Assembly: GCF_000746025.2 (NCBI RefSeq)
Contig: NZ_CP045798.1
Location: 2,959,501-3,023,500, forward strand
DNA: 64,000 nucleotides
Source: Thermanaerosceptrum fracticalcis
GTDB taxonomy: Bacteria; Bacillota; Peptococcia; DRI-13
Direction: 5' to 3'
Shown one piece after another: positions 1 to 64,000 of this stretch. A program made the position numbers and the translations under genes. Numbering within the stretch: position 1 is the stretch's first letter; every line of letters starts with the position of its first letter. A model generated the notes under the pieces. The model made no database searches and was not told where the DNA came from. It was given only the letters and a program-made list of their open reading frames with translations.

Positions 1-1640
1 GGGCTGTTATCTTTTAATCCATGAACGGGAAACATTTTTTAAAATACTTTTAGTCAGTAGTTATGCAGTTTCAGGATAATTTTTCCAATTCCATAACCTA
101 AGTTCCAAAGAATGTGGCCAGAATTTATCAATAAGCCTTGAAAAACGCTGGGTTGCCGTGTCAAAATAGACTTGGATCAACTGCTCGCAACAGCGGATCC
201 GACAACCGGCGTTGAAGAAGTACCTTATCACTTCGCAGAGGGAGGGGGCTTGTTCGGCGCCTTCTTTATTGCACTCCCAAGAGGCATAACAAAGAAGGGT
301 CTTCGCTGTAAACAAGAGCTCCACATGTGCGAAATGAGCTGTTTCAGACTGAGCATAGCAAGATGTTAAACCAAGATTCTGTTTAGCGGTGCGGTAAAAA
401 ACTTCTATTCTCCATCGTTTAGCATAGGCAGTTGCAGCTTCTTCCGGCGTATCTACGCGATTGCTTATCAGGAGATACGCATCCTTGAAGGTTGCCGGGC
501 ATTCTTCCTCCGGAAGAACTATGCTGCCCTCGACAGCCTGCTTCTCATAAGTGGCTGCAATGGCAGCTATGGGTAAAAAACGTTGTCTAGTAATGGGTTT
601 TCCCTTGCGTGTTAAGGTCTCATAGGGCATTTTGATGTAAATGTCCGGAATACTGAGAACCGATTCTTTGCCAAGGACCCGAAGCTGGGAATAAACTTCT
701 CGCAGCAGTTGCTTCGGATTAAGTTTAATGTAGCGTTCCTTTCCTAGTACCGGGTCGTAGATTTTCCTGAATAGCGCCGTGTTACGTTTGGCTTTGGTAA
801 CCCAGTCAAAATTTTGACCCATCAGCCAGTTCAGGAACTTTTTACACAAAAACCAGCGATCCATGGCTACCCAGAGTCTGGCCTTGTTCAACTGACGCAC
901 CTCTGCGAGCATCTGTTTAGCAAGATCAAGCTTGGTTTGTTTTTCATTCTCCTGGCCATTTTTAACCCAGAAGCGCCACAGCATAGGATATTCGAGCCCA
1001 TTCTTTAAGACAGCCAGGGTCGACACAAGATTAATGCACCATACATGGCACTTATCCGAACTGTCAAAGAGCCAACAGAGAAAGGGGATTTTTTTACCGT
1101 GAGGATGCTCAATTTTAGTATCGTCTAAGGCAATGATATCGCCGTCGGTCAGCCTGCTATCCGTGTTTTCTTGTAACCTGGCAAATCTGCCCAAAGAGAA
1201 CCGGAGCCACTGAAAGGGCTTGGAGAGAAACCGGCTGAAGGCACTTTGAGAGATGATTTGCCCGGAAAGCAGTTGTTGTAAAAATGGAGCTTCCGTTGAA
1301 AACTTAGCATTTTGATTTGCAGAACTTGAATGATTAGCAAGGCCGCAGATGTAGGCAAAAGCCAGGAGCCACGCTGGAATTCCGGAGTGTTTGCGTATTC
1401 CGGACTGGGAAAACAGCAGAGACAGGTCAAACAAATCCCAAATTGTCTTGAGTACCGGGATTCCGGCACCTTGACCGTGATCCTTTTTTTCGAAAGTTGG
1501 TTTACACAGTTTCTTCATCAACATCACCCATATCGCTAGAGTGATGGTAAAAAATACCATCCAAAGCGATTATGGGGGCTTTTCGAAAAAGTCAAGACCT
1601 TTTTTGTCGAAAATTAGGATCTTTTTTAAAATATTTTTTG
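1..1640 (-). mobile_element. IS4-family insertion sequence (ends not defined)
   Basis: Single-transposase element containing the DDE gene at 61-1560. The span given is approximate. The left boundary may lie outside the window, and the right boundary is placed near the point where the downstream membrane-protein frame becomes protein-like (about 1620-1690). No target duplication could be identified. Confidence 0.45.
61..1560 (-). CDS. IS4-type DDE transposase
   Basis: Cut-and-paste transposase of about 499 residues. The DDE acids are visible: an Asp in ALDDTKI near residue 146, an Asp in VAMDRWF near 234, and a C-terminal YAKRWRIEVFYRTAKQ block near 379-394 that matches the Y-x2-R-x3-E-x6-K signature of the IS4 group, with Glu 386 as the likely catalytic residue. 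The true start may be an internal Met such as the one near residue 13 or 15, since the first dozen residues look non-homologous. The reading frame is intact, so the copy may be active. Element ends were not resolved: the left end lies within or before the first 60 bases, and the right end lies between the start codon and the neighbouring GGDEF gene. I saw no convincing terminal inverted repeat. Confidence 0.85.
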   Translation of the reverse strand: MVFFTITLAIWVMLMKKLCKPTFEKKDHGQGAGIPVLKTIWDLFDLSLLFSQSGIRKHSGIPAWLLAFAYICGLANHSSSANQNAKFSTEAPFLQQLLSGQIISQSAFSRFLSKPFQWLRFSLGRFARLQENTDSRLTDGDIIALDDTKIEHPHGKKIPFLCWLFDSSDKCHVWCINLVSTLAVLKNGLEYPMLWRFWVKNGQENEKQTKLDLAKQMLAEVRQLNKARLWVAMDRWFLCKKFLNWLMGQNFDWVTKAKRNTALFRKIYDPVLGKERYIKLNPKQLLREVYSQLRVLGKESVLSIPDIYIKMPYETLTRKGKPITRQRFLPIAAIAATYEKQAVEGSIVLPEEECPATFKDAYLLISNRVDTPEEAATAYAKRWRIEVFYRTAKQNLGLTSCYAQSETAHFAHVELLFTAKTLLCYASWECNKEGAEQAPSLCEVIRYFFNAGCRIRCCEQLIQVYFDTATQRFSRLIDKFWPHSLELRLWNWKNYPETA

Positions 1641-3026
1641 AGTTATTATTTTCTATTTATTTCCACCAACTGCATAACTCCTGTTTTAGTAATGCCTGTT
1701 ATTGTCAGATCTATTCAAGCAGGGTTAAAGGAAGGTTTTCTATGGGCTTCAATTTCTACCCTTGGTTTATTAATAACTACCATTATTGATAGCTCCTATC
1801 TAGAAATTGATATTATGGTAACTGGTATCATCTGGCTCCTGGCCTGGCTTTTGGGGAAAATGTCCGATACTGAGACCCAGATCAGAGAGGAGTTGCAGAA
1901 TCTGGCTTATCTGGATGGGCTTACAGGTATTTATAACCACCGCAGTTTTCATAGTATTTTAGATGAACAGCTTTTGCGCGCAAAAATCGAAAATAAGAGT
2001 CTCGCCCTGCTCATGCTGGATGTAGACTATTTTAAATATTATAATGACGCCTATGGACACCAAAAGGGTGATGAGGTTCTTCGCACTATAGCAAAATTGA
2101 TTGAAGAGAATACAAAACATATAGGTTTCTGTGCCCGCTACGGCGGCGAGGAATTTTCCGTAATTATTCCCGATTGCAATAAGGAATGTGGTTTGGAAAT
2201 AGGGGAACTTATTAGACAAGCCGTAGAGAAAACGGATTTTAAGGGAGCTAACATTTTACCGAAAGGGAGACTGACCGTTTCGGTGGGGGTTGTCTGTTTT
2301 CCGGAGAGCGCCGATTCCAAGGAACAGTTGATCCAAAAAGCCGATGAGGCCATGTATAAAGCCAAATATACCAGCAAAAACAAAGTGGAGCTTTATTATT
2401 CGGTCCTGGATGAAATGAGCCACTCCTTGCAGGATAAAGAAAAAGACCTGCTCAACTCCCTGCGTACCTTGTTGATGGTAGTGAATGCCAAAGATCGATA
2501 TACTTACGGTCACTCTGAGCGTGTTATGCATTATGCTTCGCAAATCGGGACAAGATTGGCTCTCTGGGAATGGGAAATCCAGGAACTCACTGTGGGTGCG
2601 CTGTTACATGACATTGGGAAGATTGAAATTAGCCGAGAAGTACTGAATAAACCGGGAAAATTGACACCTGAGGAATGGGAGGCGGTTAAGCAGCATCCTA
2701 TGTGGGGAGCAGATATGATCCGTCCCATCAGTTCCCTGGGTGGTGCCGTTGATATAGTGCTGTATCATCATGAGAACTTTGATGGTTCTGGATACCCTAA
2801 CGCCTTAAAAGGAGAGGAAATTCCTCTGGGTGCACGGATTTTACGGGTGGTCGACAGTTTTGACGCCATGACCACCAACCGTCCTTATAAAGATGCTCTC
2901 TCCATGAAACAAGCCCTGGAGGAATTAAATAAATACAAGGGCATCCATTATGACCCGGAGGTCGTGGAGGTCTTTACCAGGTATATTATCGATACGGGTA
3001 TCATTGCTGAAAAAGCCTTAAATTGA
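1572..3026 (+). CDS. GGDEF + HD-GYP cyclic-di-GMP signalling protein, N-terminus likely truncated
   Basis: Hybrid protein with a diguanylate cyclase domain (about residues 110-272; active-site YGGEEF at about 190-195) and an HD-GYP phosphodiesterase domain (about 290-480; HDIGK at about 346 and HHENFDGSGYP at about 399-409). It could make and break cyclic-di-GMP. No RxxD product-inhibition site precedes the GGEEF motif. Residues about 38-95 hold two or three hydrophobic segments, resembling the end of a longer membrane sensor. The first 30 or so residues are basic/aromatic and are encoded right beside the IS4 element, so the original sensor region was probably cut away. The frame as read starts at ATG 1572; ATG 1693 is a possible alternative. 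Whether the remnant is expressed is unknown. Confidence 0.8.
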   Translation: MGAFRKSQDLFCRKLGSFLKYFLSYYFLFISTNCITPVLVMPVIVRSIQAGLKEGFLWASISTLGLLITTIIDSSYLEIDIMVTGIIWLLAWLLGKMSDTETQIREELQNLAYLDGLTGIYNHRSFHSILDEQLLRAKIENKSLALLMLDVDYFKYYNDAYGHQKGDEVLRTIAKLIEENTKHIGFCARYGGEEFSVIIPDCNKECGLEIGELIRQAVEKTDFKGANILPKGRLTVSVGVVCFPESADSKEQLIQKADEAMYKAKYTSKNKVELYYSVLDEMSHSLQDKEKDLLNSLRTLLMVVNAKDRYTYGHSERVMHYASQIGTRLALWEWEIQELTVGALLHDIGKIEISREVLNKPGKLTPEEWEAVKQHPMWGADMIRPISSLGGAVDIVLYHHENFDGSGYPNALKGEEIPLGARILRVVDSFDAMTTNRPYKDALSMKQALEELNKYKGIHYDPEVVEVFTRYIIDTGIIAEKALN

Positions 3027-3049
3027 AAGGACAGGAAATGAATACATTT

Positions 3050-3086
3050 TACACCTCCGCCAGGGAATACTAAGTGTGGAGGTGTA
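3050..3086 (+). promoter_or_regulatory. Hairpin that can sequester the ribosome site of the next ORF
   Basis: TACACCTCC at 3050-3058 is exactly complementary to GGAGGTGTA at 3078-3086, and the second arm contains the Shine-Dalgarno sequence for the ATG at 3091. In RNA this would pair the ribosome site. Function is inferred. Confidence 0.5.
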
Positions 3087-3090
3087 TTGT

Positions 3091-3270
3091 ATGCATATAT
3101 GGGGTAAAAAACGAAAGAAAAGCAGCTTGTTTTATTACCTGGGCATACCTCTGGCTGTTTTAGCAGGGTACCAGCTATGGAAGAAATCAGACATGCTCCA
3201 GGAGATGATCTCCAGAGACCGCCGCGAACGTAATAACTATGACAACAGATACGAGGAAGATGAGTTTTAG
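3091..3270 (+). CDS. Small single-pass membrane protein, unknown function
   Basis: 59-residue protein: a basic start (MHIWGKKRKK), one hydrophobic helix (about residues 12-26, YYLGIPLAVLAGYQLW) and a strongly charged tail rich in Arg, Asp and Glu. The start was chosen at ATG 3091 because GGAGGTG lies 7-13 bases before it; the longer frame from 3076 would start before that site. It stands alone between the GGDEF/HD-GYP gene and a strong terminator. I do not recognise a family. The charge layout suggests an N-in membrane anchor. Confidence 0.55.
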   Translation: MHIWGKKRKKSSLFYYLGIPLAVLAGYQLWKKSDMLQEMISRDRRERNNYDNRYEEDEF

Positions 3271-3286
3271 GCCGGAAGAAACCTCC

Positions 3287-3321
3287 ATCCCCAGACATCT
3301 TGTCTGGGGATCTGTTTTTTT
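3287..3321 (+). terminator. Rho-independent terminator
   Basis: Perfect 11-bp stem (ATCCCCAGACA / TGTCTGGGGAT) with a 3-base loop followed by CTGTTTTTTT. Confidence 0.9.
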
Positions 3322-3381
3322 GCAAAGTGCTCGTATTAATTTAGGAGAATAATATAAAATAGTATAGGAAGGTGATGTCAA

Positions 3382-4782
3382 ATGCTAGAAATTATCACAT
3401 ATTTACCCCATCCGCCCATTGTTGTACCGGAGGTAGGCGGCAAAGAAGGAGAAAAAGTTGCGGCTACGGCCCGGGCCATGGAGCGTTTAGCCCGTCTAAT
3501 CAAAGTGACTAATCCCCAGGTGCTGGTAGCTGTTACACCCCATGGACATGTGTTCAGTGATGCTGTTACCATAACAGCCCTGGATACCCTGGAAGGTGAC
3601 TTAAGCCAGTTTGGAGCACCCCGGGTCAAAGTAAAATATGACTTGGATTTAGCTGGAGCCCAGAGCATAGTAGAACAGTGCCGGATCGAAGACATCCCCT
3701 GTGCTCTTCTCGATAAAGACGTTCTTTCCTCCTACAGGCTTTCCCCCAAAATGGACCATGGGCTTGTGGTTCCTTTTTCTTTTATTGAGAAAGCAGGTTG
3801 GCAGGGAAAAATAATTCCTGTCAATATGGGTTTACTGCCTTATGAAGAACTTTACCATTTCGGCAAAATCCTGCGGGATGTGCTTAATGGATTAGAAAGA
3901 AAATGGGTACTCTTAATCAGTGGTGATTTATCTCACCGTTTAACGTTAAATGCACCGGCAGGTTATTCACCCAGGGGTGCTGTTTTCGATGAAATCATCA
4001 GGCAGTGTGTGCGGGAGGCAGATATCAAAAGAGTATTTAGCCTTTCCCAGGATTTAATAGAAGAAGCAGGTGAATGTGGCCTCCGGCCCCTGGTGATGGG
4101 TTTAGGGGCCATGGATGGGTATGAGGTTAAAGCTGAGGAATTGTCCTATGAAGCACCTTTTGGTGTAGGTTATTTAGTGGCTAAGTTTGAACTTGGGACT
4201 CTTAATAAAGAGCGGGAACTGGTGGATGAGCTTATCAATGAACGAAAAACCAAAATAGCCCGTATACATGATAAAGAATCACCACCGGTGAAACTGGCCA
4301 GGGCCAGTATTATGCACTATTTAAAGGAAGGTAAATATTTAAAAATGCCTGAGGAATTTAAACATCTCCTGGAAGAGAAGGCAGGTGCCTTTGTCTCCTT
4401 AAAAAAACACGGCCAGTTACGGGGATGTATCGGAACCATTGAGGCTGTCCAGCCAAACCTGGGCCAGGAGATTATCCATAATGCCGTATCTGCCGCCCTT
4501 CATGATCCCCGCTTTGAACCTGTGATACTAACGGAAATGGATGAGATTACAATTTCCGTGGATGTCCTGGGCCATCCGGAAAAGATAACAGGAATGAAGG
4601 AGCTTGACCCTAAGAAATATGGGGTCATTGTAAGTTCTGGAAGGAAACGAGGGCTTCTTCTCCCAGATTTACCAGGTGTGGATACCGTGGAGGAACAGGT
4701 AAGAATAGCCAGGGAGAAGGCAGGTATCCGGCCGGATGAGCCCATTAGCCTGGAAAGATTTATGGTCACCAGATACTATTGA
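3382..4782 (+). CDS. AmmeMemoRadiSam system protein: LigB/Memo-like domain fused to AMMECR1
   Basis: 466-residue two-domain protein. Residues about 1-270 look like the class III extradiol dioxygenase LigB/Memo fold (early YLPHPPIVVPEVG, then TPHGHVFSD and ISGDLSHR with conserved His residues). Residues about 300-460 are an AMMECR1 domain with its hallmark LRGCIGTIEA near residue 347. The gene lies 17 bases before a radical SAM gene, and this trio of domains is the named AmmeMemoRadiSam system found across bacteria and archaea, whose biochemical role is not established. The fusion makes both protein halves in fixed ratio. The start at ATG 3382 has GGAAGGTG about 7 bases upstream. Family assignment is firm; any substrate is unknown. 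Confidence 0.85.
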   Translation: MLEIITYLPHPPIVVPEVGGKEGEKVAATARAMERLARLIKVTNPQVLVAVTPHGHVFSDAVTITALDTLEGDLSQFGAPRVKVKYDLDLAGAQSIVEQCRIEDIPCALLDKDVLSSYRLSPKMDHGLVVPFSFIEKAGWQGKIIPVNMGLLPYEELYHFGKILRDVLNGLERKWVLLISGDLSHRLTLNAPAGYSPRGAVFDEIIRQCVREADIKRVFSLSQDLIEEAGECGLRPLVMGLGAMDGYEVKAEELSYEAPFGVGYLVAKFELGTLNKERELVDELINERKTKIARIHDKESPPVKLARASIMHYLKEGKYLKMPEEFKHLLEEKAGAFVSLKKHGQLRGCIGTIEAVQPNLGQEIIHNAVSAALHDPRFEPVILTEMDEITISVDVLGHPEKITGMKELDPKKYGVIVSSGRKRGLLLPDLPGVDTVEEQVRIAREKAGIRPDEPISLERFMVTRYY

Positions 4783-4799
4783 AGGGAATGTAGTGTTAG

Positions 4800-5663
4800 A
4801 TGCACGAGGCTATGTATTGGATCCCAATGAAAGATGGGGATAACGAAGTCCGCTGCTTACTGTGCCCCCATGTGTGCGAAATACCGCCGGACGGCATTGG
4901 TTTGTGCCGGGTAAGAAAAAATGTAGAAGGAAGACTTTATACATTAAATTATGGGGAAGTTACGGCTGCGGCCCTTGATCCTATAGAGAAAAAGCCCCTG
5001 AAAAATTATATGCCGGGTAAATATATTTTTTCTCTGGGTGCTTTCGGTTGTAACCTGGCCTGTGGGTTCTGCCAGAACTGGACCATTGCCCACGGGGAAG
5101 CCCCCAGTTCATCTTTCCTTGCTCCGGAGAAAGCGGTGGCTCTTGCCCAGGACCTCTTGGCCCAGGGCAATATAGGCATCGCTTTTACTTATTCTGAACC
5201 TCTGATGTGGTATGAGTATGTCCTGGATACGGCCCAGGCCGGTAAAAAGGCAGGACTGAAAAATATTCTGGTAACCAACGGCTATATTAACCCCAAACCT
5301 TTAAAAGAACTTTTGCCCTATATTGATGCAGTCAACCTGGACATCAAGGCGTATACCGAAGGTTTTTATAATGACGTCTGTAAAGGCAAATTAAGTCCCG
5401 TACTGACCAGTGCCAAATTATTTGCAGAGGCATGCCACCTGGAAGTGACTACCCTGATTATACCCGGCCTCAACGACAGTCCCGAGGAAATCAGGAGCCT
5501 GGCCAGGTGGCTGGCCGGTATTAATCCCGACATACCTCTACATTTAAGCCGTTATTTTCCCAACTACAAATTCGACTTACCCCCTACTCCACGCCAGACC
5601 ATGGAAAGAGCAGCTAAAGTGGCTGGGGAATACCTGCACAATGTTTATTTGGGAAATATTTAA
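4800..5663 (+). CDS. amrS: AmmeMemoRadiSam system radical SAM enzyme
   Basis: 287-residue radical S-adenosylmethionine protein. The cluster-binding motif GCNLACGFCQNW gives Cys84, Cys88 and Cys91 in CxxxCxxC spacing. Before it there is an extra Cys-rich head (CLLCPHVCE, then GLCRVR near residue 38) typical of pyruvate-formate-lyase-activase-like relatives in this system. The C-terminal half has the usual TIM-barrel strands (IAFTYSEP, ILVTNGYI, VNLDIKAY, TLIIPGLND). It follows the LigB-AMMECR1 fusion by 17 bases, so the two are surely co-transcribed. The product is likely an oxygen-sensitive cytosolic enzyme that acts with or on the fused partner; the reaction is unknown. Confidence 0.85.
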   Translation: MHEAMYWIPMKDGDNEVRCLLCPHVCEIPPDGIGLCRVRKNVEGRLYTLNYGEVTAAALDPIEKKPLKNYMPGKYIFSLGAFGCNLACGFCQNWTIAHGEAPSSSFLAPEKAVALAQDLLAQGNIGIAFTYSEPLMWYEYVLDTAQAGKKAGLKNILVTNGYINPKPLKELLPYIDAVNLDIKAYTEGFYNDVCKGKLSPVLTSAKLFAEACHLEVTTLIIPGLNDSPEEIRSLARWLAGINPDIPLHLSRYFPNYKFDLPPTPRQTMERAAKVAGEYLHNVYLGNI

Positions 5664-5724
5664 ATACCGAAAACCGATATCCGAGAATTGTATTAGAAAA
5701 TCTGCTAGCAAGATGTTGAAACTT

Positions 5725-5803
5725 GTTGACGCAAGTTGGTAGTCGGTAGTTAGAGAACGGAGTCGGAAGTCGGTTAACGGTTTACGGTTAACGGTTAACG
5801 ATT
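5725..5803. repeat. Short-word intergenic repeat (GTTAACGG-type)
   Basis: Low-complexity run built from words such as GTCGGTAGTT, GGAGTCGGAAGTCGG and repeated GGTTAACGGTTTACGG. Related words recur at 54377-54397. It fills the gap between the radical SAM gene and cheW and codes for nothing recognisable. Confidence 0.55.
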
Positions 5804-5902
5804 ATGCTCGTGGCAGAGTCTCATTTTTTCTCTCCTAGGCAGGAATTAATATCATTATATAGAAATAAAATACATTATTTATTTTTTCGGGAGTGGAAGA
5901 GA

Positions 5903-6319
5903 GTGCAGGAAGAACAATATGTAATTTTTAGGTTTAACGCTGAACATTACGGGGTGGATATCCTTTCCGTGCAGGAGATTATCCGTCCTCCCAAAATAAC
6001 CAAACTTCCCAATACGCCTCCCCATGTGCTAGGTGTTATCAATTTACGGGGAAACATTATACCTATTGTTGACTTAAAAATAAGGTTTAATTTCGAAGAT
6101 TTCCAAAATAATAAAGACGAAAGAATAATTGTTTTACGTATAGATGACAAACTAATGGGAATTCAGGTTGATGAGGTTCAGGAAGTACTGCGTCTTAAAA
6201 CCGACCAAATAGAACAGGCAGCTGATATTTGTACCACCATCGACAGGGAATTTATTGCGGGTATCGCTAAGCTGGACGACAGATTGATTATTTTGTTATC
6301 TCTGAAAGGTTCCCTCTAA
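5903..6319 (+). CDS. cheW: Chemotaxis adaptor CheW
   Basis: 138-residue CheW-domain protein that couples chemoreceptors to the histidine kinase CheA. The family pattern is clear: QYVIFRFNAEHYGVDILSVQEII at the start, the PPHVLGVINLRGNIIPIVDL core, then an IVLRIDDKLMGIQVDEVQEVL strand pair. I chose the GTG at 5903 because the fold begins right there and GGGAGTGG lies about 7 bases before it; the extra 33 residues of the longer frame look non-homologous. It is followed 21 bases later by an HD-GYP gene. No cheA is in this window, so the kinase lies elsewhere. A soluble chemoreceptor at 28472 may be a partner. Confidence 0.9.
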   Translation: MQEEQYVIFRFNAEHYGVDILSVQEIIRPPKITKLPNTPPHVLGVINLRGNIIPIVDLKIRFNFEDFQNNKDERIIVLRIDDKLMGIQVDEVQEVLRLKTDQIEQAADICTTIDREFIAGIAKLDDRLIILLSLKGSL

Positions 6320-6340
6320 ATAACTCGAAGGAAGGTAAAT

Positions 6341-7375
6341 ATGCGGGCGATTGATATAAAACAACTAAAAGAAGGCATGAGAATTGCAAAGACTATCTAC
6401 GATGACGCCGGCCGTATTTTATTAAATGCAGGTACAGTTTTAACCTCCCTTTACATAAAAAAATTGGACCAGTTTGGTATACCCTTTATTTATATAGAAG
6501 ATGAAATTGTCGGACCGTTACAAGTAGAAGATGTGATTCATGATACAGTCCGGATACAAACAGTAAAAGCGCTGCGAGAAGTTGTGGATAAAGCCAAAAT
6601 ACAGTCTGATATTGACTTTACTGTTGTCAGCAATATGGTAAATAAGATCCTTGATGACCTTAAGTCAACGCCAAATTTACTGGTACAGCTCATGGATTCC
6701 AGAAGCGCCAATATGTATCTTTACAATCACAGTGTGGGTGTGTGTGTCTTAAGTGTAATAACGGGAATGGCTCTGGGCTTAGACGAACTAAAACTAAAAA
6801 CTCTGGGCATGGGGGCAATCCTCCATGATATCGGGAAGACTTTGAGCCCTGGTCCTGAGCATACGATACACGGGTTCGAGATTTTACGGAATAACAAAAT
6901 ACTGAATATTATGGTAGGACATGTGGCCTACCAGCACCATGAAAAATATGACGGTACAGGGTATCCCCGCCAGTTAAAGGGAGAAGATATTCACCTGTTT
7001 GCTGCCATTACCGGCGTGTCCAATTTTTATGATAACCTGGTAACGAACCTGAACCCGGAAAAACGTTTGTATCCTTATCAGGCCATTGAATTGGTGGTGG
7101 CCGAGAGCGGTCGGAGTTTCCATCCGGAAATAGTGAAGGCCTTCAGCCGCAATATTGCCCCTTATCCTGTAGGAACTGCGGTGCGGCTGAATAACGGGGC
7201 CGTGGGCGTTGTTGTTTCCGTTCCCAGAAACTATCCCACAAGGCCTGTAGTGAAAATAGTTACTAACCATGTGGGTATGCTTTTAACGACTTTCCCCGAA
7301 GTTGACCTGCTGCAAGAAAGAACCTTATTTATTAATGAAATACTTTCTGAAAAAGAACGTCAGGAAATTCTCTAA
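6341..7375 (+). CDS. HD-GYP domain cyclic-di-GMP phosphodiesterase
   Basis: 344-residue soluble protein. An N-terminal all-beta/alpha region (about 1-100, beginning RAIDIKQLKEGMRIAK) precedes an HD-GYP domain with HDIGK at about 162-166 and HHEKYDGTGYP at about 199-209. These are the metal ligands and GYP loop of enzymes that hydrolyse cyclic-di-GMP. The C-terminal 70 residues carry a small beta domain often seen after HD-GYP. The preceding ribosome site GAAGGTAAAT is 4-8 bases from ATG 6341. The gene is the second of a cheW operon closed by a strong hairpin, suggesting a link between chemotaxis and the motile/sessile switch. Confidence 0.85.
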   Translation: MRAIDIKQLKEGMRIAKTIYDDAGRILLNAGTVLTSLYIKKLDQFGIPFIYIEDEIVGPLQVEDVIHDTVRIQTVKALREVVDKAKIQSDIDFTVVSNMVNKILDDLKSTPNLLVQLMDSRSANMYLYNHSVGVCVLSVITGMALGLDELKLKTLGMGAILHDIGKTLSPGPEHTIHGFEILRNNKILNIMVGHVAYQHHEKYDGTGYPRQLKGEDIHLFAAITGVSNFYDNLVTNLNPEKRLYPYQAIELVVAESGRSFHPEIVKAFSRNIAPYPVGTAVRLNNGAVGVVVSVPRNYPTRPVVKIVTNHVGMLLTTFPEVDLLQERTLFINEILSEKERQEIL

Positions 7376-7379
7376 CCAA

Positions 7380-7412
7380 CCCCGGCAAGTGTGCCGGGGT
7401 AATTATTTCTTA
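7380..7412 (+). terminator. Rho-independent terminator
   Basis: CCCCGGCA / TGCCGGGG stem of 8 bp with a 4-base loop at 7380-7399, then a T-rich tail. Confidence 0.75.
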
Positions 7413-7444
7413 CAGATACACTTTCCTCTACCTGAAAAAAATGT

Positions 7445-7482
7445 ATTGAATAATTATACATGTATATGTATAATTATGAAAG
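7445..7482 (+). promoter_or_regulatory. argC promoter overlapped by tandem ARG boxes
   Basis: A sigma-A-type promoter, TTGAAT (7446-7451), 17-bp spacer, TATAAT (7469-7474), is overlaid by two ARG-box-like sites, TGAATAATTATACA (7447-7460) and TGTATAATTATGAA (7467-7480), 20 bp apart centre to centre. This matches the known paired operator of ArgR/AhrC, the arginine-dependent repressor. No argR gene is in the window. Repression by arginine is inferred. Confidence 0.75.
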
Positions 7483-7602
7483 ACGTTAAATAATGTTGAC
7501 TGTAAGAAGCCTTTTTTGTTTTTCACAGGGAAAAGTGTCAAATGAAGATCGAATATAGTTTACTGTTTGAAAAAAAGATTAGAAGATATGAGGTGAGACG
7601 TA

Positions 7603-8643
7603 ATGATTAAAGTTAGTATCTTAGGGGCTACCGGTTATACCGGTCAGGAACTGGCGCGCATGTTGTGCCAGCATCCTCAGGTAGAAATAGTGGGTCTGGG
7701 TACACAAAACTATGTGGAACAGTCTTTTGCCCATGTTTATCCGAATTTTCGTGGTGTTCTGGAACTCCCTTGTAAAGGTATCTATGACCCTGAACTGATT
7801 ACCAAGGCAGATGTAATTTTTTTGGCACTGCCTCACGGATTTAGTGCTCCTTTGGTGGAGAAGATTATAGAGCAGGGGAAAAGGGTTATTGATTTAGGGG
7901 CCGATTTTCGCCTCAAATCACCGGAGATTTATGCAGAATGGTATAAAACCGTAGGTCCTACGAAAGAGCAGCTGGCGAAGGCTGTTTACGGGCTGCCTGA
8001 AATAAACCGGGAAAAGATCAAAACAGCCACTGTTATAGCCAATCCAGGCTGTTATCCTACCACCATTATTCTGGGCCTGGCCCCTCTTTTGAAGCAAAAG
8101 ATCATAGATAAAAATTTTATTATTATCGACAGTAAGTCAGGGGTAAGTGGGGCGGGACGCAGTCTTAACTTAACCAGTCTTTTCTGTGAAGTCAACGAAG
8201 ATTTTAAAGCTTATGGACTGCCGCGGCACCGCCATACACCGGAAATTGAGCAGGAATTAGGGACTGTGGCGGGAGAGGAAATCCAGGTTACTTTTACTCC
8301 TCACCTCCTGCCCATGTCCAGGGGCATGCTGAGTACGATATATGCTGTGCTGAAAGAACCTCTTGGGTTTGCTGAGATTGAGCAACTCTATAAGGAATTT
8401 TATAAAGACGAACCTTTTATTAGGATTCAACCCCGAGGAGAGTTCCCCCATACGAAATGGGTTCTGGGGACCAATTACTGCGATATAGGTATTAATGTAG
8501 ACGAAAGAACGGGACGCATTACGATAATCTCTGTTATTGACAACCTGGTGAAAGGGGCTTCGGGGCAAGCTCTACAAAATATGAACATCATGTACGGCTT
8601 GGATGAAACTTTAGGTTTAACAAGGGTTGCCCTATACCCGTAG
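7603..8643 (+). CDS. argC: N-acetyl-gamma-glutamyl-phosphate reductase
   Basis: 346-residue NADPH-dependent enzyme of the third step of arginine synthesis, reducing N-acetylglutamyl phosphate to the semialdehyde. The Rossmann start is SILGATGYTGQELARML, and the catalytic cysteine sits in VIANPGCYPTT (Cys150). HRHTPEIEQEL and the C-terminal LVKGASGQALQNMN segment are also typical. It opens the arginine operon, 120 bases after an ARG-box promoter, and is followed 14 bases later by argJ. The ribosome site is GAGGTGAGACGTA before ATG 7603. Length is normal for the family. Cytosolic. Confidence 0.95.
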   Translation: MIKVSILGATGYTGQELARMLCQHPQVEIVGLGTQNYVEQSFAHVYPNFRGVLELPCKGIYDPELITKADVIFLALPHGFSAPLVEKIIEQGKRVIDLGADFRLKSPEIYAEWYKTVGPTKEQLAKAVYGLPEINREKIKTATVIANPGCYPTTIILGLAPLLKQKIIDKNFIIIDSKSGVSGAGRSLNLTSLFCEVNEDFKAYGLPRHRHTPEIEQELGTVAGEEIQVTFTPHLLPMSRGMLSTIYAVLKEPLGFAEIEQLYKEFYKDEPFIRIQPRGEFPHTKWVLGTNYCDIGINVDERTGRITIISVIDNLVKGASGQALQNMNIMYGLDETLGLTRVALYP

Positions 8644-8657
8644 AAAGGAGATCAAAC

Positions 8658-9872
8658 ATGAATTTTGTGTATATTCCAGGCGGAGGCATTACCTCGCCCC
8701 AGGGCTTTGTAGCCGGTGTTGCTCAGGCCGGTATAAAAAAGACCGACCGTTATGACATGGCCCTGGTTTACTCTAAGACTCCTGCAACAGCGGCCGGAGT
8801 TTATACTACCAATAAATTTTTGGCAGCACCTGTGCAGATTTCGCAAAAACATTTGGCCAATGGTATAGCCCGCGGCTTTGTGGTAAACAGCGGTTGTGCC
8901 AATGCCTGTACTGGCCGGGAAGGTTTGGAAAACGCCTATCTCATGGCTGCTAAAGCAGCAGAAATCATCGGCTGTATGCCGGAAGAAGTCGTTGTTGCTT
9001 CTACGGGTGTTATCGGTGTACAGCTGCCTATGCCTAAAATCATCAAAGGGATAGAGGAAGCGGGGGCAGCGCCCTCACGGGAGAAAGGACAACTGGCCGC
9101 TCAGGCCATTATGACTACGGACACCTGTTCAAAGGAGATAGCCATCGAACTGGAGCTAGGGGGCGAGAAGGTTATCCTGGGGGGAATGGCCAAAGGTTCG
9201 GGGATGATTCATCCCAATATGGCCACCATGTTAGGCTTTATCACCACTGATGCCGCTATTTCTCCTCATTGCCTCCAGGCAGCCTTAAAAGAGGCTACGG
9301 ATCTGTCCTTTAACATGATTACAGTTGACGGTGATACCAGCACCAATGATATGGTGGCTGTATTTGCCAACGGATTAGCGGGCAACGGTGAGATTAAAGA
9401 TAAGGAAAGCTCTGACTATAAGACGTTTGCCAGGGCCTTAACCGAGGTGTGTATTGCCCTGGCGAAAATGATCGCCCAGGATGGGGAAGGGGCTACCAAG
9501 TTAATTGAGGTTAAAGTGGAGAATGCTCCCAACAATAGAGCTGCCAGGGTCATCGCCAAAACCATAGCCGGGTCGAGCCTGGTGAAAACGGCCATCTTTG
9601 GTGAAGATGCCAACTGGGGCCGGATTATCTGTGCCGTAGGCTATTCCGGCGTTGATTTTAACCCGGATTCGGTTGATGTGTATCTGGGTAATTTACCCGT
9701 AGCCCGGGATGGGGCCGGCTTAACCTTCGACGAAGAGGACGCCAGGAAAATATTGCAGGAAGATAAGATTGTCATCAAAGTTGATATGAAGCAGGGGGAA
9801 GGGCAAGCCACAGCCTGGGGCTGTGACCTGTCGTACGATTATGTCAAGATTAATGCGGCGTATAGGACGTAA
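8658..9872 (+). CDS. argJ: Bifunctional ornithine acetyltransferase / N-acetylglutamate synthase
   Basis: 404-residue enzyme that moves the acetyl group from N-acetylornithine to glutamate, closing the acetyl cycle. The precursor is cut by itself before the threonine of the motif KGSGMIHPNMATMLGF; here this is Thr190, giving alpha and beta chains. Other typical blocks are GVYTTNKF, VNSGCANACTG, and the C-terminal TAWGCDLSYDYVKINA. Because argJ is present and argE is not, the acetyl-recycling route is used. It is separated from argC by 14 bases with AAAGGAG before ATG 8658. The 86-base gap after it holds a composite repeat. Confidence 0.95.
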   Translation: MNFVYIPGGGITSPQGFVAGVAQAGIKKTDRYDMALVYSKTPATAAGVYTTNKFLAAPVQISQKHLANGIARGFVVNSGCANACTGREGLENAYLMAAKAAEIIGCMPEEVVVASTGVIGVQLPMPKIIKGIEEAGAAPSREKGQLAAQAIMTTDTCSKEIAIELELGGEKVILGGMAKGSGMIHPNMATMLGFITTDAAISPHCLQAALKEATDLSFNMITVDGDTSTNDMVAVFANGLAGNGEIKDKESSDYKTFARALTEVCIALAKMIAQDGEGATKLIEVKVENAPNNRAARVIAKTIAGSSLVKTAIFGEDANWGRIICAVGYSGVDFNPDSVDVYLGNLPVARDGAGLTFDEEDARKILQEDKIVIKVDMKQGEGQATAWGCDLSYDYVKINAAYRT

Positions 9873-9875
9873 TTT

Positions 9876-9938
9876 TCGATTTCCGCTTTCCGACATCCGA
9901 ATTCCGCTACCACTAGTAACTAATAACTAGTAACTGAC
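9876..9938 (-). repeat. Composite intergenic repeat, copy 1 (inverted orientation)
   Basis: Read on the minus strand this is a run of TTACTAG/TTATTAG words followed by TGGTAGCGGAATTCGG and CGG-rich words. The same order appears on the plus strand at 20535-20642 and 23012-23090. It lies between argJ and argB, just before the argB ribosome site. Confidence 0.65.
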
Positions 9939-9958
9939 AAGTGAGGAGGACTGAGCGT

Positions 9959-10846
9959 ATGCTGTCTGCACTGGAAAAGGCCAATGTTTTAACAGAAGCC
10001 TTGCCCTATATACAGAAATTTGCCGGTAAAACCATCGTCATCAAATACGGCGGTCATGCCATGGTGAATCCTGAGCTGGAGGAACTGGTTTTAAAAGATA
10101 TTATCCTGATGAAACTGGTGGGGATGAATCCCGTCATCGTCCATGGAGGAGGCCCCATTATCGATAAATGGCTGGAAAAGGTGGATATTAAGGCCCGATT
10201 TGTCAACGGCCTGCGCATCACCGACGAAGCTACCATGGAAGTAGTGGAAATGGTCCTGGTGGGAAAGGTGAATAAAGGGATTGTTAACCTCATCAATCGG
10301 TTCGGGGGAAAAGCCGTAGGATTGTGCGGCAAGGACGGCAACCTGGTAATCGCGGAGAAAAAGCAGGTTACCGTGAAAAACCAGGCAGGAGAAGAGACGT
10401 TCCAGGATCTTGGCCTGGTAGGGGAAGTAGTGAAAGTAAATCCTGAGATCATCCAAAAGCTCACGGAAGAAGGCTATATCCCGGTGGTTTCACCCGTGGG
10501 TGTGAGCAGCGGAGGGGAAACCCTCAACATTAACGCCGATTATGTGGCGGGGGCCCTGGGCGGGGCTTTAAAGGCCCACAAACTTGTCCTCTTAACAGAC
10601 GTAGAGGGGATTTACCTGGGGGAGGGGCGTGAGTCCCTGGCTTCCCGTTTGACAGCCTCTGAAATTCCCCGCTTGATTCAAGAGGGGGTCATTAAAGGCG
10701 GGATGATTCCCAAGGTGGAAAGCTGCCTGGCTGCCTTGGAAAAAGGGGTAGAAAACGTGCACATCGTAGACGGCAGGAAGCCCCATTCCATGCTCCTGGA
10801 GATATTCACCAACGAAGGAATCGGTACCATGGTGGTTAAAGGTTAA
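9959..10846 (+). CDS. argB: Acetylglutamate kinase
   Basis: 295-residue amino-acid kinase phosphorylating N-acetylglutamate, the second step of arginine synthesis. Signature blocks: KTIVIKYGGHAM (phosphate-binding, near residue 22), NPVIVHGGGP, RFVNGLRITD, and the C-terminal GGMIPKVESCLAAL. The start at ATG 9959 is set by GAGGAGGA 9-16 bases upstream; a longer frame from 9941 adds six residues that would include the ribosome site itself. In arginine-feedback-sensitive enzymes an N-terminal helix precedes the kinase core; about 15 residues (MLSALEKANVLTEALPYI) are present here, so feedback inhibition is possible but unproven. Confidence 0.95.
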   Translation: MLSALEKANVLTEALPYIQKFAGKTIVIKYGGHAMVNPELEELVLKDIILMKLVGMNPVIVHGGGPIIDKWLEKVDIKARFVNGLRITDEATMEVVEMVLVGKVNKGIVNLINRFGGKAVGLCGKDGNLVIAEKKQVTVKNQAGEETFQDLGLVGEVVKVNPEIIQKLTEEGYIPVVSPVGVSSGGETLNINADYVAGALGGALKAHKLVLLTDVEGIYLGEGRESLASRLTASEIPRLIQEGVIKGGMIPKVESCLAALEKGVENVHIVDGRKPHSMLLEIFTNEGIGTMVVKG

Positions 10847-10874
10847 ATCCTTATTTACAAGGGAGGGAGAAGCA

Positions 10875-12092
10875 ATGAACAACGAAACAATTATGAAAAT
10901 GGGCCAAGAATATGTCATGAACACTTATCTCCGCCAGCCCTTTGCCCTGGTGAGAGGGCAGGGAAGCTATGTGTGGGATGCAGACGGTAATAAATACCTG
11001 GATATGGTGAGCGGCATCGCTGTCAATAACGTGGGACACTGCCACCCCAAGGTTGTGGAAGCTATCCAGAAACAGGCTCAAGAATTACTGCACTGCTCCA
11101 ACCTTTACTGGATAGAACCCCAGGTGCAGTTGGCTAAAATGATTACCGACCACTCCTGTGGTACCAAGGTTTTCTTCTGCAACAGCGGGGCTGAGGCCAA
11201 CGAAGGGGCCATTAAATTGGCCAGGAAATGGGCCTCCAAAAAATACGGTTCGGGCCGCTATGAAATCATCACCGCCCTCCATTCCTTCCACGGGCGTACC
11301 CTGACAGCTTTAACAGCTACCGGTCAGGAGAAATATCAAAAAGGTTTTGAGCCTTTAACCCCCGGTTTTAAATATGTTCCTTATAATGATCTTGAAGCCA
11401 TGACCATGGCTATTACTCCCCAGACCTGTGCCATTCTCCTGGAACCTTTACAGGGAGAAGGCGGTGTGTATGCCGCTACGCCTGAATATATGACAGGGGT
11501 CAAAAAGCTGTGCGAAGAACACGGGCTTTTGCTCATGTTTGACGAGGTGCAGACGGGACTGGGCCGCACAGGGAAACTCTTTGGTTATGAGCATTACGGG
11601 ATAGAACCCGATGTCTTCACCCTGGCCAAGGGATTGGGCGGAGGTGTTCCTATCGGGGCAGTTGTCGCCAAGGGTGAAGCTGCGGAAACCTTCAGCCCGG
11701 GCGAACATGCCTCGACTTTTGGCGGCAATCCCTTGGCTACCGCCGCAGCTATTGCCGCTCTTTCCGCTATTATTGACGAAAAAATGCCCCAGCAGGCTTT
11801 TGAGAAAGGGCAGTATATCACAGAGAAATTCTTAGCCCTGAAAGAAGTACACAGTTGTATTCAAGATGTCCGTGGGCTGGGTCTCTTAGTGGGAATGGAG
11901 CTTTCTTTTGAGGCTAAACCGGTCCAGGATTACTGCTTAAAGAAAGGGATTATTATCAACACTGTTCAGAACAAAGTGGTGAGACTCGTTCCTCCTCTCA
12001 ATATTCCCTATGAAGATATTGATAAGTGTATTGCTGTCATTGCTGAGAGCCTCAAGGTTATAGAGGAGGGAAGGGCATGGAAGGGGCAGTGA
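10875..12092 (+). CDS. argD: Acetylornithine aminotransferase
   Basis: 405-residue class III pyridoxal-phosphate aminotransferase converting N-acetylglutamate semialdehyde to N-acetylornithine. The cofactor lysine is Lys252 in FTLAKGLGGGVPIGA. FFCNSGAEANEGAIKLARKW, SFHGRT and MFDEVQTGLGRTG are the usual phosphate- and ring-binding blocks. The ribosome site GGGAGGGAGAAGCA precedes ATG 10875. Its last 16 bases overlap the start of carA, so translation of the two is probably coupled. Related enzymes can also use succinyl-diaminopimelate; the arginine context favours ArgD. Confidence 0.95.
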   Translation: MNNETIMKMGQEYVMNTYLRQPFALVRGQGSYVWDADGNKYLDMVSGIAVNNVGHCHPKVVEAIQKQAQELLHCSNLYWIEPQVQLAKMITDHSCGTKVFFCNSGAEANEGAIKLARKWASKKYGSGRYEIITALHSFHGRTLTALTATGQEKYQKGFEPLTPGFKYVPYNDLEAMTMAITPQTCAILLEPLQGEGGVYAATPEYMTGVKKLCEEHGLLLMFDEVQTGLGRTGKLFGYEHYGIEPDVFTLAKGLGGGVPIGAVVAKGEAAETFSPGEHASTFGGNPLATAAAIAALSAIIDEKMPQQAFEKGQYITEKFLALKEVHSCIQDVRGLGLLVGMELSFEAKPVQDYCLKKGIIINTVQNKVVRLVPPLNIPYEDIDKCIAVIAESLKVIEEGRAWKGQ

Positions 12093-13159
12093 TCCTGGAG
12101 AACGGCCAGACCTTTTACGGGAAACTTTTTGGCAGCCTTACGCCTTCACCGGTAGCGGAGGTAGTTTTTAACACGGGGATGGTCGGGTACCAGGAAGTGA
12201 TGACTGACCCCTCCTATAAAGGGCAAATGGTGGTCATGACTTATCCTCTCATGGGTAATTACGGTTTAAACAGCGAAGACATGGAATCCATAATGCCGCA
12301 AGTCAGCGGGTTTATTGTCAAGGAAGCCTGTAAGATTCCCTCCAACTGGCGTCTCCAGGAAAACCTGGAAAGGTTCCTGGCCCGGCACAATATAACGGGT
12401 ATCACGGGGATTGATACTAGAAAACTGACCAGAGTGCTCAGGGAGAGGGGTACCATGAAGGGGATGATTGTGCCTTTAGTGGCGGGAGAGGTTGCCCCTG
12501 TATACCGGGAAATCCTGGAGGCAAGCCCCTTACTGGATAACCCGGTGGCCCGGGTGACTACGAAGCAATCCTATACTATTCCCGGTTCTGGGAAAAGAGT
12601 GGTAGTCATGGACTTTGGCATTAAGAAGAGTATTTTAGACCAATTAAAAGCCTTTGATTTGGAACTTATTGTAGTTCCCAGTTTTACAGGGGCGAAAGAT
12701 ATCTTGGCACTAAACCCGGATGGTCTTTTTCTCTCCAACGGACCGGGGGATCCTAAAGTGGTTAAAGGCGGCATTAACACAGTAAAAGTTCTGCTGGATA
12801 AGCTGCCTGTCTTTGGTATCTGTTTGGGGCAGCAAGTTTTGGCCTTGGCCCTGGGTGGGGAAACCTATAAGCTTAAGTTTGGTCACCGGGGAATCAATCA
12901 TCCCGTGAAAGATTTGCGGGATAACAGAGTCTATATCACTTCTCAGAATCATGGCTATGCCGTGCGTAAGGACACTTTACCGGATGATACTTATGTAACC
13001 CATGTTAATCTCAACGACGGCACGGTAGAAGGTTTTGCCCATAAATGTTTGCCCGTTATGGCGGTGCAGTTTCACCCGGAAGCATCCCCGGGTCCTGAAG
13101 ACTCCCGTTACCTGTTCCAGAAGTTTTTCGACTCCTTAAACAAAGGACCTTTAGCGTAA
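12077..13159 (+). CDS. carA: Carbamoyl-phosphate synthase small (glutaminase) subunit
   Basis: 360-residue subunit that releases ammonia from glutamine for the CarB synthetase. The N-terminal CarA-specific domain (about 1-150, VVFNTGMVGYQEVMTDPSY) is followed by a class I amidotransferase domain with the nucleophile Cys249 in FGICLGQQ and the His333/Glu335 pair in FHPEASPG. Start ATG 12077 overlaps argD by 16 bases, with GGAGGGAAGG upstream inside argD. It is followed 14 bases later by carB. Placement inside the arg operon suggests this is the arginine-regulated synthetase; a pyrimidine copy may exist elsewhere. Confidence 0.95.
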   Translation: MEGAVILENGQTFYGKLFGSLTPSPVAEVVFNTGMVGYQEVMTDPSYKGQMVVMTYPLMGNYGLNSEDMESIMPQVSGFIVKEACKIPSNWRLQENLERFLARHNITGITGIDTRKLTRVLRERGTMKGMIVPLVAGEVAPVYREILEASPLLDNPVARVTTKQSYTIPGSGKRVVVMDFGIKKSILDQLKAFDLELIVVPSFTGAKDILALNPDGLFLSNGPGDPKVVKGGINTVKVLLDKLPVFGICLGQQVLALALGGETYKLKFGHRGINHPVKDLRDNRVYITSQNHGYAVRKDTLPDDTYVTHVNLNDGTVEGFAHKCLPVMAVQFHPEASPGPEDSRYLFQKFFDSLNKGPLA

Positions 13160-13173
13160 AGAGGTGATACAAG

Positions 13174-16100
13174 ATGCCGCGAAAAAACAATCTCCAAAAG
13201 GTGCTGGTAATCGGTTCAGGTCCCATCATCATCGGCCAGGCCGCCGAATTTGACTATGCGGGAACCCAGGCCTGTAAGGCCTTAAAAGAAGAAGGCATAG
13301 AGGTAGTGCTGGTGAACTCCAACCCTGCTACCATCATGACTGATGTGAATATGGCGGACCGCATTTATGTGGAACCTCTTACGGTAAGTGCTGTTTCCCA
13401 GATTATCGAAAAAGAGCGGCCCGACGGTATTATCCCCGGTTTGGGGGGCCAAACGGGCCTTAATTTAGCTGTGGAGCTGGCGGAATCAGGGATTTTAGAA
13501 AAATTTCATGTAGAAGTGCTGGGGACACCCATCTCCGCCATTAAAAAAGCGGAAGACCGGGAAGAGTTCAAGAAGACCATGCTGGCTATCGGCGAACCCA
13601 TTCCGGAAAGCGTGATTATTACCAGGGTGGAAGAAGCCTATGGTTTTGTAGAACAGGTAGGGTTTCCTGTCATCATCCGCCCTGCCTATACCCTGGGGGG
13701 TACAGGAGGAGGTATTGCCCACAATCGGGAGGAACTGGAGCATTATGTAAGCTTAGGCATCAAGGCCAGCCGTATAGGTCAGGTTCTCCTGGAACAGAGT
13801 GTGGCCGGCTGGAAGGAAATCGAATTTGAGGTCATGCGAGATAGCAACGACAACTGCATTACCGTCTGCAGCATGGAAAACATGGACCCTATCGGTATTC
13901 ACACGGGAGACAGTATCGTCTTTGCCCCTACCCAGACTTTAGCCAATGTAGAATACCAGATGTTGCGAACCGCAGCTTTAAAAATCATCCGGGCTCTGGA
14001 AGTGGAGGGGGGCTGTAATATCCAGTATGCTCTGGACCCTTACAGCCATCGCTATGTGGTCATAGAGGTTAATCCCCGGGTCAGCCGTTCCAGTGCTTTG
14101 GCTTCCAAGGCAACGGGTTACCCTATCGCCAAGGTAGCGGCTAAGATTGCCCTGGGTTATACCCTGGATGAGATCCCCAATTCGGTAACAGGGGCTACCA
14201 AGGCCTGCTTTGAGCCGGCCATAGATTATGTGGTAGCAAAAATTCCGCGCTGGCCTTTTGATAAATTCGGTACCGCCGACCGGTCTCTGGGAACTCAGAT
14301 GAAAGCTACCGGTGAGGTAATGGCCATTGACCGGACCCTGGAGGGGGCTTTGCTCAAGGCGGTACGTTCCCTGGAAATCGGTATCCAGGGCTTCAGCATC
14401 AAGACAGCGGGTGCCTGGACCGAGGTGGAGCTGGAGAATAAGCTGGCTTTCCCTGATGATGAAAGGTTGTTTGCTATTGCGGAAGCCTTTCGCCGTCACT
14501 GGACAGTAACGGAAATCCATCACCTGACGAAAATCGATCCCTTTTTTCTGGAGAAGGTTAAGAATATTATCGATTGTGAGAAAGAACTGGAAGCCAGGGG
14601 CTTGAATCCCAAGCTTATGAAGGAAGCCAAACAAAAGGGCATGAGTGATGCCTATATCGCCCGCCTGGTGAAAATGAATGAGGATGAGGTTAGAGCTTAC
14701 AGGATCAAAGAAGGGATCGTTCCTGTTTACAAGATGGTGGACACCTGTGCCGCCGAGTTTGAAGCTGTCACCCCGTATTATTATTCCACCTATGAAGAGG
14801 AAAACGAGGTACAGTTAACTGACAGGCAGAAGGTTGTTGTACTGGGGTCCGGACCTATCCGGATTGGGCAGGGCATTGAATTTGATTACTGCTCTGTCCA
14901 TTCCCTGTGGGCTTTGAAGGAAATGGGCATAGAAGCCATCATGATCAACAATAACCCCGAAACGGTAAGCACGGACTTTGATACAGGAGATAAACTGTAT
15001 TTTGAACCACTTACCCTGGAAGATGTGCTCAATGTTATCGAGCTGGAGAAACCCCTGGGTGTGGTTGTGCAGTTTGGCGGGCAGACGGCTATCAACCTGG
15101 CTGAACCTCTGGTTCGCCACGGTGTGAAAATCCTGGGAACTTCCCTGGAGGGTATAGATCTGGCGGAAGACCGGAAGCGCTGTGAGGCTTTACTTAAAGA
15201 GCTGGATATACCCCAGACCAAGGGACTGACGGCTACCAGCCCTCAGGAGGCCGTAAAGATTGCCGAGGAACTGGGATTTCCCTTAGTGGTGAGGCCATCC
15301 TATGTATTGGGCGGGAGGGCTATGGAAATTGTCCACACTTTAGAAGAACTTCTTGGCTATACAGGCTGGGCCATCAGTGTGGCTAATGGACATCCCATCC
15401 TCATTGATAAGTATCTTCCAGGCATGGAGGTAGAGGTAGATGCCTTATGTGACGGAGAAAACGTACTCATTGCCGGGGTAATGGAGCATATCGAGCGGGC
15501 CGGCGTTCATTCCGGTGACAGCATGGCCGTATACCCGGCGCCAACCCTGCCCCCGGAGATTAAGAAGAAAATAGTTTCTTATACGGAAAGTATCGGGAAG
15601 GCCTTTGGTATTGTGGGTCTGTTTAACATTCAGTTTGTCTACCATGACCAGCTAATTTTTGTCCTGGAGATAAATCCCAGGGCGTCCCGTACAGTCCCCA
15701 TTTTAAGTAAGGTGACGGGGCTCCCGCTGGTCAAAGTAGGAACCTTGCTGATGTTAGGAGAAACGTTAAAGAGCCTGGGGTTGCCTTGCGGTTTATGGCC
15801 CGAACCCGATTTTTATACGGTCAAGGCTCCCGTTTTCTCCTTTGAAAAACTTTCCAAGGTAGATACTTATTTAGGGCCGGAGATGAAATCCACCGGCGAG
15901 GTCATGGGCTGTGATTACAGCTTGGGGAAAGCCCTTTATAAGGCCATGTTGGCTGTGTACGGCAAGATTCCCCTCAATGGCAATCTTCTGGCTTCTTTAG
16001 CCGAAAAAGATAAGGCTGTGGCCTTGCCCCTTCTCAAAGATTATGTGAGCTTAGGTTACAGGATTTATGCTTCTGGTGAGACGGCCCGGTTCTTGAAGAA

Positions 16101-16404
16101 AGAAGGAGTGGAGGTTACGGTGGTAGATCCTTCTCCGGACAAATTGGGTAATCTCATTCGCCAGGGACAAATTCAACTGGTGATCAATACGCCTACCAAG
16201 GGCCATGTTCCTGACCGGCTGGGCTTTCAAATCAGGCGCAGGGCTGCGGAATACCGGATTCCTTGTTTTACCTCCCTGGATACAGCCAAAGCTTTCCGTG
16301 ACGTGTTAATCTTTATCAAGAACCAGCAGTACATGGAGGCCAGAACCATCCAGGATTTGCGCAAATATGCTGAGACTTACCAAAAGATTGCTTATGTGGG
16401 CTAA
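13174..16404 (+). CDS. carB: Carbamoyl-phosphate synthase large subunit
   Basis: 1076-residue synthetase with the two homologous ATP-grasp halves expected of the family. The N-half starts [22 protein letters not shown] and has [12 protein letters not shown]; the C-half repeats as [21 protein letters not shown] and [12 protein letters not shown]. The C-terminal MGS-like allosteric domain (about residues 935-1076) includes the [15 protein letters not shown] strand. It makes carbamoyl phosphate from bicarbonate, two ATP and ammonia channelled from CarA. Full length with no damage. AGAGGTGATACAAG precedes ATG 13174. A hairpin terminator follows. Confidence 0.96.
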
Positions 16405-16414
16405 GGAAATAAAA

Positions 16415-16468
16415 CTCCCCCTGGTTGCATACTATAGAGTAGAACCTAACCAGGGGAGGTCTTTTTTT
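16415..16468 (+). terminator. Terminator hairpin after carB that also carries the next ribosome site
   Basis: CTCCCCCTGGTT (16415-16426) pairs with AACCAGGGGAG (16448-16458) with one bulged C, followed by GTCTTTTTTT. The descending arm plus GGTC is also the Shine-Dalgarno region for the TTG start at 16467. Confidence 0.8.
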
Positions 16469-17660
16469 GTTTACAAAAAGCAGCAAACTCCTCCGTGAAA
16501 TAAAAAAACTGTTTCCCGATATTTTGGCCATTAGTCATGATATTCATCAAAGGCCGGAATTGGGTAATCAAGAATATTATGCCCGGGAGAGAATTACTGG
16601 CTACTTAGCCAGGATGGGCTGGAGGATCGAGAAGAATATAGCTTCTTTACCTACGGCTTTTGTGGCCTATCGGGGAAACAGGTCCGGGCCCTGTCTCGGG
16701 TATGTAGCTGAATATGATGCTTTACCGGAAATAGGGCACGGATGTGGACATAATTTGATTTGTGCCGCTAGTGTAGGAGCGGCAGTAGCCCTGAGCCGGG
16801 TGGTTGCGGACCTGCCCGGTGAAATTAGGATCCTGGGGACACCTGCGGAAGAAACTACCGGTGGAAAAGTGGCCATGCTGCAGAAGGGGTTTTTTAACGA
16901 CCTGTCGGCAGTCATGATGTTTCATCCGGGTGTATCTAATGTAGTCAATTTCGGTTCCCTGGCTTTAGAAGCCCTGGAAATAGTTTTTCATGGTAAAATG
17001 GGGCATGCTGCTGTTGACTATGCTGCCCGTGGTGATACTCTGGAAGCTCTCCTGCAATTTTTCTTCTGGGTAAAGGGGTGGAAAAAAACCTTACCTGAAT
17101 TATGCCAGGTCCAGGGGATCATCAAAGATGGGGGAAGTGTCCCCAATATCCGGCCGGCGAAGACAGTAGCCCGGTTTTACCTGAGAGCTCCCGATGAGGA
17201 AACTTTAGACGGTCTGGTTTTGCGTTTTCGTGAAGAGGCCTGCAAAATTGCCCAGTTTACCGGGACCAAAGTGGAAATCAATACTTTTGAGAATCGTTAC
17301 CAACCCTTTAAAAGTAATGAAACCCTGGCCAAGGTTTTTGTACAAACTTTACGCCGGCTTAATGTTAACTGCAGTTCTAAACACTGCCAGGGTACAGGTT
17401 CCATGGATATGGGAAATGTCAGTCACCTCCTGCCGGCCATTCATCCTTATTTAACTTTGGAGGGTGGGCCGGGCATGCTGCACACTGCCGAATTTGCCAG
17501 GGCCGCCGGCGGTAAATGGGGCGATGATTTGCTCCTTCTTGCTGTGCAAGCCCTGGCCCTAACCGGCCTGGAAGTGATGACCAACGAAGGTCTAAGAAAG
17601 AGAATTAGAGAAGAGCATCAACAAAAAGAAAGTCCTAAAGGCTTAACGATCTCCCTGTAG
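16467..17660 (+). CDS. M20-family amidohydrolase / metallopeptidase
   Basis: 397-residue zinc hydrolase of the M20 family (AbgA/p-aminobenzoyl-glutamate-hydrolase-like branch). Metal-site blocks: VAEYDALPEIGHGCGHN with Asp84, His91 and His94, and TPAEETTGGK with Glu128/Glu129. A dimerisation domain with GKMGHAAVDY follows, and a late HTAEFA supplies the last histidine. Translation starts at a TTG 6-8 bases after AGGGGAGGT, which lies in the terminator stem of carB. The substrate cannot be read from sequence. Its place between the arginine blocks suggests an acyl- or aminoacyl-amino-acid substrate, but argJ makes an ArgE-type deacetylase unnecessary. Confidence 0.8.
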   Translation: MFTKSSKLLREIKKLFPDILAISHDIHQRPELGNQEYYARERITGYLARMGWRIEKNIASLPTAFVAYRGNRSGPCLGYVAEYDALPEIGHGCGHNLICAASVGAAVALSRVVADLPGEIRILGTPAEETTGGKVAMLQKGFFNDLSAVMMFHPGVSNVVNFGSLALEALEIVFHGKMGHAAVDYAARGDTLEALLQFFFWVKGWKKTLPELCQVQGIIKDGGSVPNIRPAKTVARFYLRAPDEETLDGLVLRFREEACKIAQFTGTKVEINTFENRYQPFKSNETLAKVFVQTLRRLNVNCSSKHCQGTGSMDMGNVSHLLPAIHPYLTLEGGPGMLHTAEFARAAGGKWGDDLLLLAVQALALTGLEVMTNEGLRKRIREEHQQKESPKGLTISL

Positions 17661-17675
17661 TAAAAGCTGGATATG

Positions 17676-17726
17676 ACCCCCTTATCTCGGATAAGCTAAT
17701 TGAAGACCGGACAAGGGGGTTTTTTC
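17676..17726 (+). terminator. Terminator hairpin with embedded ribosome site
   Basis: ACCCCCTT (17676-17683) pairs with AAGGGGGT (17713-17720), enclosing a small CTTATC/GATAAG hairpin, followed by TTTTTC. The ATG of the next gene starts at 17727, so AAGGGGG serves both as stem and as Shine-Dalgarno sequence. Confidence 0.7.
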
Positions 17727-18215
17727 ATGAAACGATTGCTGGTCTTGCCTATTCTCCTCTTTTTGCTCTTAAGTTTATATATTGACTTTACTTTTCCTGT
17801 GCAGCATAAAATGGATAAATATCCTCTTCCTTATCTTGTATTGATAGAAAACGAAACCTGGCAGCCACCTGCCGGGTTTAAACTGCAGGCCAGGATGGCC
17901 GGTACCTGGTTAGAGGACGAACAATTCTGTAAGAGTTTAGGGATTACGCCGGAACAGGCCTTTACTATTGAACCCTGGTATCTCGGTATTTGGGTGATAA
18001 AGGGTAAAATAACAGTAGTCCAGTACGACCTGAAGAAAGGTATTGTTGAGATACAGTTGACAGAAAGCACACAAGGTTATCAGGTAACGAGAGTCAATAT
18101 CCGGCGGCTGTGGCTGCAGAGCGGGCAAAAGGTTCCCGTACATTTTCTCAATGAACATGGTGCAGTGATTTACGAAGAAATATATGAATTTAGGGACGAT
18201 AAAGTACAGACATGA
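17727..18215 (+). CDS. Exported or membrane-anchored hypothetical protein
   Basis: 162-residue protein with an N-terminal export signal (MKRLLVLPILLFLLLSLYID, basic start and a leucine-rich core). There is no lipobox cysteine, so it is either cleaved or left as a membrane anchor. The remainder is soluble and beta-rich (TWLEDEQFCKSLGITPEQAF, TVVQYDLKKGIVEIQLTE). I recognise no family. ATG 17727 was preferred to the upstream TTG at 17700 because the signal sequence begins there and AAGGGGG precedes it. It lies between the M20 hydrolase and argF and has its own weak terminator. Confidence 0.6.
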   Translation: MKRLLVLPILLFLLLSLYIDFTFPVQHKMDKYPLPYLVLIENETWQPPAGFKLQARMAGTWLEDEQFCKSLGITPEQAFTIEPWYLGIWVIKGKITVVQYDLKKGIVEIQLTESTQGYQVTRVNIRRLWLQSGQKVPVHFLNEHGAVIYEEIYEFRDDKVQT

Positions 18216-18270
18216 TGAGGACGATATCAGACTTCAGATGTGCGAAAAACGACAATTCTAAGTCAAAACA

Positions 18271-18296
18271 ATGCCCCGTGTGGGCATTTTTGTTTT
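18271..18296 (+). terminator. Rho-independent terminator
   Basis: ATGCCC / GGGCAT stem with a 5-base loop followed by TTTTTGTTTT. Confidence 0.7.
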
Positions 18297-18302
18297 AAAC
18301 TA

Positions 18303-18337
18303 TTGCATGAATATACCGTGCTGTGTATAATTATTCA
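18303..18337 (+). promoter_or_regulatory. argF promoter with ARG box over the -10 region
   Basis: TTGCAT (18303-18308), 17-bp spacer, TATAAT (18326-18331). The site TGTATAATTATTCA (18324-18337) is an almost exact ARG box covering the -10 hexamer; a much weaker second half begins at TGAATATACC (18308). This suggests a second ArgR-controlled transcript for argFGH. Confidence 0.72.
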
Positions 18338-18364
18338 TATATTAAGAGAGGGAGTTGATACGTG

Positions 18365-19291
18365 ATGGATTTAAAAGGTAGGGATTTTCTCACCCTGGCT
18401 GACTTCAGCCAGGATGAAATATGGTATCTTCTTCAATTAGCCAGGGATTTAAAGGAAAAGCAGAAAGCCGGTATTCCCCATGAGTATTTAAAAGGAAAGA
18501 CGCTGGCGATGATCTTTCAAAAAGCTTCTACCAGGACCAGGGTTTCCTTTGAGGCGGCGATGTATCACCTGGGGGGGTTCCCCATGTTTTTAAGTAAAAA
18601 TGACCTGCAGATGGGCCGGGGGGAGCCCATTGAGGACACAGCCCGTGTGCTGTCCCGCTATGTTGACGGTATCATGATAAGAACATACAGCCACAAAGAG
18701 GTAGAAGACCTGGCCCGCTATGCAAGTGTTCCTGTGATCAATGGCTTAACCGATGACTATCATCCGACCCAGGCCCTGGCTGATTTACTGACCATCTGGG
18801 AACACAAAAGTGCCCTGGCCGGTCTGAAACTGGCCTATATTGGCGACGGCAATAACATGGCCCACAGTCTTTTACTGGGAGGTGCTCTCATGGGCATGGA
18901 AGTAGTGGTGGCCTCCCCTGAAGGCTACCAGCCCAGTGCGGCAGTGGTAAAGAGGGCTAAGGCTCTGGCTGTTGATGGCGAAAAAATAAAGGTAGTCATT
19001 GATCCTAAAGAAGCTGTACAAGAGGCTGATGTGTTGTATACTGATGTATGGGCAAGCATGGGACAGGAAGAGGAAGCAGCTATACGCAAAAAAGCCCTGG
19101 CCCAGTACCAGATTAATCAGGAACTCTTGAAGCATGCCAAGAAAGATGCTATTGTCATGCACTGCTTACCGGCACATCGAGGTGAAGAAATCACAGCCGA
19201 GGTAATGGAAGGACCCCAGTCGGTAGTCTTTGACGAGGCAGAAAACAGGTTGCATGCCCATAAAGCTATCTTAGCCGCCGTTATTAAGTAA
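18365..19291 (+). CDS. argF: Ornithine carbamoyltransferase
   Basis: 308-residue enzyme joining carbamoyl phosphate (from CarAB) to ornithine to give citrulline. The carbamoyl-phosphate loop STRTR is at about 55-59, with MRTYSHKEV-type and [18 protein letters not shown] blocks following. The ornithine-binding HCLP motif is at 266-269. The start is ATG 18365; the GTG one codon earlier is also possible, and GAGAGGGAG is the ribosome site. It opens the argF-argG-argH unit behind its own ARG-box promoter; argG follows after 23 bases. An anabolic role is inferred from context. Confidence 0.95.
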
Positions 19292-19314
19292 TCAAAAAGC
19301 AGGAGGAAAAGAAG

Positions 19315-20520
19315 ATGAAGAAGATTGTTCTGGCTTATTCGGGAGGTCTGGATACCTCTATCATCATTCCCTGGCTGAAGGAGAACTTTGGCTATGAAGT
19401 CATCGCCATGGCTGCAGATGTGGGACAGGGCGAAGAACTGGAACCCCTGCGGGAAAAGGCCATCAAAACAGGGGCCAGCAAAATTTATATTGAAGATGTA
19501 AAGAAAGAGTTTGTCACTGATTACATCTTCCCCACTTTAAAAGCAGGGGCTATCTATGAAGGAAAGTATCTTTTAGGCACCTCCTTTGCCCGTCCTTTGA
19601 TTGCCAAGAAGCTGGTGGAAATAGCACAAAAAGAAGGTGCCGAAGCGGTAGCCCACGGTGCTACAGGTAAAGGGAATGACCAGGTTCGTTTCGAGCTAAC
19701 TGTAAAGGCTTTGGCACCTGATTTAAAAATAGTGGCTCCCTGGCGCCTCTGGGACATTAAATCCAGGGAGCAGGCGGTAGATTATGCAAAAGAACGCAAT
19801 ATCCCTGTTCCCGTGACGAAAGACAGACCCTATAGTATGGATAGGAACCTCTGGCACCTGAGTCACGAGGGAGCTGACCTGGAGGACCCTGCCAATGAAC
19901 CCAAAGATGATGTGCTGCTGTTGATTACACCTCCGGAAAAAGCCCCTGACAAGCCAACTTATGTAGAAATCCAATTTGAAGAGGGTATACCCATTGCTGT
20001 AAACGGCCAGAAATTAGGGCCTGTAGAACTGATCTCCACCCTCAACGAAATTGCAGGGGCCAACGGTGTGGGTATTGTTGATATGGTAGAAAACCGTTTG
20101 GTGGGCATGAAGTCCAGGGGTGTCTATGAAACCCCGGGGGGGACAGTACTGGTTCTGGCTCACAGGGAACTGGAATTACTCACCCTTGATAGGGCTACCC
20201 TCCATTATAAAGACCTTATTGCCCAGCGCTATGCTGAACTGGTCTATGACGGTGTCTGGTTCCATCCTTTAAGAGAAGCTCTCGATGCCTTTGTAAATGC
20301 AACCCAGAAGACGGTAACTGGTATTGTACGGATGAAGCTTTATAAAGGAAACTGTACTCCTGCCGGAACCAAGTCTCCTTATTCTTTATATAACGAAGCC
20401 TTTGCTACCTTTGGTGAGGATAAGGTTTATAATCAGAAGGATGCGGAAGGATTTATCAACCTCTTCGGTCTTCCTTTGAAAGTCCGTGCCCTCATGAAAA
20501 AGCAGGCAGGGCTGGAGTAG
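19315..20520 (+). CDS. argG: Argininosuccinate synthase
   Basis: 401-residue ATP-dependent ligase joining citrulline and aspartate. The PP-loop [17 protein letters not shown] is at residues 7-23, and [13 protein letters not shown] carries the citrulline/aspartate site. Further typical blocks are [13 protein letters not shown] and GVYETPGGT. Length and ends are normal. AGGAGGAAAAGAAG precedes ATG 19315. The 138-base gap before argH contains the composite repeat, so transcription must cross it for argH to be co-expressed. Confidence 0.96.
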
Positions 20521-20534
20521 CAGTTAGTTCGCAG

Positions 20535-20642
20535 CATTTTAGTTATTAGTTACTAGTTATTAGTTATTAGTTACTAGTTATTAGTTACTAGTTATTAGTT
20601 ACTAGTGGTTCATCGGAATTCGGATATCGGAAAACGGAGGTC
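20535..20642 (+). repeat. Composite intergenic repeat, copy 2
   Basis: About ten tandem words of TTACTAG or TTATTAG are followed by TGGTTCATCGGAATTCGG and then ATATCGGAAAACGGAGGTCG. The same order appears inverted at 9876-9938 and again at 23012-23090. Confidence 0.7.
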
Positions 20643-20658
20643 GAAAAGGAGAATAAGC

Positions 20659-22077
20659 ATGAAACTCTGGGGAGGACGTTTTGCTAAGAATACGGATAAG
20701 CTGGTAGAGGATTTTCATTCTTCCATAAGTTTTGACCAGCGGCTTTACCGCCATGATATAGCGGGAAGCATAGCCCATGCCCGGATGCTGGGAGAGACCG
20801 GGATTATTGAGCCTGCTGAAGCTGAAGCTATCATTACAGGGTTAAAAGAACTATTAGCTGAGATTGAAGCTGGAAAAATCAAATTTGCCGTTGATGCGGA
20901 AGATATTCATATGAATATCGAGACTTTGCTGACTACAAAAATAGGCCCTGCGGGTAAAAAACTCCATACGGCCCGAAGCCGTAATGACCAGGTAGCCCTG
21001 GACACCAGGCTGTTTCTCAAAGATGAGATACGCCGCACTCAGGAACTGCTGCTGAATCTGCTGGACGTTTTAGTAAAGTTAGCGGATAAGCATAAGACCA
21101 CCATTATGCCCGGCTATACCCATCTCCAGCTGGCTCAACCCATCACCCTAGGGCATCACCTGCTGGCCTATGCAGAGATGTTTAGACGGGACTTTGAGCG
21201 TCTGGAGGATTGTTATAAGCGTACTGATGTCATGCCCCTGGGTTCGGGAGCATTGGCCGGAACCACCTTTCCTTTAAACCGGCAGATGGTGGCGGAAGAA
21301 TTGGGGTTTGCTAAGGTTTCAGAGAACAGTATGGACAGTGTATCTGACCGGGATTATCTTATTGAATTCCTTGCTGCTGCCTCGCTTATTATGATGCATC
21401 TTTCCCGTTTTTGTGAAGAAATTATCCTGTGGGCCAGTCAGGAGTTTGCTTTTGTGGATATTGACGATGCTTACAGTACAGGCTCTTCCATCATGCCCCA
21501 GAAAAAGAATCCTGATGTGGCAGAGTTAATCAGGGGAAAGACGGGCAGGGTTTACGGTAATCTCATGAGCCTGCTCACCGTAATGAAGGGTTTGCCTATG
21601 ACCTATAACAAGGACATGCAGGAGGATAAGGAAGCCTTGTTTGACAGCATTGACACAGTACAGAAATGTTTGCTTACCTTTACTCCTATGTTAGAATCGA
21701 TTGTATTCCGTCAAGAGAAGATGTATGAAGCGGCTAAAAAAGGTTTTTCTAATGCTACGGACCTGGCTGATTATTTAGTGCGTAAAGGCTTGAGTTTCCG
21801 TGATGCCCACCACGTGGTAGGGAGTTTGGTCCGTTACTGCATCTCCCAGGGAAAAGCTCTAGAGGATTTATCCTTAGAGGAGTTTAGGAAAGGATGTCTG
21901 GTGATCCAGGAGGACAGTTGTCTTTTCATACAAGATGATGTGTATGAGGCGCTCAAATTAGAGAATGTGGTAGGACGCCGCCAAACCTATGGTGGTACAG
22001 CGCCTGAACAGGTAGCTCAGGCAGTTGAAAGAATGGAAACATATATTGAGGAAAGAAAAAAGAAGCTGGAGGAGTGA
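20659..22077 (+). CDS. argH: Argininosuccinate lyase
   Basis: 472-residue enzyme of the fumarase/aspartase superfamily splitting argininosuccinate to arginine and fumarate, the last step of the pathway. The family signature [12 protein letters not shown] begins near residue 275, and [16 protein letters not shown] and [10 protein letters not shown]-like blocks precede it. The start ATG 20659 follows AAAAGGAG and begins with the usual MKLWGGRF; the longer frame from 20605 runs through repeat sequence and is unlikely. The last codons form one arm of a hairpin. Confidence 0.95.
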
Positions 22078-22093
22078 TTTCCTCCAGCTTTCA
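22063..22093 (+). terminator. Hairpin overlapping the argH stop codon
   Basis: AAGCTGGAGGA / TCCTCCAGCTT, an 11-bp perfect stem with a 6-base loop. The T-tract is short (TTTC), so termination may be weak. Confidence 0.55.
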
Positions 22094-22098
22094 TGTCA

Positions 22099-22208
22099 AG
22101 TTCATGTCAAGGGGACGGTTCTTCTGACACGGTATTGTTCATGTCAAGGGTCATGTCAAGGGGACGGTTCTTCTGACACGGTATTGTGTCAGAAGAACCG
22201 TCCCCTTT
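22099..22208. repeat. AAGGGGACGGTTCTTC repeats forming a long perfect hairpin
   Basis: The 22-base unit starting AAGGGGACGGTTCTTC occurs directly at 22109-22130 and 22158-22179, and inverted at 22186-22207. The last two arms form a perfect 22-bp stem around GGTATT. Copies of CATGTCAAG precede each unit. From memory, this motif is widespread in intergenic gaps of Firmicutes, like REP-type sequences. It could also stop transcription from both sides, between argH and the convergent TauE genes. Confidence 0.75.
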
Positions 22209-22234
22209 CAGCAACTACCGCGAAATGCCAACTA

Positions 22235-22591
22235 TCAACTTTCTTTCGGTTTACCAAAGAATTCATATATTCCCATAGCGATAAGGAAGAACCCAAAGAT
22301 TTTCCGCAATAGTTGGGCATCAACTTTATTGGCTAGGGTAGAACCAATGACCGCCCCGACCAAGGCCCCTACGGTGAGACAAAGGGCTAATTGTACCTTC
22401 ACATTACCCTGACGGTAGTGGGTAATCACGGCCACAACCGCTGTGGGAATAAAGGAAGCCAGACAAACCCCCTGGGCCACATGCTGATTTGTTCCCATAA
22501 AAAGAACTAAAGCGGGGACTAAAAGGGTCCCCCCTCCGATAGCTAACCCGCTCAAAATGCCCATGAATAACCCGATAATGTAGATGAGCAC
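22235..22591 (-). CDS. TauE/SafE-family membrane protein, half-length (second of pair)
   Basis: 118-residue membrane protein with about four hydrophobic helices. It matches one half of a TauE/SafE (sulfite/anion exporter) protein: glycine-rich GLAIGGGTLLVPALVLFMG and then QHVAQGVCLASFIPTAVVA. Usual family members are about 250 residues, with two such halves fused. Translation starts at a GTG that immediately follows the TAA of the upstream half (22592), so the two halves are co-translated and may act as a heterodimer. The substrate is not known. Confidence 0.75.
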   Translation of the reverse strand: MLIYIIGLFMGILSGLAIGGGTLLVPALVLFMGTNQHVAQGVCLASFIPTAVVAVITHYRQGNVKVQLALCLTVGALVGAVIGSTLANKVDAQLLRKIFGFFLIAMGIYEFFGKPKES

Positions 22592-22957
22592 TTACAGCAC
22601 CATCCTTATGCCCGCGGCCGCCATAAAAACACCAAACAATTTTTTTAGTTTGGGTGCGGGGATATGCTCCATGAGTTTGGCCCCTAAGTATCCACCCAGC
22701 ATACCACTGGTAGCTACTTTAATAGCCAGTCCCCAGTCCATATGGCCATTGGCCTGGTAGAGAAAGGTACTGACAATGGCGGTGGGCAGTATGATGGCTA
22801 AGGATGTACCATGGGCAGTGTGTTGTTCTTCTCCCAGGATAAAGACCATGGCGGGGATAAGGATAGTGCCCCCGCCTATACCGATCAGACCATTGATCAG
22901 GCCGGTTAATATTCCGATGATTCCCAGGCGGCAGATGCTTCGTAAAGAAAATTCCAT
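22592..22957 (-). CDS. TauE/SafE-family membrane protein, half-length (first of pair)
   Basis: 121-residue membrane protein and first gene of the pair. GLINGLIGIGGGTILIPAMVF and QHTAHGTSLAIILPTAIVS match the repeated half of TauE/SafE transporters. GCAAGGAGGTTTGGC precedes its ATG at 22957. The two halves align with each other (GGGT-LVPA and Q-AHG/AQG-SLA blocks), as expected for an inverted- or dual-topology pair. The frames are separate and each is complete, so this is a split transporter rather than a frameshift. Confidence 0.75.
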   Translation of the reverse strand: MEFSLRSICRLGIIGILTGLINGLIGIGGGTILIPAMVFILGEEQHTAHGTSLAIILPTAIVSTFLYQANGHMDWGLAIKVATSGMLGGYLGAKLMEHIPAPKLKKLFGVFMAAAGIRMVL

Positions 22958-23011
22958 GCCAAACCTCCTTGCTACGAACTTTAGTTTTTGCCTGGAAAAC
23001 GGAAAATATGT

Positions 23012-23125
23012 CAGTTACTAGTTATTAGTTCCTAGTTACTAGTTATTAGTGGTTTTCAGTTGGAATTGGGAAGTCGGATAGCGGAAAACGTTAACCGGAC
23101 TCTGGACACTGGTTACTGGTTACTG
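23012..23125 (+). repeat. Composite intergenic repeat, copy 3, with TTACTGG words
   Basis: TTACTAGTTATTAG-type words (23012-23050) are followed by TGGTTTTCAGTTGGAATT, CGGATAGCGGAAAACG, then CTGGACACTGGTTACTGG repeats to about 23125. The order matches the copies at 9876 and 20535. Confidence 0.6.
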
Positions 23126-23137
23126 GTCACCCAGCAA

Positions 23138-23875
23138 TCAGTGGTGTACTAAGCCAAGAGCCAAGATGAGCAAAATGCCTAGAGCAAAACCCAGCCGGGC
23201 ATAGTTGGGATGGCGTCGGTAGGACTCGGGAATAAGTTCATTCTTAATGATGAAAGCCATAGCACCTCCTGCCAAGGCCAGAAGCAGACAGATGAAGTGT
23301 TTGGAAATGGAAACCAGTAGCAAACCCAGGCAGGCCCCCAGAGGGGTAAAAATACTTACCAGTAGACAGGTGCCAATGATACCTTTCCGGGACATACCAC
23401 CCATAGTTAAGGGCGCTGCTGTAGCCATTCCCTCCGGTATGTTATGCAGCCCAATAGAGAGGGCGATGAGAAATCCCAGGCTTTCCTTGGCCGTATAGCC
23501 AACGGCTATAGCGATCCCTTCAGGTAAATCGTGGAGAGCGATACCGGCGGCAATCAGGTATCCCATTTTTAGCAGGTAACCCTGTCGACCCGCCTTTTGT
23601 TCCTTAATACCAGGTAAAAAGGAAATGATAATGTCTAAGAGCAGCATAAAGAGCAAGCCCAACAAAAAACCCAGTGAAGTTACAAAAACATTGCCATAAT
23701 CAAGGGCTGAGGGAATTAGATCAAAAATAACCACAGCAGCCATGATGCCACCGGCAAATCCCAGAAAACCGGCCAGGATCCGTTCTCCCGGCCGGCCAAA
23801 GGCCAAAACAAATAAAGCACCAAACACCGTAGCCAGTCCGGCTACTGTACTTTGCCATATTACTTCATAAATCAT
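23138..23875 (-). CDS. ZIP-family divalent metal transporter
   Basis: 245-residue membrane protein with about eight hydrophobic helices. The ZIP metal-site helices are clear: HDLPEGIAIAVGYTAKESLG and GLHNIPEGMATAAPL, each with the H-x-x-P-E pattern. This places it with ZupT-type importers of zinc, iron or manganese. A short His-containing C-terminus (LGLVHH) follows. Start ATG at 23875 with a GTATCGATGATTT context; the ribosome site is AGAGGTTAG. It is transcribed away from the YaaH gene, and the TauE pair lies downstream in the same direction. Confidence 0.85.
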   Translation of the reverse strand: MIYEVIWQSTVAGLATVFGALFVLAFGRPGERILAGFLGFAGGIMAAVVIFDLIPSALDYGNVFVTSLGFLLGLLFMLLLDIIISFLPGIKEQKAGRQGYLLKMGYLIAAGIALHDLPEGIAIAVGYTAKESLGFLIALSIGLHNIPEGMATAAPLTMGGMSRKGIIGTCLLVSIFTPLGACLGLLLVSISKHFICLLLALAGGAMAFIIKNELIPESYRRHPNYARLGFALGILLILALGLVHH

Positions 23876-24182
23876 CGATACTAACCTCTTTATAAAAAGA
23901 TTAGGTAAATAATCAGTATCAACATAGTAAAGAGGCAGATTTTTTATGACAGGTTTTTAAATATATTATAGCCTATGATTGTCGCGAGTCCATCTGGCGA
24001 TATGTTCAGTAGGTTCTGATTGGTAGAAAAAATGGTACAAGAAATAATAAAAATTATAGTTTTCACATACAAAAAATCTTGATAAAATAAAAAGTGTTTT
24101 GTAAAAAAAGCAGTTTATTTTACTAAGACTGCCTAGAAGAGACGAGAAGAGAAAATTTGAGGGAATTTGGAGGGTAAAGAGA
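23876..24182. other. AT-rich divergent intergenic region
   Basis: 307 bases between the start codons of the ZIP gene (minus strand) and the YaaH gene (plus strand). It must hold both promoters. I see AT-rich stretches and a GGAGGGTAAAGAGA ribosome site for the plus gene, but no convincing RNA gene or ORF. Confidence 0.5.
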
Positions 24183-24725
24183 ATGAGTGTTGTGAATCCA
24201 GAAGCAATTGGTGTGTTCGGTCTTATCATTACTGTATGGTGTTTTGGTCTAGAGCAGTTGGGGTTTGGTATCAAAGGTGGTGACCATAAAGAAATCGGTA
24301 AGTCTCTGGCTTATATTGCCATCTTCTTTGGCGGTGCGGCCCAGGTATTCACTGCTCTTTCCATGTATCTGTTTGACGTCTTAAAGAATCCCGCTATGAG
24401 CATTTACCTGGGAACCATCTTTGCTGATTACGGTATTTTCTGGCTGTTAATTGGCGTCTTCTTCCTCAAGGGTGGAGATAAAAAGCAGATTGCTCATTTC
24501 TTTATTGTTCAGTTGTTTGTTTCTGCTATATTCCTCTATAAAGCTATACTTGTTGGTAAGATCTGGCCGCTGGGCGTAGTTTTGGCCTTGATTTGCGGAC
24601 TTTTTGCCGTTCTGCCCTTTGCCTGGTACGGCAAAGGTGCCATTTATACAAAAATTGCCGGTGCCCTCAATATCCTTATTGGTTTTGCGGCGCTGCCGAT
24701 TTTCTTACATGCTCTGGGCCTATAA
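24183..24725 (+). CDS. GPR1/FUN34/YaaH-family acetate (succinate) transporter
   Basis: 180-residue protein with six hydrophobic helices. It starts with the family signature NPEAIGVFGLIITVWCFGLEQ (compare NPAPLGL... in SatP) and has ADYGIFWLLIGVFFLKGG in the middle. SatP/YaaH proteins exchange acetate or succinate with protons, and this fits a fermentative or acetogenic host. GGAGGGTAAAGAGA precedes ATG 24183. It is a single-gene transcript closed by a hairpin terminator at 24759-24798. Confidence 0.85.
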   Translation: MSVVNPEAIGVFGLIITVWCFGLEQLGFGIKGGDHKEIGKSLAYIAIFFGGAAQVFTALSMYLFDVLKNPAMSIYLGTIFADYGIFWLLIGVFFLKGGDKKQIAHFFIVQLFVSAIFLYKAILVGKIWPLGVVLALICGLFAVLPFAWYGKGAIYTKIAGALNILIGFAALPIFLHALGL

Positions 24726-24758
24726 GAATCAATTTTAAACATATATCTGGGCAGTCTA

Positions 24759-24797
24759 AAGCCTAATTTTCCTAAGGAAAGTTAGGCTTAATTTTTT
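24759..24797 (+). terminator. Rho-independent terminator
   Basis: AAGCCTAA / TTAGGCTT stem, loop with CCTAAGG, then AATTTTTT. Confidence 0.85.
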
Positions 24798-24901
24798 GCC
24801 TAAATAAACTGAAATAAAAGGGAATAATGTTATATATGCAGAAGAATAGAAAATATGGGTGATATATCCTGAAATACCGTTTCTAAGGAGATGGTGAGAA
24901 T

Positions 24902-27325
24902 ATGATAAGGGGACTTTCGATTTTATTCATCATATTATGGGGACTAATGTTTCTTACGGTATGCGCCCAGGGGGAGACTGGAAATGCCCATGTTATATTG
25001 AGCTACCCTCTGAATGGTGAAATTATGGAGGGGAATGGTATAACTGTGACAGGGGCAGCCTATGACTCTGACAATGACCAGGGAGTAAAGAATGTGGCTG
25101 TTGCCATTAAAGCACCGGATGGTAAATACCTACAAAGCACAGGTGGCTTTAATATTCATCCAGCATACTTTCCAACTACTACAAGTGATGGTTTTAATAG
25201 CTGGAAAAGTCAAATTTCTCTTAGTAGTTGGCTGTCCCAGGGAGTAGTGTATACTATTGTCGTTATTGTTAATGATGGTAAATCTACTGAACTAACTGAC
25301 CCGAGTTGGACTTTTATAAGTAGCCACACTGATAGTAAAGGAGTCAATATAAACTCTGACGTAGAATTATGCGAAGCTAATTTAGATGAAGCCGTTCTTG
25401 GCCTCGAACTTATTAACATGGCCTTTGCCGATTCTATTCAACCCGATGATTTTGTTCTGCATAGTAATATTTCCGGTCTAGTTATTAAGAATGTGATTAG
25501 GGAAAACAACAGCAAAGCCTCACTCGTATTGGATTATGAAGGTTCTGACTTTGATGAGGATACCGAAATTTCTGTGACAGTAAAGTCTTCGGCTTTGAAA
25601 AATTGGAACAGCCTTACGAGCAATACCCTTAACATAAGAGCATCTAAAGAAAGTCTTACTGTAAGCGCCGGGGAACAATTGATAGAAAATTTGCTGAATG
25701 GGGCAGTTCTTAACATTCAATTAAAGGATGTAACCTTCCGTGATCAAGAGATTAATGCCGGTAATTTCCTCCTGGTCAATGCCCCTGAGGGGCTATCTGT
25801 CGCTGAGGTGGTTTACCAGAGTTCAACTACGGCTGCCGTGAATCTAGCGTTTACTAACAGTGATTTCGACACAGACATTAATGATTTTTCTCTGACGATA
25901 AAGGCGGAAGCGCTGTCTCAGGGAAGTGATTTAAACAGCAATTTGCTGTATATCAAAGCCGTTAATGAACGAAGTGATAAACTTATAACCGGGTTTACGG
26001 TTCCCGGCCAGGTGGGACAAAGTGTAATAGATTCCGAGGCATATACCGTAACTTTTCGTGTTCCCTATGGTACTACGGTAACATCTTTAATCCCAAGTAT
26101 CCTTATATCAGAAGGGGCTACTGTCAGCCCTGGCTCAGGTGTACCCCAGGATTTCTCCCAGCCTGCTACCTATCTTGTTACCGCCGAGGATTTATCTACA
26201 CAGAACTGGGTAGTAATGTGTATAGTGGAATCACCTCCCGGCGAGAATAACGAGAACGATTCCCAGCAAAATAACGATAATCATAATGAGAACAATGACA
26301 ATAATGAAGATGATTATGGCCATGACAATACTAGCCATGATGAAATAACCTCAGAAAGCAAAAGAAAGAAAAATGATGAGGCAATCCTGCGGGAAACGGT
26401 AAGAAGTACCGGGAAAGCATTCTTTTCTTTGACCGGGAGGCCAGAAGGTAAAGTAACTTTTTTGCTTGATTTCATCAATGAACTGGAAAAGAACAACGTG
26501 CCTCTAATCATTGAGAACAACGGTATTACCGTGGAGTTTCCTCCCGGCGTCTTAAAGACCTCGCTGTGGGAACAGGCTTTACAGCAGGGTCATTCTAATG
26601 TGGCCATAAAGATTGGAGAGTTAACAGATAACGATAAAAGAGGGGCAGTGGTCAGAGCTCTTACTGCCGAGGGATCTAATATAGCTGCTATAGGTTGCAA
26701 GATGGTGGAGTTATCTATTGAGACGTTTGGGGGCAGCGGGAATGCCAGTTACTCCAGGCAGGTAACCGGTTTTAATGAGCCTGTTTCAGTAACATTTGAC
26801 ATGTCCTCTATAAACTTAGGAATCTTACATATTGTAGAATTAAGCGGGGTAAGGATAGACAATGAAGTAACGCTTAATCCTGTGCCCCTGGGTGGTATTT
26901 ATGATAGAAACAATAAAACATTCACCTTTTATACGGATAAATTTAGTATCTTAACGGTTGGCCAGGCTAAGAACTTGGTAACCATGAGCTTAATGGTAGG
27001 AAATACATTCAGTAAGGTAAACGGTATATTACGGGAAACTGATATTCCCATGCTTCTCTTTAATAATCGTGTCATGGTGCCTCTTCGTTTCATCGGTGAG
27101 GCATTAGGTGCAGAAATTCAATGGGAGGAGAACACAGGTACAATTATAGTAAGGCAGGGAAAGAACGAGGTAAAGTTAGTACTGAACCAACCCATACCCG
27201 GTTTTGATATAGCGGCCACCGTTATCAAGGGTAGGACTCTAGTGCCCATAAGGTATATAGCGGAATCCTTCGGGGCCCAGATCATGTGGTTTCCTCAAAC
27301 GAAAACGGTTTATTTAGTCAGGTAA
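24902..27325 (+). CDS. Large secreted surface protein with Ig-like modules and copper-amine-oxidase-N-like C-terminus
   Basis: 807 residues with a signal peptide (MIRGLSILFIILWGLMFLTV). Residues about 30-150 form a first beta module. Two related repeats of about 95 residues follow (about 155-250 and 252-350; each ends in a SNTLNI- or SNLLYI-type strand). A DUF5018-like Ig module (about 358-445, ITGFTVPGQVG...) comes next, then a linker of about 45 residues rich in Asn, Asp, Glu and His, a central domain, and two repeats of the copper-amine-oxidase N-terminal-like fold (about 690-807; VMVPLRFIGEALGAEIQW and LVPIRYIAESFGAQIMW). In Clostridia that last domain is a wall or matrix module, not an oxidase. 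Ligand unknown. GGAGATGGTGAGAAT precedes ATG 24902. Confidence 0.75.
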   Translation: MIRGLSILFIILWGLMFLTVCAQGETGNAHVILSYPLNGEIMEGNGITVTGAAYDSDNDQGVKNVAVAIKAPDGKYLQSTGGFNIHPAYFPTTTSDGFNSWKSQISLSSWLSQGVVYTIVVIVNDGKSTELTDPSWTFISSHTDSKGVNINSDVELCEANLDEAVLGLELINMAFADSIQPDDFVLHSNISGLVIKNVIRENNSKASLVLDYEGSDFDEDTEISVTVKSSALKNWNSLTSNTLNIRASKESLTVSAGEQLIENLLNGAVLNIQLKDVTFRDQEINAGNFLLVNAPEGLSVAEVVYQSSTTAAVNLAFTNSDFDTDINDFSLTIKAEALSQGSDLNSNLLYIKAVNERSDKLITGFTVPGQVGQSVIDSEAYTVTFRVPYGTTVTSLIPSILISEGATVSPGSGVPQDFSQPATYLVTAEDLSTQNWVVMCIVESPPGENNENDSQQNNDNHNENNDNNEDDYGHDNTSHDEITSESKRKKNDEAILRETVRSTGKAFFSLTGRPEGKVTFLLDFINELEKNNVPLIIENNGITVEFPPGVLKTSLWEQALQQGHSNVAIKIGELTDNDKRGAVVRALTAEGSNIAAIGCKMVELSIETFGGSGNASYSRQVTGFNEPVSVTFDMSSINLGILHIVELSGVRIDNEVTLNPVPLGGIYDRNNKTFTFYTDKFSILTVGQAKNLVTMSLMVGNTFSKVNGILRETDIPMLLFNNRVMVPLRFIGEALGAEIQWEENTGTIIVRQGKNEVKLVLNQPIPGFDIAATVIKGRTLVPIRYIAESFGAQIMWFPQTKTVYLVR

Positions 27326-27350
27326 TTTACAGAGAGAAAGCAAAAACAAG

Positions 27351-27371
27351 AGGCCGGATATCCGGCCTTTG
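27351..27371 (+). terminator. Rho-independent terminator
   Basis: AGGCCGG / CCGGCCT stem around ATAT, followed by TTTGC; the T-tract is short. Confidence 0.65.
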
Positions 27372-27600
27372 CTATTTCAATATTTTATCCATGCTTTGTA
27401 CGTTTTCTCTTAGTTTATCAACATAACCTAACTGTGCATTAACCCACTGTTCCTCTCGTTCTGGCACTTTTCCCGGATATGGTGTGGTCACCTTCAGTCC
27501 TTAGGCAGGTAACTACCCCAGGAAAGACCTGTATATGTTCATGAACCGGGAGGGAGGGAGAACGTGTTCTTTCCAACGCATGAACCCAACCTCCAATATG
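27372..27600 (-). pseudogene. Decayed coding remnant with a frameshift
   Basis: On the minus strand, bases 27500 to 27372 read as a protein-like tail (LKVTTPYPGKVPEREEQW ... ENVQSMDKILK, stop). The 100 bases upstream read as protein in another frame (NHIGGWVHALERTRSPSLP ... HIQVFPGVVTCLRT). No start or ribosome site was found, and the two pieces meet near 27500 at a frame change. I do not recognise the family. It is likely the end of a lost gene. Confidence 0.35.
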
Positions 27601-27706
27601 GTTATAATTAAACAGCATTTTTAGCGTGTGTAATTTTTGTAGAAAAATACTTCCTATTGCTTAATATATGCGCATTAATGTATACAATATATTTTCCCCA
27701 ATCGCA

Positions 27707-27735
27707 TTGACCTTTTTACAAGAAGGAAATATAAT
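27707..27735 (+). promoter_or_regulatory. Strong sigma-A-like promoter for the 36-residue peptide gene
   Basis: TTGACC (27707-27712), 17-bp spacer, TATAAT (27730-27735). The expected transcript starts near 27742 and has an 80-base leader with a weak GTATTAT/ATAATAC hairpin. Confidence 0.7.
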
Positions 27736-27821
27736 AGTATTACAAAAAGTTATATAACACGACCTAAGTAAGTGATGTATTATATAATAATACTTCATAC
27801 AAAAGGAAGGGGGAGTAGAAA

Positions 27822-27932
27822 ATGAACGCACCTATCCTTGCTAATATTGAGGAAGCTTTAGAAAAATTGGCGGCTTTAGAAGAAAAACGTGAAGAACTAA
27901 AGAAGACACCTTGTAGTCCATGGGGTGAATAA
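27822..27932 (+). CDS. 36-residue peptide, unknown function
   Basis: Short ORF starting MNAPILANIEEALEKL and ending KKTPCSPWGE. The middle is a strongly charged amphipathic helix with heptad-like Leu/Ala spacing; the tail holds the only Cys, the only Trp and two Pro. It has every sign of expression: promoter TTGACC-17-TATAAT 80 bases upstream, ribosome site GGAAGGGGGAG, ATG, and a 16-bp-stem terminator starting four bases after the stop. No modification enzyme or exporter sits beside it; neighbours are a decayed gene and tRNA-Thr. It could be a signalling or modified-peptide precursor, a small regulator of a larger protein, or a spore-related small protein. None of these is proven. Confidence 0.6.
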   Translation: MNAPILANIEEALEKLAALEEKREELKKTPCSPWGE

Positions 27933-27934
27933 AT

Positions 27935-27972
27935 AAAAACGCTTTCAAGGTTTTCCTTGAAAGCGTTTTTAT
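27935..27972 (+). terminator. Very strong rho-independent terminator
   Basis: A 16-bp perfect stem, AAAAACGCTTTCAAGG / CCTTGAAAGCGTTTTT, with a TTTT loop. It works on either strand, also facing tRNA-Thr. Confidence 0.9.
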
Positions 27973-28008
27973 TTATTGATTTTTTTCTTTTGCGAAAATT
28001 AATATAAC

Positions 28009-28083
28009 TGGAGCTGATGGCGGGATTTGAACCCGCGACCTATTGATTACGAATCAATTGCTCTACCGCTGAGCTACACCAGC
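28009..28083 (-). tRNA. tRNA-Thr (anticodon CGT)
   Basis: The minus strand folds as a complete cloverleaf. The acceptor arm GCTGGTG pairs with CATCAGC, D-arm GCTC/GAGC, anticodon arm ATTGA-TTCGTAA-TCAAT with CGT in the loop, and T-arm GCGGG-TTCAAAT-CCCGC. Discriminator T and an encoded CCA end the gene. It reads ACG codons. It is isolated, not in a tRNA cluster. Confidence 0.95.
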
Positions 28084-28471
28084 ACCTTAATACAACTAAA
28101 TTATATGTAGCCAAATTCAAATTGTCAATTTTATAGTGTAAAGATTAAACGAGAAAATAAATAAATCTGTTGTTTATCATTCTTATTTTAATTATTTGAT
28201 AATATTTATATAATTGTAGTAGCTATGGAAAAAGGAGATAAAAGAATGCACAAGCTGTTACTTTAAAAAGAGATATCTAACTGTAAATTCATGAATTTAA
28301 GAAAGTTATACCTTCTTAAATTAGAACAAAAAACGGGTTTTTGATTGGAATTCAATTTATGTTAAATTTATATGTAATTGTTCCCCGAGATTTAACGTTG
28401 TGAGGAAAGTAGTTTATAATAAAGAATATAAAAGATACAAAGAGAGAATTTGTTTATATGGGGGGTCAGGT
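28084..28471. other. Leader region before the chemoreceptor gene, with a six-codon ORF and a hairpin
   Basis: AT-rich 388 bases. A -10-like TATAAT lies at 28209-28214. AAAAGGAGATAAAAGA precedes a six-codon ORF (MHKLLL, 28246-28266). AATTTAAGAA / TTCTTAAATT (28294-28303 / 28313-28322) can form a hairpin. No other gene is visible. Whether the mini-ORF and hairpin act as a leader is speculative. Confidence 0.4.
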
Positions 28472-29347
28472 ATGAATCTTTTAGAGGGGTTGGAAGCTGT
28501 TACAGGACGTGAGGCTCTCCGCCATTTTGCCCGTATTGCTCAGTACATCAATGATATTACGCTGGCTGACATCAGCTTCTCTGTCATTGAGGGTGATACC
28601 TACTTGGCTTATGTTCCGGGAAGAAACATCAATTTTGGACGCAAACCGGGGGACAAGCTTAAGCCGGGGACCGCAGGCTATCAGTGCATGATGGAAAAGA
28701 GGCGAGTCATTAAAGAATTTACCCGGGAGCAATCCGTTTACGGTGTACCTTACATAGCCAATGCTTTTCCCATTAAAGATGAAACAGGAAATGTGGTTGG
28801 CTGCATTGTTACGGCAGAGGATATTACGATGCAGGCCGTTGTACGGGAAACAGCCCAGCTGTTAAGTGCGGCTTCACAGCAATTGGCGGCAGCTATCCAG
28901 ACCATGAACGGGCAAATGGAAGAAATGGCGGCCTCGGGGGAAAACTTAACTTCCATTACGAGCCAGGCCGTAGACAAAGTAAAAGACACGGACAACGTGG
29001 TGGTCTTTATTCAGGAAGTAGCCAAGCAGACCAACCTGCTGGGTCTCAATGCGGCTATTGAGGCGGCCAGAGTAGGAGAAGCAGGAAGGGGCTTCGGGGT
29101 TGTAGCGGAAGAGGTGCGCAAACTGGCTGTTAATTCTGCCGAGTCGGCTAAGCAAATTAAACAGGTTTTAAATCATGTACAGGATGCAATTTTGCAGATC
29201 AACACGAATACTACTACCCTAAAAGAAGCTATTCACGAACAGGTCACTACCATTGAGGAAATAGCGGCTTCCAGTGAGGAAATGTCCGCTATGGCTCATA
29301 AACTGGAAAAGCTGGCCCAGGATTTACTGGATGTAAGTAAAAAATAA
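28472..29347 (+). CDS. Soluble methyl-accepting-type chemoreceptor
   Basis: 291-residue receptor without membrane helices. Residues about 10-120 form a PAS-like sensor ([44 protein letters not shown]). A coiled coil follows with the highly conserved hairpin tip [20 protein letters not shown] near residues 186-205, where CheA and CheW dock. The start ATG 28472 was chosen over 28400 because GGGGGGTCAGG precedes it. Such short cytosolic receptors often sense redox state or small ligands through the PAS unit. The CheW at 5903 may be a partner. A terminator follows at 29358. Confidence 0.85.
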
Positions 29348-29357
29348 GGGTGTTACC

Positions 29358-29388
29358 CAGGAGGGCGTAAGAAGCCCTCCTGTTTTTA
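29358..29388 (+). terminator. Rho-independent terminator
   Basis: CAGGAGGGC / GCCCTCCTG, a 9-bp stem with a 7-base loop, then TTTTTAAT. Confidence 0.88.
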
Positions 29389-29415
29389 ATAAATTATGGA
29401 ATGTTATTTAAAGTA

Positions 29416-29466
29416 TTGACACTGCGTAATATATGGATAATAATATATATGAAAACAAACATATAA
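29416..29466 (+). promoter_or_regulatory. Promoter and candidate ArsR-type operator
   Basis: TTGACA (29416-29421) is followed after 16 bases by TAATAA, with alternative -10 registers in the AT run. The inverted repeat ATATATG-N8-CATATAA (29445-29466) overlaps the expected transcription start, a typical place for an ArsR-family autorepressor to bind. Confidence 0.6.
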
Positions 29467-29468
29467 GT

Positions 29469-29768
29469 ATGGTGATAATCGTGCACGATTACACGAAGTT
29501 TAATGGGGAAGCAGAAATACTTAAAGTCCTGGGCCATCCTATCAGGCTGTGTATAGTTACGGGTTTACTGGGTAAGGAATGTAATGTAACTACCATGCAG
29601 CAGTGCCTGAAACTCCCTCAACCCATTATATCCCAGCACTTAGCTGTTCTTAAGAAGAAGGGGATTATTGAAGGGGGGCGCAAGGGCACGGAGATATCGT
29701 ACAGGGTAGTAAATGAAAAGGCCAGGGCAGTGGCGGAGTTACTATGGAATTTAAGAGGTGAGAGGTAG
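29469..29768 (+). CDS. ArsR-family winged-helix repressor
   Basis: About 99 residues. The winged-helix pattern of ArsR is plain: LKVLGHPIRLCIVTGLL, then CLKLPQPIISQHLAVLKKKGII as the recognition region, then GRKGTEISYRV as the wing. Cysteines at LCIV, KECNV and QQCLK could sense persulfide or metal, as in the CstR/SqrR-type sulfur sensors, though the pairing is not diagnostic. The frame can be extended to 29433, but that codon lies inside the promoter. ATG 29469 or GTG 29481 are the likely starts. It overlaps the reductase gene by one base, so it probably regulates that operon. Confidence 0.85.
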   Translation: MVIIVHDYTKFNGEAEILKVLGHPIRLCIVTGLLGKECNVTTMQQCLKLPQPIISQHLAVLKKKGIIEGGRKGTEISYRVVNEKARAVAELLWNLRGER

Positions 29769-31432
29769 TGGGCAAAAGGTTAGTAGTAATTGGCGGTGTA
29801 GCTGCCGGCACTAAAGCGGCTAGTAAAGCCAAACGGGAAAATATGGACCTGGAAGTGATAGTGCTCACAAGGGACAAAGATATTTCTTATGCAGGCTGTG
29901 GTCTCCCTTATTACATAGGGGGCTTAATTAAAGAGAGAAAAGAATTGGTTGTAAGAGGGCCGGAAGAATTTGAGATAGAACAAGGGATTCATGTTTTGAC
30001 CAGACGTGAGGTTACCAGGATCATCCCGGATAAAAAGAGCCTGCTCTTTACGGAACTGGATACGGGTGCTATTCATGAAATTGGCTATGATTATTTAATA
30101 ATTGCTACGGGGGCTTCTCCTGTTTTACCACGCTTGCCAGGTATTGATTTACAGAATATTTTTACCCTTAGGACAGTACAAAACGCCGAAGATATTCGTT
30201 GTCTGGTTGAAGAGGGACAGGTCGGTAAAGCAGTGGTAGTGGGAGCGGGTTTTATCGGCCTGGAGACAGCAGAAAATCTGGTTTTGCGCGGCTTGGAAGT
30301 AACCGTGGTAGAGATGGCGCCGGCAATTTTGCCGGGTTACGATGAGGAAATGGCTAAGTATGTAGAAAATTACCTGGTGGAGAAAGGCATCAACATCAAA
30401 ACCGCTGTCAAAGTATGTGGATTCCGGGGGGATCCGGAAGGAAGAGTAAAAGAGGTCTTATTAGAAAACGAGTCCCTGGAAGCTGACTTAGTTATCTGGG
30501 CAGGAGGAGTTCGGCCCAATGTACAACTGGCAAAAGATGCCGGGATTAGTTTAGGGCCTACAGGCTGTATCGCTGTCAACGAATACCAGGAAACTAACCT
30601 GCCTGACATTTATGCCGTGGGTGACTGTGCAGAAAACTATAATCTCTTAACCCAGGAACCTGTCTGGTATCCCATGGGTTCTACGGCCAATAAAACCGGG
30701 AGGATTGCCGGCTTAAACTTGGGTAGAGAAGATAAAGCTGACTTTTTGCCGGGAGTTCTGGGGACGAGTATCATCAAGCTTTTTGAATTGCAGGCCGCCC
30801 GTACCGGATTGACGGAAGAGCAGGCCAGAAACCAAGGATATGATGTAGAAACAGTAATAGTTCCTGCTAATGATAAAGCTCACTATTATCCCGGTTACAG
30901 GCAAATTATTACGAAGCTCATTGCCGATAAAAAAACAAAGAGAATTCTGGGAGCCCAGGTTGTAGGGGAAGGGGTGGTGGATAAACCTATTGATATTATT
31001 GTAGCCATGATTTCCTGTCAGGCTACTGTGGAACAGCTAGCCCGTCTCGACTTAGCCTATGCTCCGCCCTTTTCCATGGCGATGAGTTCCACTATTATGG
31101 CTGCCAATGTGATGATGAATAAGTTTACAGGGAAGTTTGCGAGTCTAAATCCCCGGGAACTTGTTAAAGCTATGGTTAATCATGAAGTTCTGGTCTTAGA
31201 TGTGCGGACTGAGGCGGAGTACTTTATAAAAGCTATTCCTGGATCCCTTAACATTCCCTTCAACCAGTTAATTGCACGATACAGTGAGCTTCCACAGGAT
31301 AAAAAGATAGTGGTTGTATGCAAAGTTGGTAAACGGGCTTATCTAACCTTGTCTACTCTAAGAAAACTTGGCTTTAATGACTTGGCCATCCTTGACGGTG
31401 GTATTGAATCTTATCCCTACACTTTAGAATAA
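29768..31432 (+). CDS. CoA-disulfide / persulfide reductase with C-terminal rhodanese domain
   Basis: 554-residue flavoprotein. The N-terminal FAD site VVIGGVAAGTKAASKAKR is followed by the single redox cysteine in ISYAGCGLPYYIGG (Cys44). The NAD(P)H site is AVVVGAGFIGLETAENL near residue 156, and the second FAD block is IYAVGDCAE near 282. From about residue 460 a rhodanese domain follows, with active-site loop CKVGKRA (Cys518). This fusion defines the NADH:persulfide/CoA-disulfide reductase subgroup that reduces CoA-polysulfides. GTG start after GAGAGGTA, overlapping arsR by one base. TusA and DsrE follow. Confidence 0.88.
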   Translation: MGKRLVVIGGVAAGTKAASKAKRENMDLEVIVLTRDKDISYAGCGLPYYIGGLIKERKELVVRGPEEFEIEQGIHVLTRREVTRIIPDKKSLLFTELDTGAIHEIGYDYLIIATGASPVLPRLPGIDLQNIFTLRTVQNAEDIRCLVEEGQVGKAVVVGAGFIGLETAENLVLRGLEVTVVEMAPAILPGYDEEMAKYVENYLVEKGINIKTAVKVCGFRGDPEGRVKEVLLENESLEADLVIWAGGVRPNVQLAKDAGISLGPTGCIAVNEYQETNLPDIYAVGDCAENYNLLTQEPVWYPMGSTANKTGRIAGLNLGREDKADFLPGVLGTSIIKLFELQAARTGLTEEQARNQGYDVETVIVPANDKAHYYPGYRQIITKLIADKKTKRILGAQVVGEGVVDKPIDIIVAMISCQATVEQLARLDLAYAPPFSMAMSSTIMAANVMMNKFTGKFASLNPRELVKAMVNHEVLVLDVRTEAEYFIKAIPGSLNIPFNQLIARYSELPQDKKIVVVCKVGKRAYLTLSTLRKLGFNDLAILDGGIESYPYTLE

Positions 31433-31450
31433 ATTAGAGGAGGAATTGAA

Positions 31451-31675
31451 ATGGCCGAATTTACTATCGATGCTCGCGGTTTACAATGTCCCGGCCCCAT
31501 TGTCCAATTGTTTAATCAAGCCAAACAATGTGCTGCGGGGGATATTATCAGGATTGAGGTAACGGACCAGGGCTTCAAGAAAGATGTCCAGGCCTGGTGC
31601 AAGAAGACAGGTAACGAACTGGTAGAAATCAAAGAAGAGGGCGGCGTAATTTACGTTGCTATTAAAAAGAATTAG
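31451..31675 (+). CDS. TusA/SirA-type sulfur carrier protein
   Basis: 74-residue sulfurtransferase. The conserved CPxP motif is LQCPGPIVQL with Cys13 as the persulfide-carrying residue, and the beta-alpha-beta-alpha-beta-beta pattern fits. It probably receives sulfane sulfur from the rhodanese domain of the preceding protein and hands it on, perhaps to the DsrE-like protein. AGGAGGAATTGAA precedes ATG 31451; gap to the reductase is 18 bases. Confidence 0.9.
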   Translation: MAEFTIDARGLQCPGPIVQLFNQAKQCAAGDIIRIEVTDQGFKKDVQAWCKKTGNELVEIKEEGGVIYVAIKKN

Positions 31676-31687
31676 GAGGTAAAGCAC

Positions 31688-32167
31688 TTGGCTGACAGCA
31701 GTAAGAAAACTATCATCATGTTTAGTGGTGACCTGGATAAAGCCATGGCCGGTTTTATCATTGCCAATGGCGCTGCCGCGATGGGTGACGACGTAACCAT
31801 GTTCTTTACCTTTTGGGGTATTAATATTCTGCGTAAATCTGAGTATGTCCCTGTCAAAAAGGGCTTTCTGGAAAAAATGTTTGGTTGGATGATGCCTAGG
31901 GGAGCTGATAAGCTGGGCTTGTCCAAAATGAATTTCGGTGGCATGGGATCGGTAATGATGAAAAAGATTATGAAGGATAAGCAGGTTAGTTCTTTGCCGG
32001 AGCTTATTTCTACAGCTCAGTCTCTCGGGGTAAAACTAGTGGTTTGTACCATGTCTATGGATGTGATGGGCATCAAGGAAGAGGAGCTAATCCCCGGTTT
32101 AGAATTTGCCGGAGTAGCCACCTATCTCGGGGAGGCGGACCAGGCCGGGGTCAATTTGTTTATTTAG
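31688..32167 (+). CDS. DsrE/DsrF-like sulfur-trafficking protein
   Basis: 159-residue protein. It has the DsrE-like Rossmannoid fold: TIIMFSGDLDKAMAGFIIAN, then GDDVTMFFTFWGINIL, and a conserved cysteine in LVVCTMSMDVMG near residue 120. The middle (MPRGADKLGLSKMNFGGMG) matches the large DsrE-like subgroup often coded with TusA and rhodanese. The start is a TTG at 31688 with AGGAGGTAAAGCAC directly upstream. It ends the operon and is followed by a strong bidirectional hairpin. A persulfide-relay role is inferred from context. Confidence 0.85.
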   Translation: MADSSKKTIIMFSGDLDKAMAGFIIANGAAAMGDDVTMFFTFWGINILRKSEYVPVKKGFLEKMFGWMMPRGADKLGLSKMNFGGMGSVMMKKIMKDKQVSSLPELISTAQSLGVKLVVCTMSMDVMGIKEEELIPGLEFAGVATYLGEADQAGVNLFI

Positions 32168-32192
32168 GATAGAAAATATAATGGCGAATAAA

Positions 32193-32230
32193 CAAGCGTG
32201 TAATCCTTTTATGATTACACGCTTGTCTAT
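32193..32230 (+). terminator. Rho-independent terminator
   Basis: CAAGCGTGTAATC / GATTACACGCTTG, a 13-bp perfect stem with a CTTTTAT loop. Confidence 0.8.
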
Positions 32231-32304
32231 CTTTGCTCATTCTGAAATGAAAGTTATAGGGAAACCATCTGGCTTATTTTTCGTTTTATGATTAAAGTGG
32301 CTAT

Positions 32305-33372
32305 TTATAATTCTGTATCCAGGAGTCTGACGGATTCTTTAGCGGCCCAGCGCAGCTTGTAGGTAATGAGGGCTACTTCAATGAGGGCATGGAGGTAATA
32401 GCTTCCTGAAGGGAAACGGTCATGCCAGCAGTTAAGAATGAGGTCCAGTTTGCTCCACACCCTGGGTTCCTCCACAGGAGGAATATTTTCACCCTGTAAT
32501 TTTTTGCTCAGTTCTTTGTTATAGAAGATAAAGATATCCAGGACATGCCGCAGCAGTTCTAATATTTCCTGAAACTCAGGGCTGATGGGCAGGTCGCCTG
32601 CTTCTTTGCGCCGTTCTTTTCTTTCCTGGGCCAAAAAAAGGATGTCACGGGTCCTTTGCCAGAGCCCTTTGTTGTAGGCAATATATTCACTGTAAAATTT
32701 AGCTTCCTTTTCTTTAGTCGTGGAAGCATTATCTGCCTCCAGGCCTAAGTTGTTGCGATAGAGATTATAGAGTTTTTGCGCATCGTTGAATAGAGCCTCA
32801 GTTTTAGCCTGGTGCTCCCCCCATTCTTCAGGCGTCAGGGTGGTTAAATTAAGGTAGCCATTGACCGCCTGGACAAAAAAATCACTGGTTTGCCCGTTAA
32901 GTTCCAGCAATTTTTGAATGAGAGATTCCCGATAACGTGGGGGGGCGATGGTAGCATTGACAAACATGGCTACACCCAAGCCGATAAAAATGGCCAGGGA
33001 ACGAATGAGGGCATGGTCCAGAAATTCTGCCGTAGGTGAACCCAGGATAAAGATAGCTGCCACCACACCTGTGGAGATGGCGCTTCGCCATTTCAGACGA
33101 TTACAAACCATGATGATAAGTATAGTAGCCACACCCATGCTAAAAGGGTTGGGGCCAATGGAAAGACCCAGCAAGATAGCGATACCTATGGAGATGAAGT
33201 GGACAAAAACCTGTTCCCGGGCATTAAGAAGGCTTTGACCTACGGAAGGCTGCAGATTCACCACGGTAGCAGCGCCGGCAAAGATGGCCGGTTGAATATT
33301 GAGCATATTACAGATGAACATACTTAAGGTAACGGCTATTCCTGTTTTAAGAACTCTGGCTCCAATGATCAT
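32305..33372 (-). CDS. Aromatic acid exporter family (ArAE/FUSC-like) membrane protein
   Basis: 355-residue protein. The first 150 residues hold about six hydrophobic helices (IGARVLKTGIAVTLSMFICNML, FVHFISIGIAILLGLSIG, LAIFIGLGVAMFVNATIAPP). A soluble helical half rich in Glu and Lys makes up the rest. This is the layout of ArAE_1-type proteins of Firmicutes, thought to export aromatic or other organic acids. It stands alone between two convergent or divergent units. Substrate unknown. The ATG at 33372 has AGAGGTTGACCCT upstream. Confidence 0.8.
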   Translation of the reverse strand: MIIGARVLKTGIAVTLSMFICNMLNIQPAIFAGAATVVNLQPSVGQSLLNAREQVFVHFISIGIAILLGLSIGPNPFSMGVATILIIMVCNRLKWRSAISTGVVAAIFILGSPTAEFLDHALIRSLAIFIGLGVAMFVNATIAPPRYRESLIQKLLELNGQTSDFFVQAVNGYLNLTTLTPEEWGEHQAKTEALFNDAQKLYNLYRNNLGLEADNASTTKEKEAKFYSEYIAYNKGLWQRTRDILFLAQERKERRKEAGDLPISPEFQEILELLRHVLDIFIFYNKELSKKLQGENIPPVEEPRVWSKLDLILNCWHDRFPSGSYYLHALIEVALITYKLRWAAKESVRLLDTEL

Positions 33373-33563
33373 AGGGTCAACCTCTATTTACAGATTTCAC
33401 TATTATCATAAATAATAATTGCTATATTGCAAAGTACATTGCGTAAAAGTTACGTTAATATTCGGGAGGTGATATACTAAACTTAAGGGATTACGTCCCC
33501 TAATACCTCTGTACAGGAAATATATAACTTTCCTGTATAATAACAAAAAATGGAGGAATCATT

Positions 33564-34145
33564 TTGTCCGGTATCAGCCAACAATTAAAGCAAAGTCTCG
33601 CCATGGAAGAAGAGGCTATGCGGCTGGGGTGCAGCCGTTCTTCACTATTATGGGCCCAAGATGTGGTTTTTGATCCGCGTGTGAACCTCAAGTGCTCGCA
33701 AAATACCTGTACCCATTACGGTAAAAATTTTATGTGCCCGCCTTTTGTCCCTAACTACCGGGATTTCCGCGAAAGTGTTCAGCCTTATAGAATTGCCCTC
33801 CTTCTCCAGAAGGAACGGGAATTGTCATCCGGTTTATCACCAAAGGAGATAGACGGGGAATTTAAAGAAGTATCTCTTTTTATTCATGAGGTGCTATTAA
33901 AGTTAGAAAGGCAGGCTTTTAGCTTGGGTTTTCCTTTTGCATTAGGTTTAGGTGGGGGTAACTGCAAATTATGCCCTACCTGTGGGGCTAAACTGGGGCA
34001 GGAGATGTGCCATAAGCCCGGAGAAGCCAGAATGTCTATGGAGGCAGTAGGGATAGATGTCATCAGTACCGCCAGGAAAGTAAATTTCCCCGTAGTTTTT
34101 GAAAACAACCTGGTAAGCGCTACCGGTATTTTATTTATTACATAA
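33564..34145 (+). CDS. DUF2284 metal-binding protein
   Basis: 193-residue cysteine-rich protein: LKCSQNTCTHYGKNFMCPPF near residues 43-60 and LGGGNCKLCPTCGAKLGQEM near 131-150. The pattern CxxxxC...CPPF and CxLCxxCG is the hallmark of DUF2284, a presumed metal or iron-sulfur binding family common in strict anaerobes. Translation probably starts at TTG 33564 behind TGGAGGAATCATT; ATG 33603 is the alternative. It has no operon partner. Function unknown. Confidence 0.85.
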   Translation: MSGISQQLKQSLAMEEEAMRLGCSRSSLLWAQDVVFDPRVNLKCSQNTCTHYGKNFMCPPFVPNYRDFRESVQPYRIALLLQKERELSSGLSPKEIDGEFKEVSLFIHEVLLKLERQAFSLGFPFALGLGGGNCKLCPTCGAKLGQEMCHKPGEARMSMEAVGIDVISTARKVNFPVVFENNLVSATGILFIT

Positions 34146-34236
34146 AATGTTGTGATTTTTAAGCTGCAGCTAACTTTGGCTTAACAAGGTGATTGTATCA
34201 TTAAGTTGAAGAATGGATTGACAGGAGGCGCCTGTT

Positions 34237-34761
34237 ATGCAGTATCTCATGCGTGTAGTCGGTTCCAGTGATTGTGTCCTCTTTTATTATGTGAACAATA
34301 AAGTGAAATGCAGCATTTTAGATAAACTCATGCCCTTCATAACCAGCCTGGGCGGAGCCACTTTTACGGTATTAAGCTGCCTTATCCTGATGCTGTGGGG
34401 AGAAAATGAATTGAGGTTGGCGGCCAGCAGGGCAGCCATCGCTTTGGCCACCAGTTTCAGTATCGGCTACTTCTTAAAGAAAATTTTTTCCCGCCCCCGG
34501 CCTTATCAGGTCCTGCCTGGTGCCCATACAGGAGCGAAAGTTTTTAAAGATTATGCCTTCCCTTCGGGCCATACCACAGCCGGCTTTTCTTTGGCAGTCA
34601 GCTATGCCTTGGTCTATCCTTCCTTAACTGTACCTCTGGTTCTCTCTGCAGTGCTGGTTGGTATATCCCGTATCTACTTAGGCCAGCACTATCCCACGGA
34701 TGTCTTGGCGGGAGGCCTCCTGGGAACGCTTACCGCCGTCATTACCAATATTGTCTTATAA
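34237..34761 (+). CDS. PAP2-family membrane phosphatase
   Basis: 174-residue membrane protein with about five helices. All three phosphatase motifs are present: KKIFSRPRP, PSGHTTA and SRIYLGQHYPTDVLAG. The family dephosphorylates lipid phosphates such as undecaprenyl pyrophosphate, and members of this size fit recycling of the cell-wall lipid carrier (BcrC-like), acting outside the membrane. ACAGGAGGCGCCTGTT precedes ATG 34237. A terminator and a polysaccharide deacetylase gene follow on the same strand, consistent with wall metabolism. Confidence 0.85.
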   Translation: MQYLMRVVGSSDCVLFYYVNNKVKCSILDKLMPFITSLGGATFTVLSCLILMLWGENELRLAASRAAIALATSFSIGYFLKKIFSRPRPYQVLPGAHTGAKVFKDYAFPSGHTTAGFSLAVSYALVYPSLTVPLVLSAVLVGISRIYLGQHYPTDVLAGGLLGTLTAVITNIVL

Positions 34762-34774
34762 TTAGAAATGTTGA

Positions 34775-34811
34775 ATCGCTGCCGGATTGGTACCGGCGGC
34801 GTTTTTTTCTC
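34775..34811 (+). terminator. Rho-independent terminator
   Basis: CGCTGCCGG pairs with CCGGCGGCG (one G-T pair) around ATTGGTA, then TTTTTTT. Confidence 0.8.
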
Positions 34812-34863
34812 TGGCATATCCTGCCCCCTTTTCCCGTATGTATGAAGAGGGGGTGGGGGGTAC

Positions 34864-35811
34864 ATGGCAGAAAAGGTTCGGATTATCATCCTGATGATCT
34901 GTCTTTTGCTTTTGGATACAGGCGTTGTTCTAACCAGATGGGTTTTGTATGACGAAAGAGAGGAGTATGCTTCTTTTTTACGGGAATACGGGGAAGAAAT
35001 AGAGTGGCTCCGGGTGGAGAATCAGCGGGATTTACCCCCGATATTCACTACTCCTCAAGGGAAAAAATTGCGTAAGCTTAATGTCTCTGAAGTTCGACCC
35101 CAGGGTAAAGAGGCACTAAAAAAGTTAAGCTGGTGGTACCGCGGCAATATGGAACATGGACCCGTGTGGGTAGATAGAAGCCTCAGAGATCTTTTATCGG
35201 CTTATGGTGGTATTTACGAGGGAAATATTCATGCCAAAAGTATTTATCTTACTTTCGATGAAGGGTATGAAAATGGCTTCACCGGCCAACTCCTCGATGT
35301 TTTACGAGAGAATCAGGTGAAGGCCGCCTTCTTTATCACAGGCCATTATTTACTAAAAAATCCCGACCTGGTTAAGCGTATGGTCCGGGAGGGGCACATT
35401 GTAGGTAATCATACTGTCAATCATCCTGCCATGTGGTCATTAACTGAAAAAGACCTCTGCCGGGAGATTGAAGAACTGGCCCGGGAATTTAAAAAACTTA
35501 CGGGACAGGAAATGGCACCTTTTTTGCGTCCGCCCATGGGGGAGTTCAGTCCTACAAGTTTGTGGTTAACGGCTAAGCTTGGCTATTATACGGTCTTCTG
35601 GTCTTTTGCTTATCATGATTGGGATGTGAAAGTGCAGCGCGGGCCAGATTATGCGTATCAGCAGGTAATGAAAAACTATCATCCCGGTGCAGTACTCCTT
35701 CTTCATGCCGTATCCCGCGATAATGTGCTAGCCTTGGATAAGATTATCCGGGACTTAAGAAAAGAGGGTTATGAATTTCGGACATTATATGAGATAGTAG
35801 AAGCTGAATAA
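34864..35811 (+). CDS. PdaA-like polysaccharide deacetylase
   Basis: 315-residue protein. It starts with an uncleaved-looking signal anchor (VRIIILMICLLLLDTGVVL). The catalytic NodB domain spans about 125-310: SIYLTFDEGYENGFT replaces the usual TFDDG, as in PdaA, the delta-lactam-forming deacetylase of spore cortex. Metal histidines lie in VGNHTVNHPAMWSL. RPPMGEFSPTSLWL and LLLHAVSRDNV complete the site. In spore formers, PdaA removes acetyl groups from N-acetylmuramic acid so that muramic lactam can form. GGGGGTGGGGGGTAC precedes ATG 34864. Confidence 0.85.
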   Translation: MAEKVRIIILMICLLLLDTGVVLTRWVLYDEREEYASFLREYGEEIEWLRVENQRDLPPIFTTPQGKKLRKLNVSEVRPQGKEALKKLSWWYRGNMEHGPVWVDRSLRDLLSAYGGIYEGNIHAKSIYLTFDEGYENGFTGQLLDVLRENQVKAAFFITGHYLLKNPDLVKRMVREGHIVGNHTVNHPAMWSLTEKDLCREIEELAREFKKLTGQEMAPFLRPPMGEFSPTSLWLTAKLGYYTVFWSFAYHDWDVKVQRGPDYAYQQVMKNYHPGAVLLLHAVSRDNVLALDKIIRDLRKEGYEFRTLYEIVEAE

Positions 35812-35889
35812 CCAGCTAGCAAAATGAGGGTAGACATAGCCATAAGTGAACCAGTTTTGTTATACTACTGATGAGGAGGGATATCCGGC

Positions 35890-36567
35890 ATGAATGATCT
35901 TGATTATATTAAGAAAGTACCTATTTTTGCGGAACTGTCCGAGAAAGAACTGGAAATGGTGGCTAAGATGGTCAAGACGCGAAAATATAGAAAGAATATG
36001 TTTATCTTTACGGAGGGAGAACCCGGAGAAGCTGTATATTTCGTGAAAACCGGGAAAGTAAAGATCTCAAAAATGGTAGAGGACGGGCGGGAACATGTGA
36101 TCCATATCATGCAACAAGGAGATATTTTTGGTGAAGTAGTGCTCTTTAACGGTGGGAATTATCCGGCTACTTCGGAAGTCATTGAGGATGCTGAGGTTGG
36201 CATTTTGCGCAACGAAGACCTGGAAAACCTGATGCGCCAGAATGTGGATATCGCCATTGATATGCTAAAGATTATGAGCCGCCGTTTACAGAACGCCTCC
36301 AGCCAGATCCGGGATTTAGCCTTAAAGGATGCCCTCTCCCGTACGGCAGGACTTCTCCTTAAACTCAGTGAGGCTTTTGGTACGGAGACCGAGGAGGGTG
36401 TGGTGATTAATCTTAGCCTGAGCCGCCAGGAACTGGCCAACATGGTAGGGCTTACCCGGGAAACAGTAACCAGGGTTTTGAGTGATTTAAAAAGAACAAA
36501 GGTTATTGAGACGGATAAGAACCAGATTACCATTCTTAATAAACGAAAACTCATCTGCTGTATTTAA
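35890..36567 (+). CDS. Crp/Fnr-family transcription regulator
   Basis: 225-residue regulator: cyclic-nucleotide-binding-like beta barrel (about 10-130; FTEGEPGEAVYFVKTGKVKI, GDIFGEVVLFNGGNYPATSEV), long dimer helix, and a C-terminal helix-turn-helix (about 165-215; LSRQELANMVGLTRETVTRV). There are no N-terminal Fnr-type cysteines, so it does not look like an oxygen sensor with an iron-sulfur cluster. The ligand is unknown; the arginine/serine pair that binds cAMP is not evident. GAGGAGGGATATCCGGC precedes ATG 35890. Single-gene transcript. Confidence 0.85.
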   Translation: MNDLDYIKKVPIFAELSEKELEMVAKMVKTRKYRKNMFIFTEGEPGEAVYFVKTGKVKISKMVEDGREHVIHIMQQGDIFGEVVLFNGGNYPATSEVIEDAEVGILRNEDLENLMRQNVDIAIDMLKIMSRRLQNASSQIRDLALKDALSRTAGLLLKLSEAFGTETEEGVVINLSLSRQELANMVGLTRETVTRVLSDLKRTKVIETDKNQITILNKRKLICCI

Positions 36568-36571
36568 AAGA

Positions 36572-36592
36572 AGAGCCCCAGGGCTCTTTCTT
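36572..36592 (+). terminator. Rho-independent terminator
   Basis: AGAGCCC / GGGCTCT stem followed by TTCTTC; a short loop and weak T-tract. Confidence 0.65.
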
Positions 36593-36601
36593 CAGTTTAA
36601 T

Positions 36602-36690
36602 GAGTGACCGGTGACCTGTGACCCGTATCGGTGACCAGTGACCGGTGACCTGTGACCAGTTAATAAACCGGACACCGGACACTGGACTCC
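36602..36690. repeat. Short-word intergenic repeat (TGACCGGTGACC-type)
   Basis: Words such as GTGACCGGTGACCTGTGACC recur about seven times, followed by GGACACCGGACACTGG. The pattern resembles the TTACTGG/GGACACTGG tail of the repeat at 23085-23125. No ORF. Confidence 0.55.
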
Positions 36691-36767
36691 GGTCACTGAT
36701 TATATAGGCACTGGGCTCTGGTCCCTAATGTCGGATGTGGGGAAGCGGGAAACGGGAGACGAGACCC

Positions 36768-37997
36768 TTAAGTGTCGACTAAAGATTTGATTAAGTGCAA
36801 GTGGCTCTGGGGAATGGCAAGTCTTAGCAGCTTAATCCGGGGGTCAGGGGTTTCTAAATGGGTGGTTACATGATTCCAGGCTTTCTCCAGGTTTTGAATA
36901 TCCGTGGGAGTAAAAGAGTGGGCAGGGCCTGTCCTTATGGTGGTTAAAGCAGGTTCAACAGCCAAGACCTGGAAGGCCGTTTTACCATGCATGAAGTAGC
37001 GGCGGGTGAGGATCGGTACGTAGGAGATTTCTTTTAAGTAAGGCTCACTTGTGGTTCTGTCAATACCAATGTGGATATTCAAGATGATACTGGACTGACG
37101 TTCCAGTCCTGACTGATCGGAGATAAAGTTACCTAATGAGTAGATGACAAATTTATTTTTCTCTTTTCCGTTTTCTTTTAAGCTAACAATCTCCATAGGC
37201 TGCAAGACATGAGGGTGGTGTCCCAGGATAATATCCGCCCCGGCCTCCAGGAACTGGTAGGCCAGGTCTTTCTGAATGGGGTCAGGCTGTTGTTGATATT
37301 CCTGGCCAAAGTGGAGGGAGAGAATAATGAGCTGTGCTCCCTGGGTTCGGGCTTTGGCTATATCTTTTTTTACTAAATCTTCATCCAGTATATTTACGGC
37401 ATAAGGTTTATCTTTTGGAGGGGTGATGCCGTTAGTGCCGTAGGTGTAGGCGAGGATTGCTATTTTTACACCCTTTTTTTCTACGAATAAGATTGAATCC
37501 CGTTCTTCCTGACTCCGGGCGGTACCCGTGTGCAGCAATCCTGCCTGGTCCAGAAATTTTAGGGTACTGGCAAGTCCGGTAAAGTTTTTATCCAGGCAGT
37601 GGTTGTTGGCAGTCGTTAAAATATGAAAACCCGCTTCTTTCAGGTTAAGGGCCAGTTGCTCCGGAGCGTTAAAGCGGGGGTACCCGCTGTAAACCGCCTT
37701 TTTGCCGCTGAGGGTTGTTTCCAGGTTGCCTAAGACCAGGTCTGAGGCCAGGAGCAGGGGTTTAATTTCGTTAAAGAATTTACCGAAGTTATAAGTGCCT
37801 GTTTGCGGCTCATAACCGGACACAATCTGGGTATTGTGCATCATAATATCCCCTACGGCTGTGATTACCAGTGTGTCATCGGGAATAAAGGGTGGTGTTT
37901 CTTGCCCGGGTATTTGCGCATCGGCCAGGGAAACTGCGACACAGCCTGTTGACAACAGGAGAGCCAGGAAGAGAAGGGCCAGGAGGGAGTTGCGCAT
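36768..37997 (-). CDS. CapA-family lipoprotein (poly-gamma-glutamate-type metallophosphatase fold)
   Basis: 409-residue exported protein. The signal ends in a lipobox, LLLSTGC, at about residues 12-18. The CapA domain follows: ITAVGDIMMHNTQI (metal Asp and His), NLETTLSG, TANNHCLDKNF, LHFGQEY and GHHPHVLQP. This calcineurin-like fold is used in making or anchoring poly-gamma-glutamate, but most members have no proven role. No other cap genes are nearby. The start is at ATG 37997, which is preceded by AGGATGTG; the longer frame adds three residues. Confidence 0.85.
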   Translation of the reverse strand: MRNSLLALLFLALLLSTGCVAVSLADAQIPGQETPPFIPDDTLVITAVGDIMMHNTQIVSGYEPQTGTYNFGKFFNEIKPLLLASDLVLGNLETTLSGKKAVYSGYPRFNAPEQLALNLKEAGFHILTTANNHCLDKNFTGLASTLKFLDQAGLLHTGTARSQEERDSILFVEKKGVKIAILAYTYGTNGITPPKDKPYAVNILDEDLVKKDIAKARTQGAQLIILSLHFGQEYQQQPDPIQKDLAYQFLEAGADIILGHHPHVLQPMEIVSLKENGKEKNKFVIYSLGNFISDQSGLERQSSIILNIHIGIDRTTSEPYLKEISYVPILTRRYFMHGKTAFQVLAVEPALTTIRTGPAHSFTPTDIQNLEKAWNHVTTHLETPDPRIKLLRLAIPQSHLHLIKSLVDT

Positions 37998-38178
37998 GAA
38001 ATTCACATCCTACAAAATAGTACTATTATTATAACAATATTGTCCTTTGTTGTTTAGACGGCATTACGTCAAATATATTCCCGGACCAAGTTTTGTCGTA
38101 AATTGTAGCCAATTCCTTTTCTCCGGCATAAGGTACAACAGTAAGATATTTGTTTAACCGGAGAAAGGAGACATTAGT

Positions 38179-39324
38179 ATGGTGACACGGAAAGATAATC
38201 CTGGCTATGTCAGGAAGATTATTACTGCGGCAAGTGAGAAAGGTGTAGCCCAGTTAAAGCAGGCCCTGGCCATATCGGGCGGTAAAATTGTAAAAGAACT
38301 TCCCCTGGTCCAAGGTTTTGTTTGTGAGTTTCCGGCCGAGAGTGAAGCGTTAATCGCTGTGCGTGATAACCCGGATAATTTTACGGTGGAAGAGGACTTG
38401 GATTTTAAATTATGCCTGTGGCCTGGGTTCTTTTTTTATCCCCCGGTTCCCCAACAACCACCATATCAAAAAGAGCCTCCCCCACCCCAGGTTTTCCCCC
38501 ACCAATCCATTGATTGGGGCATAAAAAGAATTGGTGCTCCCCAGGTCTGGAATAAATTAAGGGACAGGAGGATAAAGGTAGGGATTATCGATACCGGCAT
38601 AGATTATTTTCATTCCGATTTGAAAGAGAATATCCGGGATGGTATCAGTACACTGGATGGGTACCCCAGTTACCGGGATGACTACGGTCATGGTACCCAT
38701 GTGGCCGGCACCATCGGGGCTTTAAATAATCCTTTCGGCATGGTCGGCATTAACCCCTACGTAGATTTCTATATTGTAAAAGCCTTTGACAAAAAGGGTA
38801 GCGGCAAACTTTCAGATATTATCGAAGGCATAGACTGGTTAATGCGTAGGCAGGTCGACGTCATCAATATGAGTTTCTCCACCTCCGAAACAAATCAGAC
38901 CTTTGCCAGGGTAATGGATATGGTCCACAAACGGGGAATAGTCCTGGTAGCAGCCGCCGGGAATGACGGCGGCACCAATTCCGTGAATTACCCTGCTCGT
39001 TTTCCTCAAGTGATTGCTGTTTCCGCCACAGACCGTCAAGATAATATTGCCAGCTTTTCCAGCACCGGTCCGGAGATAGATTTCTGTGCCCCTGGTGTAG
39101 ATATCCGTTCCACCTGGATAAACGGCGGATATAAGGTGAGCAGTGGAACTTCTTTTGCCGCACCGCATATTACGGGTATCGTTACAGATTTGTTGAATTA
39201 TTATGGATCTATGCCGCCTGCACAAGTAAAAGAAATAATGGCCCGGGGAGCTGTGATACTTGAGAAATTAAACCGGGAACAGCAGGGTCATGGTTTGATC
39301 GAACTCCCCCGCATCATTAAATAA
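38179..39324 (+). CDS. S8-family subtilisin-like serine protease
   Basis: 381 residues. Catalytic triad: Asp138 in GIIDTGID, His171 in YGHGTHVAGT, Ser325 in SSGTSFAAPH. A prodomain-like region (about 5-85, ending with VEEDLDF) is followed by a proline-rich spacer (PPVPQQPPYQKEPPPPQVF). No signal peptide is visible, so it probably acts inside the cell or spore, like ISP- or CspB-type proteases. AAAGGAGACATTAGT precedes ATG 38179. It is divergent from capA and closed by a long hairpin terminator. Confidence 0.88.
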   Translation: MVTRKDNPGYVRKIITAASEKGVAQLKQALAISGGKIVKELPLVQGFVCEFPAESEALIAVRDNPDNFTVEEDLDFKLCLWPGFFFYPPVPQQPPYQKEPPPPQVFPHQSIDWGIKRIGAPQVWNKLRDRRIKVGIIDTGIDYFHSDLKENIRDGISTLDGYPSYRDDYGHGTHVAGTIGALNNPFGMVGINPYVDFYIVKAFDKKGSGKLSDIIEGIDWLMRRQVDVINMSFSTSETNQTFARVMDMVHKRGIVLVAAAGNDGGTNSVNYPARFPQVIAVSATDRQDNIASFSSTGPEIDFCAPGVDIRSTWINGGYKVSSGTSFAAPHITGIVTDLLNYYGSMPPAQVKEIMARGAVILEKLNREQQGHGLIELPRIIK

Positions 39325-39428
39325 TTTTGGAGTTAACAAGTATACATTATTTTCAGTGAGAATAAGTTGTATCTTAAGGTTACATCATGCTATACTGAAC
39401 ACAACTTGAAGACAAAAATTCGAGAGCA

Positions 39429-39476
39429 AAGGCGTTCTCCTAAAGATAAGTTATCTTTTGAGAACGCCTTTTTTCT
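39429..39476. terminator. Bidirectional terminator
   Basis: AAGGCGTTCTC (39429-39439) pairs with GAGAACGCCTT (39460-39470), extended inward by AAAGAT/ATCTTT pairing, then TTTTTCT. It separates the subtilase gene from the convergent zinc-ribbon gene. Confidence 0.85.
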
Positions 39477-39488
39477 ACTCTACCCTTA

Positions 39489-39728
39489 TTAATCCAGCAG
39501 CCGGTCTATCACAACGCGTTTGTCGTAACTGCAGCGAGGACAGCTTAGGAGGTGAACGCATTCCCCCGGCCCCACCCCGTCTACCCGATCAAGGATTTCT
39601 TCGTCCAGATAAGGACTGTAAGGACCTAAGAAATTTTCCAGCATGCCCGTATCCTCTAAAAGCGTCCCGCACTTAGGGCATGGTTCAGTGAGGAAATACA
39701 GGCCGTTGCATAGGGGACAAAGGTTCAT
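39489..39728 (-). CDS. Small zinc-ribbon protein, unknown function
   Basis: 79-residue protein with three cysteine pairs: CPLC at residues 4-7, CPKC at 17-20 and CPRC near 64-67, the last followed by a basic tail. The middle is acidic (EEILDRVDGVGPGE). At least one zinc ribbon can form. A GGGGGTACTCGC context precedes the ATG at 39728. No family was recognised. Found alone, convergent with the subtilase. Confidence 0.6.
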   Translation of the reverse strand: MNLCPLCNGLYFLTEPCPKCGTLLEDTGMLENFLGPYSPYLDEEILDRVDGVGPGECVHLLSCPRCSYDKRVVIDRLLD

Positions 39729-39833
39729 GCGAGTACCCCCCCTAAATTCACAGAAAAAGAAAGGTTTTTACAAAAAATTGTATTATTAATTTTATGTCAT
39801 TATATCCATTTGTTTGAAGGAGTATGCGTCTAC

Positions 39834-39914
39834 TTGGCGAATAATTTCGACATAATGCGGTTGATGTATTACCTGTCGCCGCTACTCAATGATGAGGAGG
39901 TGTGCAATTTTTAG
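39834..39914 (+). CDS. Possible 26-residue leader peptide ORF
   Basis: TTG start with AAGGAG about 12 bases upstream; the peptide contains FDIMRLMYYLSPLLNDEEV. It precedes the permease gene by 58 bases. The weak spacing and lack of homology make this tentative; it could be chance. Confidence 0.25.
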   Translation: MANNFDIMRLMYYLSPLLNDEEVCNF

Positions 39915-39972
39915 GACGATTGTGCTTTTTGGTGCTTTCCTAGCCCCTAATTAATATTTGAGGAGGTATACA

Positions 39973-41349
39973 ATGGTAACTTTAAATGCCCTGCACTACA
40001 TTTATATTCTCATGGTATTAATCGTTATGGGAACGATGATTGCCCGCAGAGACACTGTTTTACCCTGTATTGTCGGACTTTTTGTTATTGGTTTTGCTTA
40101 TAGCGGGAAATTTGTTACAACCATTCAGATTATGTTTAATGCCCTCGTGGCTGCAGGTACCGAATTTCTCGGAATTATAACTGTTATCGCCTTAGTTGTG
40201 GCTATGTCGAAAGCGATGTCGGCCACGGGTATTGATGCCCTGATTGCCAGGCCTGCCCAGAAATTAATGGTAACTCCCGAGATTACTTTCTTTGTTGTGG
40301 GCTTTGGTATGATGGTTGTGGCCTGGTTTGTGTGGCCTTCTCCCGCCGTGGCGCTCATTGGTGCTCTGGTGGTACCGGTAGCCGTAAGAGCCGGCCTTCC
40401 TGTTATCGGGGCTGCTATTGCCATGAACCTCTTTGGTCACGGTATTGCGTTATCCAGTGACTGGATTATCCAGGGTGCGCCTGGTATTACGGCTAAAGCA
40501 GCCGGCCTAAAGGATCCCACCATCATCACTTCTCACGGTGCACCGCTCTTTATTACCATGGCTGTGGTTACAGTCGGTGTGGCCTTCTATATGCTGAAGA
40601 AAGATATGAAGGCTAATAAGGAAAAATATGCTAATGAAGCTTTAGCTTACGCTGAGACTGCCGCAGTCGCTGAACCCTCCGGCGCTGCTAAGTTATTTGC
40701 TGTGATTATTCCTCTGGTCTTTATCGCTGACGTAGTGGCTATGCTTACGCTGGATCTCAAAGGCGGTGACGCTACTGCCCTCATTGGTGGTACTGCTCTT
40801 GTTCTGATGAGTTTAATTGCTGCCATCGAGTTCAAAGGCGAGGCTCTGGAAAAAGTTACAGACTTTGTCCGTGATGGTTTTATGTTCGGTATTAAGGTAT
40901 TTGCTCCCGTTATCGTAATCGGTGCCTTCTTCTTCCTGGGTTCAGAAGGAACGGCCAAAGCTATCCTCGGCAAAGAGGCCACCGGTCTTTTGACTGATAT
41001 TGGTCTTTTCCTCTCCCAGAACACACCACTTTCCGCTGCCCCTGTAGCTTTTATTCAGCTGATCATCGGTGGTATTACCGGTTTGGACGGTTCCGGCTTC
41101 TCCGGGCTTCCTCTGGTGGGTGGTTTAGCCCAAACCTTCAGTACAGCCATTAATGGAGATGTGGGCGTACTGGGAGCTTTGGGACAAATCTCTGCCGTTT
41201 GGGTCGGTGGCGGAACTATTATTCCCTGGGGTCTCATTCCCGTTGCGGCCATCTGTGGTGTAGAGCCTATGGAATTGGCCCGCCGTAACTTTATCCCTGT
41301 TATGCTCGGTTTCTTAGCTACCACGATCGTAGCCATCTTCCTGATTTAA
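39973..41349 (+). CDS. Polytopic permease, probably of the ion-transporter superfamily (organic acid/anion)
   Basis: 458-residue membrane protein with about 11-12 helices (for example YIYILMVLIVMGTMIA, MMVVAWFVWPSPAVALIGALVV, LGALGQISAVWVGGGTIIPWG). The overall layout of two similar halves, each with a re-entrant Gly/Pro/Ser loop (WPSPAVALIG, GGITGLDGSGFSGLPL), resembles gluconate, citrate and dicarboxylate carriers. I cannot name the substrate. Its place before the sigma-54 activator and the thiolase/HBD pair suggests a short-chain organic acid such as hydroxybutyrate or butyrate. The start at ATG 39973 is set by GAGGAGGTATACA. Confidence 0.7.
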   Translation: MVTLNALHYIYILMVLIVMGTMIARRDTVLPCIVGLFVIGFAYSGKFVTTIQIMFNALVAAGTEFLGIITVIALVVAMSKAMSATGIDALIARPAQKLMVTPEITFFVVGFGMMVVAWFVWPSPAVALIGALVVPVAVRAGLPVIGAAIAMNLFGHGIALSSDWIIQGAPGITAKAAGLKDPTIITSHGAPLFITMAVVTVGVAFYMLKKDMKANKEKYANEALAYAETAAVAEPSGAAKLFAVIIPLVFIADVVAMLTLDLKGGDATALIGGTALVLMSLIAAIEFKGEALEKVTDFVRDGFMFGIKVFAPVIVIGAFFFLGSEGTAKAILGKEATGLLTDIGLFLSQNTPLSAAPVAFIQLIIGGITGLDGSGFSGLPLVGGLAQTFSTAINGDVGVLGALGQISAVWVGGGTIIPWGLIPVAAICGVEPMELARRNFIPVMLGFLATTIVAIFLI

Positions 41350-41378
41350 TACAATTTTAATATGGACAAGATGTAGCA

Positions 41379-41414
41379 AAGGTCCGGTTAAAACCGGGCC
41401 TTTTCCTTTTTAAT
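41379..41414 (+). terminator. Rho-independent terminator
   Basis: AAGGTCCGGTT pairs with AACCGGGCCTT (one G-T pair), followed by TTCCTTTTT. Confidence 0.8.
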
Positions 41415-41509
41415 AAATCTTCCGGACTTTTAAAAATGGCTAACGTTGTTGATTACAGGAATTTCTTTTTCAGTAGAGAATAATAAAGTAAGTAAAAAGG
41501 AGGGTGAAG

Positions 41510-41974
41510 ATGACATACAGGCGCCGCTTAAAGTTCTATTTGCTTAAACTCTTTCGTTTGCACGATTCCCCTAAGGCTATCGCCGGGGGGATTGCCTGGG
41601 GTGCTTTTGTGCATTTTTATCCTACCTTTGGCTTCGGGCCCTTGATTGCCGTAGGCATGGCCAGGTTATTCCGGACCAATATGGCCGCGGCTACAGTAGG
41701 TTGGGCTGTCTTTATGCCTTTGTTTCCTTTCTTTTTTTATTTGAATTTTCTGGTAGGAGATCTAATTACAGGAGTACCCACGGAAAATATATGGCAGGCC
41801 ATCCAGGGGATTTCTCACATCTGTTTAAAGGATATTCTTCTTTTGGGGAAGGCCTTTACCCTAGGCTTTTTCGTGAACAGCACACTGGAGGTAATCTTGT
41901 TTTGGTGGGGGGGCTATATACTTTTTAAACGTTATCGCAAAGAGGCTTTGTTATTAATTCGCCGTATATTGTAG
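41510..41974 (+). CDS. DUF2062 membrane protein
   Basis: 154-residue protein with a basic start (MTYRRRLKFYLLKLFRLH) and about three hydrophobic segments. The DUF2062 signature is SPKAIAGGIAWGAFVHFYPTFGFG, followed by AVFMPLFPFFFYLNFLVGDLITG. The start ATG 41510 follows AAGGAGGG; the GTG at 41504 is part of that site. It lies 11 bases before the sigma-54 activator gene, so the two are likely co-transcribed. Function unknown. Confidence 0.8.
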   Translation: MTYRRRLKFYLLKLFRLHDSPKAIAGGIAWGAFVHFYPTFGFGPLIAVGMARLFRTNMAAATVGWAVFMPLFPFFFYLNFLVGDLITGVPTENIWQAIQGISHICLKDILLLGKAFTLGFFVNSTLEVILFWWGGYILFKRYRKEALLLIRRIL

Positions 41975-41985
41975 GGGGGCTTTAA

Positions 41986-43350
41986 TTGAGCCATCAGGGA
42001 AAAAAGCTCTTGGAAACTATTTTGGAAAGTGCTTATGAAAGGATTGTCGTGGTTGATGCCCAGGGGTATATTACCATGATTAATCAGACCTATGCCGATT
42101 TCCTCGGTATCAAACGTGAAGAGGCTATTGGCCGGCATGTGACGGAAGTAATCGAAAATACCAGGATGCATATTGTGGCCCAAACGGGAGTACCGGAGCT
42201 GGGACAAATCCAGTATATCAAAGGAACGGCCATGGTCTGTAACAGGCTTCCCATAGAAATAGACGGTAAAATTGTAGGGGCTGTAGGCAAAGCCATTTTT
42301 AATGATTTAGGTGAGTTGAATCAGCTAGTGGAGAAGGTTAATTCTTTACAGAAGGAATTGGAGTATTACAAAGATACCCTGAAGATAGTCCATGGTTCCC
42401 ATTACACCATGAAAGACATCATCGGACTAAGCAAAGAAATGCAGGAGTTAAAACTTGTGGCCTACCGTGTGGCCCAGACAGGTTCGACGGTATTGATACG
42501 GGGCGAGAGTGGCACTGGGAAGGAACTATTTGCCCAGGCCATTCACGAAGCCAGCCCCAGGCGCAGCGGTCCCTTTCTCAAAGTCAACTGTGCGGCCATT
42601 CCGGAAAACCTTTTAGAATCTGAGCTTTTTGGTTACGAGGAAGGTGCTTTCACCGGGGCCAAAAGAGGTGGACGTATCGGTAAATTTGAACTGGCCCAGG
42701 CCGGTACTATATTTTTGGATGAAATTGGTGATATGCCCTCTAATATGCAGGCTAAACTTTTAAGGGTACTCCAGGAAAAAGAAATCGAACGGGTTGGGGG
42801 CAACAAGTCTATTCCTATCAATGTACGGGTAATTGCTGCTACCAACCGCAATTTGGAGGACCTCTTAAAGAGAAAGGTCTTCAGAGAAGATCTTTATTAT
42901 CGTCTCAATGTGGTGGAACTGAAGATACCTGCTTTGCGGGACCGGCGGGATGACATTCCCTATTTAGTGGAATATCTTTTGGAAAAACTGGCGCGTAAAA
43001 TGGGCATATCCTTACCAAAGATAGACAAAGAAGCCCTGGAGATCCTCAGTGATTACCATTATCCGGGGAATATTCGGGAACTGGAGAACATCCTGGAAAG
43101 GACACTGAACTTTATTGATGGCGACACGATTACTGCCGCCAGTTTACCGGCTTACTTGAAAAATTCCCTGGGCGACAGCAGGGTTTTCCCGGCAACGGTC
43201 TCCCTTAAGGATTACCTGGAAGAGGCGGAAAAGATTGCGATTCGTAGAGCTTTGGAGATAAGCAAGGGCAATAAAAATAAGGCAGCCCAGCTCTTAGAGA
43301 TGAGCCGCTCTAATTTTTACCTGAAACTTGAAAAATACAAGATCAAATAA
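41986..43350 (+). CDS. Sigma-54-dependent activator with PAS sensor
   Basis: 454-residue enhancer-binding protein. Residues about 1-120 are a PAS sensor ([21 protein letters not shown]). The AAA+ domain spans about 140-375: Walker A GESGTGKE (173-180), sigma-54 contact loop GAFTGA (near 221) and Walker B IFLDEIGD. The C-terminal Fis-type helix-turn-helix is at about 415-454 ([20 protein letters not shown]). The TTG start follows GTAGGGGGGC. The next operon has a near-consensus -24/-12 promoter 108 bases after this gene, so the thiolase-HBD pair is its likely target. The PAS ligand is unknown, perhaps an acyl-CoA or organic acid. Confidence 0.92.
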
Positions 43351-43457
43351 ATGACAACTGTCTATTAATTTAGAGAATGTCTAATAATCTGGACGTTTCT
43401 CTTTTGGTCAATTTCGGAATACCCTGTCCTGTAGGGGATAACAACAATTTAAAAGGG

Positions 43458-43473
43458 TGGCACGAATCTTGCA
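43458..43473 (+). promoter_or_regulatory. Sigma-54 (-24/-12) promoter of the thiolase operon
   Basis: TGGCACGAATCTTGCA: GG at 43459-43460 and GC at 43471-43472 with exact 12-base spacing and near-complete consensus (TGGCAC-N5-TTGCA). Transcription should start near 43484, about 40 bases before the chosen TTG start. Confidence 0.9.
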
Positions 43474-43523
43474 ACATATTAATACATGATTAATACATGC
43501 GGTATTTGAAGAGGGGTGGTTTT

Positions 43524-44705
43524 TTGCGCGAAGTAGTTATTGTGAGCGGCGTCAGGACGGCCATTGGTGACTACTTGGGGACATTAAAAGATGTATCGGC
43601 TGTGGATCTTGGCGTAATTGCCGTACAGGGGGTTTTAGCCAAAGCAGGCATTGAAGCTAAGGATGTAGAAGATGTCGTAGCTGGGATGATCTACAAAGCG
43701 GGCGCTAAAGGCAACCCGGCCCGTCAGGTGCAGTTGAAAGCCGGTATTCCCGAAGTAGCTGCGGCGGTAACGGTGGACCAGCAGTGCGGCTCGGCCATGC
43801 GTGCCCTGGAAATTGCTTCCCAGCAAATCATGTTGGGCAAATCCGATATCAGTGTTGCTTTTGGTACGGAAAGCATGTCCCAGGCCCCTTATCTTTTACT
43901 GAAAGCCAGGGAGGGGTACCGGATGGGCCATGGCGCCATTGAAGATTCCATGCTTCATGACGGGCTGATCTGTGCCATGATGGGCTATCACATGGGGATT
44001 ACTGCTGAGAATCTGGTGGAGCAGTACGGGATTTCCCGTGAAGAACAGGATGAATTGGCTTACCTTAGTCATCAAAGGGCCGTAAAGGCTATTGCCGAAG
44101 GTAAATTCAAAGATGAAATTGTACCCGTGGAAGTCATGAAGAATAAGAAACCTTTTGTTTTTGACACCGATGAACATCCCCGGGCCGATGTGACCCTGGA
44201 AAGCCTGGCCAAACTTCGTCCTGCCTTTAAAAAAGACGGTACCGTGACTGCTGGTAATGCCTCTGGTGTGAACGATGGCGCTGCTGCCCTTGTCTTGATG
44301 GCCAAAGAGAAGGCAGAAGCCATGGGAATAAAGCCGGTGGCCCGTCTGCTGGCCACGGCCTCTTACGGGGTTAAACCGGAAATTATGGGTATCGGTCCCG
44401 CCTATGCCATTCCCAAAGCCCTGAAATACGCAGGACTCTCCATGGATGAAATTGACTACTTTGAAATCAATGAAGCTTTTGCAGCTCAGTTTATTGCCGT
44501 GAACAGGGAACTGAAACTTGACATGGAAAAGGTCAATGCCAACGGTTCCGGAATCGCCCTGGGACACCCTGTAGGTTGTACCGGTATCCGTATTGTGGTT
44601 ACCTTATTAAATGAACTGAAGCGGCGAAACGGAAAGTTTGGTGTAGCCTCTCTTTGTGTAGGCGGGGGTCCGGCCCTGGCTACCGTGGTAGAATTAATTA
44701 AATAA
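43524..44705 (+). CDS. Acetyl-CoA acetyltransferase (thiolase)
   Basis: 393-residue thiolase, condensing two acetyl-CoA to acetoacetyl-CoA or running in reverse. The acyl-carrying Cys88 is in [13 protein letters not shown], the catalytic His is in [17 protein letters not shown], and the second Cys in SLCVGGGPA. The start was set at TTG 43524, after GAGGGGTGGTT, because the conserved [14 protein letters not shown] begins there; the ATG at 43497 has no ribosome site. It is the first gene behind a sigma-54 promoter, with the 3-hydroxyacyl-CoA dehydrogenase 29 bases downstream. Confidence 0.92.
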
Positions 44706-44734
44706 CATAAACAAAAGAGGAGGAGATAAGGTTT

Positions 44735-45574
44735 ATGAAAATTATGGTTTTAGGGGCAGGAACCATGGGTGCCGGGATTGCCCAGGTAGTGGCTCAGGCC
44801 GGATATGAAGTGATTTTGAGAGATATTGAAGACCGTTTTGTTGACAAGGGTTTAAAGACCATCGGCAAAAACCTGGCAAGAAGTGTGGAAAAAGGGCAAC
44901 TGACCCAGGAAAAATTCGATGAAATCATGGGGAGAATTGCCGGGACCACCGATCTGCAGATGGCAGAAGATGTTGACCTGGTGATTGAGGCCATCATTGA
45001 AAAAATGGAACTGAAAAAAGAGATTTTCAAAGCTCTGGATCAAATCTGCAAACCCGAGTGCATACTGGCTTCCAATACTTCGGCTTTAAGCATCAGTGAA
45101 ATTGCAGCCGCTACCAAACGGCCGGAAAAAGTGATGGGGATGCATTTCTTTAACCCTGCTCCCGTCATGAAACTGGTGGAACTGATTAAAGGAGCCTCTA
45201 CCTCCGATGAGACATTCAATACCATCAAAGAGCTTACCGTTAAACTGGGTAAAACGCCTGTAGCCGTCGAGGAAGCCCCTGGTTTCTGTGTCAACAGGAT
45301 TTTAGTTCCCATGATCAATGAGGCTGCCTACATTCTGATGGAAGGCGTAGCCAGCGCCGAGGACATTGACACAGCCATGAAACTGGGCGCCAATCATCCC
45401 ATTGGGCCCCTGGCCCTGGCTGACTTAATCGGGATTGATGTATGTCTCTTTGTAATGGAAACGCTCTACGCCGAATTCGGTGATTCCAAATACCGTCCCT
45501 GTCCCCTCATGCGGAAACTTGTGAGGGCGGGTCATCTGGGGAGAAAAACCGGCAAAGGCTTCTATACTTACTAA
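44735..45574 (+). CDS. hbd: 3-hydroxybutyryl-CoA dehydrogenase
   Basis: 279-residue NAD(P)-dependent enzyme converting acetoacetyl-CoA to 3-hydroxybutyryl-CoA or the reverse. Cofactor loop [17 protein letters not shown] starts at residue 7. The catalytic His lies in [15 protein letters not shown], and the dimer domain ends [11 protein letters not shown]. It follows thiolase with GAGGAGGAGATAAGG before the ATG. No crotonase or acyl-CoA dehydrogenase follows here, so a full butyrate pathway would need genes elsewhere. A 20-bp perfect hairpin ends the operon. Confidence 0.93.
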
Positions 45575-45597
45575 AATAATCTTAGCTAGAGACCGCA

Positions 45598-45641
45598 ATA
45601 CAGGGCGCCGGGCAATATATTGCCCGGCGCCCTGTATTTTT
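45598..45641 (+). terminator. Very strong rho-independent terminator
   Basis: Perfect 40-base palindrome, left arm ATACAGGGCGCCGGGCAATA, at 45598-45637, then TTTT. The first IS91-type element begins immediately after this T-tract. Confidence 0.9.
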
Positions 45642-45679
45642 AACGTATAGGAAAGTATAAAAATTTTTGTGGTTCTCAG

Positions 45680-45702
45680 CCCTTGCTAAGCAAGGGTTTT
45701 TT
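45680..45702 (+). terminator. Hairpin with T-tract in the left end of the IS91-type unit (copy 1)
   Basis: CCCTTGC-TAA-GCAAGGG followed by TTTTTT. It probably stops outside transcription from reading into the transposase. The same structure is at 47287-47309 in copy 2. Confidence 0.75.
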
Positions 45703-45749
45703 CATTTTTTAACGAAAGCAGGAAGTAGTCGTTAGAAAGGTGAGAACAT

Positions 45750-47009
45750 ATGGGCCAGGATAATATCTTAAGAGAGATATTTTTTGATGAGAACAAGCAT
45801 TGGGAAAAGTTTGTTAATAAATACGAAGACAGAATACGTCCTGTTGTGATAAAGGAAATCAATAAATTTAATCGATGTGGACAAAAAGAAGCAGGATTTA
45901 CTCTGTTCGCATGTCCGGTATGTGGAGAAATGAAAATAGTTCCTCACACGTGTAAGGGACGTTTTTGTACATCGTGCGCAACCGGATACACCCAAGAATG
46001 GAGTCGAGAAACCAGTAAAAGAATGTATCCGGTTCCTCATCGCCACATCATGTTTACAGTGGACGAACGTTTGTGGGAAATATTTACCCGTCATAGAGAA
46101 CTCTTGAAAGATCTAATGGACCTGGCAGTAAAAATACTATTAGAATGGCTGAAGAAAAGAGGAAAAGTCAAATCCGGCGCCATGGTAGGAATACATACCT
46201 TTGGAGCAAGAATGAACTTCAATCCCCATGTACATATCCTAGTAACTGAAGGTGGTTTTGACGGAGCGGGGAAATGGGTTGTTAAAGACTTTATCCCATA
46301 TGTAATGCTGAGGAAAAGGTGGCAGGCGGCAGTAATGGAGATGTTGAAGAAAAAACTGCCGGAACAAGAAGTTAAACGATATAAGAAGTTGTTTCAAAAG
46401 ATATGGGATGATAACCCTGAAGGATTTGTAATCTATGGTCCGCCCAATAAAAAAGGACAAGGGTCAGTAGAAGCCCAAGTAGGATATATAGGGCGGTACA
46501 TGAGAAGACCTGCCATGGCGTTAAGCAGAATTGTAGACTATGACGGGGAAAATGTAACCTTTAAATACTTTGATAAAACAGAGCAAAAAGAAAAACAAGA
46601 AACCATCACCGTAGAAGAATTCATATCACGGATAATAAGGCATATACCGGATGAGCAATTTAAAACAATCCGGTATTATGGAATTTACTCCAGAAGGAGT
46701 AAAAGATTGGCTGACAAATTAATGGAAGCATACCTGGGAAGGCAGAAAAGAAGGAAAAACGGCCAAAGAGGAAAGCAACGGATAGGCTGGAGAAATAAAA
46801 TAGAAGAATTCACAGGAAAAGACCCGTTAGAATGTATGAGATGTAAAGAGATAATGGAATACAAGGGGAAAGTGTGTCTAAAATCAGGGATATTGAAAGT
46901 TGTTGATGCCGTAGATGACTTTGCTAAAAAAAGACTAAAGGAGTTGGCAGGAATAGATGAGCCCAGTAAGCAGAAAAAGAAAGAAACACGCAAAGAAAAA
47001 GCCGCCTAA
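45750..47009 (+). CDS. IS91-family Y2/HUH transposase (copy 1)
   Basis: 419-residue single-strand nuclease for rolling-circle transposition. An N-terminal zinc finger (CPVCGE, then CKGRFCTSCA, about residues 54-80) precedes the HUH motif NPHVHILVTEGG with His160 and His162. The two catalytic tyrosines, Y246 and Y250, sit in GYIGRYMRRPAMA. A second zinc-binding patch (CMRCKEI) is near the basic, Lys-rich C-terminus. AAAGGTGAGAACAT precedes ATG 45750. The last 53 bases overlap a small zinc-ribbon ORF. The second copy at 47357 encodes an identical protein. Confidence 0.88.
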   Translation: MGQDNILREIFFDENKHWEKFVNKYEDRIRPVVIKEINKFNRCGQKEAGFTLFACPVCGEMKIVPHTCKGRFCTSCATGYTQEWSRETSKRMYPVPHRHIMFTVDERLWEIFTRHRELLKDLMDLAVKILLEWLKKRGKVKSGAMVGIHTFGARMNFNPHVHILVTEGGFDGAGKWVVKDFIPYVMLRKRWQAAVMEMLKKKLPEQEVKRYKKLFQKIWDDNPEGFVIYGPPNKKGQGSVEAQVGYIGRYMRRPAMALSRIVDYDGENVTFKYFDKTEQKEKQETITVEEFISRIIRHIPDEQFKTIRYYGIYSRRSKRLADKLMEAYLGRQKRRKNGQRGKQRIGWRNKIEEFTGKDPLECMRCKEIMEYKGKVCLKSGILKVVDAVDDFAKKRLKELAGIDEPSKQKKKETRKEKAA

Positions 47010-47211
47010 AGTAGGCGGCAAGGCAACCATCAAATTTGTTTGTTTGCAGTGTAACATAGAAGAAGACATTCCGAAGGAAGTGGTGGATTACTGCGATATG
47101 ATGGATGACGGAGATATTTCAGTTCCACCAAGGTTTAGTTGTGAGGTTTGTGGCGGTGAGATGCGCCCAAAAGAATACTTAGGTGTGCATGGTATTAAAT
47201 ATGAGTTATAG
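46957..47211 (+). CDS. IS91-associated zinc-ribbon accessory protein (copy 1)
   Basis: 84 residues: a very basic start (SRKRKKHAKKKPPK) and two Cys pairs (VCLQCN near residues 28-31, SCEVCGG near 62-65) that can bind one zinc. The ATG overlaps the transposase by 53 bases in another frame, with GGCAGGAATAG as ribosome site. Presence in both copies suggests it belongs to the element. A DNA-binding helper role is a guess. Confidence 0.6.
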   Translation: MSPVSRKRKKHAKKKPPKVGGKATIKFVCLQCNIEEDIPKEVVDYCDMMDDGDISVPPRFSCEVCGGEMRPKEYLGVHGIKYEL

Positions 47212-47223
47212 GAACCAAAGAGC

Positions 47224-47248
47224 GCGCGACCTTGGTCGCGCTTTTTTT
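47224..47248 (+). other. Right-end hairpin of the IS91-type unit (copy 1)
   Basis: GCGCGACC-TT-GGTCGCGC then seven Ts. In IS91-type elements one end carries a hairpin that serves as origin or terminus of strand transfer; it could also stop transcription. The identical structure is at 48831-48855. Confidence 0.65.
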
Positions 47249-47356
47249 AACGTATAGGAAAGTATAAAAATTTTTGTGGTTCTCAGCCCTTGCTAAGCAA
47301 GGGTTTTTTCATTTTTTAACGAAAGCAGGAAGTAGTCGTTAGAAAGGTGAGAACAT

Positions 47357-48616
47357 ATGGGCCAGGATAATATCTTAAGAGAGATATTTTTTGATGAGAA
47401 CAAGCATTGGGAAAAGTTTGTTAATAAATACGAAGACAGAATACGTCCTGTTGTGATAAAGGAAATCAATAAATTTAATCGATGTGGACAAAAAGAAGCA
47501 GGATTTACTCTGTTCGCATGTCCGGTATGTGGAGAAATGAAAATAGTTCCTCACACGTGTAAGGGACGTTTTTGTACATCGTGCGCAACCGGATACACCC
47601 AAGAATGGAGTCGAGAAACCAGTAAAAGAATGTATCCGGTTCCTCATCGCCACATCATGTTTACAGTGGACGAACGTTTGTGGGAAATATTTACCCGTCA
47701 TAGAGAACTCTTGAAAGATCTAATGGACCTGGCAGTAAAAATACTATTAGAATGGCTGAAGAAAAGAGGAAAAGTCAAATCCGGCGCCATGGTAGGAATA
47801 CATACCTTTGGAGCAAGAATGAACTTCAATCCCCATGTACATATCCTAGTAACTGAAGGTGGTTTTGACGGAGCGGGGAAATGGGTTGTTAAAGACTTTA
47901 TCCCATATGTAATGCTGAGGAAAAGGTGGCAGGCGGCAGTAATGGAGATGTTGAAGAAAAAACTGCCGGAACAAGAAGTTAAACGATATAAGAAGTTGTT
48001 TCAAAAGATATGGGATGATAACCCTGAAGGATTTGTAATCTATGGTCCGCCCAATAAAAAAGGACAAGGGTCAGTAGAAGCCCAAGTAGGATATATAGGG
48101 CGGTACATGAGAAGACCTGCCATGGCGTTAAGCAGAATTGTAGACTATGACGGGGAAAATGTAACCTTTAAATACTTTGATAAAACAGAGCAAAAAGAAA
48201 AACAAGAAACCATCACCGTAGAAGAATTCATATCACGGATAATAAGGCATATACCGGATGAGCAATTTAAAACAATCCGGTATTATGGAATTTACTCCAG
48301 AAGGAGTAAAAGATTGGCTGACAAATTAATGGAAGCATACCTGGGAAGGCAGAAAAGAAGGAAAAACGGCCAAAGAGGAAAGCAACGGATAGGCTGGAGA
48401 AATAAAATAGAAGAATTCACAGGAAAAGACCCGTTAGAATGTATGAGATGTAAAGAGATAATGGAATACAAGGGGAAAGTGTGTCTAAAATCAGGGATAT
48501 TGAAAGTTGTTGATGCCGTAGATGACTTTGCTAAAAAAAGACTAAAGGAGTTGGCAGGAATAGATGAGCCCAGTAAGCAGAAAAAGAAAGAAACACGCAA
48601 AGAAAAAGCCGCCTAA
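47357..48616 (+). CDS. IS91-family Y2/HUH transposase (copy 2)
   Basis: Identical in length and sequence to the protein at 45750-47009, with zinc finger, HUH pair and double tyrosine intact. The absence of differences means the duplication is very recent, or that the copies are homogenised. The same features and uncertainties apply. Its overlapping zinc-ribbon ORF is at 48564. Confidence 0.88.
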   Translation: MGQDNILREIFFDENKHWEKFVNKYEDRIRPVVIKEINKFNRCGQKEAGFTLFACPVCGEMKIVPHTCKGRFCTSCATGYTQEWSRETSKRMYPVPHRHIMFTVDERLWEIFTRHRELLKDLMDLAVKILLEWLKKRGKVKSGAMVGIHTFGARMNFNPHVHILVTEGGFDGAGKWVVKDFIPYVMLRKRWQAAVMEMLKKKLPEQEVKRYKKLFQKIWDDNPEGFVIYGPPNKKGQGSVEAQVGYIGRYMRRPAMALSRIVDYDGENVTFKYFDKTEQKEKQETITVEEFISRIIRHIPDEQFKTIRYYGIYSRRSKRLADKLMEAYLGRQKRRKNGQRGKQRIGWRNKIEEFTGKDPLECMRCKEIMEYKGKVCLKSGILKVVDAVDDFAKKRLKELAGIDEPSKQKKKETRKEKAA

Positions 48617-48818
48617 AGTAGGCGGCAAGGCAACCATCAAATTTGTTTGTTTGCAGTGTAACATAGAAGAAGACATTCCGAAGGAAGTGGTGGATTACTG
48701 CGATATGATGGATGACGGAGATATTTCAGTTCCACCAAGGTTTAGTTGTGAGGTTTGTGGCGGTGAGATGCGCCCAAAAGAATACTTAGGTGTGCATGGT
48801 ATTAAATATGAGTTATAG
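48564..48818 (+). CDS. IS91-associated zinc-ribbon accessory protein (copy 2)
   Basis: Identical to the 84-residue ORF at 46957: basic head and two Cys pairs, overlapping the transposase end by 53 bases. Confidence 0.6.
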   Translation: MSPVSRKRKKHAKKKPPKVGGKATIKFVCLQCNIEEDIPKEVVDYCDMMDDGDISVPPRFSCEVCGGEMRPKEYLGVHGIKYEL

Positions 48819-48973
48819 GAACCAAAGAGCGCGCGACCTTGGTCGCGCTTTTTTTATCCTGTCTGTAACTCGGGTTCGACAGTTTTTCTCGTATTTAGGC
48901 ATTTATCCGAAATAAGAATCCTTGAAATATAAGGGTTTCACGAGTTATCCACAAGGCAAAAATTCAAACTCTT

Positions 48974-50787
48974 GTAGGCACACGTTTTTGTGGATAACTT
49001 TGTATACATGCTTATATTTATTGAGATAGTTTTGGTATTGTGGTAAAATGTAGGCATGTATATACGCACAACTACCCGAAAAAACAAAGATAATACTGTT
49101 ACCAAATATGTCCAGCTCGCCCATAACATCCGTAATCCCAAGTCAGGCCAGCCACAAGCCAAGGTGCTTTATAATTTTGGCCGGATGGACGAATTGGATA
49201 TGGATGTTCTCCGCCGGTTGGCAGCCAGCATTCACCGTTTCTTAGGTGATGAACCTCCCGTAAACAGTGAACCCTCTGCTCCACCTCTAAAGTTTAAGTC
49301 TAGCCGCCCCCTGGGTGGGGCCTGGTTTCTAGATCAGCTCTGGAAGAAAATTGGCATTGATACGATCCTGATTAAACGGATGGATGATCGGCAGTTTCGT
49401 ATCCCGGTTGAACGGGCTATTTTCGCGATGGTGGCTAATCGGGCGTTAGCTCCCTCCAGTAAACTGGCCTTTGAAGATTGGGTTCCTGGACAGGTGGTTA
49501 TTCCTCAGTTAGATAACCTCGAGGTTCAGCACTGTTATCGGGCCATGGATTTTCTCCTGGAGTCTGAAGGAGCAATCCAGCGTGAGGTTTTCAATGCGGC
49601 AGCCGATCTGTTTAATCTGGAGGTTGACTTGCTGTTTTTTGATACCACCTCCACTTATTTTGAGATGGATGACTGGGAAGATGATCAACTCCGCAGTTTA
49701 GGCCATTCTAAGGATCACCGTGCTGATTTACCCCAGATTGTGATTGGTCTGGCCGTAACCAGAAACGGCATTCCTATTCGCTGCTGGGTCTGGCCAGGTA
49801 ACACTTCTGACATGACTGTAATCCCAGAGGTGAAGAAAGATCTAATCGACTGGAAACTAGGCCGTGTGGTCACGGTGGTTGACCGGGGTTTTTCCTCTGA
49901 AGAGAACTTGCGCATCTTACAGCAAGCTGGTGGCCACTACATTGCCGGAGAAAAGATGTTGGCAGGTAAACCTACAGTAGAGGCAGCTTTAGCTCACCCC
50001 GGTCGGTTTAAGACGATTCGTGATAATCTGGAGGTTAAAGAAATCGTAATTGGCGACGGTGAAGCCCGGGTGCGTTATGTTTTGGTCCGTAACCCGGCAG
50101 AAGCTAAACGGGACGCGGCTACCCGCGAGAAACACCTGGAAAAATTGACCCAGGAACTGGCTAAATTAAAAGACCTGAACGGTGAGGCCCATACCAAGGC
50201 CCACTGCCGACTTTACAGCCACCAAGTCTACAAACGTTACCTAAAGATGGATAAGCGCGGTAACCTGAAAATTGATCGTCAGGCAGTAAAAGAAGCAGAG
50301 CGACTGGACGGGAAATATTTGATCCGTACCTCTGACGATACCCTTTCTGCAGAAGACATTGCACTAGGATACAAACAGCTTATGGATGTTGAAGCCGCGT
50401 TCCGAACCCTGAAAACGACGTTAGACCTTCGTCCTGTCTACCACCGCAAGGATGAACGCATTAAAGCTCATGTCCTTCTCTGCTGGTTAGCCCTGTTGTT
50501 AGTCCGTCTGGCCGAAGTGGAAACTAAACAGACCTGGCGAAGCCTGCGGATGGAGTTAGAAAAAATGCATCTGATTGAATACGAATCGGTAGACGGACGG
50601 GTATGGCAAAGGACTGAAACAACCGAGGAACAGAACGGTATTTTTTTCAGCTCTCAAAATTGATGAACCCCCGAGAATATGGCACATTGCCCCTCGAATG
50701 ACTAAAAAATTGTAGACATACGCGAAGTTATCCACAAGTGTTTCAAAGCTTTGACCCGCCTGGGATGGCGGCGATTTTTGTGCCTAC
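48974..50787 (+). mobile_element. IS1634-type insertion sequence (ends tentative)
   Basis: A transposase gene flanked by candidate terminal repeats: GTAGGCACA at 48974-48982 and its complement TGTGCCTAC at 50779-50787. Inside each end lies a TGTGGATAACTT block (48989-49000 and, inverted, 50725-50736). No target duplication was found, so the ends are uncertain. Confidence 0.5.
49056..50663 (+). CDS. IS1634-family DDE transposase
   Basis: 535-residue transposase. DDE acids: Asp196 in LLFFDTTSTYFE, Asp276 in VTVVDRGFSS, Glu446 in YKQLMDVEAAFRTLKTTLD. The start region MYIRTTTRKNKDN and the late LRPVYHRKDERIKAHVLLCWLA are typical of the IS1634/ISChy-type group of anaerobic Firmicutes. The frame is intact with no internal stop. 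A ribosome site is not obvious (AAAATGTAGGC). Single-gene element between the IS91-type dimer and the TnpB element. Confidence 0.88.
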   Translation: MYIRTTTRKNKDNTVTKYVQLAHNIRNPKSGQPQAKVLYNFGRMDELDMDVLRRLAASIHRFLGDEPPVNSEPSAPPLKFKSSRPLGGAWFLDQLWKKIGIDTILIKRMDDRQFRIPVERAIFAMVANRALAPSSKLAFEDWVPGQVVIPQLDNLEVQHCYRAMDFLLESEGAIQREVFNAAADLFNLEVDLLFFDTTSTYFEMDDWEDDQLRSLGHSKDHRADLPQIVIGLAVTRNGIPIRCWVWPGNTSDMTVIPEVKKDLIDWKLGRVVTVVDRGFSSEENLRILQQAGGHYIAGEKMLAGKPTVEAALAHPGRFKTIRDNLEVKEIVIGDGEARVRYVLVRNPAEAKRDAATREKHLEKLTQELAKLKDLNGEAHTKAHCRLYSHQVYKRYLKMDKRGNLKIDRQAVKEAERLDGKYLIRTSDDTLSAEDIALGYKQLMDVEAAFRTLKTTLDLRPVYHRKDERIKAHVLLCWLALLLVRLAEVETKQTWRSLRMELEKMHLIEYESVDGRVWQRTETTEEQNGIFFSSQN

Positions 50788-51007
50788 GCACTGTCGAAAG
50801 CAAGTGTAAGGAATTGAAACGTTGTAAAAATAAAGAGAGGTCAGATTAAACACTGGCTAATGTCACAAAAGGGCATTAGGCACATGTGTTGATTCTGACC
50901 TCTCACGGTTTAGTTCCCCAGATATTATAAAATTTAAGATGCATGCATGGCATTTACTTTGGCGACACACTCTTCTCCCATAACTTGGGACGTTTGTTAT
51001 TAGACCC
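50664..51007. other. Gene-free stretch with the IS end, a CRISPR-like tail and a hairpin
   Basis: 344 bases. It contains a TTATCCACA box (50728-50736), the presumed right end of the IS1634-type element, AAGGAATTGAAAC (50808-50820, resembling the 3' end of clostridial CRISPR repeats but single), and an inverted repeat GAGAGGTCAGA / TCTGACCTCTC (50835-50845 / 50894-50904). No gene is visible. Confidence 0.45.
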
Positions 51008-51193
51008 TCAAGTTTTACAATAACGATTGAACATGGCCTTGAGACGCTCAATTTGTGCCGCTTTATCTTGGGCCAATTCCTGAAATAGTGTACCGATCTC
51101 GGTGCTGCTTGCCTGGGCCGCATAAGTCTGGTAGTTTCTCAGCAAGGCTTCCTCATAAGTTAAGGCTCTTTGCAGCATTTCGGTTGTTCCCAT
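51008..51193 (-). CDS. Small ferritin-like/CotF-like helical protein (possible)
   Basis: 61 residues of helical pattern: EMLQRALTYEEALLRNYQTY then TLFQELAQDKAAQIERLKAM. The spacing of Glu and Tyr residues resembles one helical hairpin of ferritin-like or CotF-type spore coat proteins, which normally have four helices. The ORF may be a truncated end or a genuine two-helix protein. The ribosome site AGGTCTATT before the ATG is weak. It lies just downstream of the TnpB RNA region. Low confidence. Confidence 0.4.
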   Translation of the reverse strand: MGTTEMLQRALTYEEALLRNYQTYAAQASSTEIGTLFQELAQDKAAQIERLKAMFNRYCKT

Positions 51194-51565
51194 AATAGAC
51201 CTGGTTTCTGAAAGCTAAACATATCTGATTTATACAGGATAATCCAGATTCATTTAGTTTTCTCTCCCGTCGACTAACGAGAGGCAGTGTCACAGGATTC
51301 AACTGCCAGGCCATAAGCTCTCGCTTATGTTCCGGGTGGTTTGCCTTGCGGTTCACCGCCGTCCCGGTACTCAATTTTATCAGCATATTTCTAAAAGCAG
51401 TTGTGACTTTTAAGATCCCCTTCTGCGAAGAATACTCTTGTTCCATTGAGTGCCGGGTCCGTCCTGCCCAGAAAGGGTGTTACCCTTGCCTCGGTAGTTA
51501 ACTTATGACAGCAGCCTTTCACAGCGTGTACTGCTGCCATAACGCAAACTTATGAGAATAGGGTT
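51194..51565 (-). ncRNA. Candidate structured RNA at the 3' side of tnpB (omega-RNA-like)
   Basis: 372 bases directly downstream of tnpB on its strand, without a convincing ORF. Read on the minus strand it has many hairpin arms: TAGGGT-AAA-ACCCTA, GGCAGCAG with CTGCTGTC, GCGGT-GAA-CCGC and CATAAGC-GAGA-GCTTATG. TnpB elements are known to encode a guide RNA at this position, overlapping or following the 3' end of the gene. The guide end of the element was not located. Confidence 0.45.
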
Positions 51566-53032
51566 TTACCCTACACCTAACAGTTCTTTCCGGTGAACAT
51601 GCCAGGAAACCAGGCTGTTCACCCCTTTCTTCTTTAGATGTTTTAATATTGCTTTCTTGACAGCAGACCACTGCTGCCAGTTATTTAGCTTTCTAAAGCC
51701 TTCTTTTGCTTTGATAAACCTGTCTGCCAGTAATTTGGGAACTCTTTCTGAAACATGACCCAGACCCCTCCGGGCTATCACCAAGGCTGCTGCCTGGTGG
51801 TTTGATAACCCGTACTGGTGCTGGTATTTCAGAATTCCTATTACCGAGGTAAAGGCCGGTTTTACTTTGAACACCGGCACTCCTTCCCTCAAAGCCCTCC
51901 GTTCTGCATCTGCCAAAAATTTTGACCAGACAAAACCGTGACTCATACGGTTAAATTTGGCCGTTACGGACTTGTCGTGTTTAAGCTTTAAGTCCTCTGT
52001 CACCAGGGCGCTGCCTGTTTCCTTTGCCAGAGCCACTACTTTCTTTACCGTTTCTCCAATAAGGTTATCCCTCCGGTTGCTTCCGGCATAAGTCCATTCT
52101 CCCTGTCTTAACCACTGACTGCCACGGTACTGCCCCAGGTAGTCTGTCAGAGCCACCCCTAAGCCGTCAGGGTTGGTATCTACCCCAACAACACTGTGGG
52201 CATGATAGGGAACCGGAATATCTTCTTCGATGGTGACATGAATATAGTACCTGCCGTCCTTACGGATTATTTCTATTTGATAGGCAGCGCCTGTTTTTAG
52301 ATAATCCACTACCATCTGCCGGTAGTTCCGTCCGTTAATTTTACCCGTCTTTTTTGAGGGTTTATGGGCCAGGTAGACCGGCGCTGTAATCCGGTTATAT
52401 CTGACAGTTTTCTCCGTCTGCACCTGTTCCGCTGCTATATCAAGATAGATTTGACCATCAACTTCGTATAAGCGAGTGTTCAAGTTGCCGCCCTTGGTCT
52501 TGTCTCCCCGGGACAGGTAACGGTTGCTTCTTGCTTCCTGCCATTCTTTCCGGGTGATATTGCCTTTACATCTTTCCAGAAACAGTTTTTTGCCGCCGAA
52601 AACAACTGCCGGAAAGGTCTTGGCTTCCAGATGTTTTTGCCAGTATGACAGCTTTCTTTGTTCTTTCGCCAGCCGTTTTTGCAGGTTGGCTTTTTTCCTG
52701 GACGATTTGGCTTTGGCTATTCGCTTTTGGGTAAATTCTACTTTGGCCAGAGTATTGGCGTAGTGTAATTTTACCAATTGATGTTGGCTTTTGATGGTGC
52801 TTTGGGCATCATACACCGCATCGTTAGCCTGCCGGGAGTTGAGGTTATACTTGACTTGCACGCCTTGGCGGATGTCCTGGATTCCTTTGCCTTCCAGTAA
52901 TCTTTTAAAGCTCCACCTGACTGCTGCACAGTAACGGGCCATGAGGTTATCGAGGTAGGCTTGCTGGGTTTCGGTGAGTTCAAGGATTACTCCCATCGCT
53001 GTCGTTTTCACCGGCAGCCACCTCGCTTTCAA
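51566..53032 (-). CDS. Atypical TnpB-family protein (RuvC-like, catalytic residue changed)
   Basis: 488 residues if read from TTG 53032, or 476 from ATG 52996. It is TnpB-like: helical N-terminus (LMARYCAAVRWSFKRLLEG), RuvC-I VVGVDTNPDGLGVAL (Asp285), RuvC-II ALVTEDLKLK (Glu346), and a C-terminal block GLSNHQAAALVIARR (about 408-422). In canonical TnpB the last block contains a catalytic Asp (D-x-N-A-A); here Asn411 takes that place. The CxxC...CxxC zinc ribbon normally between RuvC-II and III is absent. The nuclease may be inactive or use another acid. It overlaps the HTH ORF upstream, as in IS607-type elements. Confidence 0.8.
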   Translation of the reverse strand: MKARWLPVKTTAMGVILELTETQQAYLDNLMARYCAAVRWSFKRLLEGKGIQDIRQGVQVKYNLNSRQANDAVYDAQSTIKSQHQLVKLHYANTLAKVEFTQKRIAKAKSSRKKANLQKRLAKEQRKLSYWQKHLEAKTFPAVVFGGKKLFLERCKGNITRKEWQEARSNRYLSRGDKTKGGNLNTRLYEVDGQIYLDIAAEQVQTEKTVRYNRITAPVYLAHKPSKKTGKINGRNYRQMVVDYLKTGAAYQIEIIRKDGRYYIHVTIEEDIPVPYHAHSVVGVDTNPDGLGVALTDYLGQYRGSQWLRQGEWTYAGSNRRDNLIGETVKKVVALAKETGSALVTEDLKLKHDKSVTAKFNRMSHGFVWSKFLADAERRALREGVPVFKVKPAFTSVIGILKYQHQYGLSNHQAAALVIARRGLGHVSERVPKLLADRFIKAKEGFRKLNNWQQWSAVKKAILKHLKKKGVNSLVSWHVHRKELLGVG

Positions 53033-53213
53033 TGACAGTTATCTCTTCACCAATCAAAGCCATTATCTGCGATTCTTTATAACGCCTGTGACCGCCGGGT
53101 GTGCGCAATGGTTTTAATTTCCCTTCTCTTTCCCGGCGGCGCAACGTGTGAGGCCATACGTTTAATAGCTTTGCTGCCTGATGAGATGTTAGCATCTTTT
53201 CCATTGACACCAC
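52980..53213 (-). CDS. MerR-like HTH protein, recombinase head only
   Basis: 77 residues. The helix-turn-helix LTSHQAAKLLNVWPHTLRRR followed by the wing GKLKPLRTPGGHRRYKESQI is the standard N-terminal domain of IS607 serine recombinases. The protein then stops after an acidic tail (SEVAAGENDSDGSNP), with no resolvase domain (no catalytic Ser or Arg region). It overlaps tnpB by 17-53 bases depending on the tnpB start. It may be a stand-alone DNA-binding factor, or a truncated recombinase. The ATG at 53213 or 53204 follows GGGGTGGTGTCA. Confidence 0.75.
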   Translation of the reverse strand: MVSMEKMLTSHQAAKLLNVWPHTLRRREREGKLKPLRTPGGHRRYKESQIMALIGEEITVIESEVAAGENDSDGSNP

Positions 53214-53314
53214 CCCTTGCCATTATTCTAATTAGAACACTTGTTCGATGTCAATGGATTATTGTTTTTTATTTACTTTTGTTCAATTAATCTGTAACTG
53301 TTACTTACCTCCTT

Positions 53315-54202
53315 TCAAGCACGTCGCAACATGAAATCCTGTACTTTTTCATCCGTCTCTTTTAAGGCATAGTTTCTAAGAGAAAGAAGCAAATAGCGGG
53401 GATGTTTTACTTTAATATCATACACGCCGGGTTCGATTTCCAGGGAGTAAACCCCCCGTTCATCAGCTGCAATTTTATATACAGGTTCTTCCTGACCCGA
53501 CAAGGTAAACTCTATGATTCCTTTGGCTACAGGGGTTAAGCGGAAAGCATCGATGATCTTCCCCGACATTTTGCATGCTTTAACAGAAGACTCTGGTTTT
53601 TTATCATCATGTAATGGGGTTCCGGCAGAATCCTTGAAGGATAATAACTCCTGAACCTGCTTTTCCAATTTACTCAGTCTTTCTTCGAAAATCTTAAGCT
53701 GGTCTCCTGTTACATAAACCGAAAGAGGCTCCGGAGGAAGTTGGGGCTTGGGAGAGATTGCAGAAGGTTTGGGAGGTGCTTCAACTCGGGGAGGAACAGC
53801 TCTGGAATCTTGGGGTGTGTTCTTGCAAAAGCTGGCTTCTATTTCAATGACTATTTCCATGGTTAAGTATAAAGTAGCTTTATAGTCCCGGCTCTCCTGA
53901 ATACAGCTGGCGATACTGCGGGGCTTTTTTTTGTAATTTACGGAAGATTCCCTTAGTTCTTCGGTAAAATCCAAAGTGTCTACCCACTCTACCTGGTATT
54001 CCATCAGGGTAGGATTCACAATATAGTCTTTTTCCCCCAGAGGAGTACAGACAAGTTGGATATTCCAGTTATCCCTTACTGTAAGCTGTTGTTTGTTTAT
54101 CTCTATGTGGGGATTGGGGCCGGTTTCCACGCGAATTCCCATGATCTTTAAGTGCTTAGTAGGCAGGGGTAAAGTAAAATCCTTTTGCAAAATTTTAATC
54201 AT
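53315..54202 (-). CDS. Hypothetical protein with C-terminal carboxypeptidase-regulatory-like beta domain
   Basis: 295 residues. Residues about 1-130 form an unrecognised beta-rich domain. A Pro-rich stretch (PPRVEAPPKPSAISPKPQL) and a short coiled coil (EERLSKLEKQVQELL) come next, and the last 85 residues resemble a carboxypeptidase regulatory/SpaA-type fold (GKIIDAFRLTPVAKGIIEFT, VYSLEIEPGVYDIKVKHP). No signal peptide is visible. The start ATG 54202 follows GGAGGTGTTAGTT. The next gene on this strand is a Cys-rich protein. A spore-coat or surface role is only suspected. Confidence 0.5.
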   Translation of the reverse strand: MIKILQKDFTLPLPTKHLKIMGIRVETGPNPHIEINKQQLTVRDNWNIQLVCTPLGEKDYIVNPTLMEYQVEWVDTLDFTEELRESSVNYKKKPRSIASCIQESRDYKATLYLTMEIVIEIEASFCKNTPQDSRAVPPRVEAPPKPSAISPKPQLPPEPLSVYVTGDQLKIFEERLSKLEKQVQELLSFKDSAGTPLHDDKKPESSVKACKMSGKIIDAFRLTPVAKGIIEFTLSGQEEPVYKIAADERGVYSLEIEPGVYDIKVKHPRYLLLSLRNYALKETDEKVQDFMLRRA

Positions 54203-54376
54203 AACTAACACCTCCATATACCTAAGCTATTTTATGTGACAAAGGTGAGAGAGGTTAATGAAAAAATAAAAACTGGGGAAATTAATCCCCAGCGGTTATC
54301 TTTAGGTACGTTGTGTTTGCTCATATATCAGAAGTTATAGGCTCTGGTAAGTCCCTTTTTTATTTTAAGTAAAACT

Positions 54377-54397
54377 GTTTACGGTTAACGGTTAACG
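54377..54397. repeat. Short-word repeat (GTTAACGG-type)
   Basis: GTTTACGGTTAACGGTTAAC, the same words as at 5771-5800. It lies between the two unrecognised genes. Confidence 0.5.
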
Positions 54398-54428
54398 AAG
54401 CCGCACAGCGGTTTTCTTAAATTACGGT

Positions 54429-55142
54429 TTAAGGCTGCGGGGGTGGGCACTGGGCGCAGCGCCCGGGCTCCAGGTCTGTTTCTTCACAGAAGCTTTCGCA
54501 TTTGGGCTCACGTTCAAAAGGAATACATTGACCGGGGAAGACGGGGAAAGGTAAGTCGATGCAGTCTTTGAAGCAGGTGGGAATACAAACAATGGAGCGG
54601 CCGGATTCCATAACGAAAAATTCTTTTTCTACCGTAACCTCAATGGCAAAGGGCGGGAAGGTGTGGGGGAATCCTTGCGGTCTTGGCACAACGACGGCAC
54701 GGATGCAATCCAGGTGTAATCTCCTGATACACAATTCCGTTGCTTCGGGATTGCAAAGGACGCAGCCACCGTCCACATCCTTGATGGGTACAGCCAGTTC
54801 TCTGTCAAAAACAGCGCTGGCTACGCCAACCTCCGTAGTATTGGTTACAGGATCGAAGAATTCAAACCATACGCGAACCCGGTACTGGACAGTAAAGAAT
54901 ACGCATCCTCCCACTCTGCGGGGGGGGAATACTCCCTTGGGCAGAGGTTCTGAACAAACACCGAAGATGATTAAGTTGCTTACTACACAGTTGATAGGAC
55001 ATGCGTCCGCTGGTATGGGCAATCCTGTTTCTGTTTCGAATAAATAGTGAATATCGTGGAAGCATTTTCTACCCGTCGCACAAACCTTTTCCATAATCAC
55101 GGGAGTACAGTTAAAAAACCATTGGGAATTGATGTCTTGCAT
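54429..55142 (-). CDS. Cysteine-rich hypothetical protein
   Basis: 237 residues with about 19 cysteines. Beta strands such as GGCVFFTVQYRVRVWFEFFD and FPPFAIEVTVEKEFFVME recall the SPOCS-like repeat (DUF3794) of spore-associated proteins, but I cannot confirm it. The C-terminus is Cys/Pro-rich (CESFCEETDLEPGRCAQCPP). The lack of a signal peptide and the many cysteines fit cross-linked spore coat or crust proteins made in the mother cell. AAGGAGGGATATT precedes ATG 55142. Divergent from the small gene at 55220. Confidence 0.5.
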   Translation of the reverse strand: MQDINSQWFFNCTPVIMEKVCATGRKCFHDIHYLFETETGLPIPADACPINCVVSNLIIFGVCSEPLPKGVFPPRRVGGCVFFTVQYRVRVWFEFFDPVTNTTEVGVASAVFDRELAVPIKDVDGGCVLCNPEATELCIRRLHLDCIRAVVVPRPQGFPHTFPPFAIEVTVEKEFFVMESGRSIVCIPTCFKDCIDLPFPVFPGQCIPFEREPKCESFCEETDLEPGRCAQCPPPQP

Positions 55143-55219
55143 AATATCCCTCCTTAAAATAGAGTAAACCAATTCGTCTACCCTATCATATGATTTGGTG
55201 GAAGGAGGGGTTACATGAT

Positions 55220-55462
55220 ATGTTAGAAATCGCAGAATTAGGACAAGAGGGAGGTTGTTTCACGGTCTTTAAAGGAAATTTTGTCGAGGAAAGAGAAGTA
55301 ATCATACTTAAAAATAGAGTAAAGCTAAAGGGGTTGTTTTCATTGATAAGCCAGCAGGGGTTACCGGAAGATATTGTCCAATGGATAGAAGAGATTAACC
55401 AGAATACACCCTTTCATTTGTTAACAGAGATGGTAGTGATTGAAAACCAAATAATGGATTGA
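55220..55462 (+). CDS. Hypothetical 80-residue protein
   Basis: Acidic, soluble-looking protein; its start, MLEIAELGQEGGCFTVFKGN, reads like a small beta domain, followed by helices (LFSLISQQGLPEDIVQWIEE). The start at ATG 55220 is set by GAAGGAGGGG about 9 bases upstream; the longer frame from 55190 contains that site. No family recognised. Divergent from the Cys-rich gene, convergent with rubredoxin. Confidence 0.55.
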   Translation: MLEIAELGQEGGCFTVFKGNFVEEREVIILKNRVKLKGLFSLISQQGLPEDIVQWIEEINQNTPFHLLTEMVVIENQIMD

Positions 55463-55477
55463 GAAGAGAAAAATATA

Positions 55478-55501
55478 GAGGAATACCTTTTGGTATTCCT
55501 C
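55478..55501. terminator. Bidirectional hairpin terminator
   Basis: GAGGAATACC-TTTT-GGTATTCCTC, a 10-bp stem between the gene at 55220 and the convergent rubredoxin gene. Confidence 0.75.
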
Positions 55502-55510
55502 GAAAAGTGG

Positions 55511-55672
55511 TTATATTTCCTCAAACAGTTCTTTACCAACACCGCATTCAGGGCAGGCCCAGTCATCAGGTAAATCATTAAAGCTTGTCCCTGGTTCGAT
55601 GCCCCCCACCGGATCGCCCTCTGCCGGATCATATATGTAATTACAAACGGTACACTGCCATTTTTTAGACAT
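55511..55672 (-). CDS. Rubredoxin
   Basis: 53 residues. The iron site is made by [11 protein letters not shown] (Cys7, Cys10) and [13 protein letters not shown] (Cys40, Cys43). Rubredoxins carry single electrons on an Fe(Cys)4 centre, here in the cytosol, often to oxygen- or peroxide-reducing enzymes of anaerobes. AGGAGGTGTACGCATT precedes ATG at 55672. Single-gene transcript; its redox partner is not in this window. Confidence 0.95.
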
Positions 55673-55814
55673 AATGCGTACACCTCCTATAGTTTATATT
55701 CCTGATTATAGCAAAAAGTATTTGCTAGTACAAAACTATCCTAAATAGAATTTATCAATATTTACGGGATAGTTTGTGAGGAAACGGGGTAAAAATAAAA
55801 TAGGAGGTGCTGCT

Positions 55815-56066
55815 ATGGAAAAAGGATATTTAGAAGATTTTCCTCATGAACTTGCGGAGACCATCCGCGATGGGCAGAAACATGGTGTTTCCGATGAATT
55901 AATGGTTAAAGGCATGATCAGCCTTGGTAATCTGATGCAGAAGTTTGTAAAACCTGATACACCCGAAGAAGCTCTGATGAAAGAGATGTGGGACGAAGCA
56001 ACCCCGGAAGAAAAGGAAATGATCGCAGGTCTTGTACTTAGGATCGGTAAAAAAAGAATCCATTAA
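55815..56066 (+). CDS. DUF3243 family protein
   Basis: 83 residues. The blocks GVSDELMVKGMISLGNLMQKF and PEEALMKEMWDEATPEEKEM match the helical DUF3243 family (YmfJ-type), found in spore formers and of unknown role. The start ATG 55815 follows TAGGAGGTGCTGCT. A hairpin with a TTTTTT tail ends the transcript. Confidence 0.7.
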   Translation: MEKGYLEDFPHELAETIRDGQKHGVSDELMVKGMISLGNLMQKFVKPDTPEEALMKEMWDEATPEEKEMIAGLVLRIGKKRIH

Positions 56067-56078
56067 GCGGAAACACTG

Positions 56079-56110
56079 ACTACTACCTGGATACAGGTAG
56101 TAGTTTTTTC
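56079..56110. terminator. Rho-independent terminator
   Basis: ACTACTACCTG-GATA-CAGGTAGTAGT, an 11-bp stem then TTTTTTC. It also faces the end of the convergent MetS/MetP pair. Confidence 0.88.
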
Positions 56111-56115
56111 TTCAT

Positions 56116-56211
56116 CTATTTGTTTTTAAGGGCTATAGTCAGGCAAACTGCCAGCCCGCCCCACAACATGATTGCACCTATGAGAAACATGATTATAGCA
56201 CTGGTATTCAT
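56116..56211 (-). CDS. MetS-like small subunit of the NSS amino-acid symporter
   Basis: 31-residue one-helix peptide: MNTSAIIMFLIGAIMLWGGL followed by a short tail ending in KNK. The S-A-I-x-M start and the WGGL motif match MetS, the small partner needed for methionine/alanine uptake by MetP in Corynebacterium. The ribosome site GGAGGTAGCTTAACTA lies over the stop codon of the symporter gene, so the two are translationally linked. One membrane helix. Confidence 0.8.
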   Translation of the reverse strand: MNTSAIIMFLIGAIMLWGGLAVCLTIALKNK

Positions 56212-56214
56212 TAG

Positions 56215-57714
56215 TTAAGCTACCTCCTTAGTAGGCTGAAGCATTACGTCGTTATTTCCCTTCATGGAATAGAAGACGATACCAAGGATGAAACAAGCGG
56301 CAAAGACGCCCCAACCCATGGCTAAGAGAGCACTAAGCGGATAGCCCTCATAGGGTTTCTTGATGTTTTCAATAATGTTTTGGAAGGTCATAAAGCCAAG
56401 GAACAGCGGCGTAATAAATTTAATCATGAGATTCCACCATGAACCGATAGCAAAGTCCGAATACTCGTTGGCATGTTTGCGCAAGCTTTCCAGGTCAAAG
56501 AACCAGCCAACAAGGATAACTTCTATAAGCCCGCCGATAACGATACCGAAGTTATTGACAAAGTAGTCAACAATATCTAGCACCATAAGGCCTGAGCCGG
56601 TAACAAAAATTAGACTGATGACAAAAGAGGCACCCATACAAATGTTAAGGGCTTTTTGTCTTGGTAAGTTAAACTTATCCATTATCCCGGCGAGGAATGC
56701 TTCAATAATGGAAATCAGAGAAGTCATACCTGCAAAAAAGAGAGCAGTGAAAAAGGTGGCGCCAACAAAGCCTTTTAGAGCCGGCAGGGCATTGATGGCT
56801 TTGGGGAATACAATGAAGGCAAGTCCTACGCCAGCACTGGCTATTTCTGAAACAGGTACGCCTTGGGTGTGAGCCATATAACCTAAAACGCTAAAGACAC
56901 CGGTGGCTGCAAAGAGTTCAAAACCGTGGTTGCTGAAAGCCGTAATAAAGGCGCTGTTTACGATGTCAGTTTTTGGGGGCAGGTAACTGGAATAAGCAAT
57001 CATGATGGCAAAAGCAATACTCAAGCTAAAGAAGATCTGACCGTAAGCAGCCACCCAAACCTTAGGCTGCAAGATCTTGTCCCATTGAGGAGTAAAGAGA
57101 TAATTCAAACCGTCTATAGCTCCCGGGAGAGTTAGGCCCCTAATAACAATAACACCGGTTAATACTACTAAAGCGGGTATTAAGATTTTATTGGCTTTTT
57201 CAATTCCGCCTTTAATACCTTTAGAAAGAATATAATAGCTAATAGTCCAGACAAAAATGAACGGTAATAGAATGTTCATACGTAATCCGCCGAACTTCCA
57301 GGGACTATCTGTTAAACCTAAGTACTGAGCGAAAAAGAATGTTTTGGTATCAGTTCCCCAGGCCTGAGTCATGGCAAAAAAGATATAGCTTACAGCCCAG
57401 GCAACAACAGCTACATAATAAGTTGTAATGAAGAAGGCCACCGCCGATTGAAACCATCCTAACCATTCCCATTGTTTTTTCATACGGGAAAAGGTAATGG
57501 GAGCACCACCCCTAAATTTATGTCCCATTGCAAACTCCAGGATCAAAATAGGAATCCCGGCAGTGATGATTGCAAAAAAATACGGGAACAGGAAAGCACC
57601 ACCGCCATTAGAGGCAGCTACGTAGGGGAAACGCCAGATGTTTCCTAAACCGATTGCGGAACCCACGGCTGCCAAGATAAAACCCAGCCTGGTACCCCAT
57701 TGATCTCGAGACAT
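56215..57714 (-). CDS. Sodium:neurotransmitter-symporter-family (MetP-like) amino-acid transporter
   Basis: 499 residues with about 11-12 helices. The NSS signature is GFILAAVGSAIGLGNIWRFPY near residues 10-30 (unwound helix 1 with sodium and substrate sites), then NGGGAFLFPYF, and VWVAAYGQIFFSLSIAFAIM for helix 6. Import of an amino acid with sodium is expected; the adjacent MetS-like peptide suggests methionine or alanine. The start is ATG 57714 with AAAGGGGTGG upstream; GTG 57723 is less likely. A sigma-A promoter lies about 35-70 bases upstream. Confidence 0.9.
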   Translation of the reverse strand: MSRDQWGTRLGFILAAVGSAIGLGNIWRFPYVAASNGGGAFLFPYFFAIITAGIPILILEFAMGHKFRGGAPITFSRMKKQWEWLGWFQSAVAFFITTYYVAVVAWAVSYIFFAMTQAWGTDTKTFFFAQYLGLTDSPWKFGGLRMNILLPFIFVWTISYYILSKGIKGGIEKANKILIPALVVLTGVIVIRGLTLPGAIDGLNYLFTPQWDKILQPKVWVAAYGQIFFSLSIAFAIMIAYSSYLPPKTDIVNSAFITAFSNHGFELFAATGVFSVLGYMAHTQGVPVSEIASAGVGLAFIVFPKAINALPALKGFVGATFFTALFFAGMTSLISIIEAFLAGIMDKFNLPRQKALNICMGASFVISLIFVTGSGLMVLDIVDYFVNNFGIVIGGLIEVILVGWFFDLESLRKHANEYSDFAIGSWWNLMIKFITPLFLGFMTFQNIIENIKKPYEGYPLSALLAMGWGVFAACFILGIVFYSMKGNNDVMLQPTKEVA

Positions 57715-57732
57715 TTGAACCACCCCTTTAAG

Positions 57733-57784
57733 AATACAATCTTCTGAACGATTGTATTATAACACCTAACAATAACACTGTCTA
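57733..57784 (-). promoter_or_regulatory. Promoter and operator-like inverted repeat of the MetP/MetS operon
   Basis: On the minus strand TAGACA (57784-57779), 17-base spacer, TATAAT (57761-57756). The inverted repeat AATACAATC-N8-GATTGTATT spans 57733-57758, covering the end of the -10 box and the start site, a classic place for a repressor. The identity of such a repressor is unknown. Confidence 0.6.
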
Positions 57785-57993
57785 TTATAAAATGACATAG
57801 TACAGAAAAAATATATACCAGGTGTTGTATACCCACCAAGAACAATTCTAAAAATTAAATCAATAAACTATCAAAATAATATAACGATAATTAGTCCCTA
57901 TACATTTTTTGGGGATTTCCTGTCCTCTAAGTAGCATTTGAGCCCTTTTTTTCTATAATGAACTAGGTACCTTTCTTTTACAGGGGGGATGTT

Positions 57994-58269
57994 ATGTCCT
58001 ATGTCAGAATAACTTTATCCAAGGAAATGCTTCAGGCTTTATTAGCAAACCTGACGGAATTGAGAACTCCGGCCAGTGAATTTCTGGTAGAGAGTGATGT
58101 GGATGGAAATAATGAGACCACTCGCATCATCAATATTTTAAGTGGTGATGTGTTTGAACAAACCGTCCAAAAACAGGAGCTTCACGAATCTTCTAAACAG
58201 GAATGCAGGATTTATGAATTCCCCTCTAAAGTGGAAAGAGGGCAAACAATCGAAGACAATAAGGAATAA
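57994..58269 (+). CDS. Hypothetical protein, 91 residues
   Basis: Small acidic protein: SYVRITLSKEMLQALLANLTE at the start (strand then helix), followed by a linker, then IINILSGDVFEQTVQKQEL and a polar tail (QTIEDNKE). CAGGGGGGATGTT gives a strong ribosome site before ATG 57994. A TCGTC/GACGG hairpin follows the stop. No family is recognised. Confidence 0.55.
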   Translation: MSYVRITLSKEMLQALLANLTELRTPASEFLVESDVDGNNETTRIINILSGDVFEQTVQKQELHESSKQECRIYEFPSKVERGQTIEDNKE

Positions 58270-58292
58270 GTCGTCTGGTGACGGCTTATTTT
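58265..58292 (+). terminator. Rho-independent terminator
   Basis: ATAAGTCGTC-TGGT-GACGGCTTAT (one G-T pair) then TTTTTACG. Confidence 0.7.
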
Positions 58293-58591
58293 TACGAGCA
58301 GGAAACTATATCCCTCGTATAATATGTTATTACTTGATATATTACCGTAGGTCTTAATGTATTAGTTCCCGTAGTGAGTAACAAAAATGTTTCCTTGGAA
58401 GGTCGTTGAGCCATATTTTATATGGCAATAATTACAACTATATTTCATTTTCATATCCAAGATATAATCAGTTAGTAAAGTAGAGATGTATTTTGTATAC
58501 TTTGTTGTCATGTAAAAGGAAAAGTAAATATCATAACGAATATGCATTATTCGGTAGAAAAGATAATTTTATTTAAGAAAGGAGAAGGGTT
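58293..58591. other. AT-rich upstream region of the dicarboxylate/glutamate symporter gene
   Basis: About 300 bases. It is AT-rich, has several TATAAT-like words, and ends with AAAGGAGAAGGGTT before the GTG. I see no ORF or clear RNA structure. Promoters for the next gene must lie here. Confidence 0.4.
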
Positions 58592-59809
58592 GTGAAGTTA
58601 TCTACCAAAATTTTAATCGGTCTTATCCTTGGTATCATTGCAGGTGTTTTGTTAAGTAGTTACACTGGATTCATTAAAACATGGATTAAACCTTTTGGTG
58701 ACCTCTTTATTAATCTGATCAAAATGGTTATTGTACCTCTGGTCCTATCTTCCCTGGTGGTGGGAGCCGCATCCGTCGGCGATGTCAAGAAGCTGGGGCG
58801 TATGGGCGGTAAGACGGTGGGTTACTACCTGATAACTACCGCTATTGCCGTAACCATTGGTTTAGTCCTGGCAAATATCATTGATCCTGGCCTCAATATG
58901 AAACTCCCTGCCGACGCGAAGTATGCAGGGAAAGAGGCACCACCTTTAGCACAGGTTCTTTTAAATATTTTCCCTACTAATCCCATGGATTCCCTGGTCC
59001 GTGCAGACATGCTGCAGATCATCGTCTTTGCTCTTTTCTTAGGGATAGGTATTACATTGGTAGGTGAAAGAGCTAAGCCTATCTATCATTTTTTTGACGG
59101 TTTAGCCGAGGTTATGTACAAAATAACGGGTATAGTCATGGAGTTTGCTCCCATAGGCGTTTTTGCCTTAATTACACCCGTTGTGGCAGCCAATGGCCCC
59201 AAAGTATTAATTCCATTGGCTAAAGTTATTGCTGCTGTATACATTGGCTGTATCCTGCATGCGGCCATTGTTTACTCAACGGCAGTTAAAACTCTGGGCA
59301 AGATGAGTCCCCTTAAGTTCTTCAAAGGCTTTTCTCCTGCCATGCTCATTGCTTTCACTACCTGCAGCAGTTCCGCTACGCTTCCCGTTTCCATGAAGTC
59401 TGTGGAGGAAAACCTGGGGGTAGATAAGGACGTAGCAAGTTTTGTGCTGCCTTTGGGTGCAACGGTTAATATGGATGGAACTGCTATCTATCAAGGTGTT
59501 TGTGCCGTTTTTGTTGCCCAGGTATTTGGGATAGACCTTAACCTAGGGCAGCAATTGACCGTTATACTTACCGGTACTTTAGCTTCCATTGGAGCAGCCG
59601 GCGTACCGGGAGCGGGTTTGATCATGTTAACCATGGTTCTCCAGTCAATAAATTTACCTTTGGAGGGTATTGCTCTTATTGCCGGTATTGACCGTGTTCT
59701 GGATATGGCCCGGACTACGCTTAACGTCACTGGTGATGCTAGCGCTGCTGTGATTGTTGACTATACCGAAAAGAAAGTTGTGGGTAAAACTGGTTCTTTC
59801 GCGTCATAA
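58592..59809 (+). CDS. Dicarboxylate/amino acid:cation symporter (DAACS family)
   Basis: 405-residue membrane carrier of the glutamate/aspartate/C4-dicarboxylate family (GltP, GltT, DctA). Landmarks: KILIGLILGIIAGVLL at the start, the serine-rich re-entrant loop TTCSSSATLPVSMKS near residues 265-279, and ATVNMDGTAIYQGVCA near 295. The substrate cannot be settled, but the TLPVS loop and NMDGTA motif favour acidic amino acids or C4 dicarboxylates driven by sodium or protons. GTG start after AAAGGAGAAGGGTT. Single-gene unit with a strong terminator. Confidence 0.9.
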   Translation: MKLSTKILIGLILGIIAGVLLSSYTGFIKTWIKPFGDLFINLIKMVIVPLVLSSLVVGAASVGDVKKLGRMGGKTVGYYLITTAIAVTIGLVLANIIDPGLNMKLPADAKYAGKEAPPLAQVLLNIFPTNPMDSLVRADMLQIIVFALFLGIGITLVGERAKPIYHFFDGLAEVMYKITGIVMEFAPIGVFALITPVVAANGPKVLIPLAKVIAAVYIGCILHAAIVYSTAVKTLGKMSPLKFFKGFSPAMLIAFTTCSSSATLPVSMKSVEENLGVDKDVASFVLPLGATVNMDGTAIYQGVCAVFVAQVFGIDLNLGQQLTVILTGTLASIGAAGVPGAGLIMLTMVLQSINLPLEGIALIAGIDRVLDMARTTLNVTGDASAAVIVDYTEKKVVGKTGSFAS

Positions 59810-59852
59810 GAGGTTAAGCGTTTAATTAAAATTAACAAAATAAGGAGAATAG

Positions 59853-59880
59853 AAGCACCCCTCTTCTGGGGTGCTTTTTA
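59853..59880 (+). terminator. Rho-independent terminator
   Basis: AAGCACCCC / GGGGTGCTT, 9-bp stem with TCTTCT loop, then TTTTA. Confidence 0.88.
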
Positions 59881-60054
59881 GGTGTTGATAGATGCAGCCG
59901 TCCGTTATCCCCAAAGGAGATACTAGCATAAAGCTGTTTAGATACGTAAATAATTGCGTGTTAATATATGATAAAAGGCGTGACTAAGCCACTATTTATA
60001 GTTTATACTAAATTAGAAAGTGAACAGGCAACTTGTAAAGGGATGTGCATTTGT

Positions 60055-60765
60055 GTGAGAAAAACGATTCTTTTTGATCTGGACGGTACCTTGCTCCCAT
60101 TAAATATTGATCTATTTATCGAAAAATACATAAACGCTATTTCAAAGTTTTGTGCACCACTGGTAGAACCCCGTGCTTTTACCCGGGCCCTGTGGTTTTC
60201 TACAGATAAAATGCTACAGAATGAGGGACATGGCACCAATGAAGAGATATTTATGCAGCATTTCCTGGCCCAGCTTAAGAAAAATAAAGAAGAAGTTTAC
60301 CCTCTGCTTGAGAAATTCTATACTCAAGAATTTGGGAAATTGCAAAAATATATCGAACCTTCAGCTTTGGCCCAATCCATCGTGCAAAAGGTAGTTGACA
60401 GGGGTTGGGATATCGTCCTGGCAACTAATCCTGTTTTCCCGCGCTTAGCCATTGAAGAGCGCATGCGCTGGGCAAAAATTGACGGTTTACCCTGGCGTTA
60501 CATCACTACTTACGAAAACAGCAGGAGCAGTAAACCCTCGTTACGTTATTATGAAGAAATAATAGATAAATTGCAGTTGGATCCTGCCCAGTGCTGGATG
60601 GTTGGTAACGATATGGAAGAAGATATAGTCGCTGGTAAATTGGGATTTCGTACTTATCTGGTAACAGATTTCTTGATTGATAAAGGGAAGGGTGGACAAG
60701 TCCCCGACTACCAGGGTTCCCTCCAAGATTTTTGGGTATTTGTTGAAAATGATACGCTAAATTAA
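60055..60765 (+). CDS. HAD-superfamily hydrolase (phosphatase)
   Basis: 236 residues. HAD motifs: I, ILFDLDGTLLP (nucleophile Asp near residue 8, acid two positions later); II, VLATNP; III, the Lys in SSKPSLRYYEE; IV, MVGNDMEEDIVAG. The cap is helical (about 20-90). The start GTG 60055 puts the nucleophile near the N-terminus and has AAAGGGAT upstream; ATG 60043 is possible. The longer frame from 59968 is unlikely. The substrate is unknown; many small-molecule phosphatases have this layout. Confidence 0.85.
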   Translation: MRKTILFDLDGTLLPLNIDLFIEKYINAISKFCAPLVEPRAFTRALWFSTDKMLQNEGHGTNEEIFMQHFLAQLKKNKEEVYPLLEKFYTQEFGKLQKYIEPSALAQSIVQKVVDRGWDIVLATNPVFPRLAIEERMRWAKIDGLPWRYITTYENSRSSKPSLRYYEEIIDKLQLDPAQCWMVGNDMEEDIVAGKLGFRTYLVTDFLIDKGKGGQVPDYQGSLQDFWVFVENDTLN

Positions 60766-60800
60766 GTAAAATGAGAGGGGCAAGTCAATAGGGAAAAGAT

Positions 60801-60902
60801 GTGAAGATTTCTTCCAAAATTAGAAATGTCATCGTGATTCCCTTGCAAATCAGTGACGCAGGGGAACTAGAAGTCAAGGTTGGCCTTGAAAAGGTGGCTT
60901 AA
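60801..60902 (+). CDS. Possible 33-residue peptide ORF
   Basis: GTG start behind AGGGAAAAGAT; peptide begins KISSKIRNVIVIPLQ and ends in GLEKVA. It sits between the HAD gene and a zinc-finger membrane protein. No family, no terminator of its own; may be a fragment or chance. Confidence 0.25.
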   Translation: MKISSKIRNVIVIPLQISDAGELEVKVGLEKVA

Positions 60903-60933
60903 AACAAATGGGTAAACGCCGGGGAGGTAATAA

Positions 60934-61353
60934 ATGGCGCAGTGTTATTTTTGCGAGGAGACTGCAACCAGAAGGTGCGGCCTTTGCGAAACTATTGCTT
61001 GTGAGACCCACAGCCATAAGGTAAATCCTTGGAATAATGCTTACCGGGCTGAATATATCTGTGAATATTGTTACCAAAAGAGGGGAAAAAACAAAAGAAT
61101 TTTCGTGGGCGTGGTCCTGCTTTTTAGTGTAGTATTCATAGCCGGCAGTATGGGGGTCAAGTGGGGACTTGACGAACCCAGCATGTGGGCGTATTTTATG
61201 ACCCTGTCCTTAGGTGTTGCGGTTACTTTTGGGATTGCTGCCGTGTATCATTTTTTAGCCAGGACAGGACAAGGTATCAGATGGCTAAAATGGGCCTTAC
61301 CTCCGGCCATGCTATGGTGTATAACCTATCTTTTATATAAAATATCCAGTTAA
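60934..61353 (+). CDS. Zinc-finger membrane protein (B-box-like head, three helices)
   Basis: 139 residues. The head has CYFCEETATRRCGLCETIAC and later HSHKV and CEYC, a Cys/His pattern like B-box or AN1 zinc fingers. Then come about three hydrophobic helices (IFVGVVLLFSVVFIAGSMGV, YFMTLSLGVAVTFGIAAVYH, LPPAMLWCITYLLYKI). Such heads on small membrane proteins occur in bacteria without known function. GGGAGGTAATAA precedes ATG 60934. A hairpin terminator follows. Confidence 0.65.
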   Translation: MAQCYFCEETATRRCGLCETIACETHSHKVNPWNNAYRAEYICEYCYQKRGKNKRIFVGVVLLFSVVFIAGSMGVKWGLDEPSMWAYFMTLSLGVAVTFGIAAVYHFLARTGQGIRWLKWALPPAMLWCITYLLYKISS

Positions 61354-61358
61354 AGAGC

Positions 61359-61390
61359 AATGGGCACGGGCAGTGCCCATTACTCTTTTT
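61359..61390 (+). terminator. Rho-independent terminator
   Basis: AATGGGCAC-GGGCA-GTGCCCATT (9 bp), then ACTCTTTTT. Confidence 0.85.
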
Positions 61391-61460
61391 ATCCATGGAT
61401 TATAGTTAGCAGGATTGTCTTCCTTAGAAGCGAAGTAATGAGAGTAAAGGAGGGGTAAAG

Positions 61461-61961
61461 ATGAGATGCTATCAGATAGTGGTTTCGCCCATTGGCGATA
61501 TTTTGTTAGTTGCTGAGGAAAATTTCCTCACGCAAGTAGATTTCCTGGGGGTTAATGACAGAACTGAGTTAGCAGGGATAGTTTATAGATCTAACCAGGT
61601 CCTGGAGCAGGCGAAAGAAGAGATAACGGCCTACTTTCAAGGCACTCTAACCTCTTTTACCGTGCCCTACGCCTACCAGGGAACAGAATTTCAGAAGAAA
61701 GTCTGGCAGGCCCTGACCAGAATACCCTATGGAGAAACTTTGAGTTATGAGGCGCTGGCGCGGGAAATCAATCACCCCCGGGCTTGCCGGGCGGTGGGAC
61801 AGGCTAACCATCGTAATCCTCTGGCGATTATAGTTCCCTGTCACCGGGTAATCGGAAAAAACGGACATTTAATAGGCTACGGCGGAGGACTGGATAAAAA
61901 AGTTTGGCTTCTCCAATGGGAACAAAGGATTCTTAAGGAGGGGAAAATACTTGCCAAGTAA
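61461..61961 (+). CDS. ogt: Methylated-DNA--protein-cysteine methyltransferase
   Basis: 166-residue suicide repair protein that takes the methyl group from O6-methylguanine. The acceptor Cys127 is in IIVPCHRVIGKNG, preceded by TRIPYGETLSYEALAREI and RACRAVGQANHRNP. GYGGGLDKKVWLLQWE ends the active site helix. AAAGGAGGGGTAAAG precedes ATG 61461. The last 11 bases overlap the start of the DUF362 gene, so translation is probably coupled. Confidence 0.93.
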   Translation: MRCYQIVVSPIGDILLVAEENFLTQVDFLGVNDRTELAGIVYRSNQVLEQAKEEITAYFQGTLTSFTVPYAYQGTEFQKKVWQALTRIPYGETLSYEALAREINHPRACRAVGQANHRNPLAIIVPCHRVIGKNGHLIGYGGGLDKKVWLLQWEQRILKEGKILAK

Positions 61962-63078
61962 GGTAGGACTTTTACGATGTCCTGAGTATGATGCAGAAAA
62001 GCTGCACAAGATTTTAGAACATGCTTTACAAAACAATCCCCGGTGGTTGGCGGGAATACAACAGGGTTCCAAAGTATTTTTAAAGCTGAACCTTCTCATG
62101 AAGAAAAAGCCTGAGGAGGCGGTAACTACACATCCTGCAGTGGTGGAAGCCGTTACCCGTCTCCTCCAGGAGAGAGGGGCCATTGTCATTATTGGGGACA
62201 GTCCGGGAGGCCCCTATTTACCGGGCCGCCTTAAAAGCATTTATCGTGTCTGCGGTCTTGAGGATGTGGCTCTGCGAACTGGCGCTATCCTTAACTACGA
62301 TGTCTCTGAAGTATTGGTTCCTTTTCCGGGGGGGCGTGTCACCCGGTCTTTTCACCTGATTAAACCGGTTACGGAGGCAGACTATGTAATCTCCCTTTCC
62401 AAATTAAAAACTCATATGATGACTAAATATACAGGAGCCGTCAAGAATCTTTTTGGTACCATTCCCGGTTTGCGTAAAGCCGATTATCACCTAAAAATGC
62501 CAAAAACAAAGGATTTCTGCGACATGCTTATAGATCTGGCCCTTTGTGTTAAGCCCGTATTACACATCATGGACGGTATTATTGCTATGGAAGGGAAGGG
62601 TCCTTCCGGAGGTAAGCCCCGCAAGGTGGGAGCTCTTCTCATGAGCGATGATCCCTTTGCCCTGGATGTTGTGGCTCTGAATTTGGTTGGTATTGTCCCG
62701 GAGACTGTACCCACAGTGGCCAGGGCCAAAGCCAGAGACCTGGTTTATCATCTGTCGCAAGTCGAGATTTACGGAACGGACGTGGCTGAATGGCAGGTGA
62801 AGGGTTTTGTGGCCCCTAAAATTAGCGGTAATGTAAAGTTTCCCATCCCTGACTTCATCACCAACGCTTTACGGCCCAAACCCGTCTTCCTGCAGGACCC
62901 TTGTATTGGGTGTGCCGACTGTGTGACAAACTGTCCTCCCCAGGCCCTGGTGATAAAGAACGGTTATCCTGTAGTTGATCTGGAGAAATGTATCCGTTGT
63001 TTCTGCTGCCAGGAACTATGCCCGCGTAAGGCTATCGATATCAAGAGGAATCCTTTGGGAAGATTGTTAGAACGATAA
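61951..63078 (+). CDS. DUF362 protein with C-terminal two-[4Fe-4S] ferredoxin domain
   Basis: 375 residues. Residues 1-300 are the DUF362 fold (KVFLKLNLLMKKKPEEAVTTHP, GDSPGGPY, MDGIIAMEGKGPSGG). The last 60 residues carry two cluster motifs, DPCIGCADCVTNCPPQALV (first Cys is 318) and EKCIRCFCCQELCPRKAID, so an electron-transfer role is likely. Translation starts at TTG 61951 after AAGGAGGGGAAAATAC, inside the end of ogt. The partner and reaction are unknown. Confidence 0.88.
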   Translation: MPSKVGLLRCPEYDAEKLHKILEHALQNNPRWLAGIQQGSKVFLKLNLLMKKKPEEAVTTHPAVVEAVTRLLQERGAIVIIGDSPGGPYLPGRLKSIYRVCGLEDVALRTGAILNYDVSEVLVPFPGGRVTRSFHLIKPVTEADYVISLSKLKTHMMTKYTGAVKNLFGTIPGLRKADYHLKMPKTKDFCDMLIDLALCVKPVLHIMDGIIAMEGKGPSGGKPRKVGALLMSDDPFALDVVALNLVGIVPETVPTVARAKARDLVYHLSQVEIYGTDVAEWQVKGFVAPKISGNVKFPIPDFITNALRPKPVFLQDPCIGCADCVTNCPPQALVIKNGYPVVDLEKCIRCFCCQELCPRKAIDIKRNPLGRLLER

Positions 63079-63088
63079 AATAAAATAC

Positions 63089-63162
63089 GTCAGAACATAT
63101 TGAAAAATTCCCAAAATTGCTTTACTATATGGTTAGGTGGTCAGACCAAAGAATGTTCTGAC
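63089..63162 (+). promoter_or_regulatory. Promoter and FadR/GntR-like operator of the lut operon
   Basis: TTGAAA (63100-63105), 17-base spacer, TACTAT (63123-63128). TGGTCAGACCA (63138-63148), a perfect palindrome of the FadR/GntR operator type, covers the start site. An outer inverted repeat, GTCAGAACAT (63089-63098) with ATGTTCTGAC (63153-63162), brackets the whole promoter. Confidence 0.7.
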
Positions 63163-63238
63163 ATTTGAGCGTACTATATAAATGATTTATGACTCAAACA
63201 GTTATATTGACTTTTCATTAAAGGAGGAGTTGAGGAGA

Positions 63239-63829
63239 ATGGGTGAGCTCGACAAGGTAAAATCTTACTTACCGCAAAATGCCGGCTTACAGTGTTATGA
63301 CCTTTTCTACACCAAAGCCACAGCTGTCAACGCACAAGTTTTTCGGGTAAATACGGCGGATGAAGCTGTGGAGACTGCCCGAAAAATTATTAAAGAACTG
63401 GGTATTAAAAAGGCCGTAAGCGTACCTTTAAGCCTGGTAGATGGGGAGAAACTGGCGAAAGCTCTGAAAGCAGAAGGCGTGAATCTGGCAACGGGACGGC
63501 CACTGCGCAAAACTATTGAAGAAGCTCAACTCGGTATCACCGAATTTGAACTGGCTGTCGCCGAAACTGGATCATTGGCTCAGGATGCCACAGATGTTTA
63601 TAAAAGGCTTATTTCCTCTTTGCCGCCATATCATTTGGCTTTTGTTAAAACCGAGCACATCGTGGCTACCTTTGCCGATGCTCTAGATGTACTCTACAAA
63701 GCCAATGGCAATCAAATGCCGGGCTATGTAGCCTATGTATCCGGTCCCAGCCGTACTGCAGATATTGAGCGGGTATTGGCCATTGGAGTACACGGACCTG
63801 AGCGTGTATTTATCATCTGTATCGGTTAA
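63239..63829 (+). CDS. lutC: LutC-like LUD-domain protein
   Basis: 196-residue LUD-domain protein. LutC works with LutA and LutB to oxidise L-lactate in Bacillus. Family blocks are KAVSVPLSLVDGEKLAKALK, FELAVAETGSLAQDATD and SLPPYHLAFVKTEHIV, and the end SGPSRTADIERVLAIGVHGP is diagnostic. The start ATG 63239 follows AAGGAGGAGTTG; the longer frame from 63182 is unlikely. A lutB-like gene starts 29 bases on. LutA is not seen before it, so gene order differs from B. subtilis lutABC. Confidence 0.85.
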   Translation: MGELDKVKSYLPQNAGLQCYDLFYTKATAVNAQVFRVNTADEAVETARKIIKELGIKKAVSVPLSLVDGEKLAKALKAEGVNLATGRPLRKTIEEAQLGITEFELAVAETGSLAQDATDVYKRLISSLPPYHLAFVKTEHIVATFADALDVLYKANGNQMPGYVAYVSGPSRTADIERVLAIGVHGPERVFIICIG

Positions 63830-63858
63830 CTAAGAGAATTAAAAAAGGGGAGAGACAG

Positions 63859-64000
63859 ATGGCGGAAACTACCTTCCGGGGAAGAATTGCTAGTGCCCTG
63901 AATGATGCGGTATTAAGAGGGGCCTTAGGTAAATTTGGTGAAGAGTTCCCTATATCCAGGGCTAATGTATATAAGGGTATAGATTTTGAAGATTTACGCC
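63859..64000 (+). CDS. lutB: LutB-like iron-sulfur protein, 5' end only
   Basis: Only the first 47 codons lie in the window; the frame is still open at its end. The visible part (RIASALNDAVLRGALGKFG then GIDFEDLR) matches the N-terminus of LutB/LldF, a LUD-domain protein that later carries two 4Fe-4S clusters. AAAAGGGGAGAGACAG precedes ATG 63859. Same operon as lutC. Confidence 0.75.
   Translation, partial: MAETTFRGRIASALNDAVLRGALGKFGEEFPISRANVYKGIDFEDLR

Follow-up and report, generated by a model that had tools for sequence, protein, structure and literature searches.

A conserved 36-residue peptide of one bacterial order and an operator-like palindrome that putatively links it to nitrogen and glutamate metabolism

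The window analysed here (the whole stretch of DNA, 64,000 nucleotides in length) contains a frame of 36 codons that is flanked by signals of its own. The questions raised by this locus are whether so short a frame is a gene, what controls it, and what its product might do.

The peptide gene and its transcription unit

On sequence grounds, the 36-residue open reading frame is a real gene; its translation is MNAPILANIEEALEKLAALEEKREELKKTPCSPWGE, and the features of the locus are collected in Table 1. A sequence-only reading of positions 27707-27972 had described a promoter TTGACC-17-TATAAT, an excellent ribosome site and a terminator with a 16-bp stem, together forming a complete and independent short transcription unit. 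The promoter was confirmed where that reading placed it and scored 11 out of 12 in a promoter scan, and the ribosome site proved to be the purine-rich AAGGAAGGGGGAG. A terminator is indeed present, although the stem had been estimated too low. The fold of the whole transcript in the window has a z score of -5.9. Elements TTGnnn-17-TATAAT are placed identically in the five peptide loci (the window and genomes G001, G002, G005 and G009), and a hairpin can be read directly 3' of the stop codon in all five, with differing sequences. An independent, conserved short transcription unit is supported.

Table 1. Features of the peptide locus and its surroundings, in window coordinates
Feature	Position	Strand	Basis and remarks
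ZIP-family metal transporter gene	23138..23875	-	Neighbour in 5/5 loci
Operator-like palindrome GTATACAATATAT	27680..27692		Consensus GTATACWGTATAC, 2 mismatches; 14 bp upstream of -35
Sigma-A-type promoter TTGACC-17-TATAAT	27707..27735	+	Promoter scan; -35 TTGACC at 27707-27712, -10 TATAAT at 27730-27735, 17 bp apart; same spacing and place in 5/5 loci
Second, degenerate palindrome copy TAATACTTCATAC in leader	27788..27800		4 mismatches
Shine-Dalgarno-like AAGGAAGGGGGAG	27803..27815	+	Sequence; purine-rich site in 5/5 loci
36-aa peptide gene, helix 3-28 (predicted) and tail PCSPWGE-COOH	27822..27932	+	ORF from ATG (27822) to TAA (27932), homologues, AlphaFold2
Intrinsic terminator, ~23-pair stem and T-run	27929..27985	+	Fold; overlaps stop codon

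A terminator right after the stop codon and the one Trp codon of the frame could also belong to a leader peptide that acts as an attenuator for a downstream gene. The downstream neighbour, however, is not conserved across the five loci, being an antisense tRNA-Thr in the window and in G001, a tRNA-Pro in G002 and G009, and neither in G005, which has no such neighbour; this reading is unlikely to the point of being hardly credible. On the upstream side, a segment of about 270 bp between a copper-amine-oxidase-domain gene and the peptide promoter (window 27326-27598) is missing from the sister genome G001, by either insertion or deletion.

Distribution, conservation and the C-terminal tail

The homologue search proposed by the sequence-only reading was positive: a family-profile search, run besides a single-sequence search, found the peptide in 5 of the 46 class genomes searched. 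They all belong to one order (5 of its 25 genomes) and to families f1, f2 and f5, and the profile recovers every one of them at E 5e-20 or better. The homologues are 36-37 residues long and 47-92% identical. Thirteen alignment columns are invariant, six of them inside the tail PCSxWGE, and this tail forms the exact end of the protein in all five, so the conservation of the tail, a check also proposed by that reading, is borne out. As a pattern, P-C-S-x-W-G-E-stop was matched in 6 of the 25 order genomes, against none for a reversed-pattern control; the sixth match (G011) is due to chance and sits inside an ABC-permease frame.

The codons of the invariant tail residues (P, C, S, W, G and E) vary synonymously. 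Between G002 and G009, all three changes are synonymous (reached in 0.5% of simulations), and for the pair G000/G001 there are 3 nonsynonymous changes where 5.3 were expected (5.3% of simulations). The substitutions thus favour synonymous sites, which supports the view that the tail is under strong selection.

A search of 398 genomes across the phylum gave one new match at E<1e-4 (in G214), and this lies on the strand opposite to an amidophosphoribosyltransferase-like frame and is regarded as chance. Other matches in the phylum, of which L122, L124, L125 and L132 were inspected, fall either on part of the helix, within long frames, or on the tail, within frames that are unrelated. The two loci among the matches listed by a wider scan of contigs are those of G001 and G005. 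No family in Pfam scored above threshold (two scores below it were Osmo_CC at 0.07 and Tex_N at 0.098), NCBIfam gave no match at E<=10, PHROGs none at 0.1, and phage records none at E<=1. Scores against the PDB were at chance level, the best (E 0.71) being to a designed helical protein, and a literature search on the tail letters in a small-protein or C-terminal context found nothing.

AlphaFold2 predicts a helix at residues 3-28 and a tail of low confidence. The helix of the sequence-only reading is thereby retained, but its description as amphipathic is not, since shuffled sequences give hydrophobic moments just as large (14-75% of shuffles reach the observed value in the four sequences compared). 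The peptide is acidic, with a net charge of -3 to -5, and has no hydrophobic signal sequence. It is a narrowly distributed, conserved and probably cytoplasmic protein of one bacterial order. The single Cys described earlier is true of the window peptide, but the homologues of G002 and G009 read CSCW and so have two.

The unusual tail had led the earlier reading to suggest that it could be modified or recognised. Since the tail does not vary up to and including its C-terminal Glu, recognition is plausible. Modification would be expected if the peptide were the precursor of a RiPP or of a secreted signal peptide with the tail as the modified core, as a small frame with a Cys- and Trp-containing tail might suggest. 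The check for linked maturases that had been proposed came out negative, however: none of ten neighbouring proteins scanned with Pfam at three peptide loci belongs to a maturase family, and at four of the five loci the listed ORFs showed none by eye. RiPP cores usually vary, whereas this tail is invariant apart from one position, and the peptide does not have the signal sequence of a secreted product. We consider a precursor role highly unlikely.

An operator-like palindrome at peptide and nitrogen genes

A palindrome of the type GTATACWGTATAC is found 14 bp upstream of the -35 element in all five peptide promoters. It lies outside the segment covered by the sequence-only reading, in which neither the palindrome nor a regulon of nitrogen genes was mentioned. 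The geometry, site-14-TTGnnn-17-TATAAT, is conserved at the five loci, and from this order the centre of the site is placed at about -56 from the predicted transcription start. A further copy in the leader, just before the ribosome site, reads exactly ATACWGTATAC in the four loci outside the window, and it is doubled in G002 and G009.

Thirty sites outside the peptide loci served to build a position weight matrix (PWM). On its scale the top-scoring site at each peptide locus lies at 13.2-20.6, and random sequence reaches 13.0 about once per 100 kb. The site at the window peptide is the top match in the 64 kb, with a score of 13.2 that was equalled in 7 of 60 simulated windows. The case in the window's genome alone is therefore modest and rests on conservation; the degeneracy of the window's own two sites was counted against the regulon reading.

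The exact core ATACWGTATAC was searched in eight genomes, namely the window's genome and seven relatives, and was found at 39 loci: 4 peptide loci, 1 terminator and 34 others. The terminator copy (L034 1501-1513, in the window's genome) is an exact palindrome inside the hairpin, and hence not every exact match is an operator. Of the 34 others, 7 fall within ORFs of at least 100 aa and 25 lie ahead of a gene start; the remaining 2 are more than 400 bp from any gene start. The genes so preceded encode glutamate dehydrogenase (GDH, 7), glutamate synthase (6), the ammonium transporter Amt (2), class-II glutamine amidotransferase (2) and, once each, glutamine synthetase III (GSIII), GatB, a GltP-like glutamate/dicarboxylate symporter, DctP, a member of the F420-ligase family, a glutamate-cyclase-like protein, a class I/II aminotransferase and a TAXI-type binding protein whose gene is divergent from that of a class-III aminotransferase. 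Gene identities were assigned by HMM scans for 21 of the 25, and for L097, L098, L100 and L101 by first residues nearly identical to those of scanned orthologues. Core genes of ammonium and glutamate assimilation make up 16 of the 25, a described bias that has no matched control set of genes beside it.

The motif occurs 8 times in the window's genome, against 0 for a control pattern. Corresponding counts are 57 against 15 in families f1-f6, 15 against 20 in families f7-f8, where no peptide was found, and 78 against 25 in the other genomes of the class; there too, some sites are followed by GDH or by a symporter gene (22 loci looked at). ATACWGTATAC defines, across the class, a putative regulon for nitrogen and glutamate. 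Genomes that lack the peptide also have the motif before GDH and glutamate synthase genes, which would make the peptide an optional member of the regulon. NrpR (domain PF01995) is absent from all 25 genomes of the order. A literature search for the palindrome strings returned no paper that, judged by title, concerns nitrogen control, and the motif has apparently not been described before as a nitrogen operator.

Several sites depart from the exact core. The GSIII genes of G000, G001, G002, G009, G005 and G010 have degenerate sites in or near their promoters (PWM 9.7-14.3), and the one GSIII locus fetched from G004 has no site above PWM 7. At the GSIII promoter, G003 has an exact site, and the window's genus and G010 have the degenerate form AATATTGTATAC (L252 1456, L255 1390, L264 1368). 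Tandem copies of ATACWGTATAC, 20 bp apart, precede glutamate synthase in several genomes (L102 4158-4208; L104 5078; L074 2975; L080 3072). A result against the regulon reading is the GSI-PII-Amt cluster of G000, which has no strong site (best PWM 10.2). Such clusters (L251 7243-7827, L260 1882-2460, L262 1203-1775) have no strong palindrome, and beside them is encoded a small protein (about 190 aa) that is response-regulator-like and resembles an ANTAR-type regulator. In other enzyme promoters the predicted position of the site varies (-37, -14 and +8), and activation is therefore not established.

The same survey bears on whether the peptide handles metal together with the neighbouring ZIP transporter. 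The ZIP gene is near the peptide at all five loci, directly divergent from it in G002, G009 and G005, and the peptide has one conserved Cys. However, one Cys makes a poor metal site, and the window and G001 keep the palindromes with the peptide even though the ZIP gene is some 4 kb away. Moreover, none of 14 loci with a ZIP orthologue and no peptide has a site of two or fewer mismatches, or such a tail, within about 1.6 kb (some of these loci, from other genomes of the order, have sites with three mismatches); the palindromes therefore go with the peptide. The ZIP neighbourhood is probably synteny and not part of the peptide unit, and a metal-handling function is very improbable.

Nitrogen control of a transcript of 250 nt would also suit a small RNA, with the ORF secondary, whether the RNA were dual in function or purely regulatory. 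The predicted transcript is short and monocistronic with a strong terminator, and nitrogen-controlled small RNAs such as NsiR4 are described (PMC6316151). What is conserved, however, is the protein, its tail codons changing synonymously, and Rfam gave no match apart from the neighbouring tRNA. Leader folding varies across the five loci, from z -4.2 to +1.1. A conserved RNA element in the leader was rejected because the fold, strong in G002 and G009, is absent in G005. We consider an RNA regulator improbable.

A probable role in ammonium and glutamate handling

The peptide most likely belongs to the nitrogen/glutamate regulon under a putative regulator, since the palindrome core precedes 25 gene starts of which 16 are those of nitrogen-assimilation genes. 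Because its expression would seem to be switched by the cell's own control site for nitrogen metabolism, its role is probably that of a small helper, or a brake, in handling ammonium and glutamate. In the mechanism that we propose, a putative transcription factor would bind the GTATACWGTATAC copies in the leader and upstream, the latter centred at about -56 as befits an activator, and would thus couple peptide synthesis to nitrogen status. The helix would then dock on one of the regulon's own proteins, be it glutamate synthase, glutamate dehydrogenase, glutamine synthetase III or Amt, and the C-terminal PCSxWGE-COOH would occupy a pocket on this target and modulate its activity. Genes for glutamine synthetase (GS) and PII are present in genomes with and without the peptide, so co-occurrence singles out no target.

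A modulator of this kind is realistic because published small nitrogen proteins act on GS or Amt. IF7 and IF17 (gifA and gifB) are described as inactivating cyanobacterial glutamine synthetase under the control of NtcA, with two NtcA sites in the gifA promoter of Anabaena (PMC6316151). Our peptide resembles them as a small protein whose promoter appears to carry sites of nitrogen regulation, there those of a global regulator and here palindromes of nitrogen genes; the operator-like site is one that it has in common with the promoters of glutamate synthase, GDH, GSIII and Amt. Unlike the peptide, which is acidic, shorter and has a fixed C-terminal tail, IF7 and IF17 are larger and depend on conserved arginines. 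In a comparison limited to family profiles, neither Pfam nor NCBIfam links them to the peptide with a match that passes any cut-off. In Methanosarcina mazei, sP36 (61 aa) is described to act on the ammonium transporter AmtB1 (PMC10714827), and sP26 (23 aa) to interact with GlnA1 with small reported effects (PMC11957540). Those proteins are likewise tiny, linked to nitrogen, and bind GS or an ammonium transporter, but they are archaeal, and the likeness drawn here is one of description.

The invariant C-terminal Glu could instead be an attachment point, with a ligase joining an amino acid or a protein to its gamma-carboxyl. In the amino-group carrier LysW, the terminal Glu of EDWGE carries the substrate (PMC10433800), and Pup, which occurs in actinobacteria and a few others, is attached through the C-terminal Glu of GGE (PMC3511204). 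In favour, the peptide has the WGE-COOH of LysW on a tail that is unchanged right up to its end, the regulon is one of glutamate metabolism, and in the window, G001 and G002 there are nearby ORFs that look, by eye, like argF, argG and argH. Against this, a RimK-family ATP-grasp protein (PF08443, E<=1e-8) is present in 2 of 5 genomes with the peptide and in 3 of 20 without it, and the RimK-type protein of the window's genome (L171) has no GSWGR motif in its translation. With a RimK-type ligase in only two of the five peptide genomes, this is not a LysW system as known.

The LysW/ArgW carriers end in EDWGE, whereas all five peptides end in CSxWGE; the zinc-binding cysteines of LysW are absent from a peptide with one Cys (two in G002 and G009), and its dedicated ligases LysX and ArgX are absent or unmatched. 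Neither LysW nor Pup families matched the peptide at E<=10 (Pfam and NCBIfam for LysW and Pup together; Pfam for Pup itself). Pup and the peptide are both small proteins that end in Gly-Glu, GGE in the one and WGE in the other, and the end of Pup may also read GGQ. We regard the carrier reading as quite doubtful. In its novel form, which is improbable, a ligase not of the LysX type would join the invariant PCSxWGE-COOH of a nitrogen-regulated helical scaffold, through its terminal Glu (and perhaps its Cys), to a nitrogen enzyme or an amino acid.

What can be read from the genomes themselves is the gene and its conservation, together with the invariant tail and the common operator-like palindrome. 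The full reading, in which the peptide, as a member of the regulon, uses its fixed C-terminal tail to modulate a nitrogen enzyme or transporter, has in our judgement an even chance of being correct. Even so, comparative genomics alone has given a 36-residue orphan protein a regulatory home in nitrogen and glutamate metabolism, and has exposed an operator motif at the genes for glutamate synthase, GDH, GSIII and Amt in a bacterial class. The absolute conservation of the tail and an apparently undescribed nitrogen operator make clear experiments possible. Should modulation through the fixed C-terminus prove true, the IF7/IF17 and sP36 class would gain a counterpart from bacteria other than cyanobacteria, and a synthetic peptide would allow a direct test of the target.
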